Of a DNA stretch of 64,000 nucleotides, positions 1-64,000 are shown piece after piece (the stretch's first letter is position 1; each line of letters begins with the position of its first letter). The stretch is from Candidatus Bathyarchaeia archaeon (GTDB taxonomy: Archaea > Thermoproteota > Bathyarchaeia > 40CM-2-53-6), in the NCBI GenBank assembly GCA_035935655.1, contig DASYWW010000037.1, forward strand, positions 124,001 to 188,000, read 5' to 3'. Below the pieces are notes generated by a model, which saw only the letters and a program-made list of their open reading frames with translations, was not told the origin of the DNA and ran no database searches. Both the position numbers and the translations under genes were made by a program.

Positions 1-93
1 CAGCTAACAGTCATGAACGGACTGGTTTCGGTGAAAGTGAAGGATGCAGGGTTAGCTGCTCAGATCGCAGAAAAGCTGCGAGAAGGGAACTAG
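1..93 (+). CDS. C-terminal end of an unidentified protein (partial)
   Basis: An open frame enters from the left edge and stops at a TAG (91-93), leaving 30 residues that end in an amphipathic helix-like AAQIAEKLREGN. The fragment is too short to assign to a family. It lies in the same reading frame as the next gene and only three bases separate its stop from that gene's TTG, so the two are probably co-transcribed and translationally coupled. Confidence 0.5.
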   Translation, partial: QLTVMNGLVSVKVKDAGLAAQIAEKLREGN

Positions 94-96
94 AAC

Positions 97-1524
97 TTGA
101 CCTCTCATAGAGAAGCACCTAAGATCTCCAAGGACCCGGTCGCAGACAACACCGACCTCTACGCCTTTATCAGCCCGGACAAGCCTGACACAGCAACCAT
201 TCTAGCCAATTACATTCCATTGCAGGAACCCGCTGGTGGCCCCAACTTCAACACATTCGGGGACGACGTTCTCTACGAGATAGTGATAGACAACAATGGC
301 GACGGAATAGAAGACATAACCTACCAGTTCAGATTCAAGACCAAGATCGGCAATCCGAACACTTTCCTTTACGCCACCGGACCGATCGGGTCCCTCACCG
401 ATTCATCATGGAACGTCAAACAGTTCTATTCGGTCACAAAGGTAGTCGGACCCCGCAGGAAAGGCAGATCCACGATCCAGGGAACCGACCTCCCAACCCC
501 ACCAGTCAACATTGGACCACGGTCGACACCGAAGTATACAGACCTAGCAAACGCGGCGATCAATACGTTAAGCGACGGTTCGACCGTATTCGCTGGTCAG
601 AGAGACGAAGCATTCTTCGTAGACCTTGGATCAATATTCGACCTCGGAGCTCTTAGACCGGTCCAGAACTTCCACCTCATACCTACAACCGCGGCCCCAG
701 GAGTCGACGCAACAAAGGGGTTCAACGTCCATACTATCGCGATACAAGTTGCTAGGAGCAAACTAACATCCGACGGATCGACCCCCACCGATCCGCTAGG
801 AAAGAACTCAACGATTGGAATATGGGCATCAGCAAGTCGACGAAAGGCAGCCATCCTTCCAAACGATGGAGACAGCGCCAGATCGGGCGACGACGAACCT
901 GATGGAGTCGTGACCGGACCCTTCACACAAGTGTCCCGGTTGGGAATGCCACTGATCAACGAAGTGATAATCCCACTAGGCAAGAAAGATTTCTGGAACA
1001 CGTCTCTTCCAAGGTTCGACTCCCAATTCCTCCAATATTACCAGACACCCGAACTCCAAAAGCTGCTCCCTGTGCTCTACCCAGGAGTGTTCCCGAACCT
1101 GGCAGCAGTTACTGAGGCCCGCGCAGATCTCATAGCAATACTTCTAACAGGAATACCCGCTGGCATCATTCCAGGGTTCCAAAACTTCACAGGACCCCTC
1201 CAAGCAGACTATCTCCGCCTGAACCTTGCAATACCTCCAAACAATACCAACCCCAACCGGCTAGGACTCGTCGGGGGAGACCCTGCAGGATTTCCCAACG
1301 GGAGAAGAGTCCTAGATGATGTAGTGGATGTAGAAGTCAAGGCAATAGCAGGCGCCACTCTGCCTCTAGTGGACAAGAACTTCACAACGGATGGTGCCGT
1401 AAGTCTCGTTTCACAAGGAATCACGGGGAATCCCGTCCAACCGCCCAACGGCACACCGTTTCTGTCAGTGTTTCCGTACCTACCGCACCCGGTCCCTGGC
1501 TACGAACACTCTCACGACCCGTAA
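97..1524 (+). CDS. DUF4331 family protein
   Basis: A 475-residue protein opening with TSHREAP followed by DPVADNTDLYAF, the hallmark N-terminus of the DUF4331 family, whose function is unknown. A DNNGDGIED segment near residue 65 resembles a calcium-binding loop (inference). The TTG at 97 is the only sensible start because a TAG lies two codons upstream. Bacterial members usually carry a secretion signal; here there is no hydrophobic leader, so the product would be cytoplasmic unless exported in another way. The protein is acidic and rich in Pro and Asn. The family is mainly bacterial, so acquisition by transfer is possible. A hairpin terminator follows. Confidence 0.8.
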   Translation: MTSHREAPKISKDPVADNTDLYAFISPDKPDTATILANYIPLQEPAGGPNFNTFGDDVLYEIVIDNNGDGIEDITYQFRFKTKIGNPNTFLYATGPIGSLTDSSWNVKQFYSVTKVVGPRRKGRSTIQGTDLPTPPVNIGPRSTPKYTDLANAAINTLSDGSTVFAGQRDEAFFVDLGSIFDLGALRPVQNFHLIPTTAAPGVDATKGFNVHTIAIQVARSKLTSDGSTPTDPLGKNSTIGIWASASRRKAAILPNDGDSARSGDDEPDGVVTGPFTQVSRLGMPLINEVIIPLGKKDFWNTSLPRFDSQFLQYYQTPELQKLLPVLYPGVFPNLAAVTEARADLIAILLTGIPAGIIPGFQNFTGPLQADYLRLNLAIPPNNTNPNRLGLVGGDPAGFPNGRRVLDDVVDVEVKAIAGATLPLVDKNFTTDGAVSLVSQGITGNPVQPPNGTPFLSVFPYLPHPVPGYEHSHDP

Positions 1525-1535
1525 GCGAAACCATT

Positions 1536-1569
1536 GTGCGGCCGCTGCTGCCGCACTCTCTACCTTTTT
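1536..1569 (+). terminator. Hairpin plus T-tract terminator
   Basis: A perfect 7-bp inverted repeat (GTGCGGC at 1536-1542, GCCGCAC at 1550-1556, 7-nt loop) is followed by TCTCTACC and five T residues (1565-1569), 11 bases after the DUF4331 stop. It would end the upstream transcript before purA. Confidence 0.65.
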
Positions 1570-1679
1570 CAGGGCACATTCACTTAGATTCGAAGCTCTA
1601 TCCTAGATCAGAAATTAGTTTTCAGAGAGTCATTTCAAAAGTCTTATTCTACCGCAGTTCTACGCTGCGTGGATACCTG

Positions 1680-2753
1680 TTGCCCTGCACGGTTATTGTT
1701 GGCGGATTCTTCGGGGACGAGGGAAAAGGGAAGATAGCCGCTTATCTGGCGATGAAGGATAAACCCCACATATGCGTTCGGGGCGGGAACGGCCCCAACG
1801 CGGGCCACACCGTAATCCACGGTGGTATCAAGTACTCGCTGAGGCTAATTCCGAGCGGGTTTGTCAACCCCTCGACCCGCCTTCTAGTCGGCCCCGGGGT
1901 CCCCGTCGACCCCAGCGTGCTCCTCGACGAACTCCGCCTGACCGACTCGGAGCGCAGGATCGAAGTCGACAACCAGTGCGCAATCGTTGAACCACGACAC
2001 AAGGAGCAAGAATCACGTTCAGATCACCTGTCAAAGAAAGTCGGCTCCACAAAGAGTGGGGTTGGAGCTTGCAATGCAGAGCGAGCATTGAGAATGGTGA
2101 AATTGGCTCAGCAGATTCCGAGCCTCAAACCATACGTCGGCGATACTGTTGGAGAAATTCAGGAAGCGCTTTCTGAGAACAAGAAGGTCATGATTGAAGG
2201 GACCCAAGGCACCTTTCTCAGCCTGTATCACGGAACATATCCCTACGTCACCTCCAAAGATACAACCGCCTCTGCGGCATGCGCCGATGTTGGCGTCGGT
2301 CCCACTCAAGTTGACGATGTGATTGTCATCTTCAAGGCCTACGTAACACGAGTAGGAGAAGGACCCCTAGAGGGACAACTAGATCGTGATGAAGTTGCGC
2401 GCCGCGGGTGGACGGAGTTTGGAACGGTTACCGGGAGAGAGAGAAGAGCCGCACCTTTCGATTTCAAACTCGCAAGGAGAGCTGTTCAACTCAACGGCGC
2501 AACACAGATCGCATTGACCAAACTCGACGTGCTGTTCCCTGGCGCCAAGGGGACCCGGCGGCTGGAAGATCTCGATGGACGAGCCAAAGAATTCATTTCG
2601 AGGATCGAGCAAGAGACCGGAGTCTCCGTTACTTTGATTGGAACCGGACCCGGAGAAGAGGACATTATTGACCGAAGGAGAAACAATGAGTCGATGGCTG
2701 TTCAACCAGTGCTTGAATCCAAGAAACTCAGGCGCGTCGAAGCTAGAAGATAG
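1680..2753 (+). CDS. purA: Adenylosuccinate synthetase, archaeal short form
   Basis: PurA joins IMP and aspartate using GTP to make adenylosuccinate, the first committed step to AMP. The N-terminal P-loop GGFFGDEGKGKI carries the catalytic Asp, and GGNGPNAGHT, GPGVPVD and KSGVGACNAERA are recognisable family blocks. The frame is open from 1536, but the first 48 codons would cover the terminator and intergenic DNA, so the TTG at 1680 (MPCTVIVGG) is chosen. That gives 357 residues, close to the roughly 340 of archaeal PurA, which lacks segments of the 430-residue bacterial enzyme. It stands alone between a terminator and a convergent transporter gene. Confidence 0.93.
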   Translation: MPCTVIVGGFFGDEGKGKIAAYLAMKDKPHICVRGGNGPNAGHTVIHGGIKYSLRLIPSGFVNPSTRLLVGPGVPVDPSVLLDELRLTDSERRIEVDNQCAIVEPRHKEQESRSDHLSKKVGSTKSGVGACNAERALRMVKLAQQIPSLKPYVGDTVGEIQEALSENKKVMIEGTQGTFLSLYHGTYPYVTSKDTTASAACADVGVGPTQVDDVIVIFKAYVTRVGEGPLEGQLDRDEVARRGWTEFGTVTGRERRAAPFDFKLARRAVQLNGATQIALTKLDVLFPGAKGTRRLEDLDGRAKEFISRIEQETGVSVTLIGTGPGEEDIIDRRRNNESMAVQPVLESKKLRRVEARR

Positions 2754-2758
2754 CGAAT

Positions 2759-3412
2759 CTAAGGGGTTTCCCGAGTTGGTCCCGCTCTCGCTGGCTTCAT
2801 CCTGGCGAACCAGGTTCTAACTTCCAAATTCGGGGCAACTCTCGAAAGAGCCTTTACAACCAAGAAGGGGACAAGTCCGGCCAACACAGTTTGTATGACG
2901 TTGTAAAAGGCCAGTCCAACGAAGTAGAAACTTAGGAATGAAGCTGAGAAAACTGTGTTGGGTGCGAATACGAAAATCAGAAACGCGTAGTTAATTGGCG
3001 TCAAGATGATTGCCCTTAGTATGGCGCCTGTTCCCAACATGATGCCGAATCCAGTTAGCACCCCGCCTTTCCGCTTGAGAATGCGAGAATACGCTCCGTA
3101 TCCCAACCACATTCCAAGGAGCATGCTCGTTACGCCGAACAACTTGAGCAAAGGTCCGAATATGGGGGAAGCCGTCGGCAGGAAATTAAGGACCAAATAA
3201 TGGATTAGAGTCGTGAGTAAGCCTACTGCGGGTCCAAACAACAGAAACGCGAGAACATCTACAATCTCCGCAAGGTCGAGCTGAAGAAACGTAAATCCCG
3301 GAACGGGATAGGGTATCTGAATGAGGAAGGCAATTACCGCTGCCAACGCACCGAACACCGCGGCCCCGGTAAGTGAGGTGGTTCTCGAAGCGTTGACCCT
3401 CTGGACGGTCAT
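2759..3412 (-). CDS. ECF transporter S component, RibU-like
   Basis: A 217-residue integral membrane protein with about six hydrophobic segments and a positively charged C-terminal tail. The first helices carry PVPGFTFLQLDLAEIVDVLA and LFGPAVGLLTTLIHYL, the pattern of the substrate-binding S components of ECF vitamin transporters, closest by eye to riboflavin-type RibU (FLxxDLxxIP, then FGPxxG). No EcfA/EcfT genes are nearby, so it would use a shared energising module. It is the last gene of a minus-strand row glmS, helical protein, cofD, cofC, with a 69-nt gap to cofC. A flavin or deazaflavin precursor is a reasonable substrate guess from this context, not proven. Confidence 0.75.
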   Translation of the reverse strand: MTVQRVNASRTTSLTGAAVFGALAAVIAFLIQIPYPVPGFTFLQLDLAEIVDVLAFLLFGPAVGLLTTLIHYLVLNFLPTASPIFGPLLKLFGVTSMLLGMWLGYGAYSRILKRKGGVLTGFGIMLGTGAILRAIILTPINYAFLIFVFAPNTVFSASFLSFYFVGLAFYNVIQTVLAGLVPFLVVKALSRVAPNLEVRTWFARMKPARAGPTRETP

Positions 3413-3481
3413 GGCGCCGCCGGCTAGGTTCTACTCATAAAAGAGTTTCTACCCACAATTGAGTTGAGGGTCTGGATTGCT

Positions 3482-4150
3482 CTATCGGGCGCTTTGTGGT
3501 ATGGCGTGAAGCAATTCTGTTTCTTCAAGACATCCACCCGTGTGTGTTTTTGCCAGAGGGTCCTTTCTCCTCATGGTGATCAGATCCTCCGGGGTGTCAA
3601 CGTCGAAAGACAAGCGGGGATTCGAGAAGGAATAAACAACGGCCCCGCTCTTCTGAGCTGCTCGAAGGTGAGTGCTGAAACTCCATCTTCCATAGGATGG
3701 GTCAATAACGTTGGGAGGTTCTCGAACCATGATGTTTGTCCCCGCCTTCAGCGACGGAGATAAGACGACCATAGGAACTGAGTCTCCGAGCGAGTACAGT
3801 TCTTTCAGGTCTCTCGGTTCCAGAAGCGGAATGTCTGCAAGGATCACGGCCACAGAGGACGCCTTCTGCGTGAGAGCAAAAAGCGTTGATTGTCGGACAC
3901 CTGCGTTGAGCCCTTGTCCTTCCTGGCGGAGAAATGATCCTTCACGCAAGTTGGCCGCCTTCTCAACATTCGGGTCCGGAGAAACAACTAGGATTCGACT
4001 GAAAAGTTCGGATCCCTCGGCTGCGGCCAGCACGTCCTCCAACAAAGCGATGATGAGTGTTTTCTTGTCTTTTGGGCTAAGGGATTGGGAAAGCCTGCTT
4101 TTGCTATCGATGAGGCCCTTAACAGGAATGATCGCGAAGTTCTTTGTCAA
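3482..4150 (-). CDS. cofC: 2-phospho-L-lactate guanylyltransferase
   Basis: CofC activates 2-phospholactate (or phosphoenolpyruvate) with GTP to give the nucleotide-linked donor used in coenzyme F420 synthesis. The 222-residue product has the nucleotidyltransferase features expected: IIPVKGLIDSKSRLS at the N-terminus for nucleotide binding, ILADIPLL with the metal-binding Asp near residue 103, and SFDVDTPEDL near the C-terminus. Translation starts at a TTG whose bases overlap the TGA of cofD in a TTGA junction, so the pair is translationally coupled. The last 25 residues (after RRKDPLAK) extend beyond the core fold. Confidence 0.92.
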   Translation of the reverse strand: MTKNFAIIPVKGLIDSKSRLSQSLSPKDKKTLIIALLEDVLAAAEGSELFSRILVVSPDPNVEKAANLREGSFLRQEGQGLNAGVRQSTLFALTQKASSVAVILADIPLLEPRDLKELYSLGDSVPMVVLSPSLKAGTNIMVREPPNVIDPSYGRWSFSTHLRAAQKSGAVVYSFSNPRLSFDVDTPEDLITMRRKDPLAKTHTGGCLEETELLHAIPQSAR

Positions 4151-5085
4151 AGGGTTTCCGCCAGTTTTAACGTATCTTCTGCCAATCGCGCTCTGGCGGC
4201 GGATGAGTCCATAATTGTCTGTGTTGAGGCAACTTTCATTCCAAGCCCGGTAATGTTCGGAGCTACAGCCTTGTCAACATCGTCGATGACGAAGCCTCTC
4301 AGGAGTCCTTTGTAGAGCTGAGCCACTCCAAATGGAGAGACCTCCAATCCCAAGTGGCGCATGATTCGATCTAGGGGGCCCTTTATCGATCTCCCTCCAA
4401 CGATTGGACTAATCCCGAGGATTCGGCCCTTCGTCTTCGCTAGGGCGTTCCGGATTCCGGGTACGGCGAGGATGGGTCCGATGCTGAGGATGGGGTTGCT
4501 TGGGCAGAGGATTATGACTTCTGACTCCTCTATCGATTCAGCAACTCCTGGGGCAGGAATCGCTATGCTTGCTCCTTCGTAGCTTACGTCCTCTACGTTA
4601 TCTTCGTATTTTCTCTTGACGAAATACTCTTGAAAATCCAAGAGTCCGGCGGAGGTCTTGATCTTCGTAGCCACCATTTGGTCAGTCATGGGCAGAATTC
4701 TGACCTTCACTCCTAGCATAGTTCGAATTTTCTCGGTCAATTCCGATTGGCTGAATCCTTGTTGGAGGAAGGCAGTTCTGAGTAGATGGGTCGCGAAATC
4801 TCTGTCTCCGATACGGAACCATGTCTCAGCTGAGTATCGTTCCAGTTGTGTCATGCAATTGTAAGTGTCCCCAGTGATCCCGTACCCCTTTTCCTTGTCA
4901 ACAATTCCCGCAAGCGTATACGTTACAATGTCAATGTCAGGGCTGATGTGGACCCCGAGGTAGTCAAGGTCGTCTCCTGTGTTAACGACTGCTGTTACCT
5001 TTTCAGGCGGAAAGACTTGCGCAAGCCCGTCCAGGAAACGGGCTGCTCCTACCCCACCTGCGAGGCAGACTACTGAGCGAAACAT
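4147..5085 (-). CDS. cofD: 2-phospho-L-lactate transferase
   Basis: CofD transfers the phospholactyl (or phosphoenolpyruvyl) group from the CofC product to the deazaflavin FO, giving F420-0. Family features include LAGGVGAARFLDGL at the N-terminus, VVNTGDDLDYLGVHISPDIDI, GDRDFATHLLRT, and CPSNPILSIGPIL followed by SPIVGGRSIKGP. The frame also allows a TTG at 5121 giving 12 extra Arg-rich residues. The ATG at 5085 is preferred because homologues begin immediately before the LAGG motif. The gene overlaps cofC by four bases, so this archaeon probably makes F420. FO synthase (CofG/H) and CofE are not in the window. Confidence 0.92.
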   Translation of the reverse strand: MFRSVVCLAGGVGAARFLDGLAQVFPPEKVTAVVNTGDDLDYLGVHISPDIDIVTYTLAGIVDKEKGYGITGDTYNCMTQLERYSAETWFRIGDRDFATHLLRTAFLQQGFSQSELTEKIRTMLGVKVRILPMTDQMVATKIKTSAGLLDFQEYFVKRKYEDNVEDVSYEGASIAIPAPGVAESIEESEVIILCPSNPILSIGPILAVPGIRNALAKTKGRILGISPIVGGRSIKGPLDRIMRHLGLEVSPFGVAQLYKGLLRGFVIDDVDKAVAPNITGLGMKVASTQTIMDSSAARARLAEDTLKLAETL

Positions 5086-5135
5086 GCGGAAGCGCCTGCG
5101 AGAGGGCTTGCGCGAGCCCAACCTCTAGTTAAAGA

Positions 5136-5531
5136 CTAGCGCCTTTTCGTGGCAGCCTTGTCGAGAATATGGTGCGCTTCTCTCAGCTTGTAAACTGATG
5201 TCCGGAGATGTTGATACCCTTCAAGAGAAGATTTGGCACGAAGAGCTGTTGCCTGGTGCAACGCGTCCGATGCTTCCTTGACTAGAGCCGTAGGCTCGGC
5301 GTTCCTCCTCCTCACTGGGACTGGTGGGTCCACGTCTTCGAGACCGTAGGTAAGAGAGTACAAGAGACTGCTGTATTCGGCCGCCTCCTCAGCAAGCCAG
5401 ACTTTCTTCTCGGAGTCTTTCTCAACTTTGGAAAGATTTTCCAGAGCCACATCGAGCTTGACTCTCGCTTCTTCCAAGGCCTTGCTCACTTTGTCCTCAA
5501 GCATTCGTTGTTCTTCAGTGGCATCCATCAA
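5136..5531 (-). CDS. Uncharacterised helical protein
   Basis: A 131-residue, highly charged, almost entirely helix-predicted protein. It has heptad-like stretches in the first 60 residues (EDKVSKALEEARVKLDVALENL) and a short Pro-rich break, VDPPVPVRRRN, near residue 70. It has no signal peptide, membrane segment or catalytic motif and I do not recognise a family. It lies 17 nt downstream of glmS and 50 nt upstream of cofD, so it probably shares their transcript. It could be a small structural or adaptor protein. Confidence 0.7.
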   Translation of the reverse strand: MMDATEEQRMLEDKVSKALEEARVKLDVALENLSKVEKDSEKKVWLAEEAAEYSSLLYSLTYGLEDVDPPVPVRRRNAEPTALVKEASDALHQATALRAKSSLEGYQHLRTSVYKLREAHHILDKAATKRR

Positions 5532-5548
5532 GGGCGACCCTGGGGTGA

Positions 5549-7375
5549 CTATTCAACAGTGACGCTTTTGGCCAGGTTTCTAGGATAGTCGGGGTCGTGA
5601 CCTAGAATTACAGACATGTAGTAGGCTAGGAGTTGTAGTGGAACGACGTAGGCGACTGGAGTTGCGAGCGATGGTAGAGATTCCGGTATCTCAATTACGT
5701 CGTCGGATAGGTTTCTAATCTCCTCGTCTCCTTCTTCTATGATCGCGATTATCCGTGCTCCACGGGCCTTCATCTCCATGATATTGCCGATAATCTTCTT
5801 GTGAGTCTCGTCCTTTGGCGCCACGAATACTACTGGGAATCCTTCTTCGACGAGCGCTATGAAACCGTGTTTGCTTTCGCCAGCGGGGTATGCCATTGCA
5901 GGGATGTAGCTCAGCTCCAACAGCTTCAAGCGTCCTTCCAAGGATGTTGGCACGTTGATTCCTCTACCCAGGAAGCAGATGCTCGACGCACCGCTACAAC
6001 TCTCGGCGATCTTTTTCACGGCCTCAACCTTCGTGTTCAGAAGGTTCTGGATCAATGCAGGCGTCCGGTGCAGTGCTTCTTCTAGCGCGCTGATCTCTTT
6101 CGATGAAACTTCGCCCTTCTTTCTACCGATCGCAATCGCGAGTCTGAGCAGAACAGTGACTTGCGAGGTGAAAGCCTTTGTTGATGCGACCCCGATCTCC
6201 GGTCCAGCGTTCTGTCCAATATAGACGTCGGACAAGCGCATCAAGGTGGAACCGAGGACATTTGTTATGCTGACGATCGAGGCTCCCTTAGCCTTCGCGT
6301 CCCTAACCGCATTGAGAGTGTCCATCGTCTCGCCTGACTGGCTTACTGCGAGGACCACTGTCTTGGAGTCGACGAGGTCGAGAGCCTCGTCTGAGAACTC
6401 TGATGCGACCACCACCCGCGCGTTCATTCCTGCAAGTTTCATTAGGGCTTGTCCTCCGACGAGACCGGCATGGTATGAGGTTCCGCACGCAACGACGAAC
6501 ACATTATCGGCCTGCATCAGTTTGCTGGCGAGAAGATCGTAGTAGATCTCCTGGGTCCCCATCGCATCTCTTATCGTGTGAACTTGCTCGTGGATTTCCT
6601 TGAGCATGAAATGACGGAAGCCCTGTTTCTTCGCGGACTCTGGGTCCCAGGTAATCGTGATGGCATCACGTTTTACGGCAACCCCGTTTTTCGCTCTGAG
6701 AATCTTGATCCCGTTCGGATCGAGAATGGCCATTTCTCCTTCCTCTAGAATCAATGCCTTTCGTGTTAGAGGGAGGAAGGCCGCGATGTCGCTCGCGCAG
6801 TAGTACTCTCCATCTCCTAATCCCAGGACCAATGGGCTCTCCTGGCGAGCGCACAGAATCGTTTTCGGTTTCTCCACACTCGTTAGGACTATGGAGTAAG
6901 CTCCTTCTAGCCGATTGACAGTTTTCCTGAAAGCCTCTTCAAGACTGAGCCCCTGGCTGAGATATTCTTCAACCATATGCGGCACAACTTCGGTGTCCGT
7001 TCTTGAGGCGAACTTGTGGCCCTTGGTTTCGAGTTCGCGCTTGAGGTCGAGATAGTTTTCTATGATGCCGTTGTGGACGACAGCGATCCGGGATTTGCAG
7101 TCGACCAACGGGTGAGAGTTTTCTTTGACTGGGCGTCCGTGTGTTGCCCAGCGGGTGTGTCCAACGCCTACCGGTCCGGGGAGATCGTCAAGGTTGTATT
7201 TCGCGTGAACCTCGTCAAGTCGTCCGCTGTCCTTCTTTATCGTGAGCTGTTTATCCGCAATGGTTACTTCGCCTACGGAATCGTATCCTCTATACTCGAG
7301 TCGTTTGAGAGCAGCGTGGATTAAGGGAGCTGCTTCTTTGCCGTCGTAGAGTATGCAGCCGAATATTCCACACAA
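5549..7375 (-). CDS. glmS: Glutamine-fructose-6-phosphate aminotransferase (isomerising)
   Basis: GlmS makes glucosamine-6-phosphate from fructose-6-phosphate and glutamine, the entry to amino-sugar synthesis for N-glycans and surface polymers. The 608-residue length is standard. The N-terminal Ntn-type glutaminase has its nucleophile Cys at position 2 (MCGIFG), plus GHTRWATHG and HNGIIENY. Two SIS sugar-isomerase domains follow (CGTSYHAG, SQSGETMDT, then LGRGINVPTSLEG), ending in LAKSVTVE, the conserved C-terminal tail that shuttles ammonia. It starts at TTG 7375, with a TATA-like TCTTAATG about 30 nt upstream. No glmS riboswitch is visible. It heads the minus-strand row into the F420 genes. 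Confidence 0.96.
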   Translation of the reverse strand: MCGIFGCILYDGKEAAPLIHAALKRLEYRGYDSVGEVTIADKQLTIKKDSGRLDEVHAKYNLDDLPGPVGVGHTRWATHGRPVKENSHPLVDCKSRIAVVHNGIIENYLDLKRELETKGHKFASRTDTEVVPHMVEEYLSQGLSLEEAFRKTVNRLEGAYSIVLTSVEKPKTILCARQESPLVLGLGDGEYYCASDIAAFLPLTRKALILEEGEMAILDPNGIKILRAKNGVAVKRDAITITWDPESAKKQGFRHFMLKEIHEQVHTIRDAMGTQEIYYDLLASKLMQADNVFVVACGTSYHAGLVGGQALMKLAGMNARVVVASEFSDEALDLVDSKTVVLAVSQSGETMDTLNAVRDAKAKGASIVSITNVLGSTLMRLSDVYIGQNAGPEIGVASTKAFTSQVTVLLRLAIAIGRKKGEVSSKEISALEEALHRTPALIQNLLNTKVEAVKKIAESCSGASSICFLGRGINVPTSLEGRLKLLELSYIPAMAYPAGESKHGFIALVEEGFPVVFVAPKDETHKKIIGNIMEMKARGARIIAIIEEGDEEIRNLSDDVIEIPESLPSLATPVAYVVPLQLLAYYMSVILGHDPDYPRNLAKSVTVE

Positions 7376-7730
7376 GGATGGATGGAATACGGGGTCGGGT
7401 TGGCATTAAGAGTTCTTGGACCGATTGTGAGGGAGCTGACGCGAGATTCGAGTAGGACCCGGGGGGCCCCGAGAAGTCACATTTCCGATTTCAAGAATTG
7501 TATCAGAAAACCGGTATCGAAAACCGTTCCAAAAACCCGGTTCCAGAAAACGTTTCCCAAAAAACGTGTTTGAAAGAAGTGATTTCAGGGCCTGAATTCA
7601 GTCGATACCTCCATTTTCCCAGCCAGCCTCGCTTACCGATTCTATGTTCTCTACGGAAAAAGGTACAATGGATACTCGACTGGCATATCATAATAACCAG
7701 GCGCCTCGACACCCTTGCCGGTTCCAGCGT
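7376..7730. other. Divergent intergenic region between glmS and a membrane-protein gene
   Basis: This 355-nt gap separates two diverging genes. From left to right it holds a probable glmS promoter (minus-strand TCTTAATG near 7402-7409), a GC palindrome (CGGGG-GG-CCCCG, 7460-7471), the tandem repeats listed separately (7506-7586), and an AT-rich CATATCATAATAAC (7684-7697) suitably placed as a TATA element for the gene starting at 7731. The 63-codon frame at 7382-7573 looks non-coding because its second half is only the repeat. Confidence 0.5.
7506..7586. repeat. Degenerate short tandem repeat, six units of about 13 bp
   Basis: Successive units at 7506, 7519, 7531, 7545, 7559 and 7573 each read roughly GAAAACCGGTTCC: an A-run, then CCG or CG, then a T/C end. 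Spacing is 12-14 bp, slightly more than one helical turn, so the A-tracts fall on almost the same DNA face. They lie about 130 bp upstream of glmS and 145 bp upstream of the plus-strand gene. Confidence 0.6.
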
Positions 7731-8255
7731 ATGGCTGCCGACCTTGCATTCCTCGTTCTATTGGTTATCCATGTTGGCGCGATAGTTGCATGGATGGGAG
7801 GAGCCGCGCTTTTCGTGTCCGTCATTATTCCCTCACTCTCAAGAATGTCCCCGTCCTCCAGAGCTGAATTCATCCAGTCTGCCCTCCCCAAGTATCTCAG
7901 GTTCATTACCGGAAGCTCAATCCTGGCAATAGTAGCGGGACTCATCCTTTACGGATACATAACCCAGACGGCAACCTCGCTCGCCCCAAGTCCATCAGGA
8001 TCAATCTACATCCAGGCGGGCGCTGTGATCGGCCTCGTGGTTCTGATAATCGCCCTGGGAGTCCTAGTCCCAGCTGGCCGGAAATTCATCTCCCTAACAA
8101 AGCAAATCCCAAAACCTCAAAGTCAATCATCAACTCAAGACCCAATGGCGGCGCAAATAGCCGCTCTCCAGAGACGAATGGGCATAACGGGACGATTGGG
8201 GGTTGCCTTGCTCGGAGTCGCCTTGATCCTAATGATAATCGGAGCCAGCATCTAG
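7731..8255 (+). CDS. Small four-helix membrane protein (CopD/DUF2269-like)
   Basis: The 174-residue product has four clear hydrophobic segments (about residues 5-30, 55-78, 92-115 and 154-174) and a polar loop rich in Gln and Ser between the last two. The first helix contains VIHVGAIVAWMGGAALF, a His-Trp-Gly pattern seen in CopD-like and DUF2269-like membrane proteins that may bind haem or metal. The assignment rests on this motif only. The frame is open from 7644, but the ATG at 7731 directly precedes the first helix and fits a leaderless message from the AT-rich element near 7690, so it is preferred. Confidence 0.7.
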   Translation: MAADLAFLVLLVIHVGAIVAWMGGAALFVSVIIPSLSRMSPSSRAEFIQSALPKYLRFITGSSILAIVAGLILYGYITQTATSLAPSPSGSIYIQAGAVIGLVVLIIALGVLVPAGRKFISLTKQIPKPQSQSSTQDPMAAQIAALQRRMGITGRLGVALLGVALILMIIGASI

Positions 8256-8511
8256 ACCCGCCTACAGACAGGTATAGACTCGATTCCAGCTTCATACCCT
8301 CGTGCAACTTAAGAGAGGACGTGTGGAGAACGCTGTTCCATAACGCTAAATAAGACGCAGGACAATTGGATGATATCTCTGGTGTGAACGGGGATGGGTG
8401 GTCATCTTTACTGGCATAGACCCGCTCCTGAGACCCTCCTCCAGGTCTAAGCGCCAGAATCAGACTCTATCGCTCACAACGACGAAGCTGGGACACGAAC
8501 CCAACAAGTCT
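8256..8511. promoter_or_regulatory. Leader region of the amino-acid supercluster
   Basis: This 256-nt gap precedes lysC. CTAAATAAG at 8346-8354 is a plausible archaeal TATA box and predicts transcription from about 8376. A GTG at 8398 is in frame with lysC but would add 38 low-complexity residues absent from the family. If translation starts at TTG 8512 the leader is about 135 nt, long for this genome. I see no recognisable riboswitch. Confidence 0.4.
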
Positions 8512-9744
8512 TTGCCAGCGCGTCAACGCCGCCGCCTAATCATAGCCAAATTTGGCGGGTCCAGCCTATCGAGCGGAAATAAGATCACTCTCGCGGCAGA
8601 CTCGGTCGCCAGAGAATATTCCAAGGGAAACAGACTTGTTGTCGTGGTCAGCGCTGTCGGAAGAACTACTGACGATCTTCTCGAACTAACGAACCACGGT
8701 GCTGGAATCGTAGAGACAGACAGAGACGATATTCTCGCGATGGGTGAGAGAACGAGTGCCAAGATCTTCGCGGCATCGTTAAAAGCGCGCGGGATACAAG
8801 CCCGACACTTTGACCCCGCAGATCGAGACTGGCCGATCATAACCGACCATGATTTTTCAAACGCCAACCCGTTGAAAACCGCAAGTGTTCAACGAATAAG
8901 GAAACATGTGAAACCCCTACTCGAGGACGGACTCATACCGGTGATCGGTGGCTTCATCGGCCGCACCAGAGACGGAAGAATCACCACACTTGGCCGCGGA
9001 GGAAGCGACACCACGGCCCTCCTCCTCGCCACCGCACTCGAAGCAGATGAGATTGTTCTGGTAACCAGCGCGCCAGGAATTCTCACCGGCGACCCCAACC
9101 TGATCAGTAACCCGCATGTTCTCAGAACCATCGAGATGAAAGCGTTGGTTGGAATCGCTGATAGCGGAACAAAATTCATTCATCGAAAAGCGTTGCGATA
9201 CAAAGACCCCGCGATCAACATTCGAGTCATACCCAGCACGGCAGGAAGACTCGACGCACAAGGAACACGGATTACAAGTGGACCGCTGCCCGAACTTGAA
9301 GTGAAAATTCACAATCCAGACCCAATAGCTTCCATAACTCTGGTAGGGAGAGACCTGCCCCAGAATCCGGATCTTATCCGGAAAGTTACAAAGATCATCA
9401 GAATGAATCTTGTCGCTATTTCGCAAGACGGCGATAGCGCGATACTGTACCTCAGCCAGACCCCAAGCCTACGAAGACAAATATCCAAACTCCACGACGT
9501 AGTCGCGAGCGATCCTCGGGGTCTTGCGCTTGCAGCAAGGATGGGATTGGCCCTCATCACAGTCAAAGGAGTAGGCTTGGAAGAGACCCCTGGAGTGGTC
9601 GCAAGAATCACCGACGCGTTGCGGTCAAGTAACATCAACATATTCGGCGTCCTTACAATAACCTCCTCCGTCCTCGTCCTTGTCGATTGGAAGGAAAGGA
9701 AACGGGCTGGCAAACTGATCAAAACCTCACTGGAGAACAACTAG
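8512..9744 (+). CDS. lysC: Aspartate kinase
   Basis: This enzyme phosphorylates aspartate, the first step toward aspartate semialdehyde. The amino-acid-kinase domain starts with LIIAKFGGSSLSSG and contains VVSAVGRTTDDLLEL, a GERTSAKIFA block and GRGGSDTTALLLA. The C-terminal 130 residues form tandem ACT-like regulatory domains (SITLVGRDLPQNPDLI, then ITVKGVGLEETPGVVARI), suggesting feedback control. The frame can be extended to GTG 8398, but TTG 8512 gives 410 residues beginning just before the kinase domain and is preferred. One base separates it from asd. Its position at the head of an aro-trp cluster suggests it supplies the semialdehyde for dehydroquinate as well as for Lys/Thr/Met. Confidence 0.92.
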   Translation: MPARQRRRLIIAKFGGSSLSSGNKITLAADSVAREYSKGNRLVVVVSAVGRTTDDLLELTNHGAGIVETDRDDILAMGERTSAKIFAASLKARGIQARHFDPADRDWPIITDHDFSNANPLKTASVQRIRKHVKPLLEDGLIPVIGGFIGRTRDGRITTLGRGGSDTTALLLATALEADEIVLVTSAPGILTGDPNLISNPHVLRTIEMKALVGIADSGTKFIHRKALRYKDPAINIRVIPSTAGRLDAQGTRITSGPLPELEVKIHNPDPIASITLVGRDLPQNPDLIRKVTKIIRMNLVAISQDGDSAILYLSQTPSLRRQISKLHDVVASDPRGLALAARMGLALITVKGVGLEETPGVVARITDALRSSNINIFGVLTITSSVLVLVDWKERKRAGKLIKTSLENN

Positions 9745-9745
9745 T

Positions 9746-10795
9746 ATGGTGATCAAGAGAAAGGTAGCTGTCCTCGGCGCAACCGGCATGATGGGTCAAA
9801 AGTTCGTCCAGCTGCTAGCCCACCATCCATGGTTCGAGGTAAGCGCGGTCGCTGCGTCCGACAAGAGTGTTGGCAAAGAATATGGTGCTTCGATTGGATC
9901 AAGAAAAGAAGCAAACCTCCCAGATGAGCTGGGAGAACTCGTACTTACCGAGCCCAAGCCACAAGCTCTCGACGACCCTGATGTGGCGTTCTCAGCTCTA
10001 CCTGCCGAAGTCGCAGGACCTATAGAGGAAGATTTCGCAAAAGCGGGAATGCCTGTGTTCTCGAATGCTTCATCGCATAGAATGGATCAGTACGTCCCGC
10101 TTCTGAATCCAGAGGTAAACCCTGAACATGCTGAGATGGTGGAAGAGCAGAAGCGGCGGATGAAGACCGACGGTTTCATAGTCGCCAACCCCAATTGCAC
10201 CACCGCGATCCTCACCCTCTCCCTCAAACCCCTACAGGACAAATTCGGTCTCGAAACCGTCGTCGTGTCCTCGATGCAAGCCGTGTCCGGCGCAGGCTAC
10301 CCTGGAGTTGCATCCCTCGACATCATGCAAAATGTCATCCCGTTCATCCGAAACGAAGAGGAAAAGGTAGAACATGAAACTAACAAGATACTCGGGACCG
10401 TTTCGAGACTGGCCGGGATCACTGTCTCCGCGAGCTGCAACAGGGTCCCAACCATCCATGGACACATGGAAGCAGTCTTCTCCAAAACACGATCAGCCGC
10501 GACACCCAACGAAGTCATCAAGGTGATGAGCGAGTTCAAGGGAGCTCCTCAACAACTGAAGCTTCCTTCAGCACCTGAGTATCCGATTATTGTCCGGGAG
10601 GAGGAAGATCGCCCTCAGACAAGGCTCGATGTGGACGAGGGAAACGGAATGACAGTAACGGTTGGACGTGTAAGGAGAGACCCAGCGTTGAACGGTGTCA
10701 AGTACATGGCCCTTGGCCACAACCTGGTCCGCGGCGGAGCTGGATGCTCCATCCTCAACGCCGAACTCCTCCTAGCAAAGAAACTAATCAAGTGA
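9746..10795 (+). CDS. asd: Aspartate-semialdehyde dehydrogenase
   Basis: Reduces aspartyl phosphate with NADPH to L-aspartate semialdehyde. The 349-residue protein shows the nucleotide-binding AVLGATGMMGQKFVQLL, the active-site Cys in ANPNCTTA (near residue 150), SMQAVSGAGYPG, and a substrate-binding SCNRVPTIHGH, as in the archaeal/fungal class of the enzyme. It starts at ATG 9746, one base after lysC. Its product is one of the two substrates of the downstream ADH synthase, which explains its place here. Confidence 0.95.
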   Translation: MVIKRKVAVLGATGMMGQKFVQLLAHHPWFEVSAVAASDKSVGKEYGASIGSRKEANLPDELGELVLTEPKPQALDDPDVAFSALPAEVAGPIEEDFAKAGMPVFSNASSHRMDQYVPLLNPEVNPEHAEMVEEQKRRMKTDGFIVANPNCTTAILTLSLKPLQDKFGLETVVVSSMQAVSGAGYPGVASLDIMQNVIPFIRNEEEKVEHETNKILGTVSRLAGITVSASCNRVPTIHGHMEAVFSKTRSAATPNEVIKVMSEFKGAPQQLKLPSAPEYPIIVREEEDRPQTRLDVDEGNGMTVTVGRVRRDPALNGVKYMALGHNLVRGGAGCSILNAELLLAKKLIK

Positions 10796-10805
10796 TCTTG
10801 GAAAG

Positions 10806-11618
10806 ATGGAAACTGGAAAAACCCGTAGACTCAGGCGAATATTCCGACAAGACGGCAAGACCGTCATCATACCGATGGACCACGGAGTATCAATCGGACC
10901 AATCGAAGGACTCGCTGATATGAACGAGACGATTGACAACGTGGCCATAGGAGGAGCCGACGCCGTTCTCGTCCACGCTGGCATAGCCAAGACAGTTGAC
11001 ACCCAGGGAACGGGCCTCATACTCCACCTCTCGGGCGCCACACGACTAACCCGAGAGCCCAACTGGAAAGTGCAAGTATCAAGCGTCAAACTAGCCGTTC
11101 GTCTCGGCGCGGATGCAGTATCGGTTCACATCAACGTCGGATCCGAACACGAACAAGACATGCTCGACCAGTTCTCGCGAGTACTAGACGAGAGCGATGA
11201 CCTCGGTCTGCCAGTCCTCGCGATGATGTACCCGAGAGGGCCTGGAATCCAGAACGAACACAGTTACGAAGTGGTCAGCCATGCAGCCCGACTCGGTTAC
11301 GAGCTGGGAGCAGATATCGTCAAGACAAACTACACAGGAGATATTGACAGCTTCCGAAGCGTCATCAAGAGCGTCAAAGCACCAGTGGTCGTAGCTGGCG
11401 GGCCCAAAGCAGGGAGCGAATCCGAAGCTCTCCAGCTCGTCTCAGACTCGATCAAAGCAGGAGCTGCCGGAGTATCCATTGGGCGAAACGTGTTCCAGCA
11501 TCGCAAGCCGACCCTGATGACTAAAGCACTCGTCGAGATAGTCCACAGTGGAAGCAGCCCCGCGCAAGCGCTCTCGATCCTAGGTGAAAGAACTGAAAGA
11601 ATTCTGGCTAGAGCCTAG
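10806..11618 (+). CDS. 2-amino-3,7-dideoxy-D-threo-hept-6-ulosonate (ADH) synthase
   Basis: This aldolase-family enzyme (AroA' of methanogens) condenses aspartate semialdehyde with 6-deoxy-5-ketofructose-1-phosphate to start the archaeal alternative shikimate pathway, replacing bacterial DAHP synthase. The 270-residue TIM barrel has IPMDHGVSIGP at the first strand, the tyrosine of MMYPRGPG (about residue 142) as likely proton donor, and the Schiff-base lysine in DIVKTNYTGD (about residue 173). A phosphate-binding GVSIGRNVFQ is near the C-terminus. The last 35 bases overlap the next gene. It may be annotated as class I fructose-bisphosphate aldolase in error. Confidence 0.93.
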   Translation: METGKTRRLRRIFRQDGKTVIIPMDHGVSIGPIEGLADMNETIDNVAIGGADAVLVHAGIAKTVDTQGTGLILHLSGATRLTREPNWKVQVSSVKLAVRLGADAVSVHINVGSEHEQDMLDQFSRVLDESDDLGLPVLAMMYPRGPGIQNEHSYEVVSHAARLGYELGADIVKTNYTGDIDSFRSVIKSVKAPVVVAGGPKAGSESEALQLVSDSIKAGAAGVSIGRNVFQHRKPTLMTKALVEIVHSGSSPAQALSILGERTERILARA

Positions 11619-12639
11619 TCCAGACCTTTCTGCACAAGCCATCCGCAAGATGGTCAATGAAGCCAAACCTCACACCATCCTCACTAACATCAAGCTTCCT
11701 GGAGTCGCAACGAGAATCGCCTCGCGGCTAGGAGGAATGGACATTCTCGTCACATCAAACTTTGATCAACTGTCAAGCGCCAAGAAAAACAGGACTCCTG
11801 TGGCGCTTGAGGCTACGATCGGTGATCAGAAGGATCTGGAAAGAATATCGCAGGCGCTGGAGCTGCGTCCTGATTATCTCCTGGTCAACTGTCCCAACTG
11901 GAAAGTTATTCCACTCGAAAACCTGATCGCGGAAGCAAAGGGACATTCAAAACTTGTTGCCAGAACTACAAGTTTTGTCGAGAGCAGGATAGCCCTCTCG
12001 ACTCTTGAGTTGGGAGCGGATGGAATAGCCCTTGCTTCCCACGACACAAACGAGATTCTGAAAACCCGAGATTTGATACTTGGAGAATCCAAGGACGTCT
12101 CGCTCTCAATAGCCCGGGTTACAGGAGTGAAGCCCATTGGAACAGGGGCACGAGTCTGTGTAGACACAACTGAGATCCTCGAAGCCGGCGAGGGACTATT
12201 GACTGGTTCCTCTTCGCAAGCACTCTTCCTAGTGGAGGGGGAGGTACATTCCAACCCTCACGTGAACCCACGACCTTTCAGGGTAAACGCTGGCCCCGTC
12301 TCATCATACGTTCTAACGGCTAGTGGAAAAACACGCTATCTCTCCGAGCTATCAGCAGGGGAAACCGTGCTCCTCATCGACAAGAGCGGAAGGACCAGGA
12401 GCGTTGATGTTGCGAGAGTCAAGATCGAACGCAGGCCGATGATTCTCGTCGAGGCGAGCATCGGGAGTCAAAGGCTCACGACGATAGTTCAGAATGCTGA
12501 AACTGTCCGTCTGGTCACGAGAGGCGGGTCCAAACCAGTCTCAGAAATCAAGGCTGGCGATGAGGTGCTTGTCCGATTCGAAGAGGGCGGGCGACACTTT
12601 GGAACAAAAGTAGTAGACGAGATGATCATCGAAAGGTGA
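11584..12639 (+). CDS. 3-dehydroquinate synthase II
   Basis: AroB' oxidatively deaminates and cyclises the ADH synthase product to 3-dehydroquinate using NAD, replacing classical AroB. The 351-residue protein begins MKELKEFWLEP, matching the KEFW start of the family, which justifies the GTG at 11584 despite a 35-base overlap with the preceding gene. Conserved blocks include LELGADGIALAS, GTGARVCVDTTEIL, GEGLLTGSSSQALFLVEGE and NPHVNPRPFRVNAGPVSSYV. The next gene starts inside its stop codon (GTGA), so translation of the two is coupled. Confidence 0.94.
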   Translation: MKELKEFWLEPSPDLSAQAIRKMVNEAKPHTILTNIKLPGVATRIASRLGGMDILVTSNFDQLSSAKKNRTPVALEATIGDQKDLERISQALELRPDYLLVNCPNWKVIPLENLIAEAKGHSKLVARTTSFVESRIALSTLELGADGIALASHDTNEILKTRDLILGESKDVSLSIARVTGVKPIGTGARVCVDTTEILEAGEGLLTGSSSQALFLVEGEVHSNPHVNPRPFRVNAGPVSSYVLTASGKTRYLSELSAGETVLLIDKSGRTRSVDVARVKIERRPMILVEASIGSQRLTTIVQNAETVRLVTRGGSKPVSEIKAGDEVLVRFEEGGRHFGTKVVDEMIIER

Positions 12640-13319
12640 ACCCCAAAGTCTGCGTCTCAATCTCCTCAACCGACACCCCTGAGCTATTGGGAAGAGCACA
12701 GAGAGCCGAGAGACTCTCCGCAGATCTCGTAGAAGTTCGCTTGGATAAGCTCCGTAGCTACCACGGACTCACAAAGATAGCTCGGGCTGTAGAACGCCCG
12801 ATCATCGGAACCAACAGGCCACTATCGGAGAAAGGATCATTCGACAGATCCGAAGCTGAACGGTTGAAGATTCTGATGGAGGCGGTGGAGGGAGGATTCC
12901 AGTACGTAGATTTGGAACTGACCACGAGCAGGCTGGACCGGATCATTAAGACGTTTAGAGACAGAGGCGCCAAGATCATACTATCTCACCATGATCACTT
13001 CAGAACCCCGGATTCTGCGAAACTTACTTCGACCCTTGTGCAGCTCCAGAAATTCAAACCGGATGTCTGCAAGATCGTCACTACCGCGCAGATTCCAGAA
13101 GACAATCTCACCATCCTCAGTCTGCTGAAAACAAACCATCAGAACTCACCGCTCGTCAGCTTTGCCATGGGACGAGCAGGAGTCTGGTCAAGACTTCTAG
13201 CCCCTTTCTACGGAGCACACTTCACCTACGCCTCACTAGAGAGAGGAATGGAAACCGCTCCTGGGCAGTCGACCATCGCGGAACTCCGCAGAATCTACGA
13301 ATTGCTAGGGGTGGAATGA
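12636..13319 (+). CDS. aroD: 3-dehydroquinate dehydratase, type I
   Basis: Converts dehydroquinate to dehydroshikimate through a Schiff-base intermediate. The 227-residue protein has the early VEVRLDKL strand, VDLELTT, the catalytic His in LSHHDHFRTP (His119) and the Schiff-base Lys in DVCKIVTTA (Lys146). The tail MGRAGVWSRLLAPFYG closes the barrel as in other type I enzymes. The GTG start overlaps the stop of DHQ synthase II by four bases. Six bases separate it from aroE. Confidence 0.94.
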   Translation: MNPKVCVSISSTDTPELLGRAQRAERLSADLVEVRLDKLRSYHGLTKIARAVERPIIGTNRPLSEKGSFDRSEAERLKILMEAVEGGFQYVDLELTTSRLDRIIKTFRDRGAKIILSHHDHFRTPDSAKLTSTLVQLQKFKPDVCKIVTTAQIPEDNLTILSLLKTNHQNSPLVSFAMGRAGVWSRLLAPFYGAHFTYASLERGMETAPGQSTIAELRRIYELLGVE

Positions 13320-13325
13320 CAGCTG

Positions 13326-14165
13326 ATGATCAAAGGCGACACCAGGGTCCACTCACTCTACGGATCCCCGATAACACACAGCCTCAGCCCCGTCATATTC
13401 AACACGACCTTCGAGAAATTATCCCTCAACCGGGCGTACATGCCATTCGAGGTCAGCAAAGACAACCTGAAAAATGCAGTAGACGCGGCCCGCACTCTAG
13501 GCTTTGACGGCTTCAACGTCACAATGCCCCACAAGACCGCTATCGTAGAGATGCTGGACAGGCTTGACGGTGGAGCGGAGAAGAGCGGATCCGTCAATAC
13601 GGTTGCCCGAACCAAGAGCGGCTTTGTAGGATATAATACTGATGGAGAGGGAGCGGTCAGAGCGCTAAGATCCTATGGCTTTGAACCCCACAACAAGAAA
13701 ATAGTGATGATCGGGGCAGGAGGAGCAGCTCGAGCTCTTGTTCACCGTTTATCGACAGAAAACAACACGATCACGATTCTCAATAGAACGTCGGATAAAG
13801 GACGAGGGCTGGTCGATAACGCAACCGGCTCCAGCAGGGTTTCCCATGGCGAACTAGCCAAGAATAGTCTAGAGAACTGTCTCCAGAAGACAGACCTTCT
13901 TGTAAACGCGACACCGGTAGACACCTCGACCATTCTGTCCCAACTCAAGATCCCGATCAACAGGTTGAAAGATACAAACTGGGTCTTCGATCTCGTCTAT
14001 GACAAGCCCGGCGAACCTGTTCCTGCACGTTTCGGCATGATCAGCCCGTTAGAGATGCTCGTTCACCAGGCCGCCTTGTCGTATGAAGTCTGGCTCAACG
14101 AGACGGCTCCATTTGCTCTCATGCGATCTTCCCTCGTCGACTATCTGGGGAAGGATTGGAAATGA
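13326..14165 (+). CDS. aroE: Shikimate dehydrogenase
   Basis: Reduces 3-dehydroshikimate to shikimate with NADPH. The 279-residue protein shows the substrate-binding GSPITHSLSPVIFN near the N-terminus, the catalytic Lys of NVTMPHKTAI, the NTDGEGA block, the dinucleotide-binding GAGGAARALVH with NRTSDKG specifying the NADP phosphate, and DLVYDKPGEP near the C-terminus. It begins at ATG 13326 and overlaps the shikimate kinase start by an ATGA junction. Confidence 0.95.
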   Translation: MIKGDTRVHSLYGSPITHSLSPVIFNTTFEKLSLNRAYMPFEVSKDNLKNAVDAARTLGFDGFNVTMPHKTAIVEMLDRLDGGAEKSGSVNTVARTKSGFVGYNTDGEGAVRALRSYGFEPHNKKIVMIGAGGAARALVHRLSTENNTITILNRTSDKGRGLVDNATGSSRVSHGELAKNSLENCLQKTDLLVNATPVDTSTILSQLKIPINRLKDTNWVFDLVYDKPGEPVPARFGMISPLEMLVHQAALSYEVWLNETAPFALMRSSLVDYLGKDWK

Positions 14166-15034
14166 AAGGTACCGGGCAGGCTCTTTCGCACGGAGCCATC
14201 AGCATTCTAACCGCGTTTTCAACCGGCAAAGGAGGCGCCCTAGGCGTAGACCTTTGGACCCGAGCGAAGGTCAGCCTACGAGAGGGGCCAGGCCAGATTT
14301 CCGGATTAGTATCCTCTGACCCAAGCGAATCGAACAAGCTCTCAGTCACGGTCGTCCAGAAAACCCTGGAGCATCTTGGATACGGGAGGAAGCTGCAGGG
14401 AGAGGTGATCACTTCCTCTAGCATTCCAGCTTCTGTAGGTCTCAAGAGCAGTAGCGCGGCGGCCAACGCAGTTGCGCTAGCAACTGTAGCCGCCTTGGAC
14501 GAGGAGCTAGAGGATGACATCCTCCTTGCGATCGGCGTCGAGGCATCCATCGAATCCGGGGTAAGCCTCACCGGTGCATATGACGATTCTTTCGCATCAT
14601 ATCACGGCGGCGGAGTTCTAACCGATAACGCGCGGAGGAAGGTCGAGAAAATTCTCAAGGTTCCACGAGACATCAGAATCCTCATACTCGTTCCACCACG
14701 CAAGACCCTTACAGGACAGTTGGACCGGACAAGATTTGCGCCTATTCGACGGATCTCCGAATTAGCCTACGGTGAAGCCAGTAACGGTCACGTCTGGGAT
14801 GCCCTCACTCTCAACGGTCTCGCGATGTCATCCGTCCTCGGAGAAGATCCTCGTCCAGCTCTCTCAGCTATAGAGGCGGGAGCGTTTGGGGCAGGGTTAT
14901 CCGGCAAGGGCCCTGCGGTGACTGCAATAGTAGACGAGAATAGCCTGGAGCCTGTGCGGCAAGCGCTCGAGAAATTCGAGGGACGAATAATCGAAGCAAA
15001 TCCGAACTTCACAACGGCGATAATCGAATCTTGA
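14162..15034 (+). CDS. aroK: Shikimate kinase, archaeal GHMP type
   Basis: Phosphorylates shikimate with ATP. Archaea use a GHMP-superfamily kinase unrelated to bacterial AroK/AroL, and this 290-residue protein fits: MKGTGQALSHGAISILTAF then STGKGGALGVDL at the N-terminus, the phosphate-binding loop PASVGLKSSSAAANAVALA near residue 90, and AFGAGLSGKGPAVTAIV near the C-terminus. A TTG six bases further up (14156) is possible, but the ATG forming an ATGA overlap with aroE is preferred. Its own TGA overlaps the TTG of aroA. Confidence 0.94.
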   Translation: MKGTGQALSHGAISILTAFSTGKGGALGVDLWTRAKVSLREGPGQISGLVSSDPSESNKLSVTVVQKTLEHLGYGRKLQGEVITSSSIPASVGLKSSSAAANAVALATVAALDEELEDDILLAIGVEASIESGVSLTGAYDDSFASYHGGGVLTDNARRKVEKILKVPRDIRILILVPPRKTLTGQLDRTRFAPIRRISELAYGEASNGHVWDALTLNGLAMSSVLGEDPRPALSAIEAGAFGAGLSGKGPAVTAIVDENSLEPVRQALEKFEGRIIEANPNFTTAIIES

Positions 15035-16305
15035 GAGTTAGAATCAAGGGTCCACAAGCCGTGCGTGGAAAAGTGAAGGCCCCCGGCTCGAAGGCATACA
15101 CGCACCGAGCGTTTCTAGCCTCTCTATTATCGGAGGGAGAATCGGTCATCGAAGGACCATTGCACTGTGATGATACCCAGCGAACGCTTGAAGCGATCCA
15201 ACGGTTAGGAGCGAAAGTTATCGTCAAGAAGACCCGAACAATTTCTAGCGGAGTCAGGAGACCGATAGCATCTAACCGGCCTATCAACTGCGGTGACTCG
15301 GGAGCCACCCTAAGATTCCTGACCGCAATCTCGTCCACTTCCCTGAAGACGGTCAGGCTAACAGCTAGCTCAAGACTGGCCTCCCGGCCCCTGATCCCGC
15401 TTGTGAAAGCTGTCAACACGCTAGGCGCCTCCGCTAAGACAACTTCCGACACCCACGGATTCGAGGTACTGACCAGGGGACCGCTACGGGGAGGAGAAGT
15501 CACGCTTCGAGGCGACATCAGCTCACAATTCATCTCCGGACTCCTATTCGCAGCCCCACTGGCGATCCGGGACGTCACGATAAACGTCAAAGGCGCACTG
15601 GAATCGCGCCCTTACGTGAACATGTCTATTGACGTGTTAAGAAAGCATGGAATCTCCATTCACGAATCTGATGAGAAGATTAGGATTCCGGCGCCGCAAA
15701 AATTCGTGCCCACGTTTCATCATGTTCCCGGAGATTTTTCTTCTGCGGCCTTCCTCATCGCCGCGACCGGAATTGGAGGAGACGAGATCACCGTATCCGG
15801 CCTCGGCTCCAAGGGACTCGAACCCGATTCTGCAATATTGAAAATCGCCCCCGAAATCGGGCTCGAAGTCCAGCAGAATGGAGATGCTCTAACGATCGGG
15901 AGGAGAGAACTAGATGGATTCGAATTCGACGCGAGTGACAGCCCGGACCTTGTCCCGCCTCTTGAGACAATAGGATGCTTCGCGGACGGCTCATCAGAAA
16001 TCAGAGGCGTAAAGAGGCTGGTTTACAAGGAATCAAACAGGCTGCAGTCCCTCCCAACAGAGTTAGGGAAGATGGGCGCCAAGATTCATGCTGAGGACGA
16101 CATGGTCAGGATTGAGGGAGGCGGAGAATTGATCGGGAGTGCACTCGATTCACACAACGACCACAGAGTCGCGATGGCCTGTGCAACCGCTTCTCTCGGT
16201 GCTAAGGGAGAGTCGATAATACACGGTTCGGAAGCAGTTTCGAAATCTTACCCGGAATTCTTCCAAGACCTCGCGAGATTGGGGGTACAACTCAGTGTGG
16301 AGTAA
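15031..16305 (+). CDS. aroA: 3-phosphoshikimate 1-carboxyvinyltransferase (EPSP synthase)
   Basis: Transfers the enolpyruvyl group of PEP to shikimate-3-phosphate. The 424-residue protein has APGSKAYTHRAFLAS (phosphate contacts), NCGDSGATLRFLTA, DISSQFISGLLFAAP, PDLVPPLETIGCFADG and a KESNRLQSL block, all diagnostic. The first motif reads KAY rather than the commoner KSY. Start is TTG 15031 within a TTGA overlap with aroK, and the 3' end overlaps aroC by 11 bases. Confidence 0.95.
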   Translation: MRVRIKGPQAVRGKVKAPGSKAYTHRAFLASLLSEGESVIEGPLHCDDTQRTLEAIQRLGAKVIVKKTRTISSGVRRPIASNRPINCGDSGATLRFLTAISSTSLKTVRLTASSRLASRPLIPLVKAVNTLGASAKTTSDTHGFEVLTRGPLRGGEVTLRGDISSQFISGLLFAAPLAIRDVTINVKGALESRPYVNMSIDVLRKHGISIHESDEKIRIPAPQKFVPTFHHVPGDFSSAAFLIAATGIGGDEITVSGLGSKGLEPDSAILKIAPEIGLEVQQNGDALTIGRRELDGFEFDASDSPDLVPPLETIGCFADGSSEIRGVKRLVYKESNRLQSLPTELGKMGAKIHAEDDMVRIEGGGELIGSALDSHNDHRVAMACATASLGAKGESIIHGSEAVSKSYPEFFQDLARLGVQLSVE

Positions 16306-17395
16306 TTCAGTCGGCAAAGCCTTCGTAGTTACCTGCTTCGGAGAGAGCCACGGTCCAGTTGTAGGTGTTACCATAGATGGTTGCCCAGCCGGACTGCCAT
16401 TGAGGGTCGATGATATTCAACGGCCGCTTGACCTGAGGATCCCGCAAGAAAAGGAGGTCGTTTCTGCGCGACGAGAGCCCGACATCGTGGAACTATTCTC
16501 TGGGGTATTCCAAGACCATACAACTGGGGCTCCCGTGACTTTGCATATCAGGAACAAGGACGTGAAATCATCGGATTACGAGCCTCTGAAAGATGTGGTT
16601 CGGCCTGGACACGCGGATTATCCGGCGAAGGTGAAGTATGGAGGTTTCAGTGACTACCGAGGAGGCGGAAGACTATCAGGACGAATGACCGCCGCATTCG
16701 TAGCAGCAGGAGCCATCGCACAGAAACTCCTCTCCACCTTTGCAGTAGAAGTTCTAGCCTACACTCAAGCCATTGACGGGGTTGTGCTAGATATTCCTCC
16801 CAGCATTGAGGCTGTGAAGAAGGTCACTTATGAGAATTCGATGAGATGCCCAGACGCGGATGTCGCGGAGAAAATGCGCCAGGCAGTGATAAGCGCAAAG
16901 GCTGACGGAGACAGCGTCGGCGGAGTTGTAGAATGTACGGCACTGAACCTTCCCGTGGGCGTAGGGGAGCCACTATTCGACGCTATCGACTCCGAACTGG
17001 CCAAGATACTTTTCGGAATCCCCGCGGTCAAGGGAGTCGAATTTGGAGCCGGATTCCATGCGACCCGTATTAAGGGCTCCGAAAACAACGATCAATACTT
17101 GATCAAAGAAGGGAAAGTTGTCACTCTATCCAATAATTCTGGAGGAGTGCTAGGGGGAATGTCGACAGGAATGCCTCTACTACTACGGGTCGCCTTCAAG
17201 CCACCTTCGTCGATTGGGAAGGAGCAACAGACCGTGAACGTATCGCAGATGGAGGAAACTAGGCTCGGGATCAAAGGCCGACACGACCCGTGCGTAGTCC
17301 CCAAGGCCGTCTCCGTCGTCCAGAGTATGGTGGCAATAGGATTGGCGGATTTGATGCTCCGCGGCGGAATGATTCCTCGAGTAATGAAGAGCTAG
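16295..17395 (+). CDS. aroC: Chorismate synthase
   Basis: Eliminates phosphate from EPSP to form chorismate, using reduced FMN. The 366-residue protein contains the three family signatures: GESHGPVVGVTIDGCPAG, GGGRLSGRMTAAFVAAGAIA and a C-terminal RHDPCVVPKAVSVVQSMVAI, with RPGHADYPAKVKYGG between them. A GTG start (MWSNSVGKAFVVTCFGESHG) overlaps aroA. Five bases separate its TAG from the mutase-dehydrogenase gene. It is the branch point feeding both the tyrosine and tryptophan genes downstream. Confidence 0.96.
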   Translation: MWSNSVGKAFVVTCFGESHGPVVGVTIDGCPAGLPLRVDDIQRPLDLRIPQEKEVVSARREPDIVELFSGVFQDHTTGAPVTLHIRNKDVKSSDYEPLKDVVRPGHADYPAKVKYGGFSDYRGGGRLSGRMTAAFVAAGAIAQKLLSTFAVEVLAYTQAIDGVVLDIPPSIEAVKKVTYENSMRCPDADVAEKMRQAVISAKADGDSVGGVVECTALNLPVGVGEPLFDAIDSELAKILFGIPAVKGVEFGAGFHATRIKGSENNDQYLIKEGKVVTLSNNSGGVLGGMSTGMPLLLRVAFKPPSSIGKEQQTVNVSQMEETRLGIKGRHDPCVVPKAVSVVQSMVAIGLADLMLRGGMIPRVMKS

Positions 17396-17400
17396 CGCTT

Positions 17401-18486
17401 ATGGACGACCTGAATCGGATTCGAGATAAGATAGACGAACTCGACCAAGAGATAGTTCGACTTCTCAAGAACAGGTACGAGAACGCAAAACTCCTCGGCA
17501 GAATCAAACAGCAGAGAGGGCTCGACTATCGAGATCCCGAGCGAGAGAAAAACATTCTCCGGAAAATAGGACGTGCCGCCGCGGCATGGGATCTTGATCC
17601 GAAATTCATACGGCCAATATTCGATCAGATATTCTCTCTCACCCTCCAAGCCCAGCGAGACCAACCCCAAAAGTCCGCGAGGAGACTCGACCAGACGAAA
17701 ATTCTAGTTGTGGGCGGAACAGGCGGGATGGGACGCGTCTTTGCAAGGTACGCCAGCCTTCAGGGAGCAAAAGTCAAGCTAGCAGGCCGGGAGATAAACA
17801 AGACCCGGACCGCGGCCAAGGAGATGGAGGTCGAACCCGGAACAATCTTGGACGCAGCCTCCTCAGACATAGTTATCCTAGCAGTACCAATGGAGGAAAC
17901 TGCCAGAGTCGCCACCGAAACCGCATCACTCATGAAAACCGGCAGCCTGCTAACAGATCTCTCGTCGGTCAAGACTGGAATATCAGACAGGATCGCGGAA
18001 AAAATCCCTAAGGGATTGGAGTACGTGAGTTTACACCCTCTCTTTGGACCGAACACAGTTCATCTTCACGATCAAACCATCATAGCCGTATCCTACCAAT
18101 CTGGCCAGAAATGGTCCAAGTTGTCCCGAGCACTCCAAGCCAGCGGATCGAAGATCCAGACAATGTCCGCGGCACAACACGACCGAGCAATGGCCTATGT
18201 TCAAGGCCTCCATCACTTCACACTGATCGCCCTCGGAATAGGCCTCGATGGAATGGGAGGAGAACCTCGAACCCAATCTCTCAGAGAAACCGAAGCTCGA
18301 ATTGTGAGCCTGCTTGACAGCTGGGACACAATTGTCGGAATCCAACAGCTAAACCCCTTCCTTCCCGGTGTGAAACAGAAATTTCTGGAGGTTGCCACCA
18401 ATATTGCCCAGACTCGATCGAGACAGGCGAGCGGCGTGAAGAAGAGGCTTGTCTCAAATGTACAGAAGTGGTCACGCAAGCTATAA
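17401..18486 (+). CDS. Bifunctional chorismate mutase / prephenate dehydrogenase
   Basis: A 361-residue fusion. Residues 1-90 are an AroQ-type helical chorismate mutase (MDDLNRIRDKIDELDQEIV, then LLKNRYENAKLLGRIK and RDPEREKNIL). Residues from about 98 are a TyrA dehydrogenase with the NAD-binding KILVVGGTGGMGRVFARY, VILAVPMEE, SVKTGI, SLHPLFGP and a conserved AQHDRAMAYVQGLHHF helix. The product takes chorismate to 4-hydroxyphenylpyruvate for tyrosine. No prephenate dehydratase for phenylalanine is nearby. ATG 17401 is used; the longer frame runs into aroC. The stop codon lies inside a TATA box that probably drives the trp genes. Confidence 0.94.
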   Translation: MDDLNRIRDKIDELDQEIVRLLKNRYENAKLLGRIKQQRGLDYRDPEREKNILRKIGRAAAAWDLDPKFIRPIFDQIFSLTLQAQRDQPQKSARRLDQTKILVVGGTGGMGRVFARYASLQGAKVKLAGREINKTRTAAKEMEVEPGTILDAASSDIVILAVPMEETARVATETASLMKTGSLLTDLSSVKTGISDRIAEKIPKGLEYVSLHPLFGPNTVHLHDQTIIAVSYQSGQKWSKLSRALQASGSKIQTMSAAQHDRAMAYVQGLHHFTLIALGIGLDGMGGEPRTQSLRETEARIVSLLDSWDTIVGIQQLNPFLPGVKQKFLEVATNIAQTRSRQASGVKKRLVSNVQKWSRKL

Positions 18487-18489
18487 AAG
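18482..18489 (+). promoter_or_regulatory. TATA box of the trp sub-operon
   Basis: TATAAAAG spans the TAA stop of the mutase-dehydrogenase gene. An archaeal start about 25 nt downstream would put the 5' end near 18511, just ahead of trpE, so the trp genes can be transcribed separately from the aro genes. Confidence 0.6.
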
Positions 18490-18529
18490 CGACATGCGGG
18501 AAAGAGGGTAAAGGCGACATCCATGGGGT

Positions 18530-19930
18530 ATAGTTTTTGGACAACAACTCACACGGCACCCCACCAGGCTGAACTATCTTCGGCTGGAAGCTAGAAAACA
18601 GCCGATCGACCTTTTCGCAACGATCAAAAACAACTGCGAAACATGTTTCATTCTCGAGTCAGTCGAGGGACCACGCCGCCTAACCAGGTATACCCTCATA
18701 GGATTCGATCCGCAAAAGATCATCAGGACCTCCAGAAATCAAGTTGAGATTCTCGACCGGCCAAGATCGGAAAGACGAATCGAGAAATGCCAAGATCCTC
18801 TAACCCGCCTAGCCAATCTCAACGACCCAATCAAAGAGAGAAACCCAGGAGAAAGATACGCAGGAGGCCTTGTCGGATACGCATCCTATGACCTAGCACG
18901 CTCTTTTGAAAGAATCCCCAGACTGGGACACAAGGGCAACGAGTTCCCCGATCTAGAATTCGGACTCTTTGAAGACGGAATCGTCTTCGACCACGTCAGC
19001 GGCAAGACACACTACTTCTACCGAGAAGAAAACAGGATAGAAAAAGCTAAGGAATTTCTTCGAGACTCTCTGGGCAGCGATCAGGTCAGTTTTGGCAGGC
19101 CGAAGTCGAACGTAAATCAGGAAGACTTCTGCGAACGAGTCAATCGTGCCAAAGACTACATTGAATCAGGGGACATTTTCCAAGTCGTTCTCTCAAAGAG
19201 ATACAAGATCCCGTTCAAAGGCTCGCTTCTCAAGTTCTACAGGGCGCTACGAAGGATCAACCCGTCTCCCTACATGTACTACCTCAAGTTTGGCGACAGA
19301 GAAATCGTCGGGTCCAGCCCAGAGATGCTGGCCCGGAAAATCGGTCGTAGCACAGAGAGCTTCCCCATTGCGGGAACGCGGCCGTTCACTGGGGATTCTG
19401 CGCGAAACAAAGCACTGGCAGCGGAATTGCTTCAGGACGAGAAGGAACGAGCGGAACACGTTATGCTCGTGGACCTGGCCCGGAACGACCTGGGCAGAGT
19501 CTGCGAGTATGGAACCGTCAGGGTTCCTGAGTTCATGCGAGTTCAAGGCTACAGCCATGTCCAACACATTGTCTCGAGAGTCACGGGACGGCTGAGACAG
19601 AACGCGACTAGTTTCGACTTGTTCAGAGCAGTCTTTCCTGCTGGCACAGTTTCAGGGGCGCCGAAGGTTCGTGCGATGGAAATCATCCAGGAACTGGAGA
19701 CAACTGCGAGGGGTCCCTACGCGGGGGCTGTTGGTTACTTTTCGGCGAATGGAAACGCTGACTTCGCAATAACGATCCGGACTCTTTGCGCCAAGGACGG
19801 CTTCTGCTATCTCCAGTCTGGTGCAGGGATAGTTGCCGATTCGGTCCCTAACCAGGAATGGATTGAGTCCGAGAGAAAGACAGCGGCGTTGTTCACAGCG
19901 ATGGATCAGGCCCAGGAGGAAGATCGGTGA
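18530..19930 (+). CDS. trpE: Anthranilate synthase component I, non-canonical start
   Basis: TrpE makes anthranilate from chorismate with ammonia delivered by TrpG. The frame is open from 18512 to 19930 and encodes about 466 residues, normal for the family. FILESVEGPRRLTRYTLIG is the N-terminal domain with the LES tryptophan-feedback motif, followed by YIESGDIFQVVLSKRY, PSPYMYYLKFGDREIVGSSP, IAGTRPFTGD, VMLVDLARNDLGRV and FPAGTVSGAPKVRAMEII. No ATG, GTG or TTG occurs in frame before 19274, which is deep in the catalytic domain. The start must therefore be ATA 18530, another non-AUG codon, or ATG 18523 with one extra T in the run 18534-18538. Its TGA overlaps the GTG of trpG. Confidence 0.9.
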   Translation: MVFGQQLTRHPTRLNYLRLEARKQPIDLFATIKNNCETCFILESVEGPRRLTRYTLIGFDPQKIIRTSRNQVEILDRPRSERRIEKCQDPLTRLANLNDPIKERNPGERYAGGLVGYASYDLARSFERIPRLGHKGNEFPDLEFGLFEDGIVFDHVSGKTHYFYREENRIEKAKEFLRDSLGSDQVSFGRPKSNVNQEDFCERVNRAKDYIESGDIFQVVLSKRYKIPFKGSLLKFYRALRRINPSPYMYYLKFGDREIVGSSPEMLARKIGRSTESFPIAGTRPFTGDSARNKALAAELLQDEKERAEHVMLVDLARNDLGRVCEYGTVRVPEFMRVQGYSHVQHIVSRVTGRLRQNATSFDLFRAVFPAGTVSGAPKVRAMEIIQELETTARGPYAGAVGYFSANGNADFAITIRTLCAKDGFCYLQSGAGIVADSVPNQEWIESERKTAALFTAMDQAQEEDR

Positions 19931-20505
19931 AGGTTCTGATCCTCGACAACTACGACAGCTTCGTCTACAACTTGGCGCAGTGTGTTGGCGGGATCGGTGA
20001 CACGGTTGTTGTGAAACGGAATGATGAGGTCGATGTCGCAGGAGTCAAAGAACTTTCGCCAGACAGGATCATAATCTCCCCGGGCCCTGGCAACCCCGAT
20101 AATCCTCGGTACTTTGGGGCATGCACAGCAATCCTTCGAGAAGTAAGCAGGGAAACCCCTACGCTAGGTGTTTGTCTTGGACATCAAGGGATTGTTCACG
20201 CATTCGGCGGAAAGATAGTTCGAGCGAGAAGACTCCGACATGGAAAGACGAGCCCGATCAGGCACGATGGCAAAGGAGTCTTGCGCGGAGTAGCCAGCCC
20301 CTTCGAGGCTACGAGATACCATTCGCTTGTGGCTGATAGAAGGAGCTTGCCGAAAGACCTCGAAGTCACGGCCCACGCTATTGATGACAATGAGATAATG
20401 GGCGTTCGACATCGAGAATTCCCGATTGAAGGGGTCCAATTCCATCCAGAGTCCATACTCACACTACCGGGCCATCGCATCATCAAGAATTTCCTGGAGG
20501 GCTAA
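19927..20505 (+). CDS. trpG: Anthranilate synthase glutamine amidotransferase subunit
   Basis: Hydrolyses glutamine to supply ammonia to TrpE. The 192-residue class I amidotransferase has DNYDSFVYNLAQ at the N-terminus, the oxyanion segment SPGPGNPDN, the nucleophile Cys in TLGVCLGHQGIVHAFGG (near residue 80) and the His-Glu pair in VQFHPESILT near the C-terminus. The start is GTG 19927, overlapping the trpE stop by four bases, so equimolar production is likely. Confidence 0.95.
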   Translation: MKVLILDNYDSFVYNLAQCVGGIGDTVVVKRNDEVDVAGVKELSPDRIIISPGPGNPDNPRYFGACTAILREVSRETPTLGVCLGHQGIVHAFGGKIVRARRLRHGKTSPIRHDGKGVLRGVASPFEATRYHSLVADRRSLPKDLEVTAHAIDDNEIMGVRHREFPIEGVQFHPESILTLPGHRIIKNFLEG

Positions 20506-20510
20506 CTCGA

Positions 20511-21560
20511 ATGATCAAAGAATGCATCCCTCTACTCCTAGAAAACCACGAATTGACATCCGACCAGGCCAAAGCTACTATGAAAGAAATCATGTCTGGA
20601 GAGGCGACCCCATCGCAGGTTTCAGCCTTTCTAATAGGGCTGAAAAAGAAGCGGGAGACAGCTGACGAAGTCGCTGCCCTAGCGCAGGTAATGCGGGAAT
20701 TCAGCCGGAAAATCCACCCGAAAATAAATGGTTACCTGTTGGATACTTGCGGGACCGGCGGAGATAGAACAAAAACGTTCAATGTCAGCACCACCTCTGC
20801 TTTCGTAATCGCGGCAGCCGGGGTCCATGTGGCAAAACATGGCAATCGATCGTTCACAAGCAAATGCGGAAGCGCGGACGTTCTCGAACAATTGGGTCTG
20901 AACATGAACATGGAACCGGATTTGGTCGAGAGAGCGATCGAAGAGATCGGAATCGGGTTCATGTTCGCACCCAACTTCCATCCAGCGATGAAAAACGTGG
21001 CCTCGGTGAGACGCGAAATAGGCGTACGAACCGTATTCAACATCCTCGGCCCCTTAACGAACCCTGCAGGGGCAAACGCCCAGTTGATAGGAGTCTACGA
21101 CAGTGAGATTCTAGAGCCAATGTGCCTTGCGGCGCACAACTTGGGAGCGAAATCCGTGATGACAGTCTATGGGCTCGATGGAGTGGATGAGATTTCCATC
21201 ACGGGCAAGACAAACATCGTAAGACGTCAAAACGGAAGAATATTCCGAGAGGAGGTGGAGCCAGAGGATCTAGGGTTCAAGAGAAGCACCGCTGAGGAGG
21301 TTGCCGGTTCGGACCCAGTGGAAAACGCACGTCTTACCGCCAAGATTCTATCCGGACATCTAGATCATAGTGATCCCCGCGTACAAATGGTCTTGGCAAA
21401 CGCGGCAGCAGGACTCGTCCTGTGCGAAAGAGCCCAGACCCTTAGAGAAGGAGTCGAGATAGCTTCCAAAGTTGTGATTGACGGAAAGCCCTTCCGAACA
21501 CTGTATGAGCTTGTAGAGTTCTCCGGCGGAGACACTCAGCGACTCAAGAACTTGGCCTGA
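20511..21560 (+). CDS. trpD: Anthranilate phosphoribosyltransferase
   Basis: Joins anthranilate to phosphoribosyl pyrophosphate. The 349-residue protein has the expected glycine-rich PRPP loop DTCGTGGDRTKTFNVST, KHGNRSFTSKCGSADVLEQLG, the phosphate/Mg site GIGFMFAPNFHPAMKNV, and NILGPLTNPAGA. It starts at ATG 20511, five bases after trpG, and ends five bases before trpC. Confidence 0.96.
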   Translation: MIKECIPLLLENHELTSDQAKATMKEIMSGEATPSQVSAFLIGLKKKRETADEVAALAQVMREFSRKIHPKINGYLLDTCGTGGDRTKTFNVSTTSAFVIAAAGVHVAKHGNRSFTSKCGSADVLEQLGLNMNMEPDLVERAIEEIGIGFMFAPNFHPAMKNVASVRREIGVRTVFNILGPLTNPAGANAQLIGVYDSEILEPMCLAAHNLGAKSVMTVYGLDGVDEISITGKTNIVRRQNGRIFREEVEPEDLGFKRSTAEEVAGSDPVENARLTAKILSGHLDHSDPRVQMVLANAAAGLVLCERAQTLREGVEIASKVVIDGKPFRTLYELVEFSGGDTQRLKNLA

Positions 21561-21565
21561 CATTC

Positions 21566-22342
21566 TTGGTAGACCATTTGCCTGAGCTCGCCGCAAAAGC
21601 CAGAGCCAGAGTCAAACGAGGCTACTATGACGATGGTGGAACTGCCAACGCGTCTTCGAGAGGCTTGGTCAAAGCGATCCAAGAAAGCAGAAAGACGCCG
21701 GTCATCACGGAGATAAAATACGCTTCTCCATCCGCTGGAAAGATCAGAGAATCTGGAAGCCCTCTTCAGATCGCGAAGGGAATGCTGAACGGTGGAGCAT
21801 GCGCGATCTCGATTCTTACGGATCCTGAAAACTTCGAGGGCAATTTGGAAACATTGGTTACGATCAGCCGGGAGACAAGAGCGCTCTTGATAATGAAGGA
21901 CATCATAGTGTCACCCAAGCAGCTCCATGCTGGAGCGAGGGCGGGAGCCAGTGCGGTCGTATTGATTTCTGAAGTGTTCAGTAGGAAATTGTCTAACGTT
22001 GGGCTCGATAGTATGATTCTTGAAGCTAATCGGCTTGGGCTGGAGGTCTTAGTAGAAGCGAACAGCGCTAGCGAGTTTGAAAGCCTCCGGAGGTTCAGAC
22101 CGGACCTCTACGGTATCAACAACCGCAATCTGTCTACTTTCCAATTGGACCTGTCGACTACTGAGAGGATCCTTGCAGAAAACGTCAACATGGATAGGCC
22201 GGTCGTTTCTGAGAGCGGGATAGAATCTCCCCTTGATATTCGACGGCTCAAAGCCGCCGGCGCTAGGGCTTTTCTTGTTGGAACTTCGATAATGAAATCG
22301 CCAGACATCGAGGGCAAGGTAAGGGAGCTGGTCGGCGCTTGA
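21566..22342 (+). CDS. trpC: Indole-3-glycerol-phosphate synthase
   Basis: Closes the indole ring from carboxyphenylaminodeoxyribulose phosphate. The 258-residue TIM barrel shows [16 protein letters not shown] (catalytic Lys), [30 protein letters not shown] (second catalytic Lys), [25 protein letters not shown] and [12 protein letters not shown]. It starts at TTG 21566 and shares a TTGA junction with trpB. It is monofunctional with no fused phosphoribosylanthranilate isomerase, and no trpF follows, which leaves one step of the pathway unaccounted for here. Confidence 0.95.
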
Positions 22343-23541
22343 AGAAACCCGCTGAACCTAGAACGCGTTCCAAGCCGGGCAAGTTCGGAAAATATGGAGG
22401 GCAGTATGTTCCTGAGACCTTGATGGAGCCGCTGAGAGCGCTTGAGGAGGCGTACAACCGGTTCTCGCACGACCCCTCGTTCAAGAAGGAATTGGCGGGC
22501 TGGCTGGACTGCTTCGCCGGAAGACCGACGCCGCTCTACCTTGCTAGCAATTTGACTAGACATGTTGGAGGCGCTAGGATTTACTTGAAAAGAGAGGATC
22601 TATTACATGGGGGCGCGCACAAGATCAACAATACTCTCGGCCAAGTCCTCCTAGCGAAGAAAATGGGGAAGCAGAGGATCATCGCTGAAACCGGGGCAGG
22701 ACAACATGGGGTCGCCACTGCAATGGCATGCGCAGCTCTAGATTTGAAGGCCGAAGTCTACATGGGGAATGAGGACATGGACCGCCAGAAACTGAACGTG
22801 TACAGGATGAAGATGCTAGGTGCCAAAGTGCACCCAGTCGAGTCCGGATCCAAGACCTTGAAGGATGCAATCAATGAAGCATTGAGGGACTGGGTTACAA
22901 ACGTTCAGGATACGTACTATCTCCTAGGATCGGTCGTGGGCCCACATCCTTACCCTACGATGGTGCGGGACTTTCAGAGTGTGATCGGGAAAGAAGCGCG
23001 AAAGCAGATCTTACGAACCGACGGCAAGCTCCCGAAGGCCGTTGTTGCGTGCGTCGGTGGGGGGAGCAACTCGATTGGAATCTTCCATTCGTTCTTGCAT
23101 GATCTTGAGGTTGACCTGTATGGGGTCGAGGCTGGAGGGGAAAGCTTGTCGCCTGGACAAAACGCTGCGCCGCTGGTTGCCGGACGCGAAGGGGTCCTGC
23201 ACGGCATGATGACGTATGTTCTGCAGGACGAAGTTGGGCAAGTGCAGACGACTCGGAGCATTTCAGCGGGGCTCGACTATCCCGGAGTGGGGCCGGAACA
23301 CGCTTTCCTGATGACCGCAGGTCGGGCCAAGTATGTCACAGCGTCCGATGAAGAGGCTCTGGACGCGTTCAAGATCCTGTCACAACTGGAGGGGATCATG
23401 CCTGCTTTGGAATCTGCCCACGCTATCAGTTACGCGATGAAGTTGGCGCAGAATCTCAGTACAAAGGATTCGATCATCGTCAACCTTTCAGGCAGAGGCG
23501 ACAAGGATGTGGAGATAATTGCCAAGCACCTCTCACAATGA
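22339..23541 (+). CDS. trpB: Tryptophan synthase beta chain
   Basis: Condenses indole with serine to tryptophan using PLP. The 400-residue protein is the standard TrpB1 type that partners Trp[20 protein letters not shown], the PLP Lys in [44 protein letters not shown] for the cofactor phosphate, and [11 protein letters not shown]. The start is TTG 22339 within the trpC stop. Its 3' end overlaps the chosen trpA start by 23 bases. Confidence 0.96.
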
Positions 23542-24358
23542 CGATCGGATAGAAGTGAAGTTCCGAGAACTTCAGGGCCGCAAAGAGGGAGCGCTGGTTG
23601 TTTACTTGACAGGTGGCGACCCGGACTCGAAATCGTTCATTGCTAACTCTGCGGCTTTGATAGAAGGTGGAGCTGACATCGTCGAGGTGGGGATCCCATT
23701 TTCTGACCCTATTGCAGATGGTCCGGTTATACAGGCTTCAAGCATGCGAGCCTTATCTCAAGGGGCCACCCCCGCGGGTATCCTGAACATTATCGGAGAG
23801 CTCTCGTCAAGATTTCCGGTCCCGTTTGTGGTTCTGAGCTACTACAATCCTATTCTTGCGATGGGCTTGGACCGCTTCCTGAAGAAAGCCCGCGAAAACG
23901 GTGTTGATGGGATCGTTGTCCCGGACTTGCCGGTTGAAGAGAGCGACGAGTTCAGGAACCTATCTTTGAAACACAACGTCGATAACATCTACCTAGCGGC
24001 ACCGAACACTTCTACGACTAGACTGCGAGCGGTTCTCGATAAATCGAAGGGCTTCCTCTATCTCGTCTCACTCTACGGTGTCACAGGTCCCCGGGACTTG
24101 CTCAGCCCGCAGGCGCTCGAAGCTATCAAGATGGTAAAGTCCTTGTCGAGGGGAAAGATTCCGGTTTCAGCAGGATTTGGCATCTCGCAGCCCGAACACG
24201 TTTCCGCTGTCATCCAATCCGGAGCCGACGGGGCAATCGTTGGGAGTGCGCTGGTCAGAATTGTCGAAAACCACCTCGATGACCCTGGCGGGTCTGAGAC
24301 CGAGCTCAAGAAGAGGGTTCGGTCTTTGAAAGAAGCCACGCGCGTCAGGTCCGACTAG
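23519..24358 (+). CDS. trpA: Tryptophan synthase alpha chain
   Basis: Cleaves indole-3-glycerol phosphate to indole, channelled to TrpB. The 279-residue barrel has [14 protein letters not shown], the catalytic Glu in [20 protein letters not shown], the catalytic Asp in [14 protein letters not shown], and [18 protein letters not shown] 23519 is chosen because the family N-terminus RIxxKFxEL is preserved only with this start; GTG 23555 would remove part of it. The gene closes the supercluster and its stop overlaps by four bases the stop of the convergent Lrp gene. Confidence 0.95.
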
Positions 24359-24834
24359 AGAAGACGAAAATCTTCCTTTACGGTCGTAAGAACAATGTGA
24401 GTGTTAGTCCGTTCAACGAATGGCATTGCCAGGAGTGCCTTGGTGAACTTGCTCAGGTCGTCTCTGCTCCTGAACTTCGCAATGACCATAGCATCGGTGA
24501 GCCCGGTAACGTCGTAGACTGCTAGAACTTGCGGCATCTTTGCAACCTCCTTCTCTAGTTCGAGGAGTTTGCCCTTGGCGACGCTTACCTCTGTGATCGC
24601 GGTGAGCTGGAAGCCGATCTTGTCGTGATCGAACAGGGCTGAATATCCTCTTATGATCCCGGCCTTCTCTAGCTTCGCTGTTCTAGATTGAACTGTGCTT
24701 GTGGAAACGCCAAGCTTGTGCGCTAACTCCCTGTAGGATAGGCGAGCATCGATAAGATACCAATGCAGTATCTTCTTGTCGAGATCGTCAAGAGCAATAT
24801 CTTCGACCTTCAACTCGTCCTTTGTGGTTGTCAT
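24355..24834 (-). CDS. Lrp/AsnC family transcriptional regulator
   Basis: A 159-residue regulator with an N-terminal helix-turn-helix (LDDLDKKILHWYLIDARLSYRELAHKLGVSTSTVQSRTAKLE, residues 16-57) and a C-terminal RAM/AsnC effector-binding domain (LTAITEVSVAKGKLLELEKEV, VYDVTGLTDAMVIAKF). Family members bind amino acids and repress or activate amino-acid genes. It is the last gene of the gatD-gatE row (four-base ATGA overlap with gatE) and converges on trpA with overlapping stops, so it is a candidate controller of the adjacent cluster. That role is inferred from position. Confidence 0.9.
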   Translation of the reverse strand: MTTTKDELKVEDIALDDLDKKILHWYLIDARLSYRELAHKLGVSTSTVQSRTAKLEKAGIIRGYSALFDHDKIGFQLTAITEVSVAKGKLLELEKEVAKMPQVLAVYDVTGLTDAMVIAKFRSRDDLSKFTKALLAMPFVERTNTHIVLTTVKEDFRLL

Positions 24835-26729
24835 GCTTTGACGTGTTCCAATCGGGTCCGAAGCAGCTCGGTGACTTGCCCCGGGTCCGCTCGTCCCCTC
24901 ACTTCTCCCATTACCAATTTCATCATTCGTCCGAGGGCCTTGGCACCATTCTCTTCAACGAGAGACCGGTTCGATTCGACGATCTCACTGATAATATTCT
25001 CGAGGTCCGATCTGGTTAGCATTCGAAGCTTCAGCATATTGACGGCTTCTTCCGCGGTTCCATCTGGATGAAGTGCGAGCCATTTTAGAACGTCGAGAAC
25101 TGACTCTTTTGCGGTTACTCCCATCGATACCAGGTCGAACGCTCGCTTGAGCTGGTCTTCCCGAACATTCTCCACAGGCACTTGCTCCCTTTGCAAGCTT
25201 CTCAGAGATTCGGTGAGGATTGTTGCCACAAAGCTTGGCGCGACCCTTTTTGTTCTTGCGACAATCTCCTCGAATGCCGGAAGATAATCAGAATCCACGA
25301 GCTGAGTGGCTAGCTTGGAGCTGAGATCGTATTTTTTCCCCAGTTCCTTGGCGAGCTCCTCGGGCATTCGGGGAAGGTTCTCCCAGATCTGTTCAAGTCG
25401 GTCCTGGCCAACCTGAACGGGCGGGACATCCGTCTCGGGATACATTCTAGCGGCTCCAGGCCTTGGGCGAAGATAGACAGTGGTCCCGTCAGGGTTTGCC
25501 GCCCTCGTTTCTTCGGGAACCCTTTCCACGGCCTCCCGAGCACGTTCTGCTACAGCCTTCAAACCGTCTTTTGCATTATCGAGACGGTCAGTTATGATGA
25601 CAAACCCGTCGAGGTCCCCACACCCAAGTCTTTTCGCAATCTCTTCTACGTGACTTGAATCTATACCATATGAGGGGAGTTCATCTGAGTGGAAAATTCC
25701 TCCGACTCGGCCCCAGAAGACCGCGCGCTTGGCCATCTCAGTCCCCAGTCGAACATTGGGAATTAATTCCCGTTTGAGCAGTCCTTTGAAACCCGGAAGT
25801 TTCAGGGCTAATGCTACGCCTCCTTGATTGAGAGCAGATTGGACGATCTTCGACTGCGAGCTTGAGAGTATATTGGTGACGTCCTCGAATTCCTCTTTGA
25901 GAGCTGAAGCCTTGATGTTTCTCTGTTGGAGTTCATCTCTGATCTCGAGAAGTTCGCGCTGCCTCTGAACCTCGTAGCCCACCGCCTTAGAAACGAGTTC
26001 GAGCTCTTGAACGCCTTTGATCTCGATAATGGCACCGTTCTTGATTGATACGTTGAGGTCCTGCCTAATGCTTCCTAGACCTCGTTTTACCTTCTTTGTT
26101 GCTCGGAGGATTCGGCCTATGGCGAAAGCAACTTCTCCCGCTTGATCTGGATCATGGATTATTGGTCCAGTTGAGACTTCTATCAGCGGAACTCCGAGCC
26201 GATCTAGGCGAAAGATCACCGAGGTCTTTGTGTCGCCTGTTTTTCGTGCCGCGTCTTCTTCGAGCGTTACTTGCTCTATCGGAACTTCTACTCCGCCCAC
26301 GGTTAATGATCCGTTCAGGGCGATGACCGCTGTGCGCTGGAATCCAGTTGTGTTGGACCCATCAATCACTACTTTCCGCATGACGTGAATCTCGTCCAAC
26401 GGCTTCGCATGAAGTAGCATGCTCATAGTAAGGGCGACATCCAATGCTTCCGGGTTCAGCAGATGCGGGGGTTCTTCGTCAAGCTCAACGAGACAAGTGG
26501 TTTCGGGATCAGCCTCGTAAGTAATGGTCTTGCCCTTGTGGAACTCAAAGAGAGCTGCTGGATCAATCTGGCCTAGCTCGCTTTGTGTAGGCCTGAGTTT
26601 CCGTTCGAAGGAGATCGTGGGGGGCTTTGCTGATAGAATTGTTGGGCAACCGCAGAAGAGCTTGTGCTTAGTGTCTAGCTGTCTGTGTATCTCGACGCCG
26701 ACTTTGAGGCCGACCGCGCGATAGTCTAT
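24831..26729 (-). CDS. gatE: Glutamyl-tRNA(Gln) amidotransferase subunit E, apparent ATA start
   Basis: GatE with GatD converts Glu-tRNA(Gln) to Gln-tRNA(Gln), the archaeal route to charged tRNA-Gln. From 26729 the frame encodes 632 residues, the family length. It begins DYRAVGLKVGVEIHRQLDTK, then HKLFCGCPT, matching GatE N-termini (MDYxxxGLKVGLEIHQQL). It continues with EIHVMRKVVIDGSNTTGFQRT, an inserted AspRS-like segment, and the C-terminal YqeY-like tail. The only codon positioned as initiator is ATA (26729-26727), because TAG lies three codons upstream. The first canonical start (TTG 26444) would delete 95 essential residues. It lies in the same frame as gatD. Confidence 0.92.
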   Translation of the reverse strand: MDYRAVGLKVGVEIHRQLDTKHKLFCGCPTILSAKPPTISFERKLRPTQSELGQIDPAALFEFHKGKTITYEADPETTCLVELDEEPPHLLNPEALDVALTMSMLLHAKPLDEIHVMRKVVIDGSNTTGFQRTAVIALNGSLTVGGVEVPIEQVTLEEDAARKTGDTKTSVIFRLDRLGVPLIEVSTGPIIHDPDQAGEVAFAIGRILRATKKVKRGLGSIRQDLNVSIKNGAIIEIKGVQELELVSKAVGYEVQRQRELLEIRDELQQRNIKASALKEEFEDVTNILSSSQSKIVQSALNQGGVALALKLPGFKGLLKRELIPNVRLGTEMAKRAVFWGRVGGIFHSDELPSYGIDSSHVEEIAKRLGCGDLDGFVIITDRLDNAKDGLKAVAERAREAVERVPEETRAANPDGTTVYLRPRPGAARMYPETDVPPVQVGQDRLEQIWENLPRMPEELAKELGKKYDLSSKLATQLVDSDYLPAFEEIVARTKRVAPSFVATILTESLRSLQREQVPVENVREDQLKRAFDLVSMGVTAKESVLDVLKWLALHPDGTAEEAVNMLKLRMLTRSDLENIISEIVESNRSLVEENGAKALGRMMKLVMGEVRGRADPGQVTELLRTRLEHVKA

Positions 26730-26735
26730 GGGCGA

Positions 26736-28070
26736 CTATGAAGCCTCCACTAGTGTCCTTGGGGTCATTTCTCCTGCGATCGGTTGAAGCATCAGTTTTC
26801 GAATCTTGCTGGCTGATTTGGTCTGGGCGGCAACCCACATCAGCTTGACGACAGCCGTTTCGGGGATCATGTCTTCGAGAGGGGTGACTCCGAGATTGAG
26901 TAAGTCTCGTCCAGTGTTGTAGACATTCATATCGACGCGCCCCCATATCGTCTGAGAGGTCATGAAAACTGGAACCTGTTTTTGCAATGCCTTCTTCAAA
27001 GAGTCAAACAGGGATCTCGAAACATGCCCTAGTCCCGTTCCCTCAATCACTACTCCTCGGGCTCCATCGGAAATGGCTAAGTCGATCATGCCAGGGTTGA
27101 ACCCTGGGTAGAACTTGATCAAGTATGCGTTTTGGTCAAAACGAGACTTCGCGACAACCTTTCGAGATTTGTCCCTTTTCGGGACTCCATTCGTCATTTC
27201 GATTTGGCCGGTCTTCAGATCGTAACTTGCCAGAGGACTAGAGTTGATGGACTTGAAGGCATCTCGCCGACTCGTGTGACATTTTCGAACCCTAGTGCCT
27301 TGATGAGCCACAATTATTTGATCAGATAGGTCTCGGTGCACGGCAACACCTACCGCTGCCATGTCGGCTCGACCGGCCAGGGCAATTGCTCCAGTGAGAT
27401 TGGAGGCGGCGTCTGAGCTGGGCCGGTCAGAAGATCGCTGAGCACCTACGAGTAGGACTGGGACTGGCAGGTTTGCGAGCGCGAAACTCAAAGCCGCCGC
27501 AGTATAGTGCAATGTGTCTGTTCCATGACTAATGACCACACCTTCTGCGCCGTCGGCTATTCGCTTGGCGACTTCTTCGGCCATACCCTTCCAATGTGTC
27601 GGGCCTATGTTCTCGCTATACTCGCTGAAAAGTATGTGAGCATCTATCTCTGCAATTGATGAGAGTTCAGGGACCACGCTTGCGAGATCGGCGGCTGTGA
27701 GGGCAGGTTGCACGGCACCAGTGCGATAGTCGACCCTGCTAGCAATGGTCCCGCCAGTGCTAATGATGCCGACTTTGGGTAACCCAGAATGAATAGCTGG
27801 TGGAGGAGACTTGGTGAAGTGAGGTTTCTCCCCCTCTCCAATTACCTCAAGCTTTTCCGTTCTGTCAAGTGAAATGCCTACATTGTATCCGTTTTTCATC
27901 TTCAAGACTATGTGAGTGGGATCAGAGTACTCCGATCGCGGAATTAGGGTCCCTTCGAAAACTTCGCCTGACTTCGAGGTGAGTCGGATGATGCTACCGA
28001 TTCTGGTCCTTGATTTCCGTAACTTTTGAAGCACACGCCCATGGTATCCCTCTAGCTCTCGGACTCTCAT
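26736..28070 (-). CDS. gatD: Glutamyl-tRNA(Gln) amidotransferase subunit D
   Basis: The asparaginase-like subunit that releases ammonia from glutamine or asparagine for GatE. The 444-residue protein has an N-terminal SH3-like barrel (residues 1-75, IRLTSKSGEVFEGTLIPRSE). An L-asparaginase domain follows, with the nucleophile Thr in GIISTGGTIAS, the second Thr/Asp pair in ISHGTDTLHYTA, and IEGTGLGHVS. It starts at ATG 28070. Its TAG is six bases before the presumed gatE start and in the same frame. Confidence 0.95.
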   Translation of the reverse strand: MRVRELEGYHGRVLQKLRKSRTRIGSIIRLTSKSGEVFEGTLIPRSEYSDPTHIVLKMKNGYNVGISLDRTEKLEVIGEGEKPHFTKSPPPAIHSGLPKVGIISTGGTIASRVDYRTGAVQPALTAADLASVVPELSSIAEIDAHILFSEYSENIGPTHWKGMAEEVAKRIADGAEGVVISHGTDTLHYTAAALSFALANLPVPVLLVGAQRSSDRPSSDAASNLTGAIALAGRADMAAVGVAVHRDLSDQIIVAHQGTRVRKCHTSRRDAFKSINSSPLASYDLKTGQIEMTNGVPKRDKSRKVVAKSRFDQNAYLIKFYPGFNPGMIDLAISDGARGVVIEGTGLGHVSRSLFDSLKKALQKQVPVFMTSQTIWGRVDMNVYNTGRDLLNLGVTPLEDMIPETAVVKLMWVAAQTKSASKIRKLMLQPIAGEMTPRTLVEAS

Positions 28071-28125
28071 TCGTGCAACACGTCTTCAGGGTGGGTCAGT
28101 GGGCGATGTATCCGGTTAAGGATTC

Positions 28126-29721
28126 TTACGCCATGCTCTTGGACACGTAAGGACCGTCGTGCGTGTAGCCGAAGCGCGAGTAATACCCTTTGGTGCCGAG
28201 AGCGCTAATGACTAGCATTTTCTTCCTATCGTATTCTTCGCAGGAGATTCGTTCTGCTTCTGCAAGAAGCTTCGATCCGTAGCCCTTGTGCTGAAACCCT
28301 CTGGCCAACCTGTCTCCCACCGGAACCGTCTGTCCGAATACGTGCAATTCCCTGATGATTGCCGTGTTCTGTTGAGCGATTTCAGGCCTGTGTGCTTTCT
28401 CGGTCGGCATTCTGACTCGAACATATCCAACGAGGATGTCATACTCGGGATCTTCGACCGACAGGAAAATGTCGGTTCCTCCAGATCCGTCGTAGTCGAC
28501 TCGCTTGAGCTGAACTTGTTCCAAGTCGGGACTTTCGCCATTCCTAAGGTAATAGATCCCGACCTCTCGGCACCGGATACAATGACACTTCATGCCCCGA
28601 CGCGTGAGTTCCTGTTGGACAAGCTGGCGGAGATTTCCGTGTTTCACACCGTCAGATATCCCATCAACAGGTATCTCTCTCTGTATCCTCATGATCCGGA
28701 CCCAGCGTGGAACAAACTGCTTGACCTTTGCGATGAGGTGCGCGGATTCTTCTGTGGAATATGGCTTGTACTCTCCTCTCTTCCATTCCTCGTAGAGCTC
28801 TGTTCCAGGCGTAACCAGACACGGATAGATCTTCAACATGTCAGGCTTGAAATCTGAGTCTGCAAAAATTCTCCGGAACGCATCAAGATCCCGCCTGGGG
28901 TCACAGCCTGGGAGTCCGAGCATCATATGATAGCCGACCTTGATTCCTGAATCTTTCAAAATCTGCGTAGACGCAACGACATCAGCGACGGTGTGATCTC
29001 GATGAATTTTCTCATACACATCATCATACAGGGTCTGAACTCCAATCTCAACTCGTGTCACACCCATGGAGAGCATGTGATCAACATGACCGACGCGCGA
29101 CCAGTCAGGCCGGGTCTCGACAGTAATCCCCACGTTCCTAATCTTTGCCGATTCAGCGATATTCTTCGCTTCCTTCAAAGAAGCCGAGTCAACGCCATTC
29201 AACGCGTCGAGACATCTTTTGACGAAATCTTCCTGGTATGTTCGGGGCAGGAAAGGGAAGGTTCCGCCGACAAGGATCAGCTCTACTTTGCCCACCAGGT
29301 GTCCCATCGCGCGTAGCTGAATGATTCTACTCTGAACCTGGAGGTAGGGATCGTAACCGTTCTCAAGAGCTCGCATTACCGCGGGCTCCTGTCCTGTGTA
29401 GGCTCTCGGGACCCCGACTTCGGGCCCGCCTGGGCAGTATGTGCATTTTCCGTGGGGGCAAGCGTAAGGCTTGGGCATCACAGCAACGGTGATTACTCCA
29501 CTCGCACTACGGACCAGTTTTGCAGTAAGCAGGGGCTTGAGTCTGAGGAGGGCTGAGTCAGGGACCCGTTGGAGAAGATCGGAGTTAGGAGGAACAGTTG
29601 GCGAACGATGCGACCGGCACACTTCAATCTTGATTCGATTGATGTCTTCGCGAGAGGGATGGTCAAGACTGAGAAGGCGCTCGATTATTTCTGTGGAGAC
29701 GATGTCAGTCGTTTGGCTCAA
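28126..29721 (-). CDS. elp3: Elp3-type tRNA uridine(34) carboxymethyl transferase
   Basis: Radical-SAM plus acetyltransferase enzyme that installs the carboxymethyl group at C5 of wobble uridine in tRNA. The 531-residue protein carries the radical-SAM iron-sulfur cysteines in KPYACPHGKCTYCPGGP, ELILVGGTFPFLP, VTRVEIGVQTLYDDVY, and a C-terminal GNAT domain (about residues 390-531) with HVFGQTVPVG and HKGYGSKLLAEAERI. The archaeal enzyme works as a single polypeptide without Elp1/2. It starts at ATG 29721, 25 nt from the upstream glycosyltransferase stop. Confidence 0.95.
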   Translation of the reverse strand: MSQTTDIVSTEIIERLLSLDHPSREDINRIKIEVCRSHRSPTVPPNSDLLQRVPDSALLRLKPLLTAKLVRSASGVITVAVMPKPYACPHGKCTYCPGGPEVGVPRAYTGQEPAVMRALENGYDPYLQVQSRIIQLRAMGHLVGKVELILVGGTFPFLPRTYQEDFVKRCLDALNGVDSASLKEAKNIAESAKIRNVGITVETRPDWSRVGHVDHMLSMGVTRVEIGVQTLYDDVYEKIHRDHTVADVVASTQILKDSGIKVGYHMMLGLPGCDPRRDLDAFRRIFADSDFKPDMLKIYPCLVTPGTELYEEWKRGEYKPYSTEESAHLIAKVKQFVPRWVRIMRIQREIPVDGISDGVKHGNLRQLVQQELTRRGMKCHCIRCREVGIYYLRNGESPDLEQVQLKRVDYDGSGGTDIFLSVEDPEYDILVGYVRVRMPTEKAHRPEIAQQNTAIIRELHVFGQTVPVGDRLARGFQHKGYGSKLLAEAERISCEEYDRKKMLVISALGTKGYYSRFGYTHDGPYVSKSMA

Positions 29722-29746
29722 TCTACCAATATTCCGCCTGTGCTTC

Positions 29747-30928
29747 TCAAGCAGCCGTGGGTTTGAGCTGTCCAGTTATGGGTTTTCCGTATACACGGCC
29801 CTTCCAAGAAAAGCCCATTCCTAGCGCTCCTCTGACAGTCGAGTCGACTCCTATGCCAATGTAGAAGAGGACGGCGAAGGGGAGCAGTAGAGCATAGAGA
29901 GGACTGACCCCTATCGATCGGTCAAGAATGATAATTCCGAGCCATAGGAAGAAGGCCATGAAACCGCCTGTGAGGAGGTAAGCGTTCAAGGGCTGCGATG
30001 GGGCAAGGTATACGCCGTATCCGAGCACGATGAAGGGCAAGACGAGAAAGGTGAAGAGCAGTAACAATCGGTACGCGGCGCGAAAAAGTGGATGGTTTCC
30101 TGAAACTGAATAGAAATTCTTCCTCCATCCACGCCAGATCTCCGGAAGACTAGAGTACATCCGGACCGCCAGGGAGTCAGAGGCTGTGACAATTCTTAGT
30201 CTGAGACCTTTCGCTTTGATCAGCCTGCCCAGCGAGTAGTCCTCCGAAATCCTATCCCTGACCGCGTCGTGTCCGCCCACTTTGTCGTAAGCCTCGCGTC
30301 GGAAGAGCATGTATTGCCCATTTCCGAGAGCCCAACGCGGCTTGAGATCGTCGTTGACCCACTTGCCCCCGACGAACATCATGATGAGCCAGAATATGGG
30401 GGGCTGGAGAAGTTTCTCCCAGAAAGTTCGAAGAATAGCTGCAGGGGCGAGAGTAACGAGATCGGCCTTTGTAGCTTCCAGATAGCTCACTGTCTTCGCT
30501 AGACTGTCGCGTGCGTGAATAGAATCGCCATCTGTGAACATTAGAAGGTCACCGGTGGCCTGCTTGTAACCGGAGTGGCAGGCCCAGTTCTTTCCCACCC
30601 ATCCTTGTGGAAGAGACTCTTCCTCGACGAGCTTGATCTTGCCATTGAAACGCTTGAGTATATCCTGGGTCCCATCGGTCGAGTTTCCATCAACTACTAT
30701 GATCTCTTTCTCGGGATAGTCCAATCCGACCAATGAGGCGACGCATTCGGAGACCGTGTTTGCTTGATCTCGAACGGGAAGAACAATCGACACCATAAGA
30801 TTTTTCGGAGGGGAATTGGAAATTTCTGGCAAGGCGGGGAAATGCATCAGGGTAAGATACTCGTATCCTGCGAGAAGGAAAACCAATATCGATTGAACTA
30901 TTAGCAACGCGTCGACTAGCGAAGACAC
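29747..30928 (-). CDS. Membrane-anchored family 2 glycosyltransferase
   Basis: A 393-residue protein with one N-terminal membrane helix (residues 5-25), a GT-A catalytic domain and three or four C-terminal helices (about 285-370). The catalytic domain shows VSIVLPVRDQANTVSECVASL, EIIVVDGNSTDGTQDIL, the metal-binding DGDS of MFTDGDSIHARD, and an ED pair in ISEDYSLGRLIKAKG for the acceptor base. The layout resembles hopanoid/ceramide-type glucosyltransferases, so a lipid acceptor on the cytoplasmic membrane face is likely. The precise sugar is unknown. Confidence 0.88.
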   Translation of the reverse strand: MSSLVDALLIVQSILVFLLAGYEYLTLMHFPALPEISNSPPKNLMVSIVLPVRDQANTVSECVASLVGLDYPEKEIIVVDGNSTDGTQDILKRFNGKIKLVEEESLPQGWVGKNWACHSGYKQATGDLLMFTDGDSIHARDSLAKTVSYLEATKADLVTLAPAAILRTFWEKLLQPPIFWLIMMFVGGKWVNDDLKPRWALGNGQYMLFRREAYDKVGGHDAVRDRISEDYSLGRLIKAKGLRLRIVTASDSLAVRMYSSLPEIWRGWRKNFYSVSGNHPLFRAAYRLLLLFTFLVLPFIVLGYGVYLAPSQPLNAYLLTGGFMAFFLWLGIIILDRSIGVSPLYALLLPFAVLFYIGIGVDSTVRGALGMGFSWKGRVYGKPITGQLKPTAA

Positions 30929-31011
30929 AGTATGAACCCCGAGCCGTTTTTGGCGGGGATTATTGGCAGGATCGGTCTAGTTAAGAACTTGTCAGTTCAA
31001 TGGTTGCGGAG

Positions 31012-31251
31012 CTAGTCTCTCCACCAGCCCATCATCCCTCTGCGACCAGCCCAAGTTACCCAGAGAATCGCTAGAGCCGCAAAGGCGATTATCATGGCAA
31101 CCAATACCACCACGATTTTCTGGAAAAGATCATAGCCCGAGGTGTAGAAGCCTACGAAGATTAGTGAACCGGCCAAAAATGCGGCCAAAGTGATTATTGA
31201 TAATACTACTCGTGCCATAAGTCCGCGCTGCGTGCGACTGACTTTTTCCAT
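31012..31251 (-). CDS. Small two-helix membrane protein
   Basis: A 79-residue protein with a basic N-terminus (MEKVSRTQRGLMAR) and two hydrophobic helices (about residues 14-35 and 43-67), ending in a Gly/Trp/Arg-rich tail RRGMMGWWRD. I recognise no family. It stands alone between the glycosyltransferase gene and rps30e. Minus-strand AT-rich sequence (TTAGCTTATTAGC, near 31285-31297) could serve as its promoter. Confidence 0.6.
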   Translation of the reverse strand: MEKVSRTQRGLMARVVLSIITLAAFLAGSLIFVGFYTSGYDLFQKIVVVLVAMIIAFAALAILWVTWAGRRGMMGWWRD

Positions 31252-31360
31252 TCTGCAATCGACAGGAAAGGGTTAGTACCTGAGCTAATAAGCTAAACAC
31301 TATCAGGACTGGATGTTCTGATCCCGTGGTTCCTAGGAGACAGGACCGTTCGGGGACCGT

Positions 31361-31528
31361 TTAGGTCCTGATGTAGTTCTGTCCTGGTTTTCGGCCGAGG
31401 ACGAATCTCTTTTCAGAATTCCGCCTAACTCTCTCTCTTGGAGAGAGACCTGGTTTGTTCATTGCCTGGATCTTCGGAGTCTGTTGCCTGACTTTTCCTG
31501 CCTTGGTTAGCGAGCCGTGAGTTGGGAT
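31361..31528 (-). CDS. rps30e: Ribosomal protein S30e, ATC start
   Basis: A 55-residue basic protein read from ATC 31528. After the initiator it is PTHGSLTKAGKVRQQTPKIQ, the near-invariant N-terminus of archaeal/eukaryotic S30e, then a basic middle RERVRRNSEKR and the end LGRKPGQNY. The small-subunit protein normally starts MPTHGS, so the ATC replaces ATG exactly. AAGGAGG (31537-31543) sits eight bases upstream, and a TATA box at 31566-31573 predicts a transcript starting just before that ribosome-binding site. The next upstream in-frame codons are GCA and TAG. A hairpin (31430-31448) lies inside the coding region and is probably incidental. Confidence 0.9.
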   Translation of the reverse strand: MPTHGSLTKAGKVRQQTPKIQAMNKPGLSPRERVRRNSEKRFVLGRKPGQNYIRT

Positions 31529-31565
31529 TGCCTATTCCTCCTTAGGGTTAAAAAGGGGTCGTGAG

Positions 31566-31573
31566 ATATTTAA
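31566..31573 (-). promoter_or_regulatory. TATA box of rps30e
   Basis: Minus-strand TTAAATAT, about 25 nt ahead of a predicted transcription start near 31544. The resulting leader of roughly 16 nt contains the AAGGAGG motif that places initiation at the ATC codon. Confidence 0.6.
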
Positions 31574-31610
31574 TCGTTCCTTGACTAGATTCTCACACGG
31601 AGAGAGATAC

Positions 31611-32444
31611 TCAGTGGCCTGCTCCCAGAGCGACCTTTTTTCCCGATAAGTCTCTTCGGGTTTTTCCGAACTCTGGCATCCCGTTGAGCTCTCTTTCCGA
31701 GAATACAGGTCCGTCGTGGCATACAAGGTAAGGGCCAATTACGCAGGCGGCGCATATTCCAACTCCACACTTGAACACCCGCTCTACGCTGACTTGTATG
31801 TGACATCTCTTCTGCATTGCCAGATCGTAGACTAGTTTCATCATTGGTTCTGGTCCACAAGTGTATATCGCGTCGAAGCTACCCTCTTTCAACACGTGCT
31901 CGACGACCTTCGGAACCTGGCTCTTTTCCCCGTAGGTCCCATCGTCAGTCGCGAACAGGAGCTTGAAGTGATGGTCCTTGCTCTCGCTGAGTAGCCAGTC
32001 CTTGAACAGGAGCTCGCTTGATGTTCTCGCTCCTGTGATCAATGTGACATCTCGTCCCCTTAGATGGACTAGGAATGAGATCAAGGGAACGAGTCCTGTT
32101 CCTCCTCCAACGACGAGTAGCTTGTGGTGGTGTCCGACGCTGAACGGGTGACCATATGGGCCTCTGACCCAGAATTTGTCGCCGACCTTTTTTTCCCAGA
32201 GCGCGGTGCTAACGGGTCCACCCTTCTTAATCACGACACCTGCCTCCGATCTCCCGTGGATTGCCAGCACGCTCATGGGAACCTCATCCACCCCGGGAAC
32301 CCAGACCATTGCAAACTGGCCCGGCTTGGCATTGTGTAGGGTCGAGTCGCTGAACCAGAAAGAGCGAATTGAAGGCGTCTCGTCCGCAATGCGGTCGAGT
32401 CGAACGGCCCTCGGCGTGTGAAGCTGTTGGGTGACAGACTCCAA
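31611..32444 (-). CDS. PyrK-like FAD/iron-sulfur electron transfer subunit
   Basis: A 277-residue flavoprotein related to the electron-transfer subunit of dihydroorotate dehydrogenase. A ferredoxin-reductase-type FAD domain (AKPGQFAMVWVPG, VIKKGGPVSTAL) is followed by an NAD-binding domain (LLVVGGGTGLVPLISFL, YTCGPEPMMKLV) and a C-terminal 2Fe-2S site with four cysteines in VFKCGVGICAACVIGPYLVC. No PyrD partner is adjacent, so its catalytic partner is unknown; it could serve dihydroorotate dehydrogenase at a distance or another oxidoreductase. It starts at ATG 32444, 73 nt after the upstream hypothetical gene. Confidence 0.88.
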   Translation of the reverse strand: MESVTQQLHTPRAVRLDRIADETPSIRSFWFSDSTLHNAKPGQFAMVWVPGVDEVPMSVLAIHGRSEAGVVIKKGGPVSTALWEKKVGDKFWVRGPYGHPFSVGHHHKLLVVGGGTGLVPLISFLVHLRGRDVTLITGARTSSELLFKDWLLSESKDHHFKLLFATDDGTYGEKSQVPKVVEHVLKEGSFDAIYTCGPEPMMKLVYDLAMQKRCHIQVSVERVFKCGVGICAACVIGPYLVCHDGPVFSERELNGMPEFGKTRRDLSGKKVALGAGH

Positions 32445-32517
32445 TTCTGCGGATATTGCGGCGAGGGGCGTACTAATGACTTACGAGAGGAGGCTCTCGA
32501 CCTCATCCCTATTGTTA

Positions 32518-32895
32518 TCAGACGAGACGAGATGTCGCGACATAAACCGGCCGCTCTGGGAGTCTGTAGACCAGTTTCATCATTTCATCGTAGTGGTGTT
32601 GTATGATCCCCGCGCCCTGCGGCCCCATCATCTGCTCTGCGTTGGTCCTGCACTGGTTCATAGCCGTCAAAATTCCCTCTTTAGTTGGGTCAGTGTAGCT
32701 CGCGCCACAGCTGACGAACACTGATTCCACGAACTGTTTGACCTGTTGCTTCAACTGTTCGTCAGTGACTGGTTGGTTGAGAAGCGTGGCGAACTCTCTA
32801 TTGGCGCTCTCGAAACAGCTGAGTAACTCGTCCCTAACGAATTCAGGCGTGATCTTATCGCTTGGAACGTCTGGAGCTTTGTAGGTCTGAGTCAT
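32518..32895 (-). CDS. Conserved-looking protein of unknown function
   Basis: A 125-residue soluble, mostly helical protein with KITPEFVRDELLSCFESANR, VTDEQLKQQVKQFVES, and three cysteines (SCFES, VSCGAS, NQCRTN) that could bind metal or form disulfides. A central MMGPQGAGIIQHHYDEMM contains a His pair. I recall similar proteins in ammonia-oxidising archaea but cannot name a function. It is the first gene of a minus-strand pair with the PyrK-like gene and shares a TATA region with the divergent PLP-rhodanese gene. Start ATG 32895. Confidence 0.75.
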   Translation of the reverse strand: MTQTYKAPDVPSDKITPEFVRDELLSCFESANREFATLLNQPVTDEQLKQQVKQFVESVFVSCGASYTDPTKEGILTAMNQCRTNAEQMMGPQGAGIIQHHYDEMMKLVYRLPERPVYVATSRLV

Positions 32896-32916
32896 AGGGC
32901 ACCTTTATGACATACG

Positions 32917-32924
32917 TTATATAA
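32917..32924. promoter_or_regulatory. Shared palindromic TATA box
   Basis: TTATATAA reads the same on both strands and is centred between two divergent ATG codons, 22 bases from 32895 (minus) and 30 bases from 32954 (plus). Both spacings suit leaderless or near-leaderless messages, so one element may serve both genes. Confidence 0.55.
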
Positions 32925-32953
32925 AGCCGTATCCCCAATCAGTTAGATAAGGA

Positions 32954-34519
32954 ATGCAGGAGTCGACTACTAAACCTCAAGTTGACGAAGCCCTTCTCAG
33001 AATGTTCCGAACCGAGATAAAGAGCAAAGTCCCACACGCTGTCGAGAGAAACGGAAGCAGGGCTTTCATCAATCCAACGCCTTTGGAGGACCTGACAACT
33101 CCCCTCATCGAGTGCGCTCGTATCGAATATGGGCTTGACGTCCCTGCGAAGAGCATCAAGGTCTTTGGAAAGTTCGACTCCAAGATCGCAGGTGGCTCGG
33201 TCAAAGTCCGCCCGGCAGTTGAAATCATCGAGGATGCGATTGCTTCCGGCAAGCTAAGAACTGGTCAAACGGTTTTCGAAGCAACCTCGGGCAATTTCGG
33301 TATCGCTCTTGGAATGCTCGAAGGGATCGGCATCAACGTCATTTTCTTGGTTTCAAGGAAACTTCAGAGAGGGGTCTTAGATGAACTGAACAAGAACTCA
33401 GCCAAGGCAGTCAACTTGGACATCGACATTTGCCCCGCACCAGGTCTGGCACTTGATCAGAACCTGGCCATTGCGAAGGCGACTGCGAGCAACGTCCGTG
33501 AACAGTTAGCTGATCTCGGGTTGGACGCGGCGCAGTTTGACAAGTCGCGAGCCGAGATCGAAGCTCTCCTTGCGAGACAGGACGTGATTAACCTGGCCAA
33601 GATGCTAGCTAAGATCTACGGTGGCTTCTGCCCTGAACAATATGATAACGAGTTGAACGTCAAATCACACGAGGCTGTAACAGCGCCGGAAATAGATCAG
33701 CAGCTGAAAGACCGCGGGCTTTCTCTCGCTGATTTCAAAATGGTTTCTGCTTTTGGTACGGGTGGCACGTCAGCCGGCATCAGCAAGTACATCCAGAAAA
33801 AATATGGCAAGAGATCTGTTCACGTGGTGTTTCCGCTCAACAACCAAGATGTCGCAGGAATACGGACCAAGGACAAGGCCTTGGGGCTGAGATTCTATGA
33901 TCCAACTCTGTATGCGGGACAGCACGAGGTGGACTTCGAGCAAGCCCGAAGAGTCCTGCGCTTCTGCGTCGGAAGAGGGTACGACATCGGCGAGAGCAGT
34001 GCGCTTGCCCTGTACGCTTGCTTACAGATGTTGAACTATGGTGTCGGGGAGAAGTTTGTAGTAATGTTGGCAGATGGTATCGACAAGTACCGGAGCACTC
34101 TCGGAACAGTAGCGCAGGCACCCCCTCCCCTCGAAGTGACTCTTCCACAGGCCAGTTCAAGCGTGGCGGATTATGGCGAGGTTCTCTGGACTCACGGCAT
34201 GTTCGTTCCGAAGGAGGACGGGATCAAACTTGTCGCATCGTCCCTTGGATGCGATGAGAGCAAGATCAAGGTCGCGCGAGCATCCGATGTGCAATCGTTG
34301 ATTTCGACGGAGAAGATACCCGACAATATCAGAAATGTTCTACCAAAGGACAATCGAAAGGTCCTGTTGGTGTGTATGGCTGGAGCCACCTCGTTGCGCG
34401 TTGCACAAATCCTCGCCGCAAACGGAATGCAAGGTCAAAGTCTCACTGGCGGAATAATGAGCCTCTCCGAGAACAGCAAGAAACAGCCATCCGATCTAGT
34501 GCAGATGTCCAGAGAATAA
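32954..34519 (+). CDS. PLP-dependent cysteine-synthase-like enzyme fused to a rhodanese domain
   Basis: A 521-residue fusion. Residues about 35-390 are a fold-type II PLP enzyme: KIAGGSVKVRPAVEII contains the likely PLP lysine (cysteine synthases read GGSVKDRPA), ATSGNFGIALGM binds substrate, and AFGTGGTSAGISKY holds the cofactor phosphate. Residues about 410-505 resemble a rhodanese domain with an active-site loop VCMAGATSLRVAQIL whose Cys could carry persulfide. A helical insert (about 170-230) replaces part of the usual core. The pairing suggests transfer of sulfur between cysteine-type substrates and a persulfide carrier (inference). ATG 32954 follows the shared TATA box. Confidence 0.85.
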   Translation: MQESTTKPQVDEALLRMFRTEIKSKVPHAVERNGSRAFINPTPLEDLTTPLIECARIEYGLDVPAKSIKVFGKFDSKIAGGSVKVRPAVEIIEDAIASGKLRTGQTVFEATSGNFGIALGMLEGIGINVIFLVSRKLQRGVLDELNKNSAKAVNLDIDICPAPGLALDQNLAIAKATASNVREQLADLGLDAAQFDKSRAEIEALLARQDVINLAKMLAKIYGGFCPEQYDNELNVKSHEAVTAPEIDQQLKDRGLSLADFKMVSAFGTGGTSAGISKYIQKKYGKRSVHVVFPLNNQDVAGIRTKDKALGLRFYDPTLYAGQHEVDFEQARRVLRFCVGRGYDIGESSALALYACLQMLNYGVGEKFVVMLADGIDKYRSTLGTVAQAPPPLEVTLPQASSSVADYGEVLWTHGMFVPKEDGIKLVASSLGCDESKIKVARASDVQSLISTEKIPDNIRNVLPKDNRKVLLVCMAGATSLRVAQILAANGMQGQSLTGGIMSLSENSKKQPSDLVQMSRE

Positions 34520-34575
34520 ACTACCGGGCCATTTCCTGACCCTGCGAAACCGTGGTACTCTTGCGCTGGGTCTCA

Positions 34576-36000
34576 TCAAGAGAAGAAGAGTCTTGTTTCG
34601 CCCATTGTTCTGACGTCTAGCTGTTCCACGTCGACCATCAGAGGCAAGTCCTTCACAACATTCCCCAGCAACAAGCATCGTCTGGTGGGTATTCCTCTGA
34701 CAAGGTAGCGTATCGTGTCGCTGTCCGCCTTCGCCACCTTACCAATAGCTTCGATGTCATGTTCGTTTGTGAAGTTGAAGATGAACACATTGTCCGCTTG
34801 CCTGTAGATCGCCTCCTGAACAGTGTCCGGCTGGTTCGTGATGAAAGTAGTAAACAATCCAATATGCCTCATCCGCGTAACGATATCATCCCAGTAAGTA
34901 TCTCGTAAGTACAGGTGCGCCTCTTCCGCGAAGAGAAAGGCAGCCTTGAGCCAGTTCGAAGAGAGAATCTTGGTCAGTTCACCGAGAAATATTTCAACGA
35001 GTATGCGTCGAACGATCTGGCTCTGATTCTTCAGGTTCACAACCAAGACCCCGCCTCCCTCAATAGTGTGGAGAATCCGCTCTTCGGTCAGTGGGTTCGC
35101 TTCGTCAAACAATCCCGATTCCATCAAGACCTGCAGTCTAGAAGTCAGAGCCTCGCGAACGCTGTCGTGGCAGCTCCACGATTGCACAGCCTGGATAACG
35201 GTCGGCAGAGTCAGATCTCCCCGAGCTTCCAGATCCTTCCAGATAGTGGTGAAGACTTTGGACGAGGTAGCCGGAAGGTCGAGGGCGTGACTCAAGACCC
35301 CTGCTACTGTTCTCAGTCCGAGTTTGGCCATGGAGAAGTTTAGGCCACTTCTAGGGGCTAGAACGGTCAAGCGCGCAGATGATTGTCGTCCATCCTTCGA
35401 TTTGTGTAGGTTGATGTATTCCCCGTTCACGTCAAGGACAATGCATGGTGCTCCCCATCCCGCCATCGACAGAAGGAGTAGTTTTGCTAGGTGAGACTTG
35501 CCTGAGCCTTTTCTTCCAGTGATGATATTGAGACCGCCGTCGAGTCCGCTAGCGTCTACGCTTATCGTCTCGCCATCGTTGTGTCCAAGCTTGACCGGCA
35601 TTTTTCCACCGTTCATTATCAGCTTGTTGACTGCATACGGTCGAATCTTTGATGAGGTGCGTGATGGCAACCAGGACGTAGTTGGTGAGAGGCTCCCATC
35701 CTGTGCGATTGTTCCTCGGATTTTGCAGACCGCCAGCCTAGTATCTTTCAATGCATCTACCTGGCTGGAAATGTTCAAAGGATCCACGTCTTCCCCCGAA
35801 AGCTCCCCGTCCGTCATTACATCTCGGAGAATGTCCTCGAGGACTCCCGGAACATTGGCGTATTGCAGGTCAATCGCTTGGACAAGTAGGCCTCTGGATT
35901 GAGCCGGGTCCTCGATGACAAAATAGTCGCCCTTGTGAACGTGCTCGTCCGGGAAGGCTATGAGCTGGACCTCGTCTGCTTCCTTCCGGTAGATTCGCAT
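34576..36000 (-). CDS. herA: HerA-type DNA translocase
   Basis: A 474-residue FtsK/HerA-superfamily ATPase that, with NurA, resects DNA ends for recombination in archaea. An N-terminal HAS-barrel-like domain (residues 1-150) precedes the P-loop TGRKGSGKSHLAKLL (161-175). Further features are VLDVNGEYINL, the Walker B AFLFAEEAHLYLRD and TFITNQPDTV (sensor region). Its ATG directly follows the TAG of nurA (TAGATG), so the pair is coupled. It is the last gene of a four-gene minus-strand row that begins with two winged-helix proteins. A related DUF87 helicase role is the main alternative. Confidence 0.9.
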   Translation of the reverse strand: MRIYRKEADEVQLIAFPDEHVHKGDYFVIEDPAQSRGLLVQAIDLQYANVPGVLEDILRDVMTDGELSGEDVDPLNISSQVDALKDTRLAVCKIRGTIAQDGSLSPTTSWLPSRTSSKIRPYAVNKLIMNGGKMPVKLGHNDGETISVDASGLDGGLNIITGRKGSGKSHLAKLLLLSMAGWGAPCIVLDVNGEYINLHKSKDGRQSSARLTVLAPRSGLNFSMAKLGLRTVAGVLSHALDLPATSSKVFTTIWKDLEARGDLTLPTVIQAVQSWSCHDSVREALTSRLQVLMESGLFDEANPLTEERILHTIEGGGVLVVNLKNQSQIVRRILVEIFLGELTKILSSNWLKAAFLFAEEAHLYLRDTYWDDIVTRMRHIGLFTTFITNQPDTVQEAIYRQADNVFIFNFTNEHDIEAIGKVAKADSDTIRYLVRGIPTRRCLLLGNVVKDLPLMVDVEQLDVRTMGETRLFFS

Positions 36001-37107
36001 CTATGTCACGTACCTACTTGTTCCAAAGGGTCCGAACAAGGATCGTCGTAGGTTCGGCCGAGCCTGAAGACTAACATGATGGTTGCTAGCAACGAATCTC
36101 TGGACGGCGAGAATCTCGTTAGCGGTGAACGTGCTGAAGATGTGGGCGATCCTCAATGTCTCTGGGTAGCCGTGGAAGATAACATCGGTTCCGGCGATTC
36201 GGCCCAGCGCAACCAATGAGTGCTGTTCATCAGCGTCCCGGTCAATATCGGTTCGGAACAGAAATCCATCTGGTGATAGTTTCGAGACACAGACCCGTCC
36301 GAGGAATCTGATCGGATAGGCTGGATATTCGTTCTCGACAACAGAGGTGATGTCGATAATGTGGGGGATTTTTTCGGCGTCGAAAAAGCCTAGAATATTC
36401 CTCCCACCAACCGTCAGCTGGGTTGATTTCGAGAGGGCGATAACAATGCTGTTGTTGTTGCGGGCAGTGGAAAGAATTCGCTGGACTCTGCTTGAAGGGT
36501 TGTCCGGAGTCCCAGCGGTCAACGATCCATCTAGCAAAACAATACCATCCTTGACGGTGATTGCGAGTTCTTCCTGGACCCAGCGTTCTACGTGATTTCT
36601 CAGCTTCGTTAGAACCCGTAGGGTCTTGACGGATAGGCCGCCGAAAGCACGTGACTCGTCGTCTCGGTACTTTTCTTGTTGGCCATCGGAGTTGGGAATA
36701 TGGAATAGCAATGGTCCCCAGCGTGTGAAAGCGATCCTGTCGGGCTGTCTCCAGACAGCAACCGCGCGTATTGCGAAGATCATTCCGGTCTCGGTTTCGC
36801 CAATCTTTACGCTGGAGGCATCGCAGGCCGCGATTGGAACCGATTCTCTCAACGGATTGATAGGGCTGCGTTTCAACCCCATTGCAATCGAGGAGGCTCC
36901 AATTTCCAACTGCTCGTCAGAGTCTCCATCGTCCAATCCCATGTCGACAAGGGACACCGTTCTCGGGTTGAGTGTGGACCCTCGTAGCGATTGCATCGAC
37001 TTGGTTGACAGCTGGAGTAGCGCTTCGGGTATCGGATGTTGAAGTTCTTCCGGTATGCTTTTTAATTGTGCTAAGGGTTCAGTTAATTCCTGGGTGCGGT
37101 GGAGCAA
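36001..37107 (-). CDS. nurA: NurA 5'-3' nuclease
   Basis: A 368-residue RNase H-like nuclease that partners HerA in end resection. The first catalytic Asp is in IAACDASSVKIGE (near residue 95), the second in IVLLDGSLTAG (near residue 195), and HPIRFLGR-like and FHGYPETLRIAH segments follow toward the C-terminus. The apparent start is TTG 37107 (MLHRTQELTEP); a later start would lose only weakly conserved residues. A large potential RNA hairpin (37093-37164) spans its initiation region. It is adjacent to herA with zero spacing. Confidence 0.85.
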   Translation of the reverse strand: MLHRTQELTEPLAQLKSIPEELQHPIPEALLQLSTKSMQSLRGSTLNPRTVSLVDMGLDDGDSDEQLEIGASSIAMGLKRSPINPLRESVPIAACDASSVKIGETETGMIFAIRAVAVWRQPDRIAFTRWGPLLFHIPNSDGQQEKYRDDESRAFGGLSVKTLRVLTKLRNHVERWVQEELAITVKDGIVLLDGSLTAGTPDNPSSRVQRILSTARNNNSIVIALSKSTQLTVGGRNILGFFDAEKIPHIIDITSVVENEYPAYPIRFLGRVCVSKLSPDGFLFRTDIDRDADEQHSLVALGRIAGTDVIFHGYPETLRIAHIFSTFTANEILAVQRFVASNHHVSLQARPNLRRSLFGPFGTSRYVT

Positions 37108-37164
37108 GGTTAGATTCCCCCAGTATTGGGCGGGAGATCCCCCTCTCCCGCCTGTCCCCGCACC
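37093..37164 (-). other. Nested hairpin across the nurA start
   Basis: Outer arms GGTGCGG (37093-37099) and CCGCACC (37158-37164) enclose an inner perfect 8-bp hairpin, GCGGGAGA (37130-37137) with TCTCCCGC (37144-37151). In the minus-strand transcript this structure starts 11 bases after the upstream winged-helix stop and its outer stem includes nurA codons 3-5. It could act as a weak terminator or limit access to the nurA start. Confidence 0.5.
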
Positions 37165-37174
37165 CTCTCTGTTA

Positions 37175-37711
37175 TCATCCGGGCGCAGTCACCTTTGTTT
37201 CATGCTGGGACGCGGCGGCACGAGCTGTCACGCCTCTCGCGATCTCGTGTGACTTGCGAATTCCCTGAATTGACAGCCGGTAGTTTCCCTCGTTAGTCCG
37301 CTCGACGATGCCTGTCTTCGCCATCATCGCGAGGGTGTTGCGTACTGTTTTGACAGATTTTCCGATAGCTTTGCTGATATTCTCAGGACTCATATCGACG
37401 CTCGATCGAGTGCCCACGGCATGGGCAACCCGGGTGGCGAGGAGAACGAGCGAGATCGATTGTTCCGCAGACATTTCTGGTTTCAGGAAGACCGCTTCAC
37501 CATCAGGTGTTAGTTTGACTGTCTCGGAGAGATCGTCCACCATCGACGAGTAATCTGGAGAAAATGTCAGTTTCGATGCGAGTGAATAGTTGGGCAGAAC
37601 CTGTGCTGCAAACCTCATGACCTCCTGGACCACAGTCTCCAAATCGCCTTCGACTGTGTGTTTGATGTCTCCCCATTCGATCTGAACTTTGACCTTCGGA
37701 CGCTCCGTCAT
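37175..37711 (-). CDS. Winged-helix protein, paralogue B
   Basis: A 178-residue protein with an N-terminal alpha/beta region (VKVQIEWGDIKHTVEGDLETVV, then LPNYSLASKLTFS) and a C-terminal winged helix (about residues 108-155, ISKAIGKSVKTVRNTLAMMAKTGIVER). It shares layout and several positions with the gene immediately upstream (ASKL, SLxxLA.., IVER..xGxYRLS/T), so the two arose by tandem duplication. It probably binds DNA. Co-location with nurA-herA suggests control of, or a part in, DNA-end processing, but there is no direct evidence. Six bases separate it from its paralogue. Confidence 0.72.
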   Translation of the reverse strand: MTERPKVKVQIEWGDIKHTVEGDLETVVQEVMRFAAQVLPNYSLASKLTFSPDYSSMVDDLSETVKLTPDGEAVFLKPEMSAEQSISLVLLATRVAHAVGTRSSVDMSPENISKAIGKSVKTVRNTLAMMAKTGIVERTNEGNYRLSIQGIRKSHEIARGVTARAAASQHETKVTAPG

Positions 37712-37717
37712 CGCGTT

Positions 37718-38266
37718 CTACCTCTCCGGCAACTGCACAGCCTTCGGCATCAATGTCTGGATGACGACGCGCTGTCCCATTGTCGTAAGCCGGTAGGAGC
37801 CCTTTCCGATTCGTTCGATCAGTTGCTCCCTTACCAGTTCGCTGAGCCGGCCAGCAATTGTCCCAGTCACTCGGCCTGTAATTTTTGCTAGTTCGTCGAG
37901 AGAGATTGAGTCGTTGTCCCTTTTCCCCATCAAGTAGAACATGCGGGCTCCAGCGACGTGAAGCATCATGAGCTCTCTATCCTTCAAGGTCGCCGTATCT
38001 TTCAGGATCACAAGACCTTCTGGAGAGTAGGCGAGGACCCCTGCGCAGCTTTGCAGAAACTCTGTGCTGTCGACTGAGAGTACGAGCTTCGATGCTAGCT
38101 CCAGAGAGGGGTAGGCTTTTGAGAAGAAGATGACAAGTTCCCGAACTACGTTTTCGGGACTACCGATGACCTTGGTCTCCGCTCCGTTGTGTCTTACGAT
38201 GACTTCTATGGTTCCGGTAGGTTGGCTTGATTGAACTGATCTCTGAACTGCTTCAAGGTCGGACAA
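37718..38266 (-). CDS. Winged-helix protein, paralogue A
   Basis: A 182-residue relative of the following gene. The N-terminal domain has TIEVIVRHNGAETKVIGSPENVVRELVIFF, then LELASKLVLS, and the C-terminal winged helix is SLDELAKITGRVTGTIAGRLSELVREQLIERIGKGSYRL (about 121-160). It is the first gene of the row leading through nurA to herA. A TATA box embedded in a TTGTT/AACAA dyad (38292-38308) precedes it, the arrangement expected if it or its paralogue represses its own operon. Confidence 0.72.
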   Translation of the reverse strand: MSDLEAVQRSVQSSQPTGTIEVIVRHNGAETKVIGSPENVVRELVIFFSKAYPSLELASKLVLSVDSTEFLQSCAGVLAYSPEGLVILKDTATLKDRELMMLHVAGARMFYLMGKRDNDSISLDELAKITGRVTGTIAGRLSELVREQLIERIGKGSYRLTTMGQRVVIQTLMPKAVQLPER

Positions 38267-38291
38267 TATTGCTCAGCCCGAGCATTCTTCG

Positions 38292-38308
38292 TTGTTGATA
38301 TATAACAA
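38292..38308 (-). promoter_or_regulatory. TATA box inside an inverted repeat
   Basis: TTGTT (38292-38296) and AACAA (38304-38308) flank GATATAT. On the minus strand the core reads TTATATATC, about 30 nt before the ATG at 38266, giving a leaderless message. A dyad over the TATA box is a classic archaeal repressor site. Confidence 0.5.
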
Positions 38309-38330
38309 TTTTCGGTCCCGACATGCTGTC

Positions 38331-38416
38331 TACAAGGTGTTACTTTGAGAAACGGGAGTGAAAGTGAAAGTGTTTCGCCGAAACAATACGCTCGGGACGC
38401 CATACAAGGTGTTACT
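38331..38416. repeat. 14-bp direct repeat pair with a central palindrome
   Basis: TACAAGGTGTTACT occurs at 38331-38344 and again at 38403-38416. Midway lies a perfect palindrome TGTTTCG-C-CGAAACA (38371-38385), preceded by AGTGAAAGTGAAAGTG. The set lies between the divergent winged-helix genes at 38266 and 38506 and looks like protein-binding sites. Confidence 0.55.
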
Positions 38417-38505
38417 CCCAGCCCTCTCAGGAACATGCAAAGAGAACTACTAAAATCACGTCTCCCGCAACAGCTTTATGAGCTTGACGTGCGACCCTCC
38501 CAAGA

Positions 38506-38757
38506 ATGAATTACAACGAGCTCAAGATTCGCATACTCGGACTCTTCGAATCTACCCGAGAATTCGACAGTCTGAACATTCGAGAGCTCTTGGCTAGAGA
38601 GACGACTCTCAAGTTGACGGACAAAGCTGTCGAGATGGCACTCATGCGCTACTGGAGACAGGGGCTGCTTAGCCGGACCCGACGAGCGAGCAGGTTTCAG
38701 TACACTCTAACCGAACGTGGCCTTGCCCGGAGAGAGTGGTTGCTCAAGAATCAATGA
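38506..38757 (+). CDS. Small winged-helix protein
   Basis: An 83-residue protein consisting of a single winged helix: a helical start (NYNELKIRILGLFESTREFD), a recognition region (TDKAVEMALMRYWRQGLLSR) and a wing (RASRFQYTLTERGLARREWLL). The shape resembles compact archaeal DNA-binding proteins of the PadR/MarR type. ATG 38506 is preceded by GCTTTATGAG (38470-38479), a possible TATA box giving a leaderless message. It diverges from the nurA-herA row across a repeat-rich spacer. Confidence 0.72.
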   Translation: MNYNELKIRILGLFESTREFDSLNIRELLARETTLKLTDKAVEMALMRYWRQGLLSRTRRASRFQYTLTERGLARREWLLKNQ

Positions 38758-38773
38758 GCTGCCGTGAGGAAAC

Positions 38774-39796
38774 CTACTCTAACTTCAGAGTCATGAAAAT
38801 CTCATCGACATATCCTTCTTGCAGCCACCCCGGCAATCTGCCAGATTCTTCGAACCCAGCTTTCCTGTAAAGCGCCTGCGCCGGGCTGTTTCCGTCGAAA
38901 ACGCTCAGCCAGACCCTGCCTAGGTGTAATCTCATCGCGAGAGTCTTTGAAGCCTCCATCAGCATTGTTCCGACCCCGAGGCCTTGGTAGTCCGGCCTGA
39001 CGAAGATTCCGGTTCCCATTGAGTGTTGCATGACTTGGGCCGGAGATCCGAAGAGGTCGACGGACCCAACTGGTTCCCCAATAACTTCGTCTTCACACAC
39101 GATCGGAAAGACCTGCTTTGCTGCAACCCTTTGTTGATAATCTCCGGGTGTAAATGGGTATAGTCCTTCGAAGACCCCTGAACCGATCCCGCGCATCACG
39201 TTGTGATGAACTGTGAACTTGTCGAGGATCGGCCGGTCTTCTGACCGGTAGCCTCTGATTCTCAGCTTGGGTGTTTTTGCCTTCTCAACCTCGACAGCCT
39301 TGTACAAGCCGGGCTTCGCGTAGTTTCTTCGGACGATAGGCTTGTACCTTGAACCTAGTTCCTTGTAGAGAAGATGATAGTCAAATCTCCTCCCATCGAG
39401 TGATACGACTCCCGGCAAAGAGGCGCCGACAGAGAACCCTAGCGCCTTTAGCGCCTGAAGCCGCTTCTTGTCGTATCCGAAAACATTGGTTCGAAGAACG
39501 ATTTTCTCACCTGCAACAGCGGCTCGCTCAACAAGCCTGGTTGCGTCCCTTAGTCCGGAAACGGAATCTGTTACAACGCGAAATCTCGCGGTAGGAGCCT
39601 GCTTCTCTCTTCCTGCGTTATAGGAGAACAGCGCGTTAACAACCCGTCCCCTTAACAGAACATAGCTGCTGCCGGATGCAAAGAATTCTCCAAGCAAACC
39701 ATCACCGATCGGAAGAAGACGCCCGACTTGCAAACTCCTCTCGTTGAGATAGTCAAGGGCTTTAGATGGATCACTTTCGAGTGGGACGATTTTCAA
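38774..39796 (-). CDS. Tandem GNAT-domain acetyltransferase
   Basis: A 340-residue protein with two acetyltransferase-like halves. The C-terminal half (about residues 175-340) is canonical: RIRGYRSEDRPILDKF at the start, GTGIFVRPDYQGLGVGTMLMEA as the acetyl-CoA loop, and VFDGNSPAQALYRKAGFEESGR. The N-terminal half (1-160) has a degenerate fold ending in LKALGFSVGASLPGVV and a GRRFDYHLLYKEL segment, without a clear CoA loop. The acceptor substrate cannot be predicted. It converges on the small winged-helix gene. Confidence 0.82.
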   Translation of the reverse strand: MKIVPLESDPSKALDYLNERSLQVGRLLPIGDGLLGEFFASGSSYVLLRGRVVNALFSYNAGREKQAPTARFRVVTDSVSGLRDATRLVERAAVAGEKIVLRTNVFGYDKKRLQALKALGFSVGASLPGVVSLDGRRFDYHLLYKELGSRYKPIVRRNYAKPGLYKAVEVEKAKTPKLRIRGYRSEDRPILDKFTVHHNVMRGIGSGVFEGLYPFTPGDYQQRVAAKQVFPIVCEDEVIGEPVGSVDLFGSPAQVMQHSMGTGIFVRPDYQGLGVGTMLMEASKTLAMRLHLGRVWLSVFDGNSPAQALYRKAGFEESGRLPGWLQEGYVDEIFMTLKLE

Positions 39797-39952
39797 AACA
39801 TTCCAGCTTGCTCATCATTAGATTCTTAAAACCAGTTGAGACTTGTCCGATTTTGACGGGTTACTAACTTCTGCATCCATGCGCACCCTGGTCCGTTCAT
39901 TGTTCTCTTCCAATCGTAAGGCAGAAAAGACTAGGACTAGATGCATTGGTTA

Positions 39953-40073
39953 GCGGCCGTAGTCTAGCCTGGTCTAGGACATAGCCCTAGCGCGTCCAGT
40001 GGGCTTCCAACCCAACGACCCGGGAAGCCGTCTAAACAACGGCTCGGGACTTCAAATCCCGGCGGCCGCACCA
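39953..40073 (+). tRNA. tRNA-Gly(UCC) with two introns and encoded CCA
   Basis: Acceptor arms GCGGCCG (39953-39959) and CGGCCGC (40063-40069) pair perfectly, followed by A and CCA. D-arm GTCT/GGAC is 39962-39980. Removing 39983-39999 (17 nt) joins AT to TGGG and restores a perfect anticodon stem TTGGG/CCCAA around loop CTTCCAA (anticodon TCC, 40006-40008). Removing 40025-40050 (26 nt) joins CCGGG to TTCAAAT and CCCGG, a standard T-arm. Both cuts sit after the second base of 3-nt bulges flanking 4-bp helices (GGAC/GTCC and CCCG/CGGG), the bulge-helix-bulge recognised by archaeal splicing endonuclease. The mature tRNA is 78 nt with CCA. The introns are at positions 27/28 and 53/54. Confidence 0.92.
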
Positions 40074-40079
40074 CCCAAG

Positions 40080-40328
40080 CTATCGATTGTTTCTAACAGG
40101 CCTAAACGCGACGATTAGCCACCAGACGACTGCCTGTCCTGCGATAGTTATCGCAGTAAGTTCTAATCCGCTGATCGCGAATAACGGAACGAAATAGGTC
40201 AAGATGGAAGCCGAGGGAATACTTGCAGTCTTCCTTGGAACTTGAGAATTCTTGTTGAGCACCGTTGGCAAGCTGAACACAGCAAGCCCAGCACTGCCGA
40301 TCGAGATCAGAAGGTCCACCAAGCTCAC
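40080..40328 (-). CDS. Small membrane protein
   Basis: An 82-residue protein with two or three hydrophobic segments: residues 4-22 (LLISIGSAGLAVFSLPTVL), 40-58 and 60-76 (ISGLELTAITIAGQAVVWWLIV). A short polar loop, NKNSQVPRKTAS, connects the first two. The first helix pattern faintly recalls half-size PQ-loop/SWEET-type carriers, but I would not assign it. It starts at GTG 40328 and ends six bases from the tRNA-Gly 3' end, transcribed toward it. Confidence 0.6.
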   Translation of the reverse strand: MSLVDLLISIGSAGLAVFSLPTVLNKNSQVPRKTASIPSASILTYFVPLFAISGLELTAITIAGQAVVWWLIVAFRPVRNNR

Positions 40329-40558
40329 AAGTAATGCCTCTATTGGTCGCTGTTTTTCCTACGCACTCCAATACAAAAGTCGACAGTTACGTCCGGCCTC
40401 CTTCTGCCGTGCTAAACCTGGGCGTGAGATCTTCGTGATCAATCCTAGCGAGCAAGCCTCTATGAACCACAGAGTCCATTGCTCACGGAATACTACGGTG
40501 AGCATTCACGCTCCAGTCCAAGACGAGTAACGACTCCAAAGCAGTCTCAGCTGAGACC

Positions 40559-42229
40559 TTGGTTGGCTTATGGGGCAGTGAGGCTGGTTTTGGGCCCAAG
40601 GTTCGTGGGGAACTCAACATTGACGGAAGAGGTTCCGAGTGGCGCGCGAGAATAGCTGGCTCCGAATCCCCTGTTGCAGTCAGAGGGACAATAGTGACAT
40701 TCGATCTTCCTGATCGGAAGGGAGGGTTTCGTGGCTACATCGACACAGATTCGCATCGGATCATAGGACATTGGATTCAGCCTGTTGGAGTCTTCTTGAA
40801 CAATCAGTACGCCACACCTGTAAGCCTGGTTCAGTCTGACCGCGAATCATGGAAAGGAAACGTCGTTCCTCTTGACGATCATCTTACCGTCTTCATGATG
40901 ATCCAGAAGAAGGCGGATGGGTCGATAGGAGCGTTTTGGCGGAATCCAGAGTTCAACCTTGGGATGGGCCGTCCCTTTCAGGTCAGGCGTGACGGCAGAG
41001 AAGTGGTTCTTGTCAATCTCCGCAAAGAGACAGAAGAATTGAAGGGTACGTACGATGATCAAACAGATCATCTGCTGATCAATCTGCCCGGTTACGATAC
41101 AACGCTAGACTTCTCTAGGCGCGATCGAGAAAACGCAAAGGGATTCTATCCTCGCACAGCCGCTCTGGATCATTTTGTTCCCCAGCAACCGGTTGCCCGC
41201 AAGGACGGTTGGTCTACTGCATCTCTCGAGGAGGTGCGACTGGACCCGAAACCGATCACTGCTCTCATCGAACGGATGCTCCGGACAGAGACGCTTGATT
41301 ACACGACTCCGTACGTTCACAGTCTGTTGATAGCTCGTCACGGAAAGCTGGTGCTTGAGGAATACTTCTACGGATTCAATTGGAGTCTTCCACACGATAC
41401 TAGGTCGGGGGGAAAAACTCTCGGATCATCACTAATCGGCATCGCAATGTCACAAGACGTTAAGCTGGAACTTCAGACTCCTGTCCTGTTCCTCTTTCCC
41501 GAATACAAAGAGATCGCCAATCTCGACGAACGCAAAAAGAGAATGACCGTTGAGAGCCTGTTGACCATGACGTCTGGACTCGCTGGCGATGATAACGAAG
41601 ACACTTCCCCGGGCAGCGAGGACCATATGCAGAACCAACAATCGCAGCCTGACTGGTACAAGTACGCCCTAGACCTCCGGATGGCTAACGAGCCCGGAGG
41701 CGAGAAGGCTGTCTACTGTTCGCCGGCAATCAACCTGCTCGGAGGAATTGTCAGGAACACAACCGGAGTATGGCTTCCGGAATATTTCTACAAATATTTC
41801 GCCGAACCGTTGGACATCGGGTTGTATCATCTGAACCTGATGCCTTCAGGCGATGGCTACGTGGGCGGTGGCGCTTACTTGCGTCCGCGAGATCAGCTAA
41901 AACTTGGACAGCTCTACCTCTCAGGCGGGATTTGGAATGGCAAACGGCTGTTGAGCAAGTCCTGGGCGGATTCGTCTACACGGCAACACTCTAGCTTTGA
42001 CCAAGACCATCGTTATGGTTACGCGTGGCATATCCGGGACCTAACTGTCGGCGGGCTTGCATACCGAGAGTATTCGGCGGAGGGAAACGGTGGTCAGCTG
42101 GTAATCGTCATTCCTGAGCTAGACTTGACCGTTGGGTTCACAGCAGGAAATTATGGCAACTTTCCGACTTGGTACAAGTTCATTCAAGAGCTCGTGCCAC
42201 AGTTCATTATTCCAGCTGCACTTAGCTAG
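40559..42229 (+). CDS. Serine hydrolase of the beta-lactamase/PBP4 (class C) family
   Basis: A 556-residue protein. The N-terminal 200 residues are a beta-rich lipocalin-like region (VRGELNIDGRGSEWRARIAG, GYIDTDSHRIIGHW). The C-terminal 320 residues are a serine beta-lactamase-like domain with the SxxK nucleophile motif SGGK (in DTRSGGKTLGSSL), MTVESLLTMTSGLAGDD, YCSPAINLLGGIV at the YxN position, and GYAWHIRD/GNGGQLVIVIP toward the end. Related proteins are mostly bacterial esterases or peptidases. There is no signal peptide from TTG 40559. The frame is open back to 40502 but lacks another usual start, so a secretion leader is not evident. Transfer from bacteria is plausible. Confidence 0.85.
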   Translation: MVGLWGSEAGFGPKVRGELNIDGRGSEWRARIAGSESPVAVRGTIVTFDLPDRKGGFRGYIDTDSHRIIGHWIQPVGVFLNNQYATPVSLVQSDRESWKGNVVPLDDHLTVFMMIQKKADGSIGAFWRNPEFNLGMGRPFQVRRDGREVVLVNLRKETEELKGTYDDQTDHLLINLPGYDTTLDFSRRDRENAKGFYPRTAALDHFVPQQPVARKDGWSTASLEEVRLDPKPITALIERMLRTETLDYTTPYVHSLLIARHGKLVLEEYFYGFNWSLPHDTRSGGKTLGSSLIGIAMSQDVKLELQTPVLFLFPEYKEIANLDERKKRMTVESLLTMTSGLAGDDNEDTSPGSEDHMQNQQSQPDWYKYALDLRMANEPGGEKAVYCSPAINLLGGIVRNTTGVWLPEYFYKYFAEPLDIGLYHLNLMPSGDGYVGGGAYLRPRDQLKLGQLYLSGGIWNGKRLLSKSWADSSTRQHSSFDQDHRYGYAWHIRDLTVGGLAYREYSAEGNGGQLVIVIPELDLTVGFTAGNYGNFPTWYKFIQELVPQFIIPAALS

Positions 42230-42253
42230 TGCCGATTTGCAAATAGACGAGCA

Positions 42254-43018
42254 TTATTTTTCTCTCAACGTGAACCTAAGCCCAGACCAAGTCTTGTCGA
42301 TCGAACAGATCTTGAAATCGACCATTCCAGCAGCGAGCCCAGCCTCTCTTACTACTGATTGTCCCAAGTCCGTTTGAATTTTGGACGTTTTCTTTGTCCA
42401 GATAATCCATAGTCCAGCATTTTTCGAAAACCGCCTCATGTGTTCCAGTCTCTCTTCTAGCTCTCTTCGAGACCTTGCAAACCAAAGGGTCAGGTCAGAC
42501 TGGCCTCTGACGCCATCTCGCAGCACAGCATTTTCTGGTAATTCGCCCAGGGCTTGTCGGAACCCCGCAGGTGCCCCGACCAGGGAAATGGTTTGTCCCG
42601 GTTTGATTCCGAGCTTCTTGATGAGAGGCGCCCCTGCGTAACCTTCTAGGCGCGACCGCGCTTGTGGGGGCTCTTTGGGAGGGTGCCTGATAATCTTGTC
42701 CAATCCTTCCCGGATCTTATCCCAGTTTGTGTAGTGTGCGTAGGGTATCTGTGCTAGGACCCTTTCGACTTTCTCATGCTCTCCATCGACAAAGACCAAG
42801 GGTATTGGTCGAGTCGCCTTGTAGGATCTCAGCGCCATGGCCACATCCCGCCCTTGAGATGGCAACCGAGAAAGATCGATGATGAAGACATTTGGAGGAT
42901 TCTCTCTTTCGCGGAGGAGACTAGGGGTGAACTTGTCGTAGGTTACAATATATCCAACGGAGCGAAGGCGATCTGCCTTCTCTTTAGCTTCGACCGCATT
43001 CCAATGGATGAGCCTCAC
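42254..43018 (-). CDS. Receiver-like domain fused to DUF3052-type domain
   Basis: A 254-residue two-domain protein. Residues 1-110 resemble a degenerate response-regulator receiver (ADRLRSVGYIVTYDKFTP, VFIIDLSRLPSQGRDVAMALR, IPLVFVDGEHEKVERVL) with an Asp in IDLSR at the expected phosphorylation strand. Residues 130-254 match the DUF3052 layout: LGIKPGQTISLVGAPAGF, DLTLWFARSRRELEERL, GLWIIWTKKTSKIQTDL and GMVDFKICSIDKTWSGLRF. The function is unknown; it could be a signalling protein reading small-molecule or phosphorylation state. Confidence 0.75.
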   Translation of the reverse strand: MRLIHWNAVEAKEKADRLRSVGYIVTYDKFTPSLLRERENPPNVFIIDLSRLPSQGRDVAMALRSYKATRPIPLVFVDGEHEKVERVLAQIPYAHYTNWDKIREGLDKIIRHPPKEPPQARSRLEGYAGAPLIKKLGIKPGQTISLVGAPAGFRQALGELPENAVLRDGVRGQSDLTLWFARSRRELEERLEHMRRFSKNAGLWIIWTKKTSKIQTDLGQSVVREAGLAAGMVDFKICSIDKTWSGLRFTLREK

Positions 43019-43063
43019 ACGGGTACAACAGCGCCCTCCGTGTTAGGTTGCGCTGCCACGCCG

Positions 43064-43402
43064 TTATTGGCGTTTGATGTTAGTCACTCTAAGTTTGAAC
43101 TGCAGGGTCTTGCCTGCCATAGGATGGTTCCCTTTCTTTCCATAGGCCTTCTCAGGAGGAATGACAACTTCTTTCTCTTCGTTGACCTTCATTCCGACCA
43201 GGGCTTCGTCAAATCCTTGTATCACTTTTTCGGCTCCGAGAATTACCTGCAGGGGCTTGTAATCTCGGGCAGGGTTGTATAGTCCTGCGGATTTGGCTTC
43301 TTTCTCCATTGAAGTATCGAAGACCTTCCCACCCGGGTATCGTCCGAGGTAGTGTACCGATACTGTGTCTCCTTTCTGTGCCTTCAGTTCCGCGGTGCTC
43401 AT
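43064..43402 (-). CDS. FKBP-type peptidyl-prolyl isomerase
   Basis: A 112-residue cis-trans prolyl isomerase. Features are KGDTVSVHYLGRYPGGKVFDTS, the core VILGAEKVIQGFDEALVGMKVNEEKEVVIPPEKAYG, and the final strand TLQFKLRVTNIKR. It lacks the chaperone insert-in-flap domain seen in many archaeal SlyD-like FKBPs, so it is the short form. A stretch KSAGLYNPARDYKP replaces the usual loop between the first strands. It starts at ATG 43402 and follows the GNAT gene on the same strand by 17 nt. Confidence 0.92.
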   Translation of the reverse strand: MSTAELKAQKGDTVSVHYLGRYPGGKVFDTSMEKEAKSAGLYNPARDYKPLQVILGAEKVIQGFDEALVGMKVNEEKEVVIPPEKAYGKKGNHPMAGKTLQFKLRVTNIKRQ

Positions 43403-43419
43403 CGTCGAGCGCTGTTCTA

Positions 43420-44022
43420 CTAAGGGCTCTGTAAATAGCTAACGGTCGGTTTGCCACGCGGTGGTTCAGATGCCGCTCTTATCGATTCGAATTCGTGTCT
43501 AAGCAAGCCAAGCACTATCAAGTCATGGTAGCGGTTGTCGAAGAAAACCGCGTCTCGCAAACGGGCTTCCTCTTTGAAGCCTAGTTTCTTAGCCAGTTGA
43601 AGGCTAACATTATTCTCAGCGTACGTCCACCATTCGGCCCGGTGCAGATTCAATTGTCCAAACACTTCGTCGAGTAGGAGCCTGGCCGTTTCTGTCCCGT
43701 AACCCTTGTTCCAAGCAGCCTTCTCACCCAACGCCAAGCCGACATCGGCAGCGATCATTCGGCGCTGAAACTGATGGATTCGTATCGTCGCCCAGCCGAC
43801 TGGCTCGCGCCGGGATCTCTCTTCGATAATGTACGCTCTCCTTCCGGTATCCTCTCCCTTCAGCTCTCTGGCGAATTCGGCCTCCAATGCTTCCTTCGAG
43901 ATCACATGATCCGGGAAGGAACGAGCCAAACGCATAATCTCTTCGTCGTTCTGCCATTTGTGCAGCACTGCGATATCTTCGCGCTCTAGCGCTCGGAGAA
44001 CAACTAGCGTCCCAGACAGCAA
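43420..44022 (-). CDS. RimJ/RimL-type GNAT acetyltransferase
   Basis: A 200-residue N-acetyltransferase: LVVLRALEREDIAVLHKWQNDEEIMRLAR at the N-terminus, VGLALGEKAAWNKGYGTETARLLLDEVF as the acetyl-CoA binding loop, and ENNVSLQLAKKLGFKEEARLRDAVF near the C-terminus. The closest known types acetylate ribosomal protein or peptide N-termini or polyamines; the substrate is unknown. It starts at ATG 44022. Confidence 0.87.
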   Translation of the reverse strand: MLSGTLVVLRALEREDIAVLHKWQNDEEIMRLARSFPDHVISKEALEAEFARELKGEDTGRRAYIIEERSRREPVGWATIRIHQFQRRMIAADVGLALGEKAAWNKGYGTETARLLLDEVFGQLNLHRAEWWTYAENNVSLQLAKKLGFKEEARLRDAVFFDNRYHDLIVLGLLRHEFESIRAASEPPRGKPTVSYLQSP

Positions 44023-44134
44023 TGTTGACGATCACTATTCAGATTTCGTCGAATAATAAGCTACATTTTTTGATCCGGTATTTCCAAGAAAGGAAAACGC
44101 ATCTTAATACGGGATGAAAGGGCATTAGTGGCTC

Positions 44135-44419
44135 ATGATGGCTGAGAGGCAGAGGTACAAGGCACGGTTCACGAGCAAGTTGCCCAACGGAGACTTTCTC
44201 GGGCTAACTGTCTGGCCCGGAAAGAGCGACCCCAACGCTGAGGTGCTGACCATCCAGATCCGACGTCAGGGAGGCGCCGGCTGGGAAACAGTTCACCGAA
44301 TTGCCATTTATCGGACGCCTGATGGGAGATACTCCCTTCTGCCGGAGCGAACCCCAGGCTTGCAGCCTCCGAAGACCGAGCCTTTGGGGAGCGAGGGGCC
44401 GAACGAGTCGTTCGAGTAA
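44135..44419 (+). CDS. Small uncharacterised protein
   Basis: A 94-residue basic protein with a beta-rich first part (YKARFTSKLPNGDFLGLTVWPGKSDPNAEVLTIQIRR, then GWETVHRIAIYRTPDGRYSLL) and a disordered Pro/Glu tail. I recognise no family; the beta pattern suggests a small nucleic-acid- or ligand-binding barrel. The start could be ATG 44135 or 44138. TCTTAATAC (44102-44110) upstream is a possible TATA box. Confidence 0.6.
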   Translation: MMAERQRYKARFTSKLPNGDFLGLTVWPGKSDPNAEVLTIQIRRQGGAGWETVHRIAIYRTPDGRYSLLPERTPGLQPPKTEPLGSEGPNESFE

Positions 44420-44486
44420 GAACCGCCAGAACCCTTCAGGGTTATAACGAAGGGCGAGACAGCCTAGCATTGCGTCGGGGATCAGA

Positions 44487-44888
44487 TTGGCTACTAGTGA
44501 GATTGTTCTGGAAGAAACTCCTTACCTCAACCTAACCACGAGAGGCAGACGCACCGGCCTGCCTCGCTCTGTCGAACTCTGGTTCGCTTTCCAAGATGGA
44601 AAGCTCTTCTTCTTAGCCCACGAGAATTCTCATTGGTGGAAAAACGTGGCGAGGATTCCTCGAGTGGAGGTCGAGGTTGGAGAGATACTATTTGAGGGAA
44701 ATGGAAGTCTTGCCCAGGAGAAGCTGGAACATGTCTTCGGCCTCTTTCGGCGCAAGTACGGCGAGGATCAAGTGAACAGGTGGTATGGCGGTCACCGGTC
44801 CAATCGAAGAGTTGTCGCAGTGGAGCTTGGGAGAGTCCTGGGCAAGAGACCGTCTGAGAAGTTGCGGCCCATTGAACTGGCAGCGTAG
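44487..44888 (+). CDS. F420-dependent (DDN-like) oxidoreductase family protein
   Basis: A 133-residue split-barrel flavin/deazaflavin protein. LNLTTRGRRTGLPRSVELWFAFQDGKLFFLA and NSHWWKNVARIPRVEVEVG follow the pattern of the deazaflavin-dependent nitroreductase (DDN) family, where GRRTGxPR and WWKNV contact F420. This suits an organism carrying cofC and cofD in the same window. The substrate is unknown. The start codon is TTG 44487. Confidence 0.8.
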   Translation: MATSEIVLEETPYLNLTTRGRRTGLPRSVELWFAFQDGKLFFLAHENSHWWKNVARIPRVEVEVGEILFEGNGSLAQEKLEHVFGLFRRKYGEDQVNRWYGGHRSNRRVVAVELGRVLGKRPSEKLRPIELAA

Positions 44889-44970
44889 GAGCCTAGGGAA
44901 CACAACCTGAACTGTTTGCCCCGATAGTCATATAGCAGTTCGCTCCCTCCAGAAGAACGTTGGATTTACA

Positions 44971-45234
44971 ATGGCCTACGGTTTGGCTGAGGGTTTCAGA
45001 AAGACTGCAATAAGACTCGGTGGTAAGAAGAAGAATCGTGCGATTGTTGTCGCCACTTTTGGAAACCATTTCACCTTGAACGACGCCCTAGAGAAATTTC
45101 GCAAAGAAGGTTTGCGATTCGAGACTCAAAAGGGCCACATTGTCAAGATTTTCCTCGACAAGAACACGGAAGCGAGAGCCGAGCAAGTACGCAAGATCAT
45201 ACGTGAAGGCTTCGGCTACGTAGAACCTCTCTAG
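44971..45234 (+). CDS. Small basic protein of unknown function
   Basis: An 87-residue protein with a Lys-rich segment KKKNRAIVVATFGNHFTLNDALEKFRKEG and a C-terminal helix ARAEQVRKIIREGFGYVEPL. There is no membrane segment or Cys pair. The regular alpha-beta alternation and basic character suggest RNA or DNA binding, but no family is recognised. It starts at ATG 44971. Confidence 0.65.
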   Translation: MAYGLAEGFRKTAIRLGGKKKNRAIVVATFGNHFTLNDALEKFRKEGLRFETQKGHIVKIFLDKNTEARAEQVRKIIREGFGYVEPL

Positions 45235-45580
45235 ACCCTTCGCTAAACTAGAAAAAATCGCCCATTATCAGCCCTGATCACGATTCTGGAAACCCTCAGG
45301 TCAATGTCCGGAAATTCGTTCGGGTTTGTCGCGATCTTTCCAATGCTATCCCTGCCCGGATTGTGCCCGGAATCACCCGTCTCGCCCATTATCACTGCCA
45401 GACAGGAAATCGTTTCTAGAAAAAGGGGGGTCTTAGCGACCGACCCTCGCGCCGCGTGAATGCCTCCCTCGGACCACCGTGAAAGTAAATCATAGGTTCA
45501 CGCGATGTTTGACAGGTTTTCCTGTTTGTTCAAGTTAGGGTTTTATCGTACCCAAACTCGACCTTCAGTCCGCCTGCGTT
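45235..45580. other. Gene-free stretch with a 13-bp direct repeat
   Basis: In this 346-nt gap TCGCCCATTATCA occurs at 45258-45270 and at 45382-45394, 124 bp apart. A 48-codon minus-strand frame (45243-45389) begins inside the second copy and ends just past the first, but resembles nothing known. Near the right end TTTTATCG (45541-45548) may be the promoter of the 45581 gene. No RNA gene is recognisable. Confidence 0.4.
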
Positions 45581-45766
45581 ATGTCCCTACCCAAGCCCGG
45601 CGACCAAGTCAAAGTGACATTGATGAGCGGCGAAACAATCGAGGGCGTTGTCGACTGGATCGATGGAGCTGGCGCCTGGATCAAAGGAGCCCAGAAGAAC
45701 CGATGGGTACCCTTGGAAGCATTCCAACCGCAAACACAAGCGGCCGATTCAAAAGACGACGAGTAG
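45581..45766 (+). CDS. Small Sm/SH3-like protein
   Basis: A 61-residue acidic protein: KPGDQVKVTLMSGETIEGVVDWIDGAGAWIKG is the strand-turn-strand pattern of an Sm-like or SH3-like barrel (compare the Sm1 motif), followed by NRWVPLEAF and a disordered acidic tail. It is too short for a full LSm fold, so it may be a mini-barrel RNA-binding protein. It starts at ATG 45581 with a TATA-like TTTTATCG about 35 nt upstream. It converges on the ATPase gene. Confidence 0.6.
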   Translation: MSLPKPGDQVKVTLMSGETIEGVVDWIDGAGAWIKGAQKNRWVPLEAFQPQTQAADSKDDE

Positions 45767-45803
45767 CTAATCCCGTCGGATAAATCTCCACTTTGGAACG
45801 TGG

Positions 45804-47099
45804 CTATTTTACGAAGACGAGCCCTTTGCTGCCGTCTATCTCGAAAGTCTCTGTATCAAGTTTTGACGCTGATCCGTTCAGCTTTCGGACCTTCAATTCT
45901 CGCCCATTAGGATCAGAATCATCCCTGTCAAGATCGATAACGCACGACGCCGTATCCTCCAGCCACTTTACCACATCCTTAGGCGCTTTCGAGAGATCCA
46001 CCGTCAAGACAAGTGTCACGCTCGAATCTCTGAGCTTGTCCAAAGTCTCGCTCAGTCTCTTAACAAAGTCCTTGGACGCAACCTTCGCTACAACAGGATC
46101 GATCGAGTCGAATAGAATCTTCGTCTTCTCGCCGATAAACATGGAGCTATTCTTGACGAGTGCGTCCTGTATCGAATCGAAATCAAACGCCTTCTCAACA
46201 TAGTACGGCTCAAAACTGAACGAGTCAGACTGGGACGAAAAACCGTCCACCAGCAAGAACCTGTACTGCGACTCAGCTTCTGACGGATCCGCGCCTATCT
46301 TCTTCATCTGCTCTCTAAGCGCACCCGGCGCCTTGTCATAAGTGACGAACATGCACGGGTTTCCCTGCTTCAGAAAACTGCTCGCAAGCCCAGAGCACAG
46401 AGTAGTCTTACCAGAACCTTGGCTCCCATTCACAACCACGAGACCAGGAGACTCCAGGTTCCCCTGCGTAAGCTCGAAAATATGGTCGAAACTCTGAGAG
46501 GCCTTTGGAGGGCTTGAACGTTTCGGAGCCTCTTCCCGGACCGACCTCTCAGGTTTGTCCGGAGACGGCGGCGGATAGAACTTAGGCTGCACCGTTTCCT
46601 TTGCAGGCTGCTGCGGAACAGGCTCAGGAGGTTTCATGGAACGGACTGGCGACGCAGGGGGCGTTGGCGCCATAGTTGGTTTGTCGGGCTCGGCGTCCTT
46701 CTTCCCACCTGGGACGATCATCATCGGCCTGCTCGTGGGTGTCGCTCTGGGTGGCACCCATTCTGGGCTGCTCTGCATAGCGAACGCTCTCGGCGGTTCC
46801 CCGCCAAACGAGCCTGAATCGGGCGGCAAATCTCTGAGCAAAGATTGCAGCAGTCTGCTCAACGAACTATCCTCGTCTATCTGAGCCATAGATGGGGAAC
46901 TTCTCGCAGACTGATAGGAGCTACTAGTAGTAGTCATAGGCGGAAGGTTCGGAGGCGTAGGTGAGCCAGCTGGAACTGGGTGAGCCTGGACCGGAGTCGA
47001 AGTCACGGGAGCATTGGCCGTCGATGCGGACGTGGACGTTGTTGACACATCGTCAGTTGCCTCGTCTTCCTTCTCATCTTTTTTCTTGCGTCCGAACAT
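45804..47099 (-). CDS. KaiC/RadA-like ATPase with long Pro/Ser-rich N-terminus
   Basis: A 431-residue protein. Residues 1-200 are low complexity (Pro, Ser, Thr, Lys), with one short helix-like element around SSLSRLLQSLLRDLP. From residue about 203 there is a RecA-fold ATPase: LTQGNLESPGLVVVNGSQGSGKTTLCSGLA (P-loop GSQGSGKT), CMFVTYDKAPGALREQM, YRFLLVDGFSSQSD (Walker B-like), TKILFDSIDPVV and TLVLTVDLSKAPKDVVKWLED. KaiC-like single-domain proteins in archaea are linked to motility and signalling regulation; the role here is unknown. ATG 47099 (MFGRKKK) is preferred over 47144, which adds 15 unusual residues. Confidence 0.8.
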   Translation of the reverse strand: MFGRKKKDEKEDEATDDVSTTSTSASTANAPVTSTPVQAHPVPAGSPTPPNLPPMTTTSSSYQSARSSPSMAQIDEDSSLSRLLQSLLRDLPPDSGSFGGEPPRAFAMQSSPEWVPPRATPTSRPMMIVPGGKKDAEPDKPTMAPTPPASPVRSMKPPEPVPQQPAKETVQPKFYPPPSPDKPERSVREEAPKRSSPPKASQSFDHIFELTQGNLESPGLVVVNGSQGSGKTTLCSGLASSFLKQGNPCMFVTYDKAPGALREQMKKIGADPSEAESQYRFLLVDGFSSQSDSFSFEPYYVEKAFDFDSIQDALVKNSSMFIGEKTKILFDSIDPVVAKVASKDFVKRLSETLDKLRDSSVTLVLTVDLSKAPKDVVKWLEDTASCVIDLDRDDSDPNGRELKVRKLNGSASKLDTETFEIDGSKGLVFVK

Positions 47100-47247
47100 G
47101 GTGAGTATTCCTATGATAGTAATTCGAACAGGAGAACACAGCATGAGTTGTTCTTGGATAGGAATGATGTTACCCTAGCGAATAGTCACCGGAAACAACC
47201 CAGAGGCTTCATTCAATCCTGGACGATGCAACCTTGTCCTTCGATAG

Positions 47248-47808
47248 TCACCGCTTGGTCTTCAGAATGTCCGACTTTGTCAGAATGCCAACAACGTTCT
47301 CACCCTTTGAAACGAGGACCCCATAGTTGGTCTGCAACAATCCAAGGACCATATCTATGGGCGTGTCACTATTGACCACCGGCAACGGCGAATCCATAAT
47401 CTCGCGGACTTTGAGGCCAAGGACAGACTCCAGCGACTCGCCCCTTGCAGCCCGATCGAGAATCGTCTTCTCCGAAATGCTTCCAACAGATCTTCCGCCC
47501 TCGAAAACGGGGAGTTGGGAATAACCCCTACGCCTCATCAAATCAACGGCATCCCGTACAAGCTGCGTTCTAGCTACAGAGACGACAGGACGGCTGATCA
47601 GCTCATCTACCCGACGAGCAGGGCTCTCAACCCCCGCCCTTTCCAAAGCGCTGAAGAGTCTTTGCACGACCGAGTACGAGGGATCCACTGAACCAGCTTC
47701 TATTTTGGCGATTATCGACTGGCTTACTCCAGCGGAGATAGCGAGTCTAGACTGCGTCAACCCGAGCTCCTTCCTTTTCTTCGGAATTTCCCCCAGAGAC
47801 GGAAGCAT
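47248..47808 (-). CDS. XRE-family regulator with tandem CBS domains
   Basis: A 186-residue protein: an N-terminal XRE helix-turn-helix (KRKELGLTQSRLAISAGVSQSIIAKIEAGSVDPSYS, residues 11-46) followed by a CBS pair (MSRPVV-type start at residue 70, SVARTQLVRDAVDLMRRRGYSQLPVFEG, then VREIMDSPLPVVNSDTPIDMVLGLLQTNYGVLV). CBS pairs bind adenosyl ligands such as AMP, SAM or MTA. It is divergent from the split metE-metF operon, with GAATAT palindromes between them, so it probably controls methionine genes in response to such a ligand (inference). Confidence 0.87.
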   Translation of the reverse strand: MLPSLGEIPKKRKELGLTQSRLAISAGVSQSIIAKIEAGSVDPSYSVVQRLFSALERAGVESPARRVDELISRPVVSVARTQLVRDAVDLMRRRGYSQLPVFEGGRSVGSISEKTILDRAARGESLESVLGLKVREIMDSPLPVVNSDTPIDMVLGLLQTNYGVLVSKGENVVGILTKSDILKTKR

Positions 47809-47846
47809 ACCACTAGACTAGTTGGACGGTGTTCTTATTCCTATCG

Positions 47847-47911
47847 GAATATGGCCCAACCATATTCTTAACGGAATATGAGTACAATAGAACTTATATA
47901 ATTAGAATATC
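47847..47911. promoter_or_regulatory. Palindromic operators and TATA box of the methionine operon
   Basis: GAATATGG (47847-47854) and CCATATTC (47860-47867) form a perfect dyad with a 5-bp spacer. A third copy GAATATG is at 47874-47880 and a weaker GAATATC at 47905-47911. TTATATAA (47894-47901) is the plus-strand TATA box, 29 nt before the ATG at 47930. Copies on both sides of the TATA box suggest promoter occlusion. Confidence 0.65.
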
Positions 47912-47929
47912 TGAAACGACAACGAAAAC

Positions 47930-48910
47930 ATGTCCCCGGAAGTCCAGCTTGCTGGAATTCACCCGCGCTCAGAGAAGCTAATTGAACTCACCCGCTCGTA
48001 CGAGCGGGCAAAAACCAGCTGGAGCCAAGTTGAAACTCAACTTGAGCAAGAGACAAGAAAACTCATCAAGCTTCAAGAGAGCCTCGGCTTCAGACACATC
48101 TCCGACGGAGCCTTAGGCTGGCAAGACCAGCTAAGGCCTATGGCGCGATCCCTCAAAGGAGTGGAATCGGGCACCCGATACTCAAGATGGTTTGACACCA
48201 ACACGTTCTACCAAAAGCCCATTATCACAGGCAAGATTTCAGCGGGAGACATCGACCCCAAGAACTTTCTTCGACCAGAGCGCTCGACAAAAGGAGAAAA
48301 CCGAAAAATCACTCTTCCCGGGCCATATACATTCTCCCAGCTCTCAGAAAACAAGCACTACGAAAATTATCCTGACTTACTCTCCGACATTGCACTGGCC
48401 GAACGCGAGATTGTCCGAAGACTCCGGAATGAAGGCGTTACGCTCTTCCAACTATCAGAACCCTGTCTGGTCTATCAGCCATACAGAGAGCGCTTTAGGG
48501 ACAAGTCCGAAGTTGAACTTGCTCTCAGAACAATTCGGTCCCTAGTCAACGATACTCCCGAAGAATTTGTGGTCCAAACCTTCTTTGGGGACGCAGCACC
48601 GATACTCCCCGATCTTCTAGAACTCCCGATTTACGGTATTGGGATCGACCTGTTCGAAACTGACATTTCCTCTCTTGACGAACTGCAAAAGACCTCTAAG
48701 GCACTCGTTTTGGGTGCTGTCGACTCTCGAGAGTCCTTCGTTGAGAGCCCTCGCTGGATTGCTGACACAACGAGGAAGATCAGCGACCTGGCCACTGTTC
48801 AGAATGTGGTCCTTGCTTCCAACTCGGACCTGAAATTTGTGCCGCAAGGAATTGCCAATCAGAAGTTGGAAGCCTTGTCCAAAGCATCGGAACTCTTGGA
48901 GGAGAACTGA
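47930..48910 (+). CDS. MetE N-terminal-domain-like protein
   Basis: A 326-residue TIM-barrel-type protein corresponding to the N-terminal half of cobalamin-independent methionine synthase. Recognisable segments are GTRYSRWFDTNTFYQKPIITGKI, ITLPGPYTFSQLSENKHY, EGVTLFQLSEPCLVYQP and LPIYGIGIDLFETDI. It lacks the zinc-binding residues of the catalytic half, so it should act with the next gene product, probably in substrate or methyl-donor binding. The first 55 residues form a helical hairpin. ATG 47930 follows a TATA box directly, so the message is almost leaderless. Confidence 0.8.
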   Translation: MSPEVQLAGIHPRSEKLIELTRSYERAKTSWSQVETQLEQETRKLIKLQESLGFRHISDGALGWQDQLRPMARSLKGVESGTRYSRWFDTNTFYQKPIITGKISAGDIDPKNFLRPERSTKGENRKITLPGPYTFSQLSENKHYENYPDLLSDIALAEREIVRRLRNEGVTLFQLSEPCLVYQPYRERFRDKSEVELALRTIRSLVNDTPEEFVVQTFFGDAAPILPDLLELPIYGIGIDLFETDISSLDELQKTSKALVLGAVDSRESFVESPRWIADTTRKISDLATVQNVVLASNSDLKFVPQGIANQKLEALSKASELLEEN

Positions 48911-48913
48911 TAC

Positions 48914-50119
48914 TTGACAAAGCTCTTTCCTGTTCAGGAGATAGGGAGTCTCGCTAAACCAAAGTGGAGAACGAAGGGCCTACAACAGCCACTCTCTGCA
49001 CAAGATCTCCTTGAAGCTGAAGAATGGGCTGAGAAACTCGCCATTGAGGATTTCCATGATCGGGCCAAGAATATTCTCAAGGCCGGTGACGACAAAGAGC
49101 GTGTGAAGGACATTCTTGAGCTCTCTACATTATACGGGCTGCGCCTGTTCGAAACGGCTGATGTAGACAACGTTGGCGTAGGGGGAGAGCAGCAACGAGT
49201 CGAAATGTACGAACATGTGATCAAGGCTGTGAATGGAATGAACCTCCTCGGTCACGTCCACTCCTTTGATTACAAGTACTTCAACAAAGGAGTAGCAGAA
49301 TCAAAGATCTCCAGGAAACACCCCATCTACCTACCAGAATTTCTTGATGTTAAGAAGTACGCCCACCGAGCCGTGAAAGTTCCAATTACGGGACCATACA
49401 CCCTAGTAGAATGGTCCTTTTGCGGATATTACATCCAGAAGCAACACGCTTCTTCGCCAAAGACACGAAAGATCGAAGCGAAGCGCGAATTCCTCCTCGA
49501 TATTGTCGAGCAAGTCATACGGCCTGAGATCCGAGACCTTGTCAACGCGGGAGCGTCTTGGATACAAATAGACGAGCCCGCGGTGACCACTCATCCAGAA
49601 CCTCAGGAAATGGATCTCTTCGTCGAAGGGTGGAACGAAACGGTCAAAGGATTCAATTGCAAGTTCAGCGACCACACCTGTTACCCATCCGAAATAGGCT
49701 ACAAGGTTCTTGCAGAGTACGCACCGAAACTAGACAAATGCGACCAGCTTGCCCTAGAATTCGCTAACCGGGACACCTCGCGTCTCGGAGTCGATGATGA
49801 TTCAAGAGAAGGCTACAGTGACCTCAAATATTTCGTCGACGCCGGTTTCAACGGAGAATTTGGACTTGGCGTCGCTCACGTGCACGACTTCACAGGAACC
49901 GTGTCCTCCGGAGCTGGGCAATCAGTGGGACGAAACCTGATTGAGTCTCCAGAGCTAGTGCGGGACCGACTTCTCTACGCTACTAAGGTCGTCGGGGATC
50001 CGGCAAAAATCTGGGCGAACCCGGACTGCGGGCTCAGGACGCGAACATGGGACGTGTCACTGACGAAGCTCGCGAGAATCACGAAAGGAGCTGAACTTGC
50101 TCGGGAGAGGTACCAATGA
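48914..50119 (+). CDS. metE: Methionine synthase catalytic (core MetE) protein
   Basis: A 401-residue protein equivalent to the catalytic half of MetE, which methylates homocysteine. Zinc ligands are seen as the His and Cys of SDHTCYPSEIG and the Cys of NPDCGLRTR. LLGHVHSFDYKYFNKG, VPITGPYTLVEWS and ASWIQIDEPAV form the homocysteine/methyl-donor barrel. It starts at TTG 48914, three bases after the N-terminal-like gene. In archaea such core enzymes may use donors other than methyl-tetrahydrofolate, but the metF-like neighbour argues for a reduced folate or pterin here. Its stop overlaps metF by four bases. Confidence 0.88.
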   Translation: MTKLFPVQEIGSLAKPKWRTKGLQQPLSAQDLLEAEEWAEKLAIEDFHDRAKNILKAGDDKERVKDILELSTLYGLRLFETADVDNVGVGGEQQRVEMYEHVIKAVNGMNLLGHVHSFDYKYFNKGVAESKISRKHPIYLPEFLDVKKYAHRAVKVPITGPYTLVEWSFCGYYIQKQHASSPKTRKIEAKREFLLDIVEQVIRPEIRDLVNAGASWIQIDEPAVTTHPEPQEMDLFVEGWNETVKGFNCKFSDHTCYPSEIGYKVLAEYAPKLDKCDQLALEFANRDTSRLGVDDDSREGYSDLKYFVDAGFNGEFGLGVAHVHDFTGTVSSGAGQSVGRNLIESPELVRDRLLYATKVVGDPAKIWANPDCGLRTRTWDVSLTKLARITKGAELARERYQ

Positions 50120-51021
50120 GGCTGAATGATCAGGCGAGGCATCACAACCTTGTTACAGTTGAGCTTATTCCCGACAGAGTTGTTCCAAGCGACTTGGCCT
50201 CCCTTAAGGGAAGAGTGGACGCAATCACGGTCCCGGCCCTGAGGAACGGTCACAATGATCCGAGCTATCCGAAGTCTTTCCCAGTAACTCCGCAACGCAG
50301 AAGCCTCGCCTCAGCTTCTATAATCAACAGGGCTGGGATAACCGCTGTTCCCTCGCTCACATGTCGCGATTGCCGAAGATCAGACCTCTCAACTATCTCG
50401 GACCAAGTGAGACAAGGTCTTGGAAATGTACTGATTGTCTATGGAGACCCTTATCCAGAGCCCCATCCTGGGACCTACGAATTCACCAAAACCAACGAGC
50501 TAATTCGAGAGGTCTCCTCGCTAAACGATGGAGACGGCCCATGCATTGGAGCAGTGACCAACCAGCATGCTAAAAATAGAGAAACCGAAATATCCAAGAC
50601 TATATTACGAGTCGATGCCGGCGCGAATTTCATTGTTACAAATGTCGCCTTTGACTCGGAGAGTGTACTTGACCATAGGGATTCCCTGCTTGAAGCAGGG
50701 CTGAACGTCCCACTCTTCGTCCAAGTCTCTATCCCGCTCAGCCTGGACAATGTGCTTTTCGTGAGCCAGAAATTTGACATACCTGTCCCAGCCCACGTTA
50801 AGGAGAAACTGCTAAACGACCCGACAGGAGGAAGCCTAGCTGTCGCAGCAGATGCCTACCAAGCTCTGCGAGGGGAAGTAAATGGAATTCACTTCTCATA
50901 TCTGTTCAGACAGCGAAACCCGATCCCCGCTTATCGCCATTTGCTAGAGACAATTGGGATATCGAGCCAGACTATAGCTCCGCTAGCCACTTCGACTGTG
51001 AAAACTTACCCGGTCGCATAG
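50116..51021 (+). CDS. metF: Methylenetetrahydrofolate reductase-like protein
   Basis: A 301-residue flavin-dependent TIM barrel that reduces methylene-tetrahydrofolate (or methylene-pterin) to the methyl form. Family segments are the early VTVELIPDRVV, VDAITVPALRNG, GITAVPSLTCRDCRRSDL, NVLIVYGDPYP, GANFIVTNVAFDSESV and VNGIHFSYLFRQ. ATG 50116 overlaps the metE stop in an ATGA junction, so the methyl donor and the transferase are made together. It is shorter and more divergent than bacterial MetF, and an archaeal pterin cofactor is possible. Confidence 0.85.
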   Translation: MRLNDQARHHNLVTVELIPDRVVPSDLASLKGRVDAITVPALRNGHNDPSYPKSFPVTPQRRSLASASIINRAGITAVPSLTCRDCRRSDLSTISDQVRQGLGNVLIVYGDPYPEPHPGTYEFTKTNELIREVSSLNDGDGPCIGAVTNQHAKNRETEISKTILRVDAGANFIVTNVAFDSESVLDHRDSLLEAGLNVPLFVQVSIPLSLDNVLFVSQKFDIPVPAHVKEKLLNDPTGGSLAVAADAYQALRGEVNGIHFSYLFRQRNPIPAYRHLLETIGISSQTIAPLATSTVKTYPVA

Positions 51022-51054
51022 CTCTCTTTAGAGATGGTAGAATAATTAGAAGAA

Positions 51055-51648
51055 TCAGCTATCCGGCTTAACCGTTTCTAACGATGCTGGCGCGTCCTCT
51101 CCTAGCTGGAGTACTTTCTTCAGTTCCCTTTTCATTAGCGACGGATCATGGTTGAGGTTGAAGTAGTCCGCGAACGTCGTAGTCGTCCTTAGCATTCTAG
51201 TTCTCCCTATTCTCTCGTCATTAATCAGATCCATGTCTTTCAACTGTTTCACATGAACGTAGGCCAGTTTTCCACGAACGCGTACGACATAGGACTGTGT
51301 GATGGGTTGCTTCAGAGCTATGAAAGATAGTGTTCGAAGAGGTCCCGGTGTTAGAAGAGGCCGGTTCGCTAGTTTTCGAACGTGCTTTGCAAATTCTGCC
51401 TTTAACTGCATGACAAACCGCCCGTCTGGAAGTTCGACAACTTGAATTGGGCTGCCAGCAATCTTGTAGCGTTTTGAAACCGCTGTCGCAATTCCGCGAA
51501 TCTTATCCTCTGATCTAGCGCCGATGACAGACCCGATCATCTTCAAGTCTAAAGGCCTTCCAGATACATACAGTGCGGCCTCGCAGAGCTGCTGTTGTAG
51601 ATCAGCAGATTTCAGCTGGGCTGTGCTAGTCGAAACTTGTGCTTCCAT
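51055..51648 (-). CDS. scpB: Condensin subunit ScpB
   Basis: A 197-residue winged-helix kleisin-associated protein of the SMC complex. Typical segments are LCEAALYVSGRPLDLKMIGSVIG, PIQVVELPDGRFVMQLKAEFAKHVRKLA, LSFIALKQPITQSYVVRVRG and DLINDERIGRTRMLRTTTTFADYFNL. It is the last gene of the smc-scpA-scpB set and overlaps scpA by 23 bases. It works with ScpA and SMC in chromosome organisation and segregation. Confidence 0.92.
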   Translation of the reverse strand: MEAQVSTSTAQLKSADLQQQLCEAALYVSGRPLDLKMIGSVIGARSEDKIRGIATAVSKRYKIAGSPIQVVELPDGRFVMQLKAEFAKHVRKLANRPLLTPGPLRTLSFIALKQPITQSYVVRVRGKLAYVHVKQLKDMDLINDERIGRTRMLRTTTTFADYFNLNHDPSLMKRELKKVLQLGEDAPASLETVKPDS

Positions 51649-52303
51649 CGTTCTTCAACTCGATTTCGATATCTCCGAACTCGAAGGGCTGGGCGAGACC
51701 AACTCTTCCCTCCACGGCGAGGAATAGCAACATGATGAACATTCTCACTGCCTCCAGAGGATTACCCTTTCCGAGAAGGGTCAAGAAGGACACTTTCTTT
51801 CGCGCAGGACCAGCCTTTGTGAGTAATGTTTGGAGAAACGCTTTGATGTTTTCTTCTATCTTTACAAGGAAATCGTCAACTTGTTCGAACACCTCCGGCG
51901 GTCTAAGAACCATCTGTGCACTCGCCGGTAGCATTCTTTCCGCCGTTAGCACCTCCAATAATCCTTTGATAACTTCCTCAAAAGATGTGGTTGTCGATTC
52001 ATATCGCAACGGAAAGGCAAGGGGTGGTGGGACGAAATCTGTGGGCCTTTCGAGCGGTGGTTTTGGTGGTTCTTCCATCTTCAGGATGAGCTCCGACTTC
52101 ATGCGGAGGAGAATTGCAGAGGATAGAAGGGCAGTGCCGGAAACGGAGAAGTCGATGAAGCCGCGACCCCTCATCTCAAGCATAAGCTCATCAAGCAGAT
52201 TTGCAAGATTTACATCCCACGGTTTCACCCGGTGAAGATGAATCAGATCAAAAAGGACCGCATAAGGTGCCTTCAGCCAGTACGCCTTTTCGTGCGCTGT
52301 CAA
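51626..52303 (-). CDS. scpA: Condensin kleisin subunit ScpA
   Basis: A 225-residue kleisin that bridges the SMC heads. The N-terminus has APYAVLFDLIHLHRVKPWDVNLANLLDELM, then LLSSAILLRMKSELIL (SMC-neck contact). A Pro-rich linker (EEPPKPPLERPTDFVPPPLAFP) follows, and the C-terminal winged helix is VSFLTLLGKGNPLEAVRMFIMLLFLAVEGRVGLAQ, which meets the SMC head. The start codon lies in a four-base overlap with the smc stop. Confidence 0.93.
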   Translation of the reverse strand: MTAHEKAYWLKAPYAVLFDLIHLHRVKPWDVNLANLLDELMLEMRGRGFIDFSVSGTALLSSAILLRMKSELILKMEEPPKPPLERPTDFVPPPLAFPLRYESTTTSFEEVIKGLLEVLTAERMLPASAQMVLRPPEVFEQVDDFLVKIEENIKAFLQTLLTKAGPARKKVSFLTLLGKGNPLEAVRMFIMLLFLAVEGRVGLAQPFEFGDIEIELKNDGSTSFD

Positions 52304-55300
52304 TTGTTCTCGCCTCTTACCGGTAAGGACACGATCTGGCTGCTGCCTTTATCGATGAAGACTCCGAAGACTCTCTCTGCTCGCGATATTGTCGTGTCTT
52401 TGAGAGAGATTACGATGAACTGGGACATGCTGCTCCTCGATCTCAGAAGCGTTGCCAGACGCTTTGCATTCAGAACATCGAGATGCGCGTCGATCTCGTC
52501 CATCACGTAAAAGGGCATGGGATGGATCTGTTGAAGTGCGAGGAGGTAGCAGACTGTTGAGACGGACTTCTCTCCTCCACTCGCGCTACCAATTGTGAGC
52601 TCGGTTTTTCCAGGGAACTGAAGCAGGACATCGAGTCCGCCTTCGAACGGGTTTTCAGGATTATCCAGAACCATTCTTCCATTTCCCTCGCTGGTCATCT
52701 CTCGGAAAATACTCTGGAATGTCTCGTTCACCTTGTTGTATGCGCTCATGAAAGTGTCAAGTTTCCTCCTCTCTAGTTCGTTCATGAAGTCGAGGATCAC
52801 TAGTTTCTCGCGCTCGAGTTCTCCAATCCTGACTGAGAGGTGTTTGTATCCTTCTTTCTGTGATTCGTATTGTTGTGCGGCGAGCTGGTTGATGGCGCCT
52901 ATCTCGTCGCGTTCTTGTTCGAGGGCGCGTTTCATATCTTCGGCCGCCTTGATTAGGTCGGGGTGAGTCTCAAGGGGCCTCTCGAAGCCGAGTCCACTAA
53001 GTTGTCCTCTGAAGATCGTGAGTTGAGCGTCGACTTCTCTAAGTCCTGCTTTTAGATCGGTCACGCTTGCATTGAGAGGATCCATCATTTGCAAGAGTTT
53101 CCGAGTTGCCTTTTCGACTTCCACAAACTGTTCTTCGTACTTCTTTCGCTCATCTCCAACGCTGTCCAAATTTCCGACTAACCGCTCCTTCTCCTCGGTG
53201 AACTGCTTCATCCCTTTCTCTAGCGTCTGGAGTCGCTCAAGTGCTTCGCCGGCTCGGCCCTCTTCCCGATGAATCTCAGAGTCAAGCGCTCGCAGCTGTA
53301 TTCGAATCTGGTCGATTCCCGGTCTCAGAGTCTCAAGAGAAGATTGTTCGGAAGATAGTCGGGATTCTAGTTCGAGTTTTTCTCGAAGAACAACCTGATT
53401 CTCGCGGGTGGCTTGGTCTCGCTCAGTTTCGAGCTGGGAGAGCGCTGACCTCCTGGAATCAAGTCTGAGTCTCGTTCTTTCTTCTTCTCTGACGGCGAGG
53501 CGCCGCTTCATCTCCGCTTGTTTTTCTGCAGTCTCCTCCAACAGGATTTTTTCTTTCGACATCGAGTTCTGAAGGCTGTCAATCCGTCGGGTAGTCTGCC
53601 GTAGGAAGGCTCTTGTTCTCTCGGAGCTCTTCTTGGCAAGTTCCACATCTCTTGCTAAGGCCTCTCGCGTCTTGCTCGCGGACACTCGGTCTTCCAATAG
53701 CTCATCTAGCTCCGTCTCAATCCGGTCAACATCGGACCGCGAACGCTGCACAACTGTTTCCAGCGACTTCACTGTTTTCTCAAGGCTTTCAAGCGCGGTA
53801 GAGCGGGGGACCAAGTTTGAAATTTCGAGCGGGGCTCTATAGTAACCGCTCTCCAAGCCTCCTCCGGGCTCATAAAGATCCCCGCTGGTCACGACGCATC
53901 GTTGCCCTTTGGCCGCTGTCAGGAAGGCTGCTCTTTGCGTTGTGGCGAGTATCGTATCGCCGAAGACGAACCGGACGGCAGGAGTGATGGACTTGTCTGA
54001 CCGTACTACTTTCGAAAGGGGACCAACTATCCCGGATGCATTGTCTACCTCGAGTTCTTCTTCGAGCTCAAGATCTTCTATTGGAACTATCTTGACGCGT
54101 CCAAGCTTGGTACGTTTCAGGCTCTCGACACACCGGATTGCTACTTCTAGATTCTTCACAACCAGCGCTTTCATCCAGCCGGCGCTGGCTGATTGGATTG
54201 CCTTGCGGTACTCTTCAGGGAATTTGACGAGGTCTTCGAGACGACCATAGACGCCCTTCAGTGCGCCTTCATCAGCCATCTCTTCGATCTTCTCGATTGC
54301 CTTGTCTTCGGCCCCTATGTTGTCTGCTAGGGTTTTTTGGGTGTTGAATTCAACGACGGTGACTCTCGCCTTCTTTGCGATGTCAAAGGCTTCGTCGATC
54401 TCTTTCCTGCGCTGATCCTTGAGTTCACTGTATTCCTTTGTTTTTTGTTCGATTGTTTCGAGCCGCTTTTCTTCTTCCTTCTGAAGCTTTTCCATTTCTC
54501 GGATTCGGGTCTTCAGTTCTTCAGAGAGCTGGGAGAACTCCTTCTGGCGGGCTTCCAGGGTTTGCAGGTGGCTTGCGGTCAGGTCGAGTTTTGTCGAACT
54601 GCCCTTGCCTTGGGCGGTGAGGTTTGCGAGTTCCTTTCCCAGCCCGTCGATCTCGTCTTGGACATCTCGCAGTTTTTTGGTATCTTGGTCGAGGGACGCT
54701 CTGTTGGCGGTGAGTTTTTCGCTTATTTTTTCGACCTTGGAGGTGGAGTCTTCGAGCTTCTCTTCGATGACTTTTCGGTGTGAATGGAGGCTCTTGATCG
54801 AGCTAGATAGGGGTTTGATGGCGGTTTCCATCTCTTCAGCTTGTTTTGTGAAGGCTTCACGTTGTCTTGTGCGGGTTGCAACTAGATTCCTTGCCGTTTC
54901 TGCGGCGGACTTTGCTTCGACAATGCCTTTGCTCGCTTCTGCCATGCGTCTTTCAATGTCGAAGAGTTCCTGGTTTCCTTGCGTGACCGTTTTTTCCTCG
55001 AAGCTACGTCTTTCCGCCTCGATCTTTGCTCTTTGCTGCGTTAGGTCTTCTCGTTCTCGTCTTACTTGATCGAGCTTGAGCAGTTCCTGCTGGAGGGTTT
55101 GGGACATCTCGTGATCGCGGTTTTCGAGTGCCAGGATCTGGGCGGAAAGGATGCGGGCTTGTTGGCTGTTTATCTCTGTCTTGAGAAGGTTGAACCGGAG
55201 AAGGTCGTTTCTTTCTCTTTCCAACTGTTCTATTCTCTGTCTGACCTCGTCAACTCTCGCGGCGGCGACTTTGAGGTTTAGATCAGCCTCTTGCAACTGT

Positions 55301-55833
55301 ACTCTCGCTTCGGCTTTCTTGGTCTCGAAGGTTCCGATTCCGATTAGGCTTTCCAGAATCCTTCTTCGTTCCTCCGTGCTGATCTCTGCGAGGCGGGTGA
55401 TTGCGTGTTGTGAGATGAGGTTGAATCCGGTGACCTGGATGTCAGCTGAGCTCATTATGTCTTGGACTTGTTTTCTGGAGAGGCGTCTTCCGTTGAGGCG
55501 GTAGATTCCTTCTCCGCCTTTGGAGAATTCCCTGGATACTGTTACGAGGTCAGAATCTACCGGTAGCTTGCGGTCGCTGTTATCGAACTGCACGGCCACA
55601 TAGGCGGAGCGGGCTCCTTCGCCCTGGGATTTGTGGACTAGGTCGGAGAGGCTTCTGCCTCGGAGTTCTCTGGGGCTCAGTTCGCCCAGCGCGAACTTGA
55701 GGCTATCTAGGATGTTGGATTTGCCGGATCCGTTGGGTCCGGTGATGACGGTGAATCCCGTGCCGAGGTTGATGGAGACCTTCTTGTTGAAGGTCTTGAA
55801 TCCTCGAATGTCGATTCTCTTGATGAACACCAA
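52300..55833 (-). CDS. smc: Chromosome segregation SMC ATPase
   Basis: An 1177-residue SMC. The N-terminal head has the Walker A GPNGSGKSN (about 32-40) and the Q-loop NLISQHAI. Two long coiled-coil arms flank a hinge (about residues 505-665, GALKGVYGRLEDLVKFPEEY to VVTSGDLYEPGGG). The C-terminal head has the ABC signature TIGSASGGEKSVSTVCYLLALQQ and Walker B FYVMDEIDAHLD. It first binds DNA as a dimer and extrudes loops with ScpA/ScpB. Start ATG 55833, with 41 nt to the upstream uppS. Strings of plus-strand frames within it are shadows. Confidence 0.97.
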   Translation of the reverse strand: MVFIKRIDIRGFKTFNKKVSINLGTGFTVITGPNGSGKSNILDSLKFALGELSPRELRGRSLSDLVHKSQGEGARSAYVAVQFDNSDRKLPVDSDLVTVSREFSKGGEGIYRLNGRRLSRKQVQDIMSSADIQVTGFNLISQHAITRLAEISTEERRRILESLIGIGTFETKKAEARVQLQEADLNLKVAAARVDEVRQRIEQLERERNDLLRFNLLKTEINSQQARILSAQILALENRDHEMSQTLQQELLKLDQVRREREDLTQQRAKIEAERRSFEEKTVTQGNQELFDIERRMAEASKGIVEAKSAAETARNLVATRTRQREAFTKQAEEMETAIKPLSSSIKSLHSHRKVIEEKLEDSTSKVEKISEKLTANRASLDQDTKKLRDVQDEIDGLGKELANLTAQGKGSSTKLDLTASHLQTLEARQKEFSQLSEELKTRIREMEKLQKEEEKRLETIEQKTKEYSELKDQRRKEIDEAFDIAKKARVTVVEFNTQKTLADNIGAEDKAIEKIEEMADEGALKGVYGRLEDLVKFPEEYRKAIQSASAGWMKALVVKNLEVAIRCVESLKRTKLGRVKIVPIEDLELEEELEVDNASGIVGPLSKVVRSDKSITPAVRFVFGDTILATTQRAAFLTAAKGQRCVVTSGDLYEPGGGLESGYYRAPLEISNLVPRSTALESLEKTVKSLETVVQRSRSDVDRIETELDELLEDRVSASKTREALARDVELAKKSSERTRAFLRQTTRRIDSLQNSMSKEKILLEETAEKQAEMKRRLAVREEERTRLRLDSRRSALSQLETERDQATRENQVVLREKLELESRLSSEQSSLETLRPGIDQIRIQLRALDSEIHREEGRAGEALERLQTLEKGMKQFTEEKERLVGNLDSVGDERKKYEEQFVEVEKATRKLLQMMDPLNASVTDLKAGLREVDAQLTIFRGQLSGLGFERPLETHPDLIKAAEDMKRALEQERDEIGAINQLAAQQYESQKEGYKHLSVRIGELEREKLVILDFMNELERRKLDTFMSAYNKVNETFQSIFREMTSEGNGRMVLDNPENPFEGGLDVLLQFPGKTELTIGSASGGEKSVSTVCYLLALQQIHPMPFYVMDEIDAHLDVLNAKRLATLLRSRSSMSQFIVISLKDTTISRAERVFGVFIDKGSSQIVSLPVRGENN

Positions 55834-55874
55834 GGCTAAGGCCCTGGACTCTCACTCGGAATCGTGGCGTGTTC

Positions 55875-56657
55875 TCATCGGCCGAATCTTCTGTAGCGCC
55901 TCTGATACAATCTGATGGCCCTTAAGAAATCGATTCTTCGAAACTCGGGCCAGTAGACGTCCACGAAGACGAGCTCGCTATATGCGGACTGCCAGAGGAG
56001 GAAACCGCTCAACCTTTCTTCGCCTGAGGTGCGTATTACCAAGTCGGGGTTCGGGTTGGGCAGGTGTGCTGTGTAGAGATATTTGTGGAATATTCCCTCA
56101 TCGATATCTTGAGGTCTCAGGTTTCCCTGGTAAACGTCGTCCACGATCTTCTTTGTAGCATCAACGATCTCGGCGCGTCCGGTGTATGCGATTGCGATAT
56201 TTAGGAAGTGACCTGAGTACTGGTCTGTCTCGTCCTCCAGTTTCTTCAGTGCATCTTGGAGGCTTTCGGGGAGGAGGTCTGTTCTGCCGAGGGCTTTGAC
56301 TCTGACTTTCTGGGTATGAAGGCGCTTGTCTCTCCCAAGTTTCCTAGCCTCTTCTTCAACGAGTTTGAGGACGGCATTGACCTCTTCGGCTGGACGATCG
56401 AAGTTCTCGGTTGAGAAAGTGTATAGCGTAAGCGTCTTGATGCCGTATTCTAGGCACCAGTCCAGCACTTCTTCCCCAACTTTGGCACCGATCGTGTGCC
56501 CGTCGTTAGGTCGGAGGGCCTTTTCTACGGCCCATCTTCGGTTCCCATCAAGTATGATTCCGATATGTTCAGGCAACGGTTTTCCCTTTACCTGTTCGGT
56601 GAGCCATTTTTCGTATGCGGTGTATACTCCTGCGATTCTCAGCAGGCTGTCTAACAT
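55875..56657 (-). CDS. uppS: Polyprenyl diphosphate synthase (cis-prenyltransferase)
   Basis: A 260-residue cis-prenyltransferase that makes the long-chain polyprenyl diphosphate used as a glycan carrier lipid. The catalytic Asp and diphosphate site are in HIGIILDGNRRWAVEKAL. TLYTFSTENFDRPAEEV, LNIAIAYTGRAEIVDATKKI, DLVIRTSGEERLSGFLLWQSAYSEL and VYWPEFRRIDFLRAI complete the family set. A 40-residue N-terminal helix region precedes the core. It overlaps the MTA phosphorylase stop by seven bases. Confidence 0.95.
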   Translation of the reverse strand: MLDSLLRIAGVYTAYEKWLTEQVKGKPLPEHIGIILDGNRRWAVEKALRPNDGHTIGAKVGEEVLDWCLEYGIKTLTLYTFSTENFDRPAEEVNAVLKLVEEEARKLGRDKRLHTQKVRVKALGRTDLLPESLQDALKKLEDETDQYSGHFLNIAIAYTGRAEIVDATKKIVDDVYQGNLRPQDIDEGIFHKYLYTAHLPNPNPDLVIRTSGEERLSGFLLWQSAYSELVFVDVYWPEFRRIDFLRAIRLYQRRYRRFGR

Positions 56658-57457
56658 GTTTGTTCTTTGACCTCCGGTTTGTTCAATTGGGCCTGGGCGA
56701 GCGCTCTTCCGCAGGAGCAGCCCTCTCTCGTGTCAGGTATCTTACCTATAGCTTCTATGAGAATCTTGTTCAGGATCTGACCAGTTTCTCTTCCCTTCTC
56801 CTCCACTTCCTTGGCTGAGAGTGTTCTCTGCAGGCCTGCAGCCATGTTGGAGACGAAGCTCATGGAGGCATAACAGATCTCGAGCTCTCTAGCCAGGAAA
56901 GCTTCCGGAGCGCCCGTCATCCCTACGATTCCGCCTCCGAGGGTCTTGAGCATGCGAATCTCTGCCGGAGTCTCGTATCTTGGACCTTCGGTAGCAGCCA
57001 TCACGATATCGTTTCGAAGGGTTTTCCTGTTGTCCGAAGCGGCGCTGGATATGGCGTTCCTCAACGTTGGGCAGTAAGGTTCGGACACGTCGACGTGAGT
57101 AACAGGAGCACCGTCATAGAACGTGCCTTTTCGTGATTTTGTAAAATCGATTAGGTCCGAGGGTATCACAATCTCTCCTGGTGTTAGGGTGGTGTCTATC
57201 GCGCCAACAGCGTTGGTTGCGATTATTCGTTCAACCCCTAGGCTCTTGAGTCCCCAGATGTTGGCACGGTAGCTTACTTTGTGAGGTGGGGCGGTGTGTT
57301 CTTCGCCATGTCGTGGTAGATAGATCGCTTCTCGTCCCTTGACTTGTCCGATGATCAGGGTTGGAGTTGGACCGTAAGGCGTGCCAACGATTCTTTCTTC
57401 TCCTTTGATGATGGACTTGACTCCTGAGCCGCCTATTATTGCGATGGGCGATCTCAA
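56651..57457 (-). CDS. S-methyl-5'-thioadenosine / S-methylthioinosine phosphorylase
   Basis: A 268-residue purine nucleoside phosphorylase-2 family enzyme that cleaves methylthioadenosine, the by-product of SAM-dependent polyamine chemistry. Seen motifs are AIIGGSGVK, LPRHGEEHTAPPHKVSYRANIWGLKSLG, TNAVGAID, MAATEGPRYETPAEIR and GMTGAPEAFLARELEICYASMS. A Cys pair, EGCSCGRAL, near the C-terminus is typical of hyperstable archaeal members. Whether it prefers adenosine or inosine nucleosides cannot be told. It overlaps the coiled-coil gene stop by four bases. Confidence 0.93.
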   Translation of the reverse strand: MRSPIAIIGGSGVKSIIKGEERIVGTPYGPTPTLIIGQVKGREAIYLPRHGEEHTAPPHKVSYRANIWGLKSLGVERIIATNAVGAIDTTLTPGEIVIPSDLIDFTKSRKGTFYDGAPVTHVDVSEPYCPTLRNAISSAASDNRKTLRNDIVMAATEGPRYETPAEIRMLKTLGGGIVGMTGAPEAFLARELEICYASMSFVSNMAAGLQRTLSAKEVEEKGRETGQILNKILIEAIGKIPDTREGCSCGRALAQAQLNKPEVKEQTC

Positions 57458-58218
57458 TCTTGTTCCTCGTATAACGCGCCTAGCTCATGAAGCGATAGTT
57501 TCTCTCCCTGGCTGAGCTTCTTCTTTGCTGCCTCCTTGAGGTTCTGCTTGTGGGTTTCTTCTTTTTGGCGCTGGTTCATTTTCTCAGCTAGGTCGATTGA
57601 TTTTCTGACTACTTGGTATTTCTCGTCGGTGTCTTTGTATTCTCCGCGAAGCGAGTTCAGGGATTTTCTGACATCTTCCTGTTTTATCTTGAGTGCTTCG
57701 AACCGTTCGGAGAGTATTACGATCTCCTCATGATGCTTCTGGCTCTCTTCGGCAAGCTCCTGGATTTTTACATGGAGCTCGTCTGCCTCCTTGTTGTCTC
57801 TGGCGGTCGCATCTCTTAGTCGTAGGATTTTTTTGGACGCGGTTACCTGGATCTCAAGCGCACGGATCTTGATCATCAGACGCTTCTCTTCGTCTTTGCC
57901 TAGCGGTGCGGATTGTACTTGCCATTCGAGCTGTTGCAGCTCGTGTTCGGCTGTTACGGACTGGAGTAGTTTGGGCGCTGTTTTCTGGAGGGTCTTGAGT
58001 TTTGTGACGTTCTGTCTTGCTTTGTCTCGAAGGTTGTCACGGGTTTTCTTGAGGGCCCTGACAGTCTCGTTGAGCTCGTCGCGGGTTTTCCGGCTCTGCA
58101 GTAGTTCTGTGCGGGTAGTGTCAAGCTTGTTTCTCACCTCGGCGAGTGCTCCGAGGAGTTTTCTCTCGTCGGTTTTGATCCGCTGGCGCTCGTCCGCGAG
58201 CGTGTCGAGATTGGTCAT
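57454..58218 (-). CDS. Archaeal coiled-coil protein (COG1340-like)
   Basis: A 254-residue protein that is almost wholly coiled coil, with long heptads (ADERQRIKTDERKLLGALAEVRNKLD, QNVTKLKTLQKTAPKLL) and a central polar break (QSAPLGKDEEKRLMIKI). It resembles the uncharacterised archaeal coiled-coil family COG1340. The C-terminal KKLSQGEKLSLHELGALYEEQD is the best conserved-looking part. It heads a minus-strand row of six genes ending in the condensin genes, so an accessory chromosome role is possible but unproven. Confidence 0.8.
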   Translation of the reverse strand: MTNLDTLADERQRIKTDERKLLGALAEVRNKLDTTRTELLQSRKTRDELNETVRALKKTRDNLRDKARQNVTKLKTLQKTAPKLLQSVTAEHELQQLEWQVQSAPLGKDEEKRLMIKIRALEIQVTASKKILRLRDATARDNKEADELHVKIQELAEESQKHHEEIVILSERFEALKIKQEDVRKSLNSLRGEYKDTDEKYQVVRKSIDLAEKMNQRQKEETHKQNLKEAAKKKLSQGEKLSLHELGALYEEQD

Positions 58219-58338
58219 AGATGGGATCCCGTTTGACTACTAACGGGTTCTGATGTTTGGATTGGGGAAGCCGCCTTATAGACGTTCAACTGGTCCTGAC
58301 CGGAGGGAGGCTAACGCCTGGAGCGGGTTGGAAGTCGC

Positions 58339-59031
58339 TTGTCAATGATCGGGACGGTCCATGTAGATGCTGCTAGTGCGACGGCTGTCAGAGACGGTAT
58401 CGTCGCGTTGAAGCCGGAGGTTGTGGCTTTGGAACTTGACGAGGGACGGTTGATTGCTCTGGAGAATCCGAAGGCTCAGAGCGGGCGAGGCGTCGGACTA
58501 TCATTTCTGACCATGGCGTTGTTGGAGAGGTTTGCGGGACGGATGACTGGGTCAGCACCGGGAACAGAGATGCTGGAGGCAGCCAAGGCGGCGAAGGCTG
58601 TAGGGTCCAGGGTAGAGTTCATTGATCTTCCGATTGCAATTACGGGTGCAGCTTTGAGGAACTTGCCCCGGAAGGAAAAGGCGAAGCTGGTGGTGGATGC
58701 CTTGGTGAGCCTGGCGGTATTACCGTTCAGCAGGATAAACTGGTCGAAGGTCACCGAGGATATGGACTCGCAGATCGGGGCTTTCCGGAAAAGCTACCCG
58801 GTCTTGAGCAGAATACTGATCGACTCGCGTGAGGAGTACATGATCAAACGGTTGAAGATGGTCATGGACTCCACGACGGGACAGGTCTTGGCGGTTGTAG
58901 GGCTCGGACACAAGGCGTCACTGGCACGGGCGCTTGCAGTGTATATGCCAGGACCAGGGTTCCAGACAGGCTTCTCCTTTCAGATCTCAAGCGATGGTAC
59001 GAAGCAAGAAGGGCCAGGCATGGAACCTTGA
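58339..59031 (+). CDS. TraB/Tiki-family protein
   Basis: A 230-residue member of the TraB/PrgY/Tiki superfamily. It has the N-terminal MIGTVHVDAASATAVRDGIVALKPEVVALELDEGR with the conserved His and the Glu of ELD, a central VGSRVEFIDLPIAI, and MIKRLKMVMDSTTGQVLAVVGLGHKASLAR with the C-terminal GxGH. Superfamily members are thought to be metal-dependent peptidases; archaeal substrates are unknown. The C-terminal membrane part of longer relatives is absent. The start is TTG 58339 or ATG 58345. A strong hairpin follows (59077-59096). Confidence 0.83.
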   Translation: MSMIGTVHVDAASATAVRDGIVALKPEVVALELDEGRLIALENPKAQSGRGVGLSFLTMALLERFAGRMTGSAPGTEMLEAAKAAKAVGSRVEFIDLPIAITGAALRNLPRKEKAKLVVDALVSLAVLPFSRINWSKVTEDMDSQIGAFRKSYPVLSRILIDSREEYMIKRLKMVMDSTTGQVLAVVGLGHKASLARALAVYMPGPGFQTGFSFQISSDGTKQEGPGMEP

Positions 59032-59076
59032 ACGTGGGAATCGCCGCGTTTCACGAAGGGCGGGACGCGGGAAAAA

Positions 59077-59096
59077 TGACCACCCGGGGGGGGTCA
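59077..59096 (+). terminator. Hairpin downstream of the TraB gene
   Basis: TGACC (59077-59081) pairs with GGTCA (59092-59096). An inner CCC/GGG extends the stem past one bulged A, giving a stable GC hairpin, with an A-rich tract after it. It may end the TraB transcript. The gap to 59183 holds no other clear feature. Confidence 0.45.
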
Positions 59097-59182
59097 CTAG
59101 AAAAAGAATACTTATGCAATAGTTAGGCAATAAAAGAAAGTTAGCAGAAAAAAATGGCAACAGGAAAAAAGGAAGTTACGAT

Positions 59183-60007
59183 TCAGGCATTTTCCCTGCC
59201 GTACTTTCCTGGACTTTTCGGGTGGGCATCGGCCGACTTCGATAGTTCGCGAAGAAGGTATCCGATCGCGTTGTCAAGTTTCGCGCGAGATTCGGGGTCC
59301 ACGCTGTAGACATGAAGCTGTATCAGGCTCCGAGTTCCGCCATCACGCCCCCGTGGATGGGACTTGAAGTATAGTCCCGGAAAAGCCCTACGCGTACGGT
59401 CTAGGGCAGGCGCGAGCGCCGACTCGATAATTCCCGCAAGACCAATGGACTCTTCTTTTGGAGACGTTGCCTTTGATCCTCTCAGTATAGGAATTATGGA
59501 TCCTTTGAAGATGGCTTTCATCTCAGACGGCACTCCTGGCAGGGAGACTAGCTGTGTCTTGCCAACCTTGATCGTGACTCCAGGGGCTGTACCGACGGGA
59601 TTCGGCAGAGGTTGAGCGCCGTCCGGCAAGGTGGCCATTTTTCTACGGAACCGGGTTAGACCCGTGGACGCCTCCAGCGTACTGTAACGGGCTTTCACCA
59701 TGGCGAACGCTTCCGGATTGAGCGCTAAGTGCTTGTTCAATGCGAGAGCGATTCCCTTCAGAGTCATGTCATCATGTGTTGGCCCAAGACCCCCCATCGT
59801 AATCAGCAGGTTAGACTTTCTCCGGAGAGCGCCCGTAACCCCGTCCTTTATGGACGGAAGAGAGTCTCGAAGGACTGTGATCCTCTGAAGGGTCCAGCCA
59901 AACTTCGTCAGACGTTTTGCGATCCAGTGAGAATTCGTATCCAGCGTATGCCCGATCAGTAGTTCGTTGCCGACAGAGATAATCTCCACCGTCGGCGATC
60001 TATTCAC
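59183..60007 (-). CDS. CinA-like molybdopterin-binding domain protein
   Basis: A 274-residue protein of the CinA/COG1058 family. Motifs are IISVGNELLIGHTLDTNSHWIAKRL, LLITMGGLGPTHDDMTLKGIA and LPNPVGTAPGVTIKVGKTQLVSLPGVPSEMKAIF. This MoCF-like domain in CinA has nucleotide pyrophosphatase activity in NAD-salvage contexts. The C-terminal NMN deamidase domain of full CinA is absent, as is common in archaea. The tail (after YFKSHPRGRDGG) is a small alpha/beta add-on. It starts at ATG 60007, 24 nt after the DUF4443 gene. Confidence 0.9.
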   Translation of the reverse strand: MNRSPTVEIISVGNELLIGHTLDTNSHWIAKRLTKFGWTLQRITVLRDSLPSIKDGVTGALRRKSNLLITMGGLGPTHDDMTLKGIALALNKHLALNPEAFAMVKARYSTLEASTGLTRFRRKMATLPDGAQPLPNPVGTAPGVTIKVGKTQLVSLPGVPSEMKAIFKGSIIPILRGSKATSPKEESIGLAGIIESALAPALDRTRRAFPGLYFKSHPRGRDGGTRSLIQLHVYSVDPESRAKLDNAIGYLLRELSKSADAHPKSPGKYGRENA

Positions 60008-60031
60008 TTTGGTTGGCCCCTTTACCTCGTA

Positions 60032-60682
60032 CTAGTGTTTTTCCAAAGAGAGAACGGCGGCTAGTGCGCCTGAAAGGCCCCGATGAGCATCCTTCCCAAA
60101 CCCGATTATCACGAGATCATTTTCGGAGAGACTGAAGAGTTCTCGAATGCGGGCATCTTCACGGGGCGATAGCTCGGCTACCTTCTTGTTATCAGGCGGA
60201 ATCGAAAGCCTGCCATTGACAACCGCTATTGTCAGGGTCCCTTCAGCGCCAACCTTGATGGCCTCGTCCCTCTGCGAGACTCCTGTGATTCCGGGCTTGT
60301 ACCTTTTCGCCAAATGAACTCCTACCGAGATTTTGCCAGGAACAAGATCCATCTCATCTAGCGTCTTGATCTTGCGAACGGCTATTTGCTTGAGGTACCT
60401 CTGCAGCGTTCCTTGTCCCTGCGTGGAAAGCTTGACGCCCGTTCCCTCACCAACCTCAACCAAGCCCTGCTCCGCGAGCCTCTCAAGCAAGCCTCGGGTG
60501 ACGCCGTCGTTGATTTGAAGAGCTTGGGCTAGAGCGCGGCGTCCCACAGGACCCTCTTGGTCAATGAGGACTAGAGCGTTTAGAAGCTGGACGGGAGTAA
60601 GCTGGGGAAGCGGGCCTCTCGCTCCACGACGCCATTTGTCAAGCATCTCTTCAAGCATGGAATCCGACAACAGGGCGATCAC
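60032..60682 (-). CDS. DUF4443-type helix-turn-helix regulator
   Basis: A 216-residue archaeal protein with an N-terminal winged helix (LTPVQLLNALVLIDQEGPVGRRALAQALQINDGVTRGLLERLAEQGLVEV, residues 28-77) and a C-terminal alpha/beta domain of the DUF4443 kind (ISVGVHLAKRYKPGITGVSQRDEAIKVGAEGTLTIAV, GLSGALAAVL). The C-terminal part may bind a small ligand. It precedes the CinA-like gene on the same strand and may control it (inference). Confidence 0.8.
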   Translation of the reverse strand: MIALLSDSMLEEMLDKWRRGARGPLPQLTPVQLLNALVLIDQEGPVGRRALAQALQINDGVTRGLLERLAEQGLVEVGEGTGVKLSTQGQGTLQRYLKQIAVRKIKTLDEMDLVPGKISVGVHLAKRYKPGITGVSQRDEAIKVGAEGTLTIAVVNGRLSIPPDNKKVAELSPREDARIRELFSLSENDLVIIGFGKDAHRGLSGALAAVLSLEKH

Positions 60683-60795
60683 GCCACCGGAAAGTTAACT
60701 CTTCGCAAGAAGGAACAATGCCTGCTTCAAGCCCTTGCAATGGACAGAAATTATAGAGGCTGGCTCTGACGGTTTTCGGTCAGGAGGAGAACTCC

Positions 60796-61057
60796 CTGAA
60801 CAATTTCCTAGTCAGGCCCATCCAAGCGACAGATCGTAATTGGGTCGAATCGTTCATTAGATCTCACTGGGGTTCTGAGATTGTCGTCGAAAAAAGCCTA
60901 GTCATTCGGCCAGCCGAGCTGGATGGTTTTGCGGCCTTCAAAGAAGAAAAACCAGTAGGCTTGTTGACCTACAAGATCCGCGGTCCTGATTGCGAGATCG
61001 TCACCCTCGACAGCGCCACCGATTAGGGACGAGCTAGAACTTGAGCTTGAACTCTAA
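60796..61057 (+). pseudogene. GNAT acetyltransferase remnant with internal deletion
   Basis: The first part (60796-61026) reads NNFLVRPIQATDRNWVESFIRSHWG..., then EEKPVGLLTYKIRGPDCEIVTLDS, the N-terminal half of a GNAT enzyme, and stops at a TAG. In the next frame 61022-61057 encodes IRDELELELEL and a TAA, the extreme C-terminus usual for this family. About 80 residues, including the acetyl-CoA loop, have been lost and the frame is shifted. The start is CTG 60796, six bases after GGAGGAG (60783-60789). No ATG, GTG or TTG is available in frame. It is a recent-looking deletion remnant. Confidence 0.8.
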
Positions 61058-61121
61058 GGCTAAGACTTCTTCGAAAACACGATATTAAGAGGGATTCTCT
61101 TTGAACGAAGCTAAGCCTAGG

Positions 61122-61334
61122 CTACTTTTTCTTGTCGCTGAGCCACCATTTCAGATAGTCCTTGTGGCGACGTTTTTTCTCTTCGTCTGCAGACTCTTCG
61201 GTGCGAAGCATCCTTTCTCGTCCTTCTAGAAGGTTTTGCTGGGTGAAGGTTAGCCCGCAGCTCTTACACGCGTATTGCTTGATTGCAGGGTCATAACTTA
61301 GGTTTCCACCGCACTCCAAGCAATAGTTAGGCAA
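61122..61334 (-). CDS. Small zinc-ribbon protein
   Basis: A 70-residue protein with a single zinc ribbon (Cys5, Cys8 in YCLECGG; Cys23, Cys26 in YACKSCGL) followed by a charged helix (EESADEEKKRRHKDYLKWWLSDKKK). Such proteins often act as translation or transcription accessory factors; no specific assignment is possible. It is divergent from rps8e. An inverted repeat CTTCTC-CTC-GAGAAG (61337-61351) lies just upstream of its ATG. Confidence 0.75.
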   Translation of the reverse strand: MPNYCLECGGNLSYDPAIKQYACKSCGLTFTQQNLLEGRERMLRTEESADEEKKRRHKDYLKWWLSDKKK

Positions 61335-61489
61335 ACTTCTCCTCGAGAAGAAATTTGGCTCCGGAACCAGATAAAGATTCGGTTACTCAAACGGTGAGAA
61401 AACAAAAGAAATTGTCCAGTCGATGACGAAAATCGTGTCGCGTGGAGAACGGTTAATATGTCGACTGTGCCGGTCAGAATTCGATTCGA

Positions 61490-61888
61490 TTGCCTCGATA
61501 CCATGGCAATATGCACAAGAAGAAACCTACTGGTGGGGTTAAGCGCAGCTGGCGTGGAAAACGCGCGTTCGAAGCCGGCGGAGAACCAGTTGAGACGACC
61601 CTAGGCAAGGTCAAGCAAAGAAGGGTTGGAATCCGAGGCGGGGCAACCAAAATAAGACTGGCTGCAGCAGACTGGGCTGTTGTCACAGACAAGTCGACGG
61701 GGAAATCGTCGAAATCGAAACTCCTGCGGGTTGTCAAGAACCCGGCGAACGTTGACTACCAGAGGAGAGGAGTGATCACAAAAGGTGCCATCGTCGACAC
61801 CGAACTCGGTCAAGCACGTGTAACCTCTCGTCCAGGACAACACGGAGTCATAAACGCGGTCCTCGTATCTCAAACCAGCAAGTCATAG
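61490..61888 (+). CDS. rps8e: Ribosomal protein S8e
   Basis: A 132-residue small-subunit ribosomal protein. Its N-terminus MPRYHGNMHKKKPTGGVKRSWRGKRAFEAGG matches the S8e pattern RYxGxxxxKPTGG, so TTG 61490 is chosen over the internal ATG 61511. Later segments are VKQRRVGIRGGATKIRLAAADWAVV, VVKNPANVDYQRRGVITKGAIVDTELGQARVTSRPGQHGVINAVL. TTAATATG (61453-61460) upstream could be the TATA box. srp19 follows after seven bases. Confidence 0.95.
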   Translation: MPRYHGNMHKKKPTGGVKRSWRGKRAFEAGGEPVETTLGKVKQRRVGIRGGATKIRLAAADWAVVTDKSTGKSSKSKLLRVVKNPANVDYQRRGVITKGAIVDTELGQARVTSRPGQHGVINAVLVSQTSKS

Positions 61889-61895
61889 TAAGAAG

Positions 61896-62228
61896 GTGGA
61901 GCCGGTGAAAAACCCGGGTCACATTATCATCTGGCCATTTCACATCGACAGCACCAAGACCCGAGGCGAGGGCAGAAAACTCCCGATAACAAGAGCTATC
62001 AAACAACCAAACCTCAGAGAGATCGTGCAAGCAGCCACAGCACTGGGTTACGTTCATGAGCCGAAAGAAAAATCGGCAATGCCCAGCCTTCACTGGGAAA
62101 AGGCAGGATACATCACGGTGAAGAAGACAGCTCCGAAGGTTGCAATGCTCAAATCGATCGCTGGGGAGATCGTAAAAATGCGACAGAAAGAAGCCCAGGC
62201 TGCCGAGCCAAAGAAAGATAGGCGATAG
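61896..62228 (+). CDS. srp19: Signal recognition particle 19 kDa protein
   Basis: SRP19 binds the tips of helices 6 and 8 of SRP RNA and promotes SRP54 assembly for membrane protein targeting. The 110-residue protein shows HIIIWPFHIDSTKTRGEGRKLP, AIKQPNLREIVQAATALGY and SLHWEKAGYITVKK, with a basic tail. The start is GTG 61896, seven bases after rps8e, so the two form an operon. Confidence 0.95.
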   Translation: MEPVKNPGHIIIWPFHIDSTKTRGEGRKLPITRAIKQPNLREIVQAATALGYVHEPKEKSAMPSLHWEKAGYITVKKTAPKVAMLKSIAGEIVKMRQKEAQAAEPKKDRR

Positions 62229-62299
62229 GAAGAGTAGATGATGGCCGGACACCGATCTCGCCAATTAACCGGTTAGAGTCCTTCTGAAGATGATTCATC

Positions 62300-62914
62300 T
62301 TGAATCCAAGGCAGATTGTGAAAGCAGGGTACAACAAAATCATCCTAGAATACCTTGCCAGCAGAAAGAATGATTCAGAAGACGTCCAACTGTTACACGA
62401 GATAGTTGAACGATTACCCAAGAATGCAATTGTTCTGGACGCAGGTTGCGGTGCTGGCTATCCCATAACTCAATTCCTCGCCGAGCACTTCAAGGTGACC
62501 GGAGTAGACTTTGCTCGGGAACAAATTCATTCGGCGAAAAAGAGACTCCCAACTGTCGAGTTCATCTGCGCTGACATCTCGAACTTGCCGATCCGCGGAA
62601 ATGCGTTTGACGGTGTTTGTTGTTATTATGCAATTATTCACATTCCTCGTAGCGAGCATCGGAACATCCTTGACGGTTTTCTCAGCATCCTGAGGCCAGG
62701 TGGGTTGGCTCTGTTATGCATGGGAGCGGGAGATCTTCCGAAAGACTGCAGTCGTTATCGTGGTGCTCCCATGTTTTGGAGCCACTTTGACCGCAAGACC
62801 AACCTCAGAATGATCAAGAATTCTGGACTTAACATTCTTTGGTCCAAGAATATCCGAGATTCCACGGATCCGAATAGCGTGCATCTCTTTGTCCTTGCTC
62901 AGAAGGTAGGTTAG
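62300..62914 (+). CDS. Class I SAM-dependent methyltransferase
   Basis: A 204-residue Rossmann-fold methyltransferase. Motif I is VLDAGCGAGYPITQFLAE, followed by VTGVDFAREQIHSAKKRL (post I), FICADISNLPIRGNAFDGVCCYYAIIHIPRSEH (motif II/III) and LRPGGLALLCMGAGD. The substrate is unknown; small-molecule or lipid methylation is typical of this branch. It starts at TTG 62300, 71 nt after srp19. The tail (MFWSHFDRKTNLRMI) is variable. Confidence 0.87.
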   Translation: MNPRQIVKAGYNKIILEYLASRKNDSEDVQLLHEIVERLPKNAIVLDAGCGAGYPITQFLAEHFKVTGVDFAREQIHSAKKRLPTVEFICADISNLPIRGNAFDGVCCYYAIIHIPRSEHRNILDGFLSILRPGGLALLCMGAGDLPKDCSRYRGAPMFWSHFDRKTNLRMIKNSGLNILWSKNIRDSTDPNSVHLFVLAQKVG

Positions 62915-62947
62915 GACTGGACGTAACGCCGGTCTCTGGATTTTTGG

Positions 62948-63991
62948 CTAGGAATGTTTCTTGTTTGGATACATTATGATCTTGCCGGAGCGTCCTGACT
63001 TCATTAAGGCGAATGCCTTCGAGAACTCTTCCAAATCGAATCTGTGAGTTATCAGCTTCGACAGGTCCACCTGACTCGCCTTCAGTACCTCGGCGGTCTT
63101 GTACCAGGTTCCGAATAGCCGGCGACCAAAAACACCGCGAACATGAGCGTCTTTGAAGACAATCCAGTTTGCGACGTCAAGTTCGACCCTCTTCGAGGGC
63201 AATCCGAAGAGGACGGCGGTTCCGCCGGGACGAAGGACCTTGAAGCCTTCCTCGAATGAGGGCTGGGCCCCGGACATCTCAAAAAACGCGTCCACTCCCC
63301 GCCCATCTGTCAAGCGCATGATCTCCTTCACTGGATCCTGTTGGGATCCGTTGATCAGGATGTCCGCGCCCATGTCTTTTGCGAGCTTCAATCTGTAGTC
63401 GACAATGTCGACTCCGATAATCTTGGTCGCTCCGAATGACTTGCAGAGTCCGATGAGGCATGCGCCTATTGGACCGCAACCAAGGATTGCGACTGTGTTC
63501 CCAGAGATCTCGGCCGCGGACGCGGCATGTACAGCATTGCCGAGCGGCTCTTGAGCCGAAGCAACCTCGATCGGGATCTTTCTATCGTTTAGCCAAGCAT
63601 GCTGTTCGTTGAGGACGTGGTACTCTGCGAAACAACCATCCGTGTCGACTCCTCGGAGATGCATTCTCTCGCAGATGTGAGCGTTCCCAGTTCTGCACTG
63701 GAAGCATTTGCCACAGAAAATGTGGGTCTCGCCGGAGATAATGTCGCCTTCGCGGAGGTCGGATACCTCCTTGCCTACCTCAATGATCTTGCCTGCGAAT
63801 TCGTGTCCCATGACCATTGGAGGTTTGACTTTGTCATGGATCGATTCATGCCAGTCGTAGATGTGTATGTCTGTTCCACAGATTGATGTGGCTTCGATCC
63901 GGACGAGAATGTCTCTGAGACCGGGTTTGGGTGTTGGCCATTGCTCGAAGGCCGCGCCGGGACCCGGGGTTGTCTTAACAACTGCGTGCAT
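62948..63991 (-). CDS. tdh: L-threonine 3-dehydrogenase
   Basis: A 347-residue zinc-dependent medium-chain dehydrogenase that oxidises threonine to 2-amino-3-ketobutyrate with NAD. The catalytic zinc ligands are Cys38 (SICGTDIHIYDW) and His63-Glu64 (MGHEFAGKI). The structural zinc cluster is CGKCFQCRTGNAHIC. The NAD loop is VAILGCGPIGACLIGL, with GVDIVDYRLKLAKDMGAD after it. The IYDWHE signature separates Tdh from other alcohol dehydrogenases. It starts at ATG 63991 near the window edge and converges on the methyltransferase gene. Confidence 0.93.
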   Translation of the reverse strand: MHAVVKTTPGPGAAFEQWPTPKPGLRDILVRIEATSICGTDIHIYDWHESIHDKVKPPMVMGHEFAGKIIEVGKEVSDLREGDIISGETHIFCGKCFQCRTGNAHICERMHLRGVDTDGCFAEYHVLNEQHAWLNDRKIPIEVASAQEPLGNAVHAASAAEISGNTVAILGCGPIGACLIGLCKSFGATKIIGVDIVDYRLKLAKDMGADILINGSQQDPVKEIMRLTDGRGVDAFFEMSGAQPSFEEGFKVLRPGGTAVLFGLPSKRVELDVANWIVFKDAHVRGVFGRRLFGTWYKTAEVLKASQVDLSKLITHRFDLEEFSKAFALMKSGRSGKIIMYPNKKHS

Positions 63992-64000
63992 CTTTTCTTT

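What the first reader, a model, noticed from the sequence alone, without database searches (positions are those of the whole stretch)
31361..31528. Ribosomal protein S30e hidden behind an ATC start codon
A 55-residue S30e is fully open from an ATC codon that replaces the usual ATG of MPTHGSLTKAGKVR. AAGGAGG stands eight bases upstream and a TATA box (31566-31573) predicts a transcript starting just ahead of it, so the initiation site is well defined and not AUG. Standard gene callers would not report this gene. An essential ribosomal protein starting at AUC is unusual in archaea and could couple S30e synthesis to initiation-factor levels, as with E. coli infC and its AUU codon.
Basis: partly seen in the sequence, partly recalled or inferred. 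Interest (0 to 1): 0.8.

Follow-up and report, generated by a model that had tools for sequence, protein, structure and literature searches.

The report
Archaeal ribosomal-protein gene lacking AUG start
A small, essential ribosomal-protein gene (eS30) in a soil archaeon begins at AUC instead of AUG, and the same gene has lost its normal start codon repeatedly in many unrelated archaea, including cultured type strains, which suggests a conserved and still untested way of controlling how much of the protein is made.

Summary
Observation confirmed. The 55-residue eS30 (S30e) at 31528-31361(-) is open from ATC. An in-frame TAG lies two codons upstream, AAGGAGG eight bases upstream, and no NTG is available. 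It is the only S30e in its genome.

It is neither a sequencing error nor an oddity of one genome. All 16 copies in 15 genomes of the genus (soil Bathyarchaeota) start at ATC, ATA, ATT, ACG or TTA, never NTG; two sister genera use ATG. Codons 2-20 show no amino-acid change but many synonymous ones. eL39 (15/15), eL37 (13/13), eS28 (16/16), uL3 and uL23 in these genomes use NTG.

Among 200 distinct S30e 5' regions from Thermoproteota/TACK, 39 have no in-frame NTG. They fall in several unrelated lineages, including finished genomes matching Caldivirga maquilingensis (ATT) and Vulcanisaeta distributa. eL39 is NTG in all 27 matched control genomes read.

Best reading: SD-driven initiation at a deliberately weak codon. 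Because the eS30 N-terminus sits at the decoding centre, autoregulation like infC is plausible but untested.

Side findings: a 31-nt BHB intron inside S30e in three relatives; gatE in this genus also lacks any NTG start.

The parts
31361..31528 (-). rps30e (eS30) coding sequence, 55 codons plus stop, initiated at ATC
   Evidence: translation; Pfam PF04758 39.3 bits; single copy in genome; codons 2-20 invariant in protein but synonymously variable across the genus
31526..31528 (-). ATC start codon; homologous codon is ATC, ATA, ATT, ACG or TTA in all other genus copies
31532..31534 (-). in-frame TAG stop two codons upstream, excluding any upstream start
31537..31543 (-). Shine-Dalgarno sequence AAGGAGG, 8-nt spacing; computed duplex with AUCACCUCCU -10.0 kcal/mol
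31566..31573 (-). TATA-like box TTAAATAT centred about 42 nt before codon 1, predicting a leader of about 15 nt

Best explanation
This is the functional, single-copy gene for ribosomal protein eS30. A short mRNA starts just ahead of AAGGAGG. The Shine-Dalgarno duplex places the AUC in the P site, initiator Met-tRNA reads it by near-cognate pairing, and the Met is removed (Pro2), so the mature protein is the same as one started at AUG. The weak codon is kept by selection. The most likely reason is translational self-control: eS30's N-terminal tail lies at the decoding centre, so 30S subunits that have eS30 would discriminate better against non-AUG codons than subunits short of it, giving negative feedback on its own mRNA, as IF3 does on infC AUU. 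Shown by sequence: the gene, absence of any canonical start, selection on the N-terminal codons, and recurrence across lineages. Inferred: actual initiation at codon 1 (about 0.9). Hypothesis: the feedback (about 0.4).
For: Genus-wide non-NTG codon 1, 16/16 copies in 15 genomes, with ATG in two sister genera. In-frame stops lie 1-7 codons upstream in many copies, and no NTG lies upstream in any. Codons 2-20 have zero nonsynonymous differences, nearly all with synonymous ones; codon 23 varies ATG/CTA/CTG/TTG/CAG, so no internal start. Gene specificity: eL39 15/15 and eL37 13/13 NTG, eS28 16/16 GTG, uL3 9/9 and uL23 10/10 ATG; about 52 other syntenic genes show near-cognate starts in at most about 2% of gene-genome pairs. 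Independent recurrence: 39 of 200 distinct S30e 5' regions lack any in-frame NTG, in g1, g7, g55, g43, g45, f44, f71 and Nitrososphaeria, with eL39 NTG in 27/27 matched control genomes read. Finished genomes: G300 = 2,077,567 bp (Caldivirga maquilingensis, PMC2253699) starts at ATT; G331 = 2,374,137 bp (Vulcanisaeta distributa, PMC3035369) has no NTG. SD strength is greater in the non-NTG set (median -8.95 versus -5.3 kcal/mol). TATA box sits about 41 nt before codon 1. eS30 Pro2 contacts h44 near the A site, and in eukaryotes eIF1A contacts the eS30 tail (PMC11698992). infC precedent: PMC5472188.
Against: No ribosome profiling, toeprint, proteomic or expression data. The genus also shows sporadic non-AUG starts in other genes (gatE in all genomes read; uS19 GCG and uL2 CTG once each; a few ACG/ATA), so part of the pattern may be general tolerance. 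The SD comparison is confounded by phylogeny, since many NTG copies come from leaderless lineages. Most TACK S30e genes still use ATG, so the control is not universal. An effect of eS30 on start-codon stringency has not been shown in archaea.
Confidence: 0.6

Rival explanations
1. Tolerated weak start without regulation: SD-led mRNAs in these archaea initiate well enough at near-cognate codons, the Met is removed anyway, and codon 1 drifts. eS30 is simply needed in a low enough amount, or the site is strong enough, for this to be harmless.
For: Sporadic ACG/ATA/CTG/GCG starts in other genes of the genus and non-AUG gatE in every genus genome read; stronger SD in the non-NTG set.
Against: No extant genus copy has returned to NTG although every codon seen except TTA is one base from ATG and TTA is one base from TTG (at least 9 base changes at codon 1 on the tree). 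Recurrence is confined to S30e in matched genomes where eL39 stays NTG in 27/27. A ribosomal protein is normally needed at one copy per subunit.
Confidence: 0.33
2. Sensor of initiation-factor level: aIF1 or another fidelity factor represses the AUC start, so S30e output follows factor level rather than eS30 itself.
For: infC and sigR precedents in bacteria (PMC5472188).
Against: It gives no reason why S30e in particular should be the target in unrelated lineages; start codons of the aIF genes were not examined here.
Confidence: 0.15
3. The AUG is supplied by RNA processing: cis- or trans-splicing joins a 5' exon carrying AUG to codon 2.
For: Three genus members do carry a BHB intron in codon 9 of this gene, so its mRNA can be spliced.
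Against: TATA to codon 1 is only about 37-50 nt in most copies, leaving a leader of roughly 10-25 nt with an SD and no exon; codon 1 and flanks are not conserved as a splice site; an in-frame stop lies close upstream.
Confidence: 0.03
4. Sequencing or assembly error, or a dead gene.
For: The window genome is a draft in 65 contigs.
Against: Independent genomes show different near-cognate codons at the same place; finished isolate genomes show the same phenomenon; strong purifying selection; sole copy.
Confidence: 0.01

Closest known systems
E. coli infC (IF3), AUU start (AUC in Streptomyces), translational autoregulation (PMC5472188 and references therein)
   Same: Non-AUG near-cognate start of a gene whose product acts on the small subunit near the decoding site.
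   Different: Archaeal ribosomal protein rather than initiation factor; codon identity varies freely among relatives (AUA/AUC/AUU/ACG/GUA/UUA); autoregulation not shown.
Streptomyces sigR, GTC start repressed by IF3 (PMC5472188)
   Same: Single gene with a conserved rare start codon that tunes protein amount and is missed by gene callers.
   Different: Not a ribosomal component; the repressing factor is known there and unknown here.
Ordinary archaeal rps30e with ATG, e.g. most Sulfolobales and Bathyarchaeia copies read here
   Same: Same protein, same N-terminal PTHGSLTKAGKVR / PSHGSLTKAGKVR, TATA and short leader.
   Different: Canonical start; often leaderless or with a weaker SD.
cbf5 pre-mRNA BHB introns of Crenarchaeota (PMC2738675)
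   Different: Different host gene (ribosomal protein) and lineage; splicing not tested; the window copy has no intron.

Membership tests
Ribosomal protein eS30 / S30e (PF04758) | Profile match above curated cut-off | tested here: met
   39.3 bits against 27
Ribosomal protein eS30 / S30e (NCBIfam NF006817) | Equivalog cut-off of 75 bits | tested here: not met
   64.2 bits over residues 2-46, top and only family; the Bathyarchaeal sequence is divergent from that model, while the Pfam cut-off is met
Ribosomal protein eS30 / S30e | Conserved N-terminus (M)PTHGSLTKAGKVR and single copy | tested here: met
Genes with infC-type non-AUG autoregulation | Near-cognate start codon conserved among relatives | tested here: met
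Genes with infC-type non-AUG autoregulation | Product represses its own non-AUG start; effect lost on change to AUG | not testable with these tools
   needs reporter or mutant experiments
Genes with infC-type non-AUG autoregulation | Product influences start-codon discrimination | not testable with these tools
   only structural placement near h44 and the A site is on record (PMC11698992)
Archaeal BHB pre-mRNA intron (relatives G009, G015, G017) | 4-bp central helix flanked by 3-nt bulges with splice sites in the bulges; splicing restores the frame | tested here: met
   GACC:GGTC helix, bulges AA^T and TG^A, 31 nt; spliced reading frame is intact eS30, unspliced is frameshifted
Archaeal BHB pre-mRNA intron (relatives G009, G015, G017) | Splicing demonstrated in RNA | not testable with these tools
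   no transcript data

The most novel reading that the evidence does not exclude
In TACK archaea the mRNA of a decoding-centre ribosomal protein carries a deliberately weak start codon that reads out how many 30S subunits lack that protein: an eS30-occupancy feedback loop that has arisen several times independently.
Probability: 0.35. Interest if true: 0.9.

Novelty: new variant of a known kind. Interest (0 to 1): 0.78.

Why it matters
eS30 is one of three small-subunit proteins shared only by TACK/Asgard archaea and eukaryotes, and its role in archaeal initiation is unknown (PMC11698992). A recurrent, gene-specific loss of AUG from its gene makes a direct prediction: eS30 controls start-codon stringency. 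Cultured species (Caldivirga, Vulcanisaeta) are available for expression work. It also means that S30e 'losses' reported from ORF-based surveys that begin at the first start codon (PMC3353972) may partly be missed genes, and that gene callers limited to ATG/GTG/TTG miss an essential gene in whole archaeal genera.

Tried and rejected
Upstream start: rejected, in-frame stops with no NTG between. Internal start at codon 23: rejected, the codon is CAG or CTA in some relatives while codons 2-20 are under the strongest constraint. Second copy with ATG: none in the own genome. G013 has two copies (TTA and ACG), possibly a mixed bin. Sequencing error: rejected by relatives and finished genomes. Stop-proximal or spliced AUG: unlikely given the TATA distance. 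Genus-wide loss of start discrimination as the whole explanation: rejected as sufficient because eL39, eL37, eS28, uL3 and uL23 keep NTG, though some sporadic non-AUG use exists. Three apparent non-NTG S30e hits were set aside because an NTG lies in frame close upstream (L031, L265, L223). Literature searches found no earlier report of non-AUG S30e in the open library.

Full report
THE OBSERVATION. The stretch 31528-31361 on the minus strand reads ATC CCA ACT CAC GGC ... and gives a complete 55-residue S30e. Pfam S30 matches at 39.3 bits, above its cut-off of 27. NCBIfam NF006817 (S30e) is the only NCBIfam hit, at 64.2 bits, but below its cut-off of 75. The frame is closed by TAG two codons upstream, so only GCA or ATC could serve as start. 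AAGGAGG stands eight bases before ATC and TTAAATAT is centred 42 nt before it. An ORF list with ATG/GTG/TTG starts does not contain the gene. The genome, about 96% complete, holds no other S30e.

RELATIVES. In 15 genomes of the same genus, 16 S30e copies were read. Codon 1 is ATC in 2, ATA in 4, ATT in 1, ACG in 8 and TTA in 1, never ATG, GTG or TTG; the two sister genera with a copy use ATG. The named contigs behind the nearest relatives are soil MAGs of Candidatus Bathyarchaeota. The protein from codon 2 to 20 is identical in the intron-free full-length genus copies compared, while nearly all of those codons vary synonymously (534 synonymous against 41 nonsynonymous codon differences over codons 2-22, the latter from codon 21). 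Codon 23, the first internal ATG in the window copy, is ATG, CTA, CTG, TTG or CAG elsewhere. Translation must therefore begin at or just before codon 2. On a tree of concatenated ribosomal-protein loci, at least 9 base changes at codon 1 are needed, with no extant NTG in the genus.

IS IT SPECIAL TO S30e? In the same genus eL39 starts with ATG in 15/15, eL37 with ATG or TTG in 13/13, eS28 with GTG in 16/16, uL3 with ATG in 9/9 and uL23 with ATG in 10/10. uL2 has one CTG among ten, and uS19 one TTG and one GCG among eleven. Over 52 other conserved genes syntenic with the window, about 313 gene-genome starts contain three clear near-cognate cases (ACG, ATA, ACG) and up to three CTG. So the genus tolerates an occasional non-AUG start, but S30e is fixed for it. 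One other gene behaves similarly: gatE (see side findings).

RECURRENCE. Scans of 257 Bathyarchaeia genomes found ATA/ATC/ATT S30e starts in genus g7 (3/3), g55, g43 and g45. Among loci of named contigs, Nitrososphaeria members show ACG, ATA and GTA. A phylum scan and follow-up found family f44, where genus g137 is 4/4 non-NTG (ATT, ACG, ATA, ACG) and genus g153 is 5/7 (ATA, ATA, ACG, GTA and one with no NTG at all), and f71 (ACG). Contig lengths identify G300 as Caldivirga maquilingensis (2,077,567 bp, table in PMC2253699) and G331 as Vulcanisaeta distributa IC-017T (2,374,137 bp, finished, stated error below 1 in 100,000, PMC3035369). In all, 39 of 200 distinct S30e 5' regions have no in-frame NTG. 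The same or closely related genomes give NTG for eL39 in 27/27 cases read. The codons used are ATA, ACG, ATC, ATT, GTA and TTA; CTG was not seen.

CONTEXT OF THE START. Non-NTG S30e genes carry stronger Shine-Dalgarno sequences (median duplex -8.95 against -5.3 kcal/mol, Mann-Whitney p = 3e-9). This is not corrected for phylogeny, and several NTG copies come from leaderless lineages. A TATA-like element lies a median of 41 nt before codon 1, which with the usual TATA-to-start distance (established knowledge) leaves a leader of about 15 nt and no room for an upstream AUG exon.

MECHANISM. Shown from sequence: a conserved coding gene with no canonical start, specific to S30e among the controls, in many lineages. 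Inferred: Met-tRNA initiates at the near-cognate codon, positioned by the SD. In S. solfataricus 30S complexes Pro2 of eS30, exposed after Met removal, contacts h44 close to the A site, and in eukaryotes the eS30 tail contacts eIF1A (PMC11698992). Bacterial infC uses AUU or AUC so that IF3 limits its own synthesis, and sigR uses GTC (PMC5472188). The proposal that eS30-bearing subunits discriminate against the start codon of their own gene follows by analogy and is untested. The main rival is tolerated drift.

SIDE FINDINGS. In G009, G015 and G017, S30e codon 9 is interrupted by 31 nt. The insert folds into a bulge-helix-bulge (GACC:GGTC central helix, cuts AA^T and TG^A) and its removal restores intact eS30. 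Known archaeal pre-mRNA introns in the papers read are cbf5 and one mRNA 5' UTR (PMC2738675, PMC7714728). In this genus gatE follows the gatD stop directly with no NTG: GGAGG, eight bases, then TCG (or GCG, CTG) in every genome read, and ACG or TTA in a sister genus.

NOVELTY. Non-AUG starts and infC-type control are known. A ribosomal-protein gene that repeatedly and specifically abandons AUG across archaea was not found in the open literature searched. I rate it a new variant of a known kind with a clear experimental test.

Noticed in passing
L118 (G009), L124 (G015), L126 (G017); also L036:2943-3138: A 31-nt bulge-helix-bulge intron interrupts codon 9 of rps30e in three genus members; splicing is needed for an intact eS30. 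An archaeal pre-mRNA intron in a ribosomal-protein gene.
   Followed up: partly
window 24831-26735 (-), gatE, directly after the gatD stop at 26736-26738: gatE has no ATG/GTG/TTG start in any genus genome read: GGAGG, 8 nt, then TCG (GCG in G003, CTG in G002) right after the gatD stop and in the same frame; sister genus G020 also lacks NTG. Coupled non-AUG initiation or gatD-gatE read-through.
   Followed up: partly
L141 (G008) uS19; L135 (G006) uL2; G017 orthologues of window 37178-37717 and 51058-51654; G003 orthologue of window 10788-11615: Sporadic non-canonical starts in other conserved genes of the genus: GCG, CTG, ATA, ACG, ACG.
   Followed up: partly
L121/L148 (G013:C53) and L122 (G013:C111): Genome G013 carries two S30e copies, one starting TTA and one ACG; possibly a mixed bin.
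   Followed up: no
L267 (G331, Vulcanisaeta distributa): S30e reads TAA GAG GGG ATA TGC CTA TCC CAC GGC: no NTG, and Leu stands where Pro2 is usual; the start could be ATA, TGC or CTA.
   Followed up: no
genus tree, G009 versus G015/G017: Intron-bearing, ACG/ATA-starting S30e loci do not form one clade with respect to the species tree (G009 is sister to intron-free G005), suggesting lateral exchange of the locus or intron loss.
   Followed up: no
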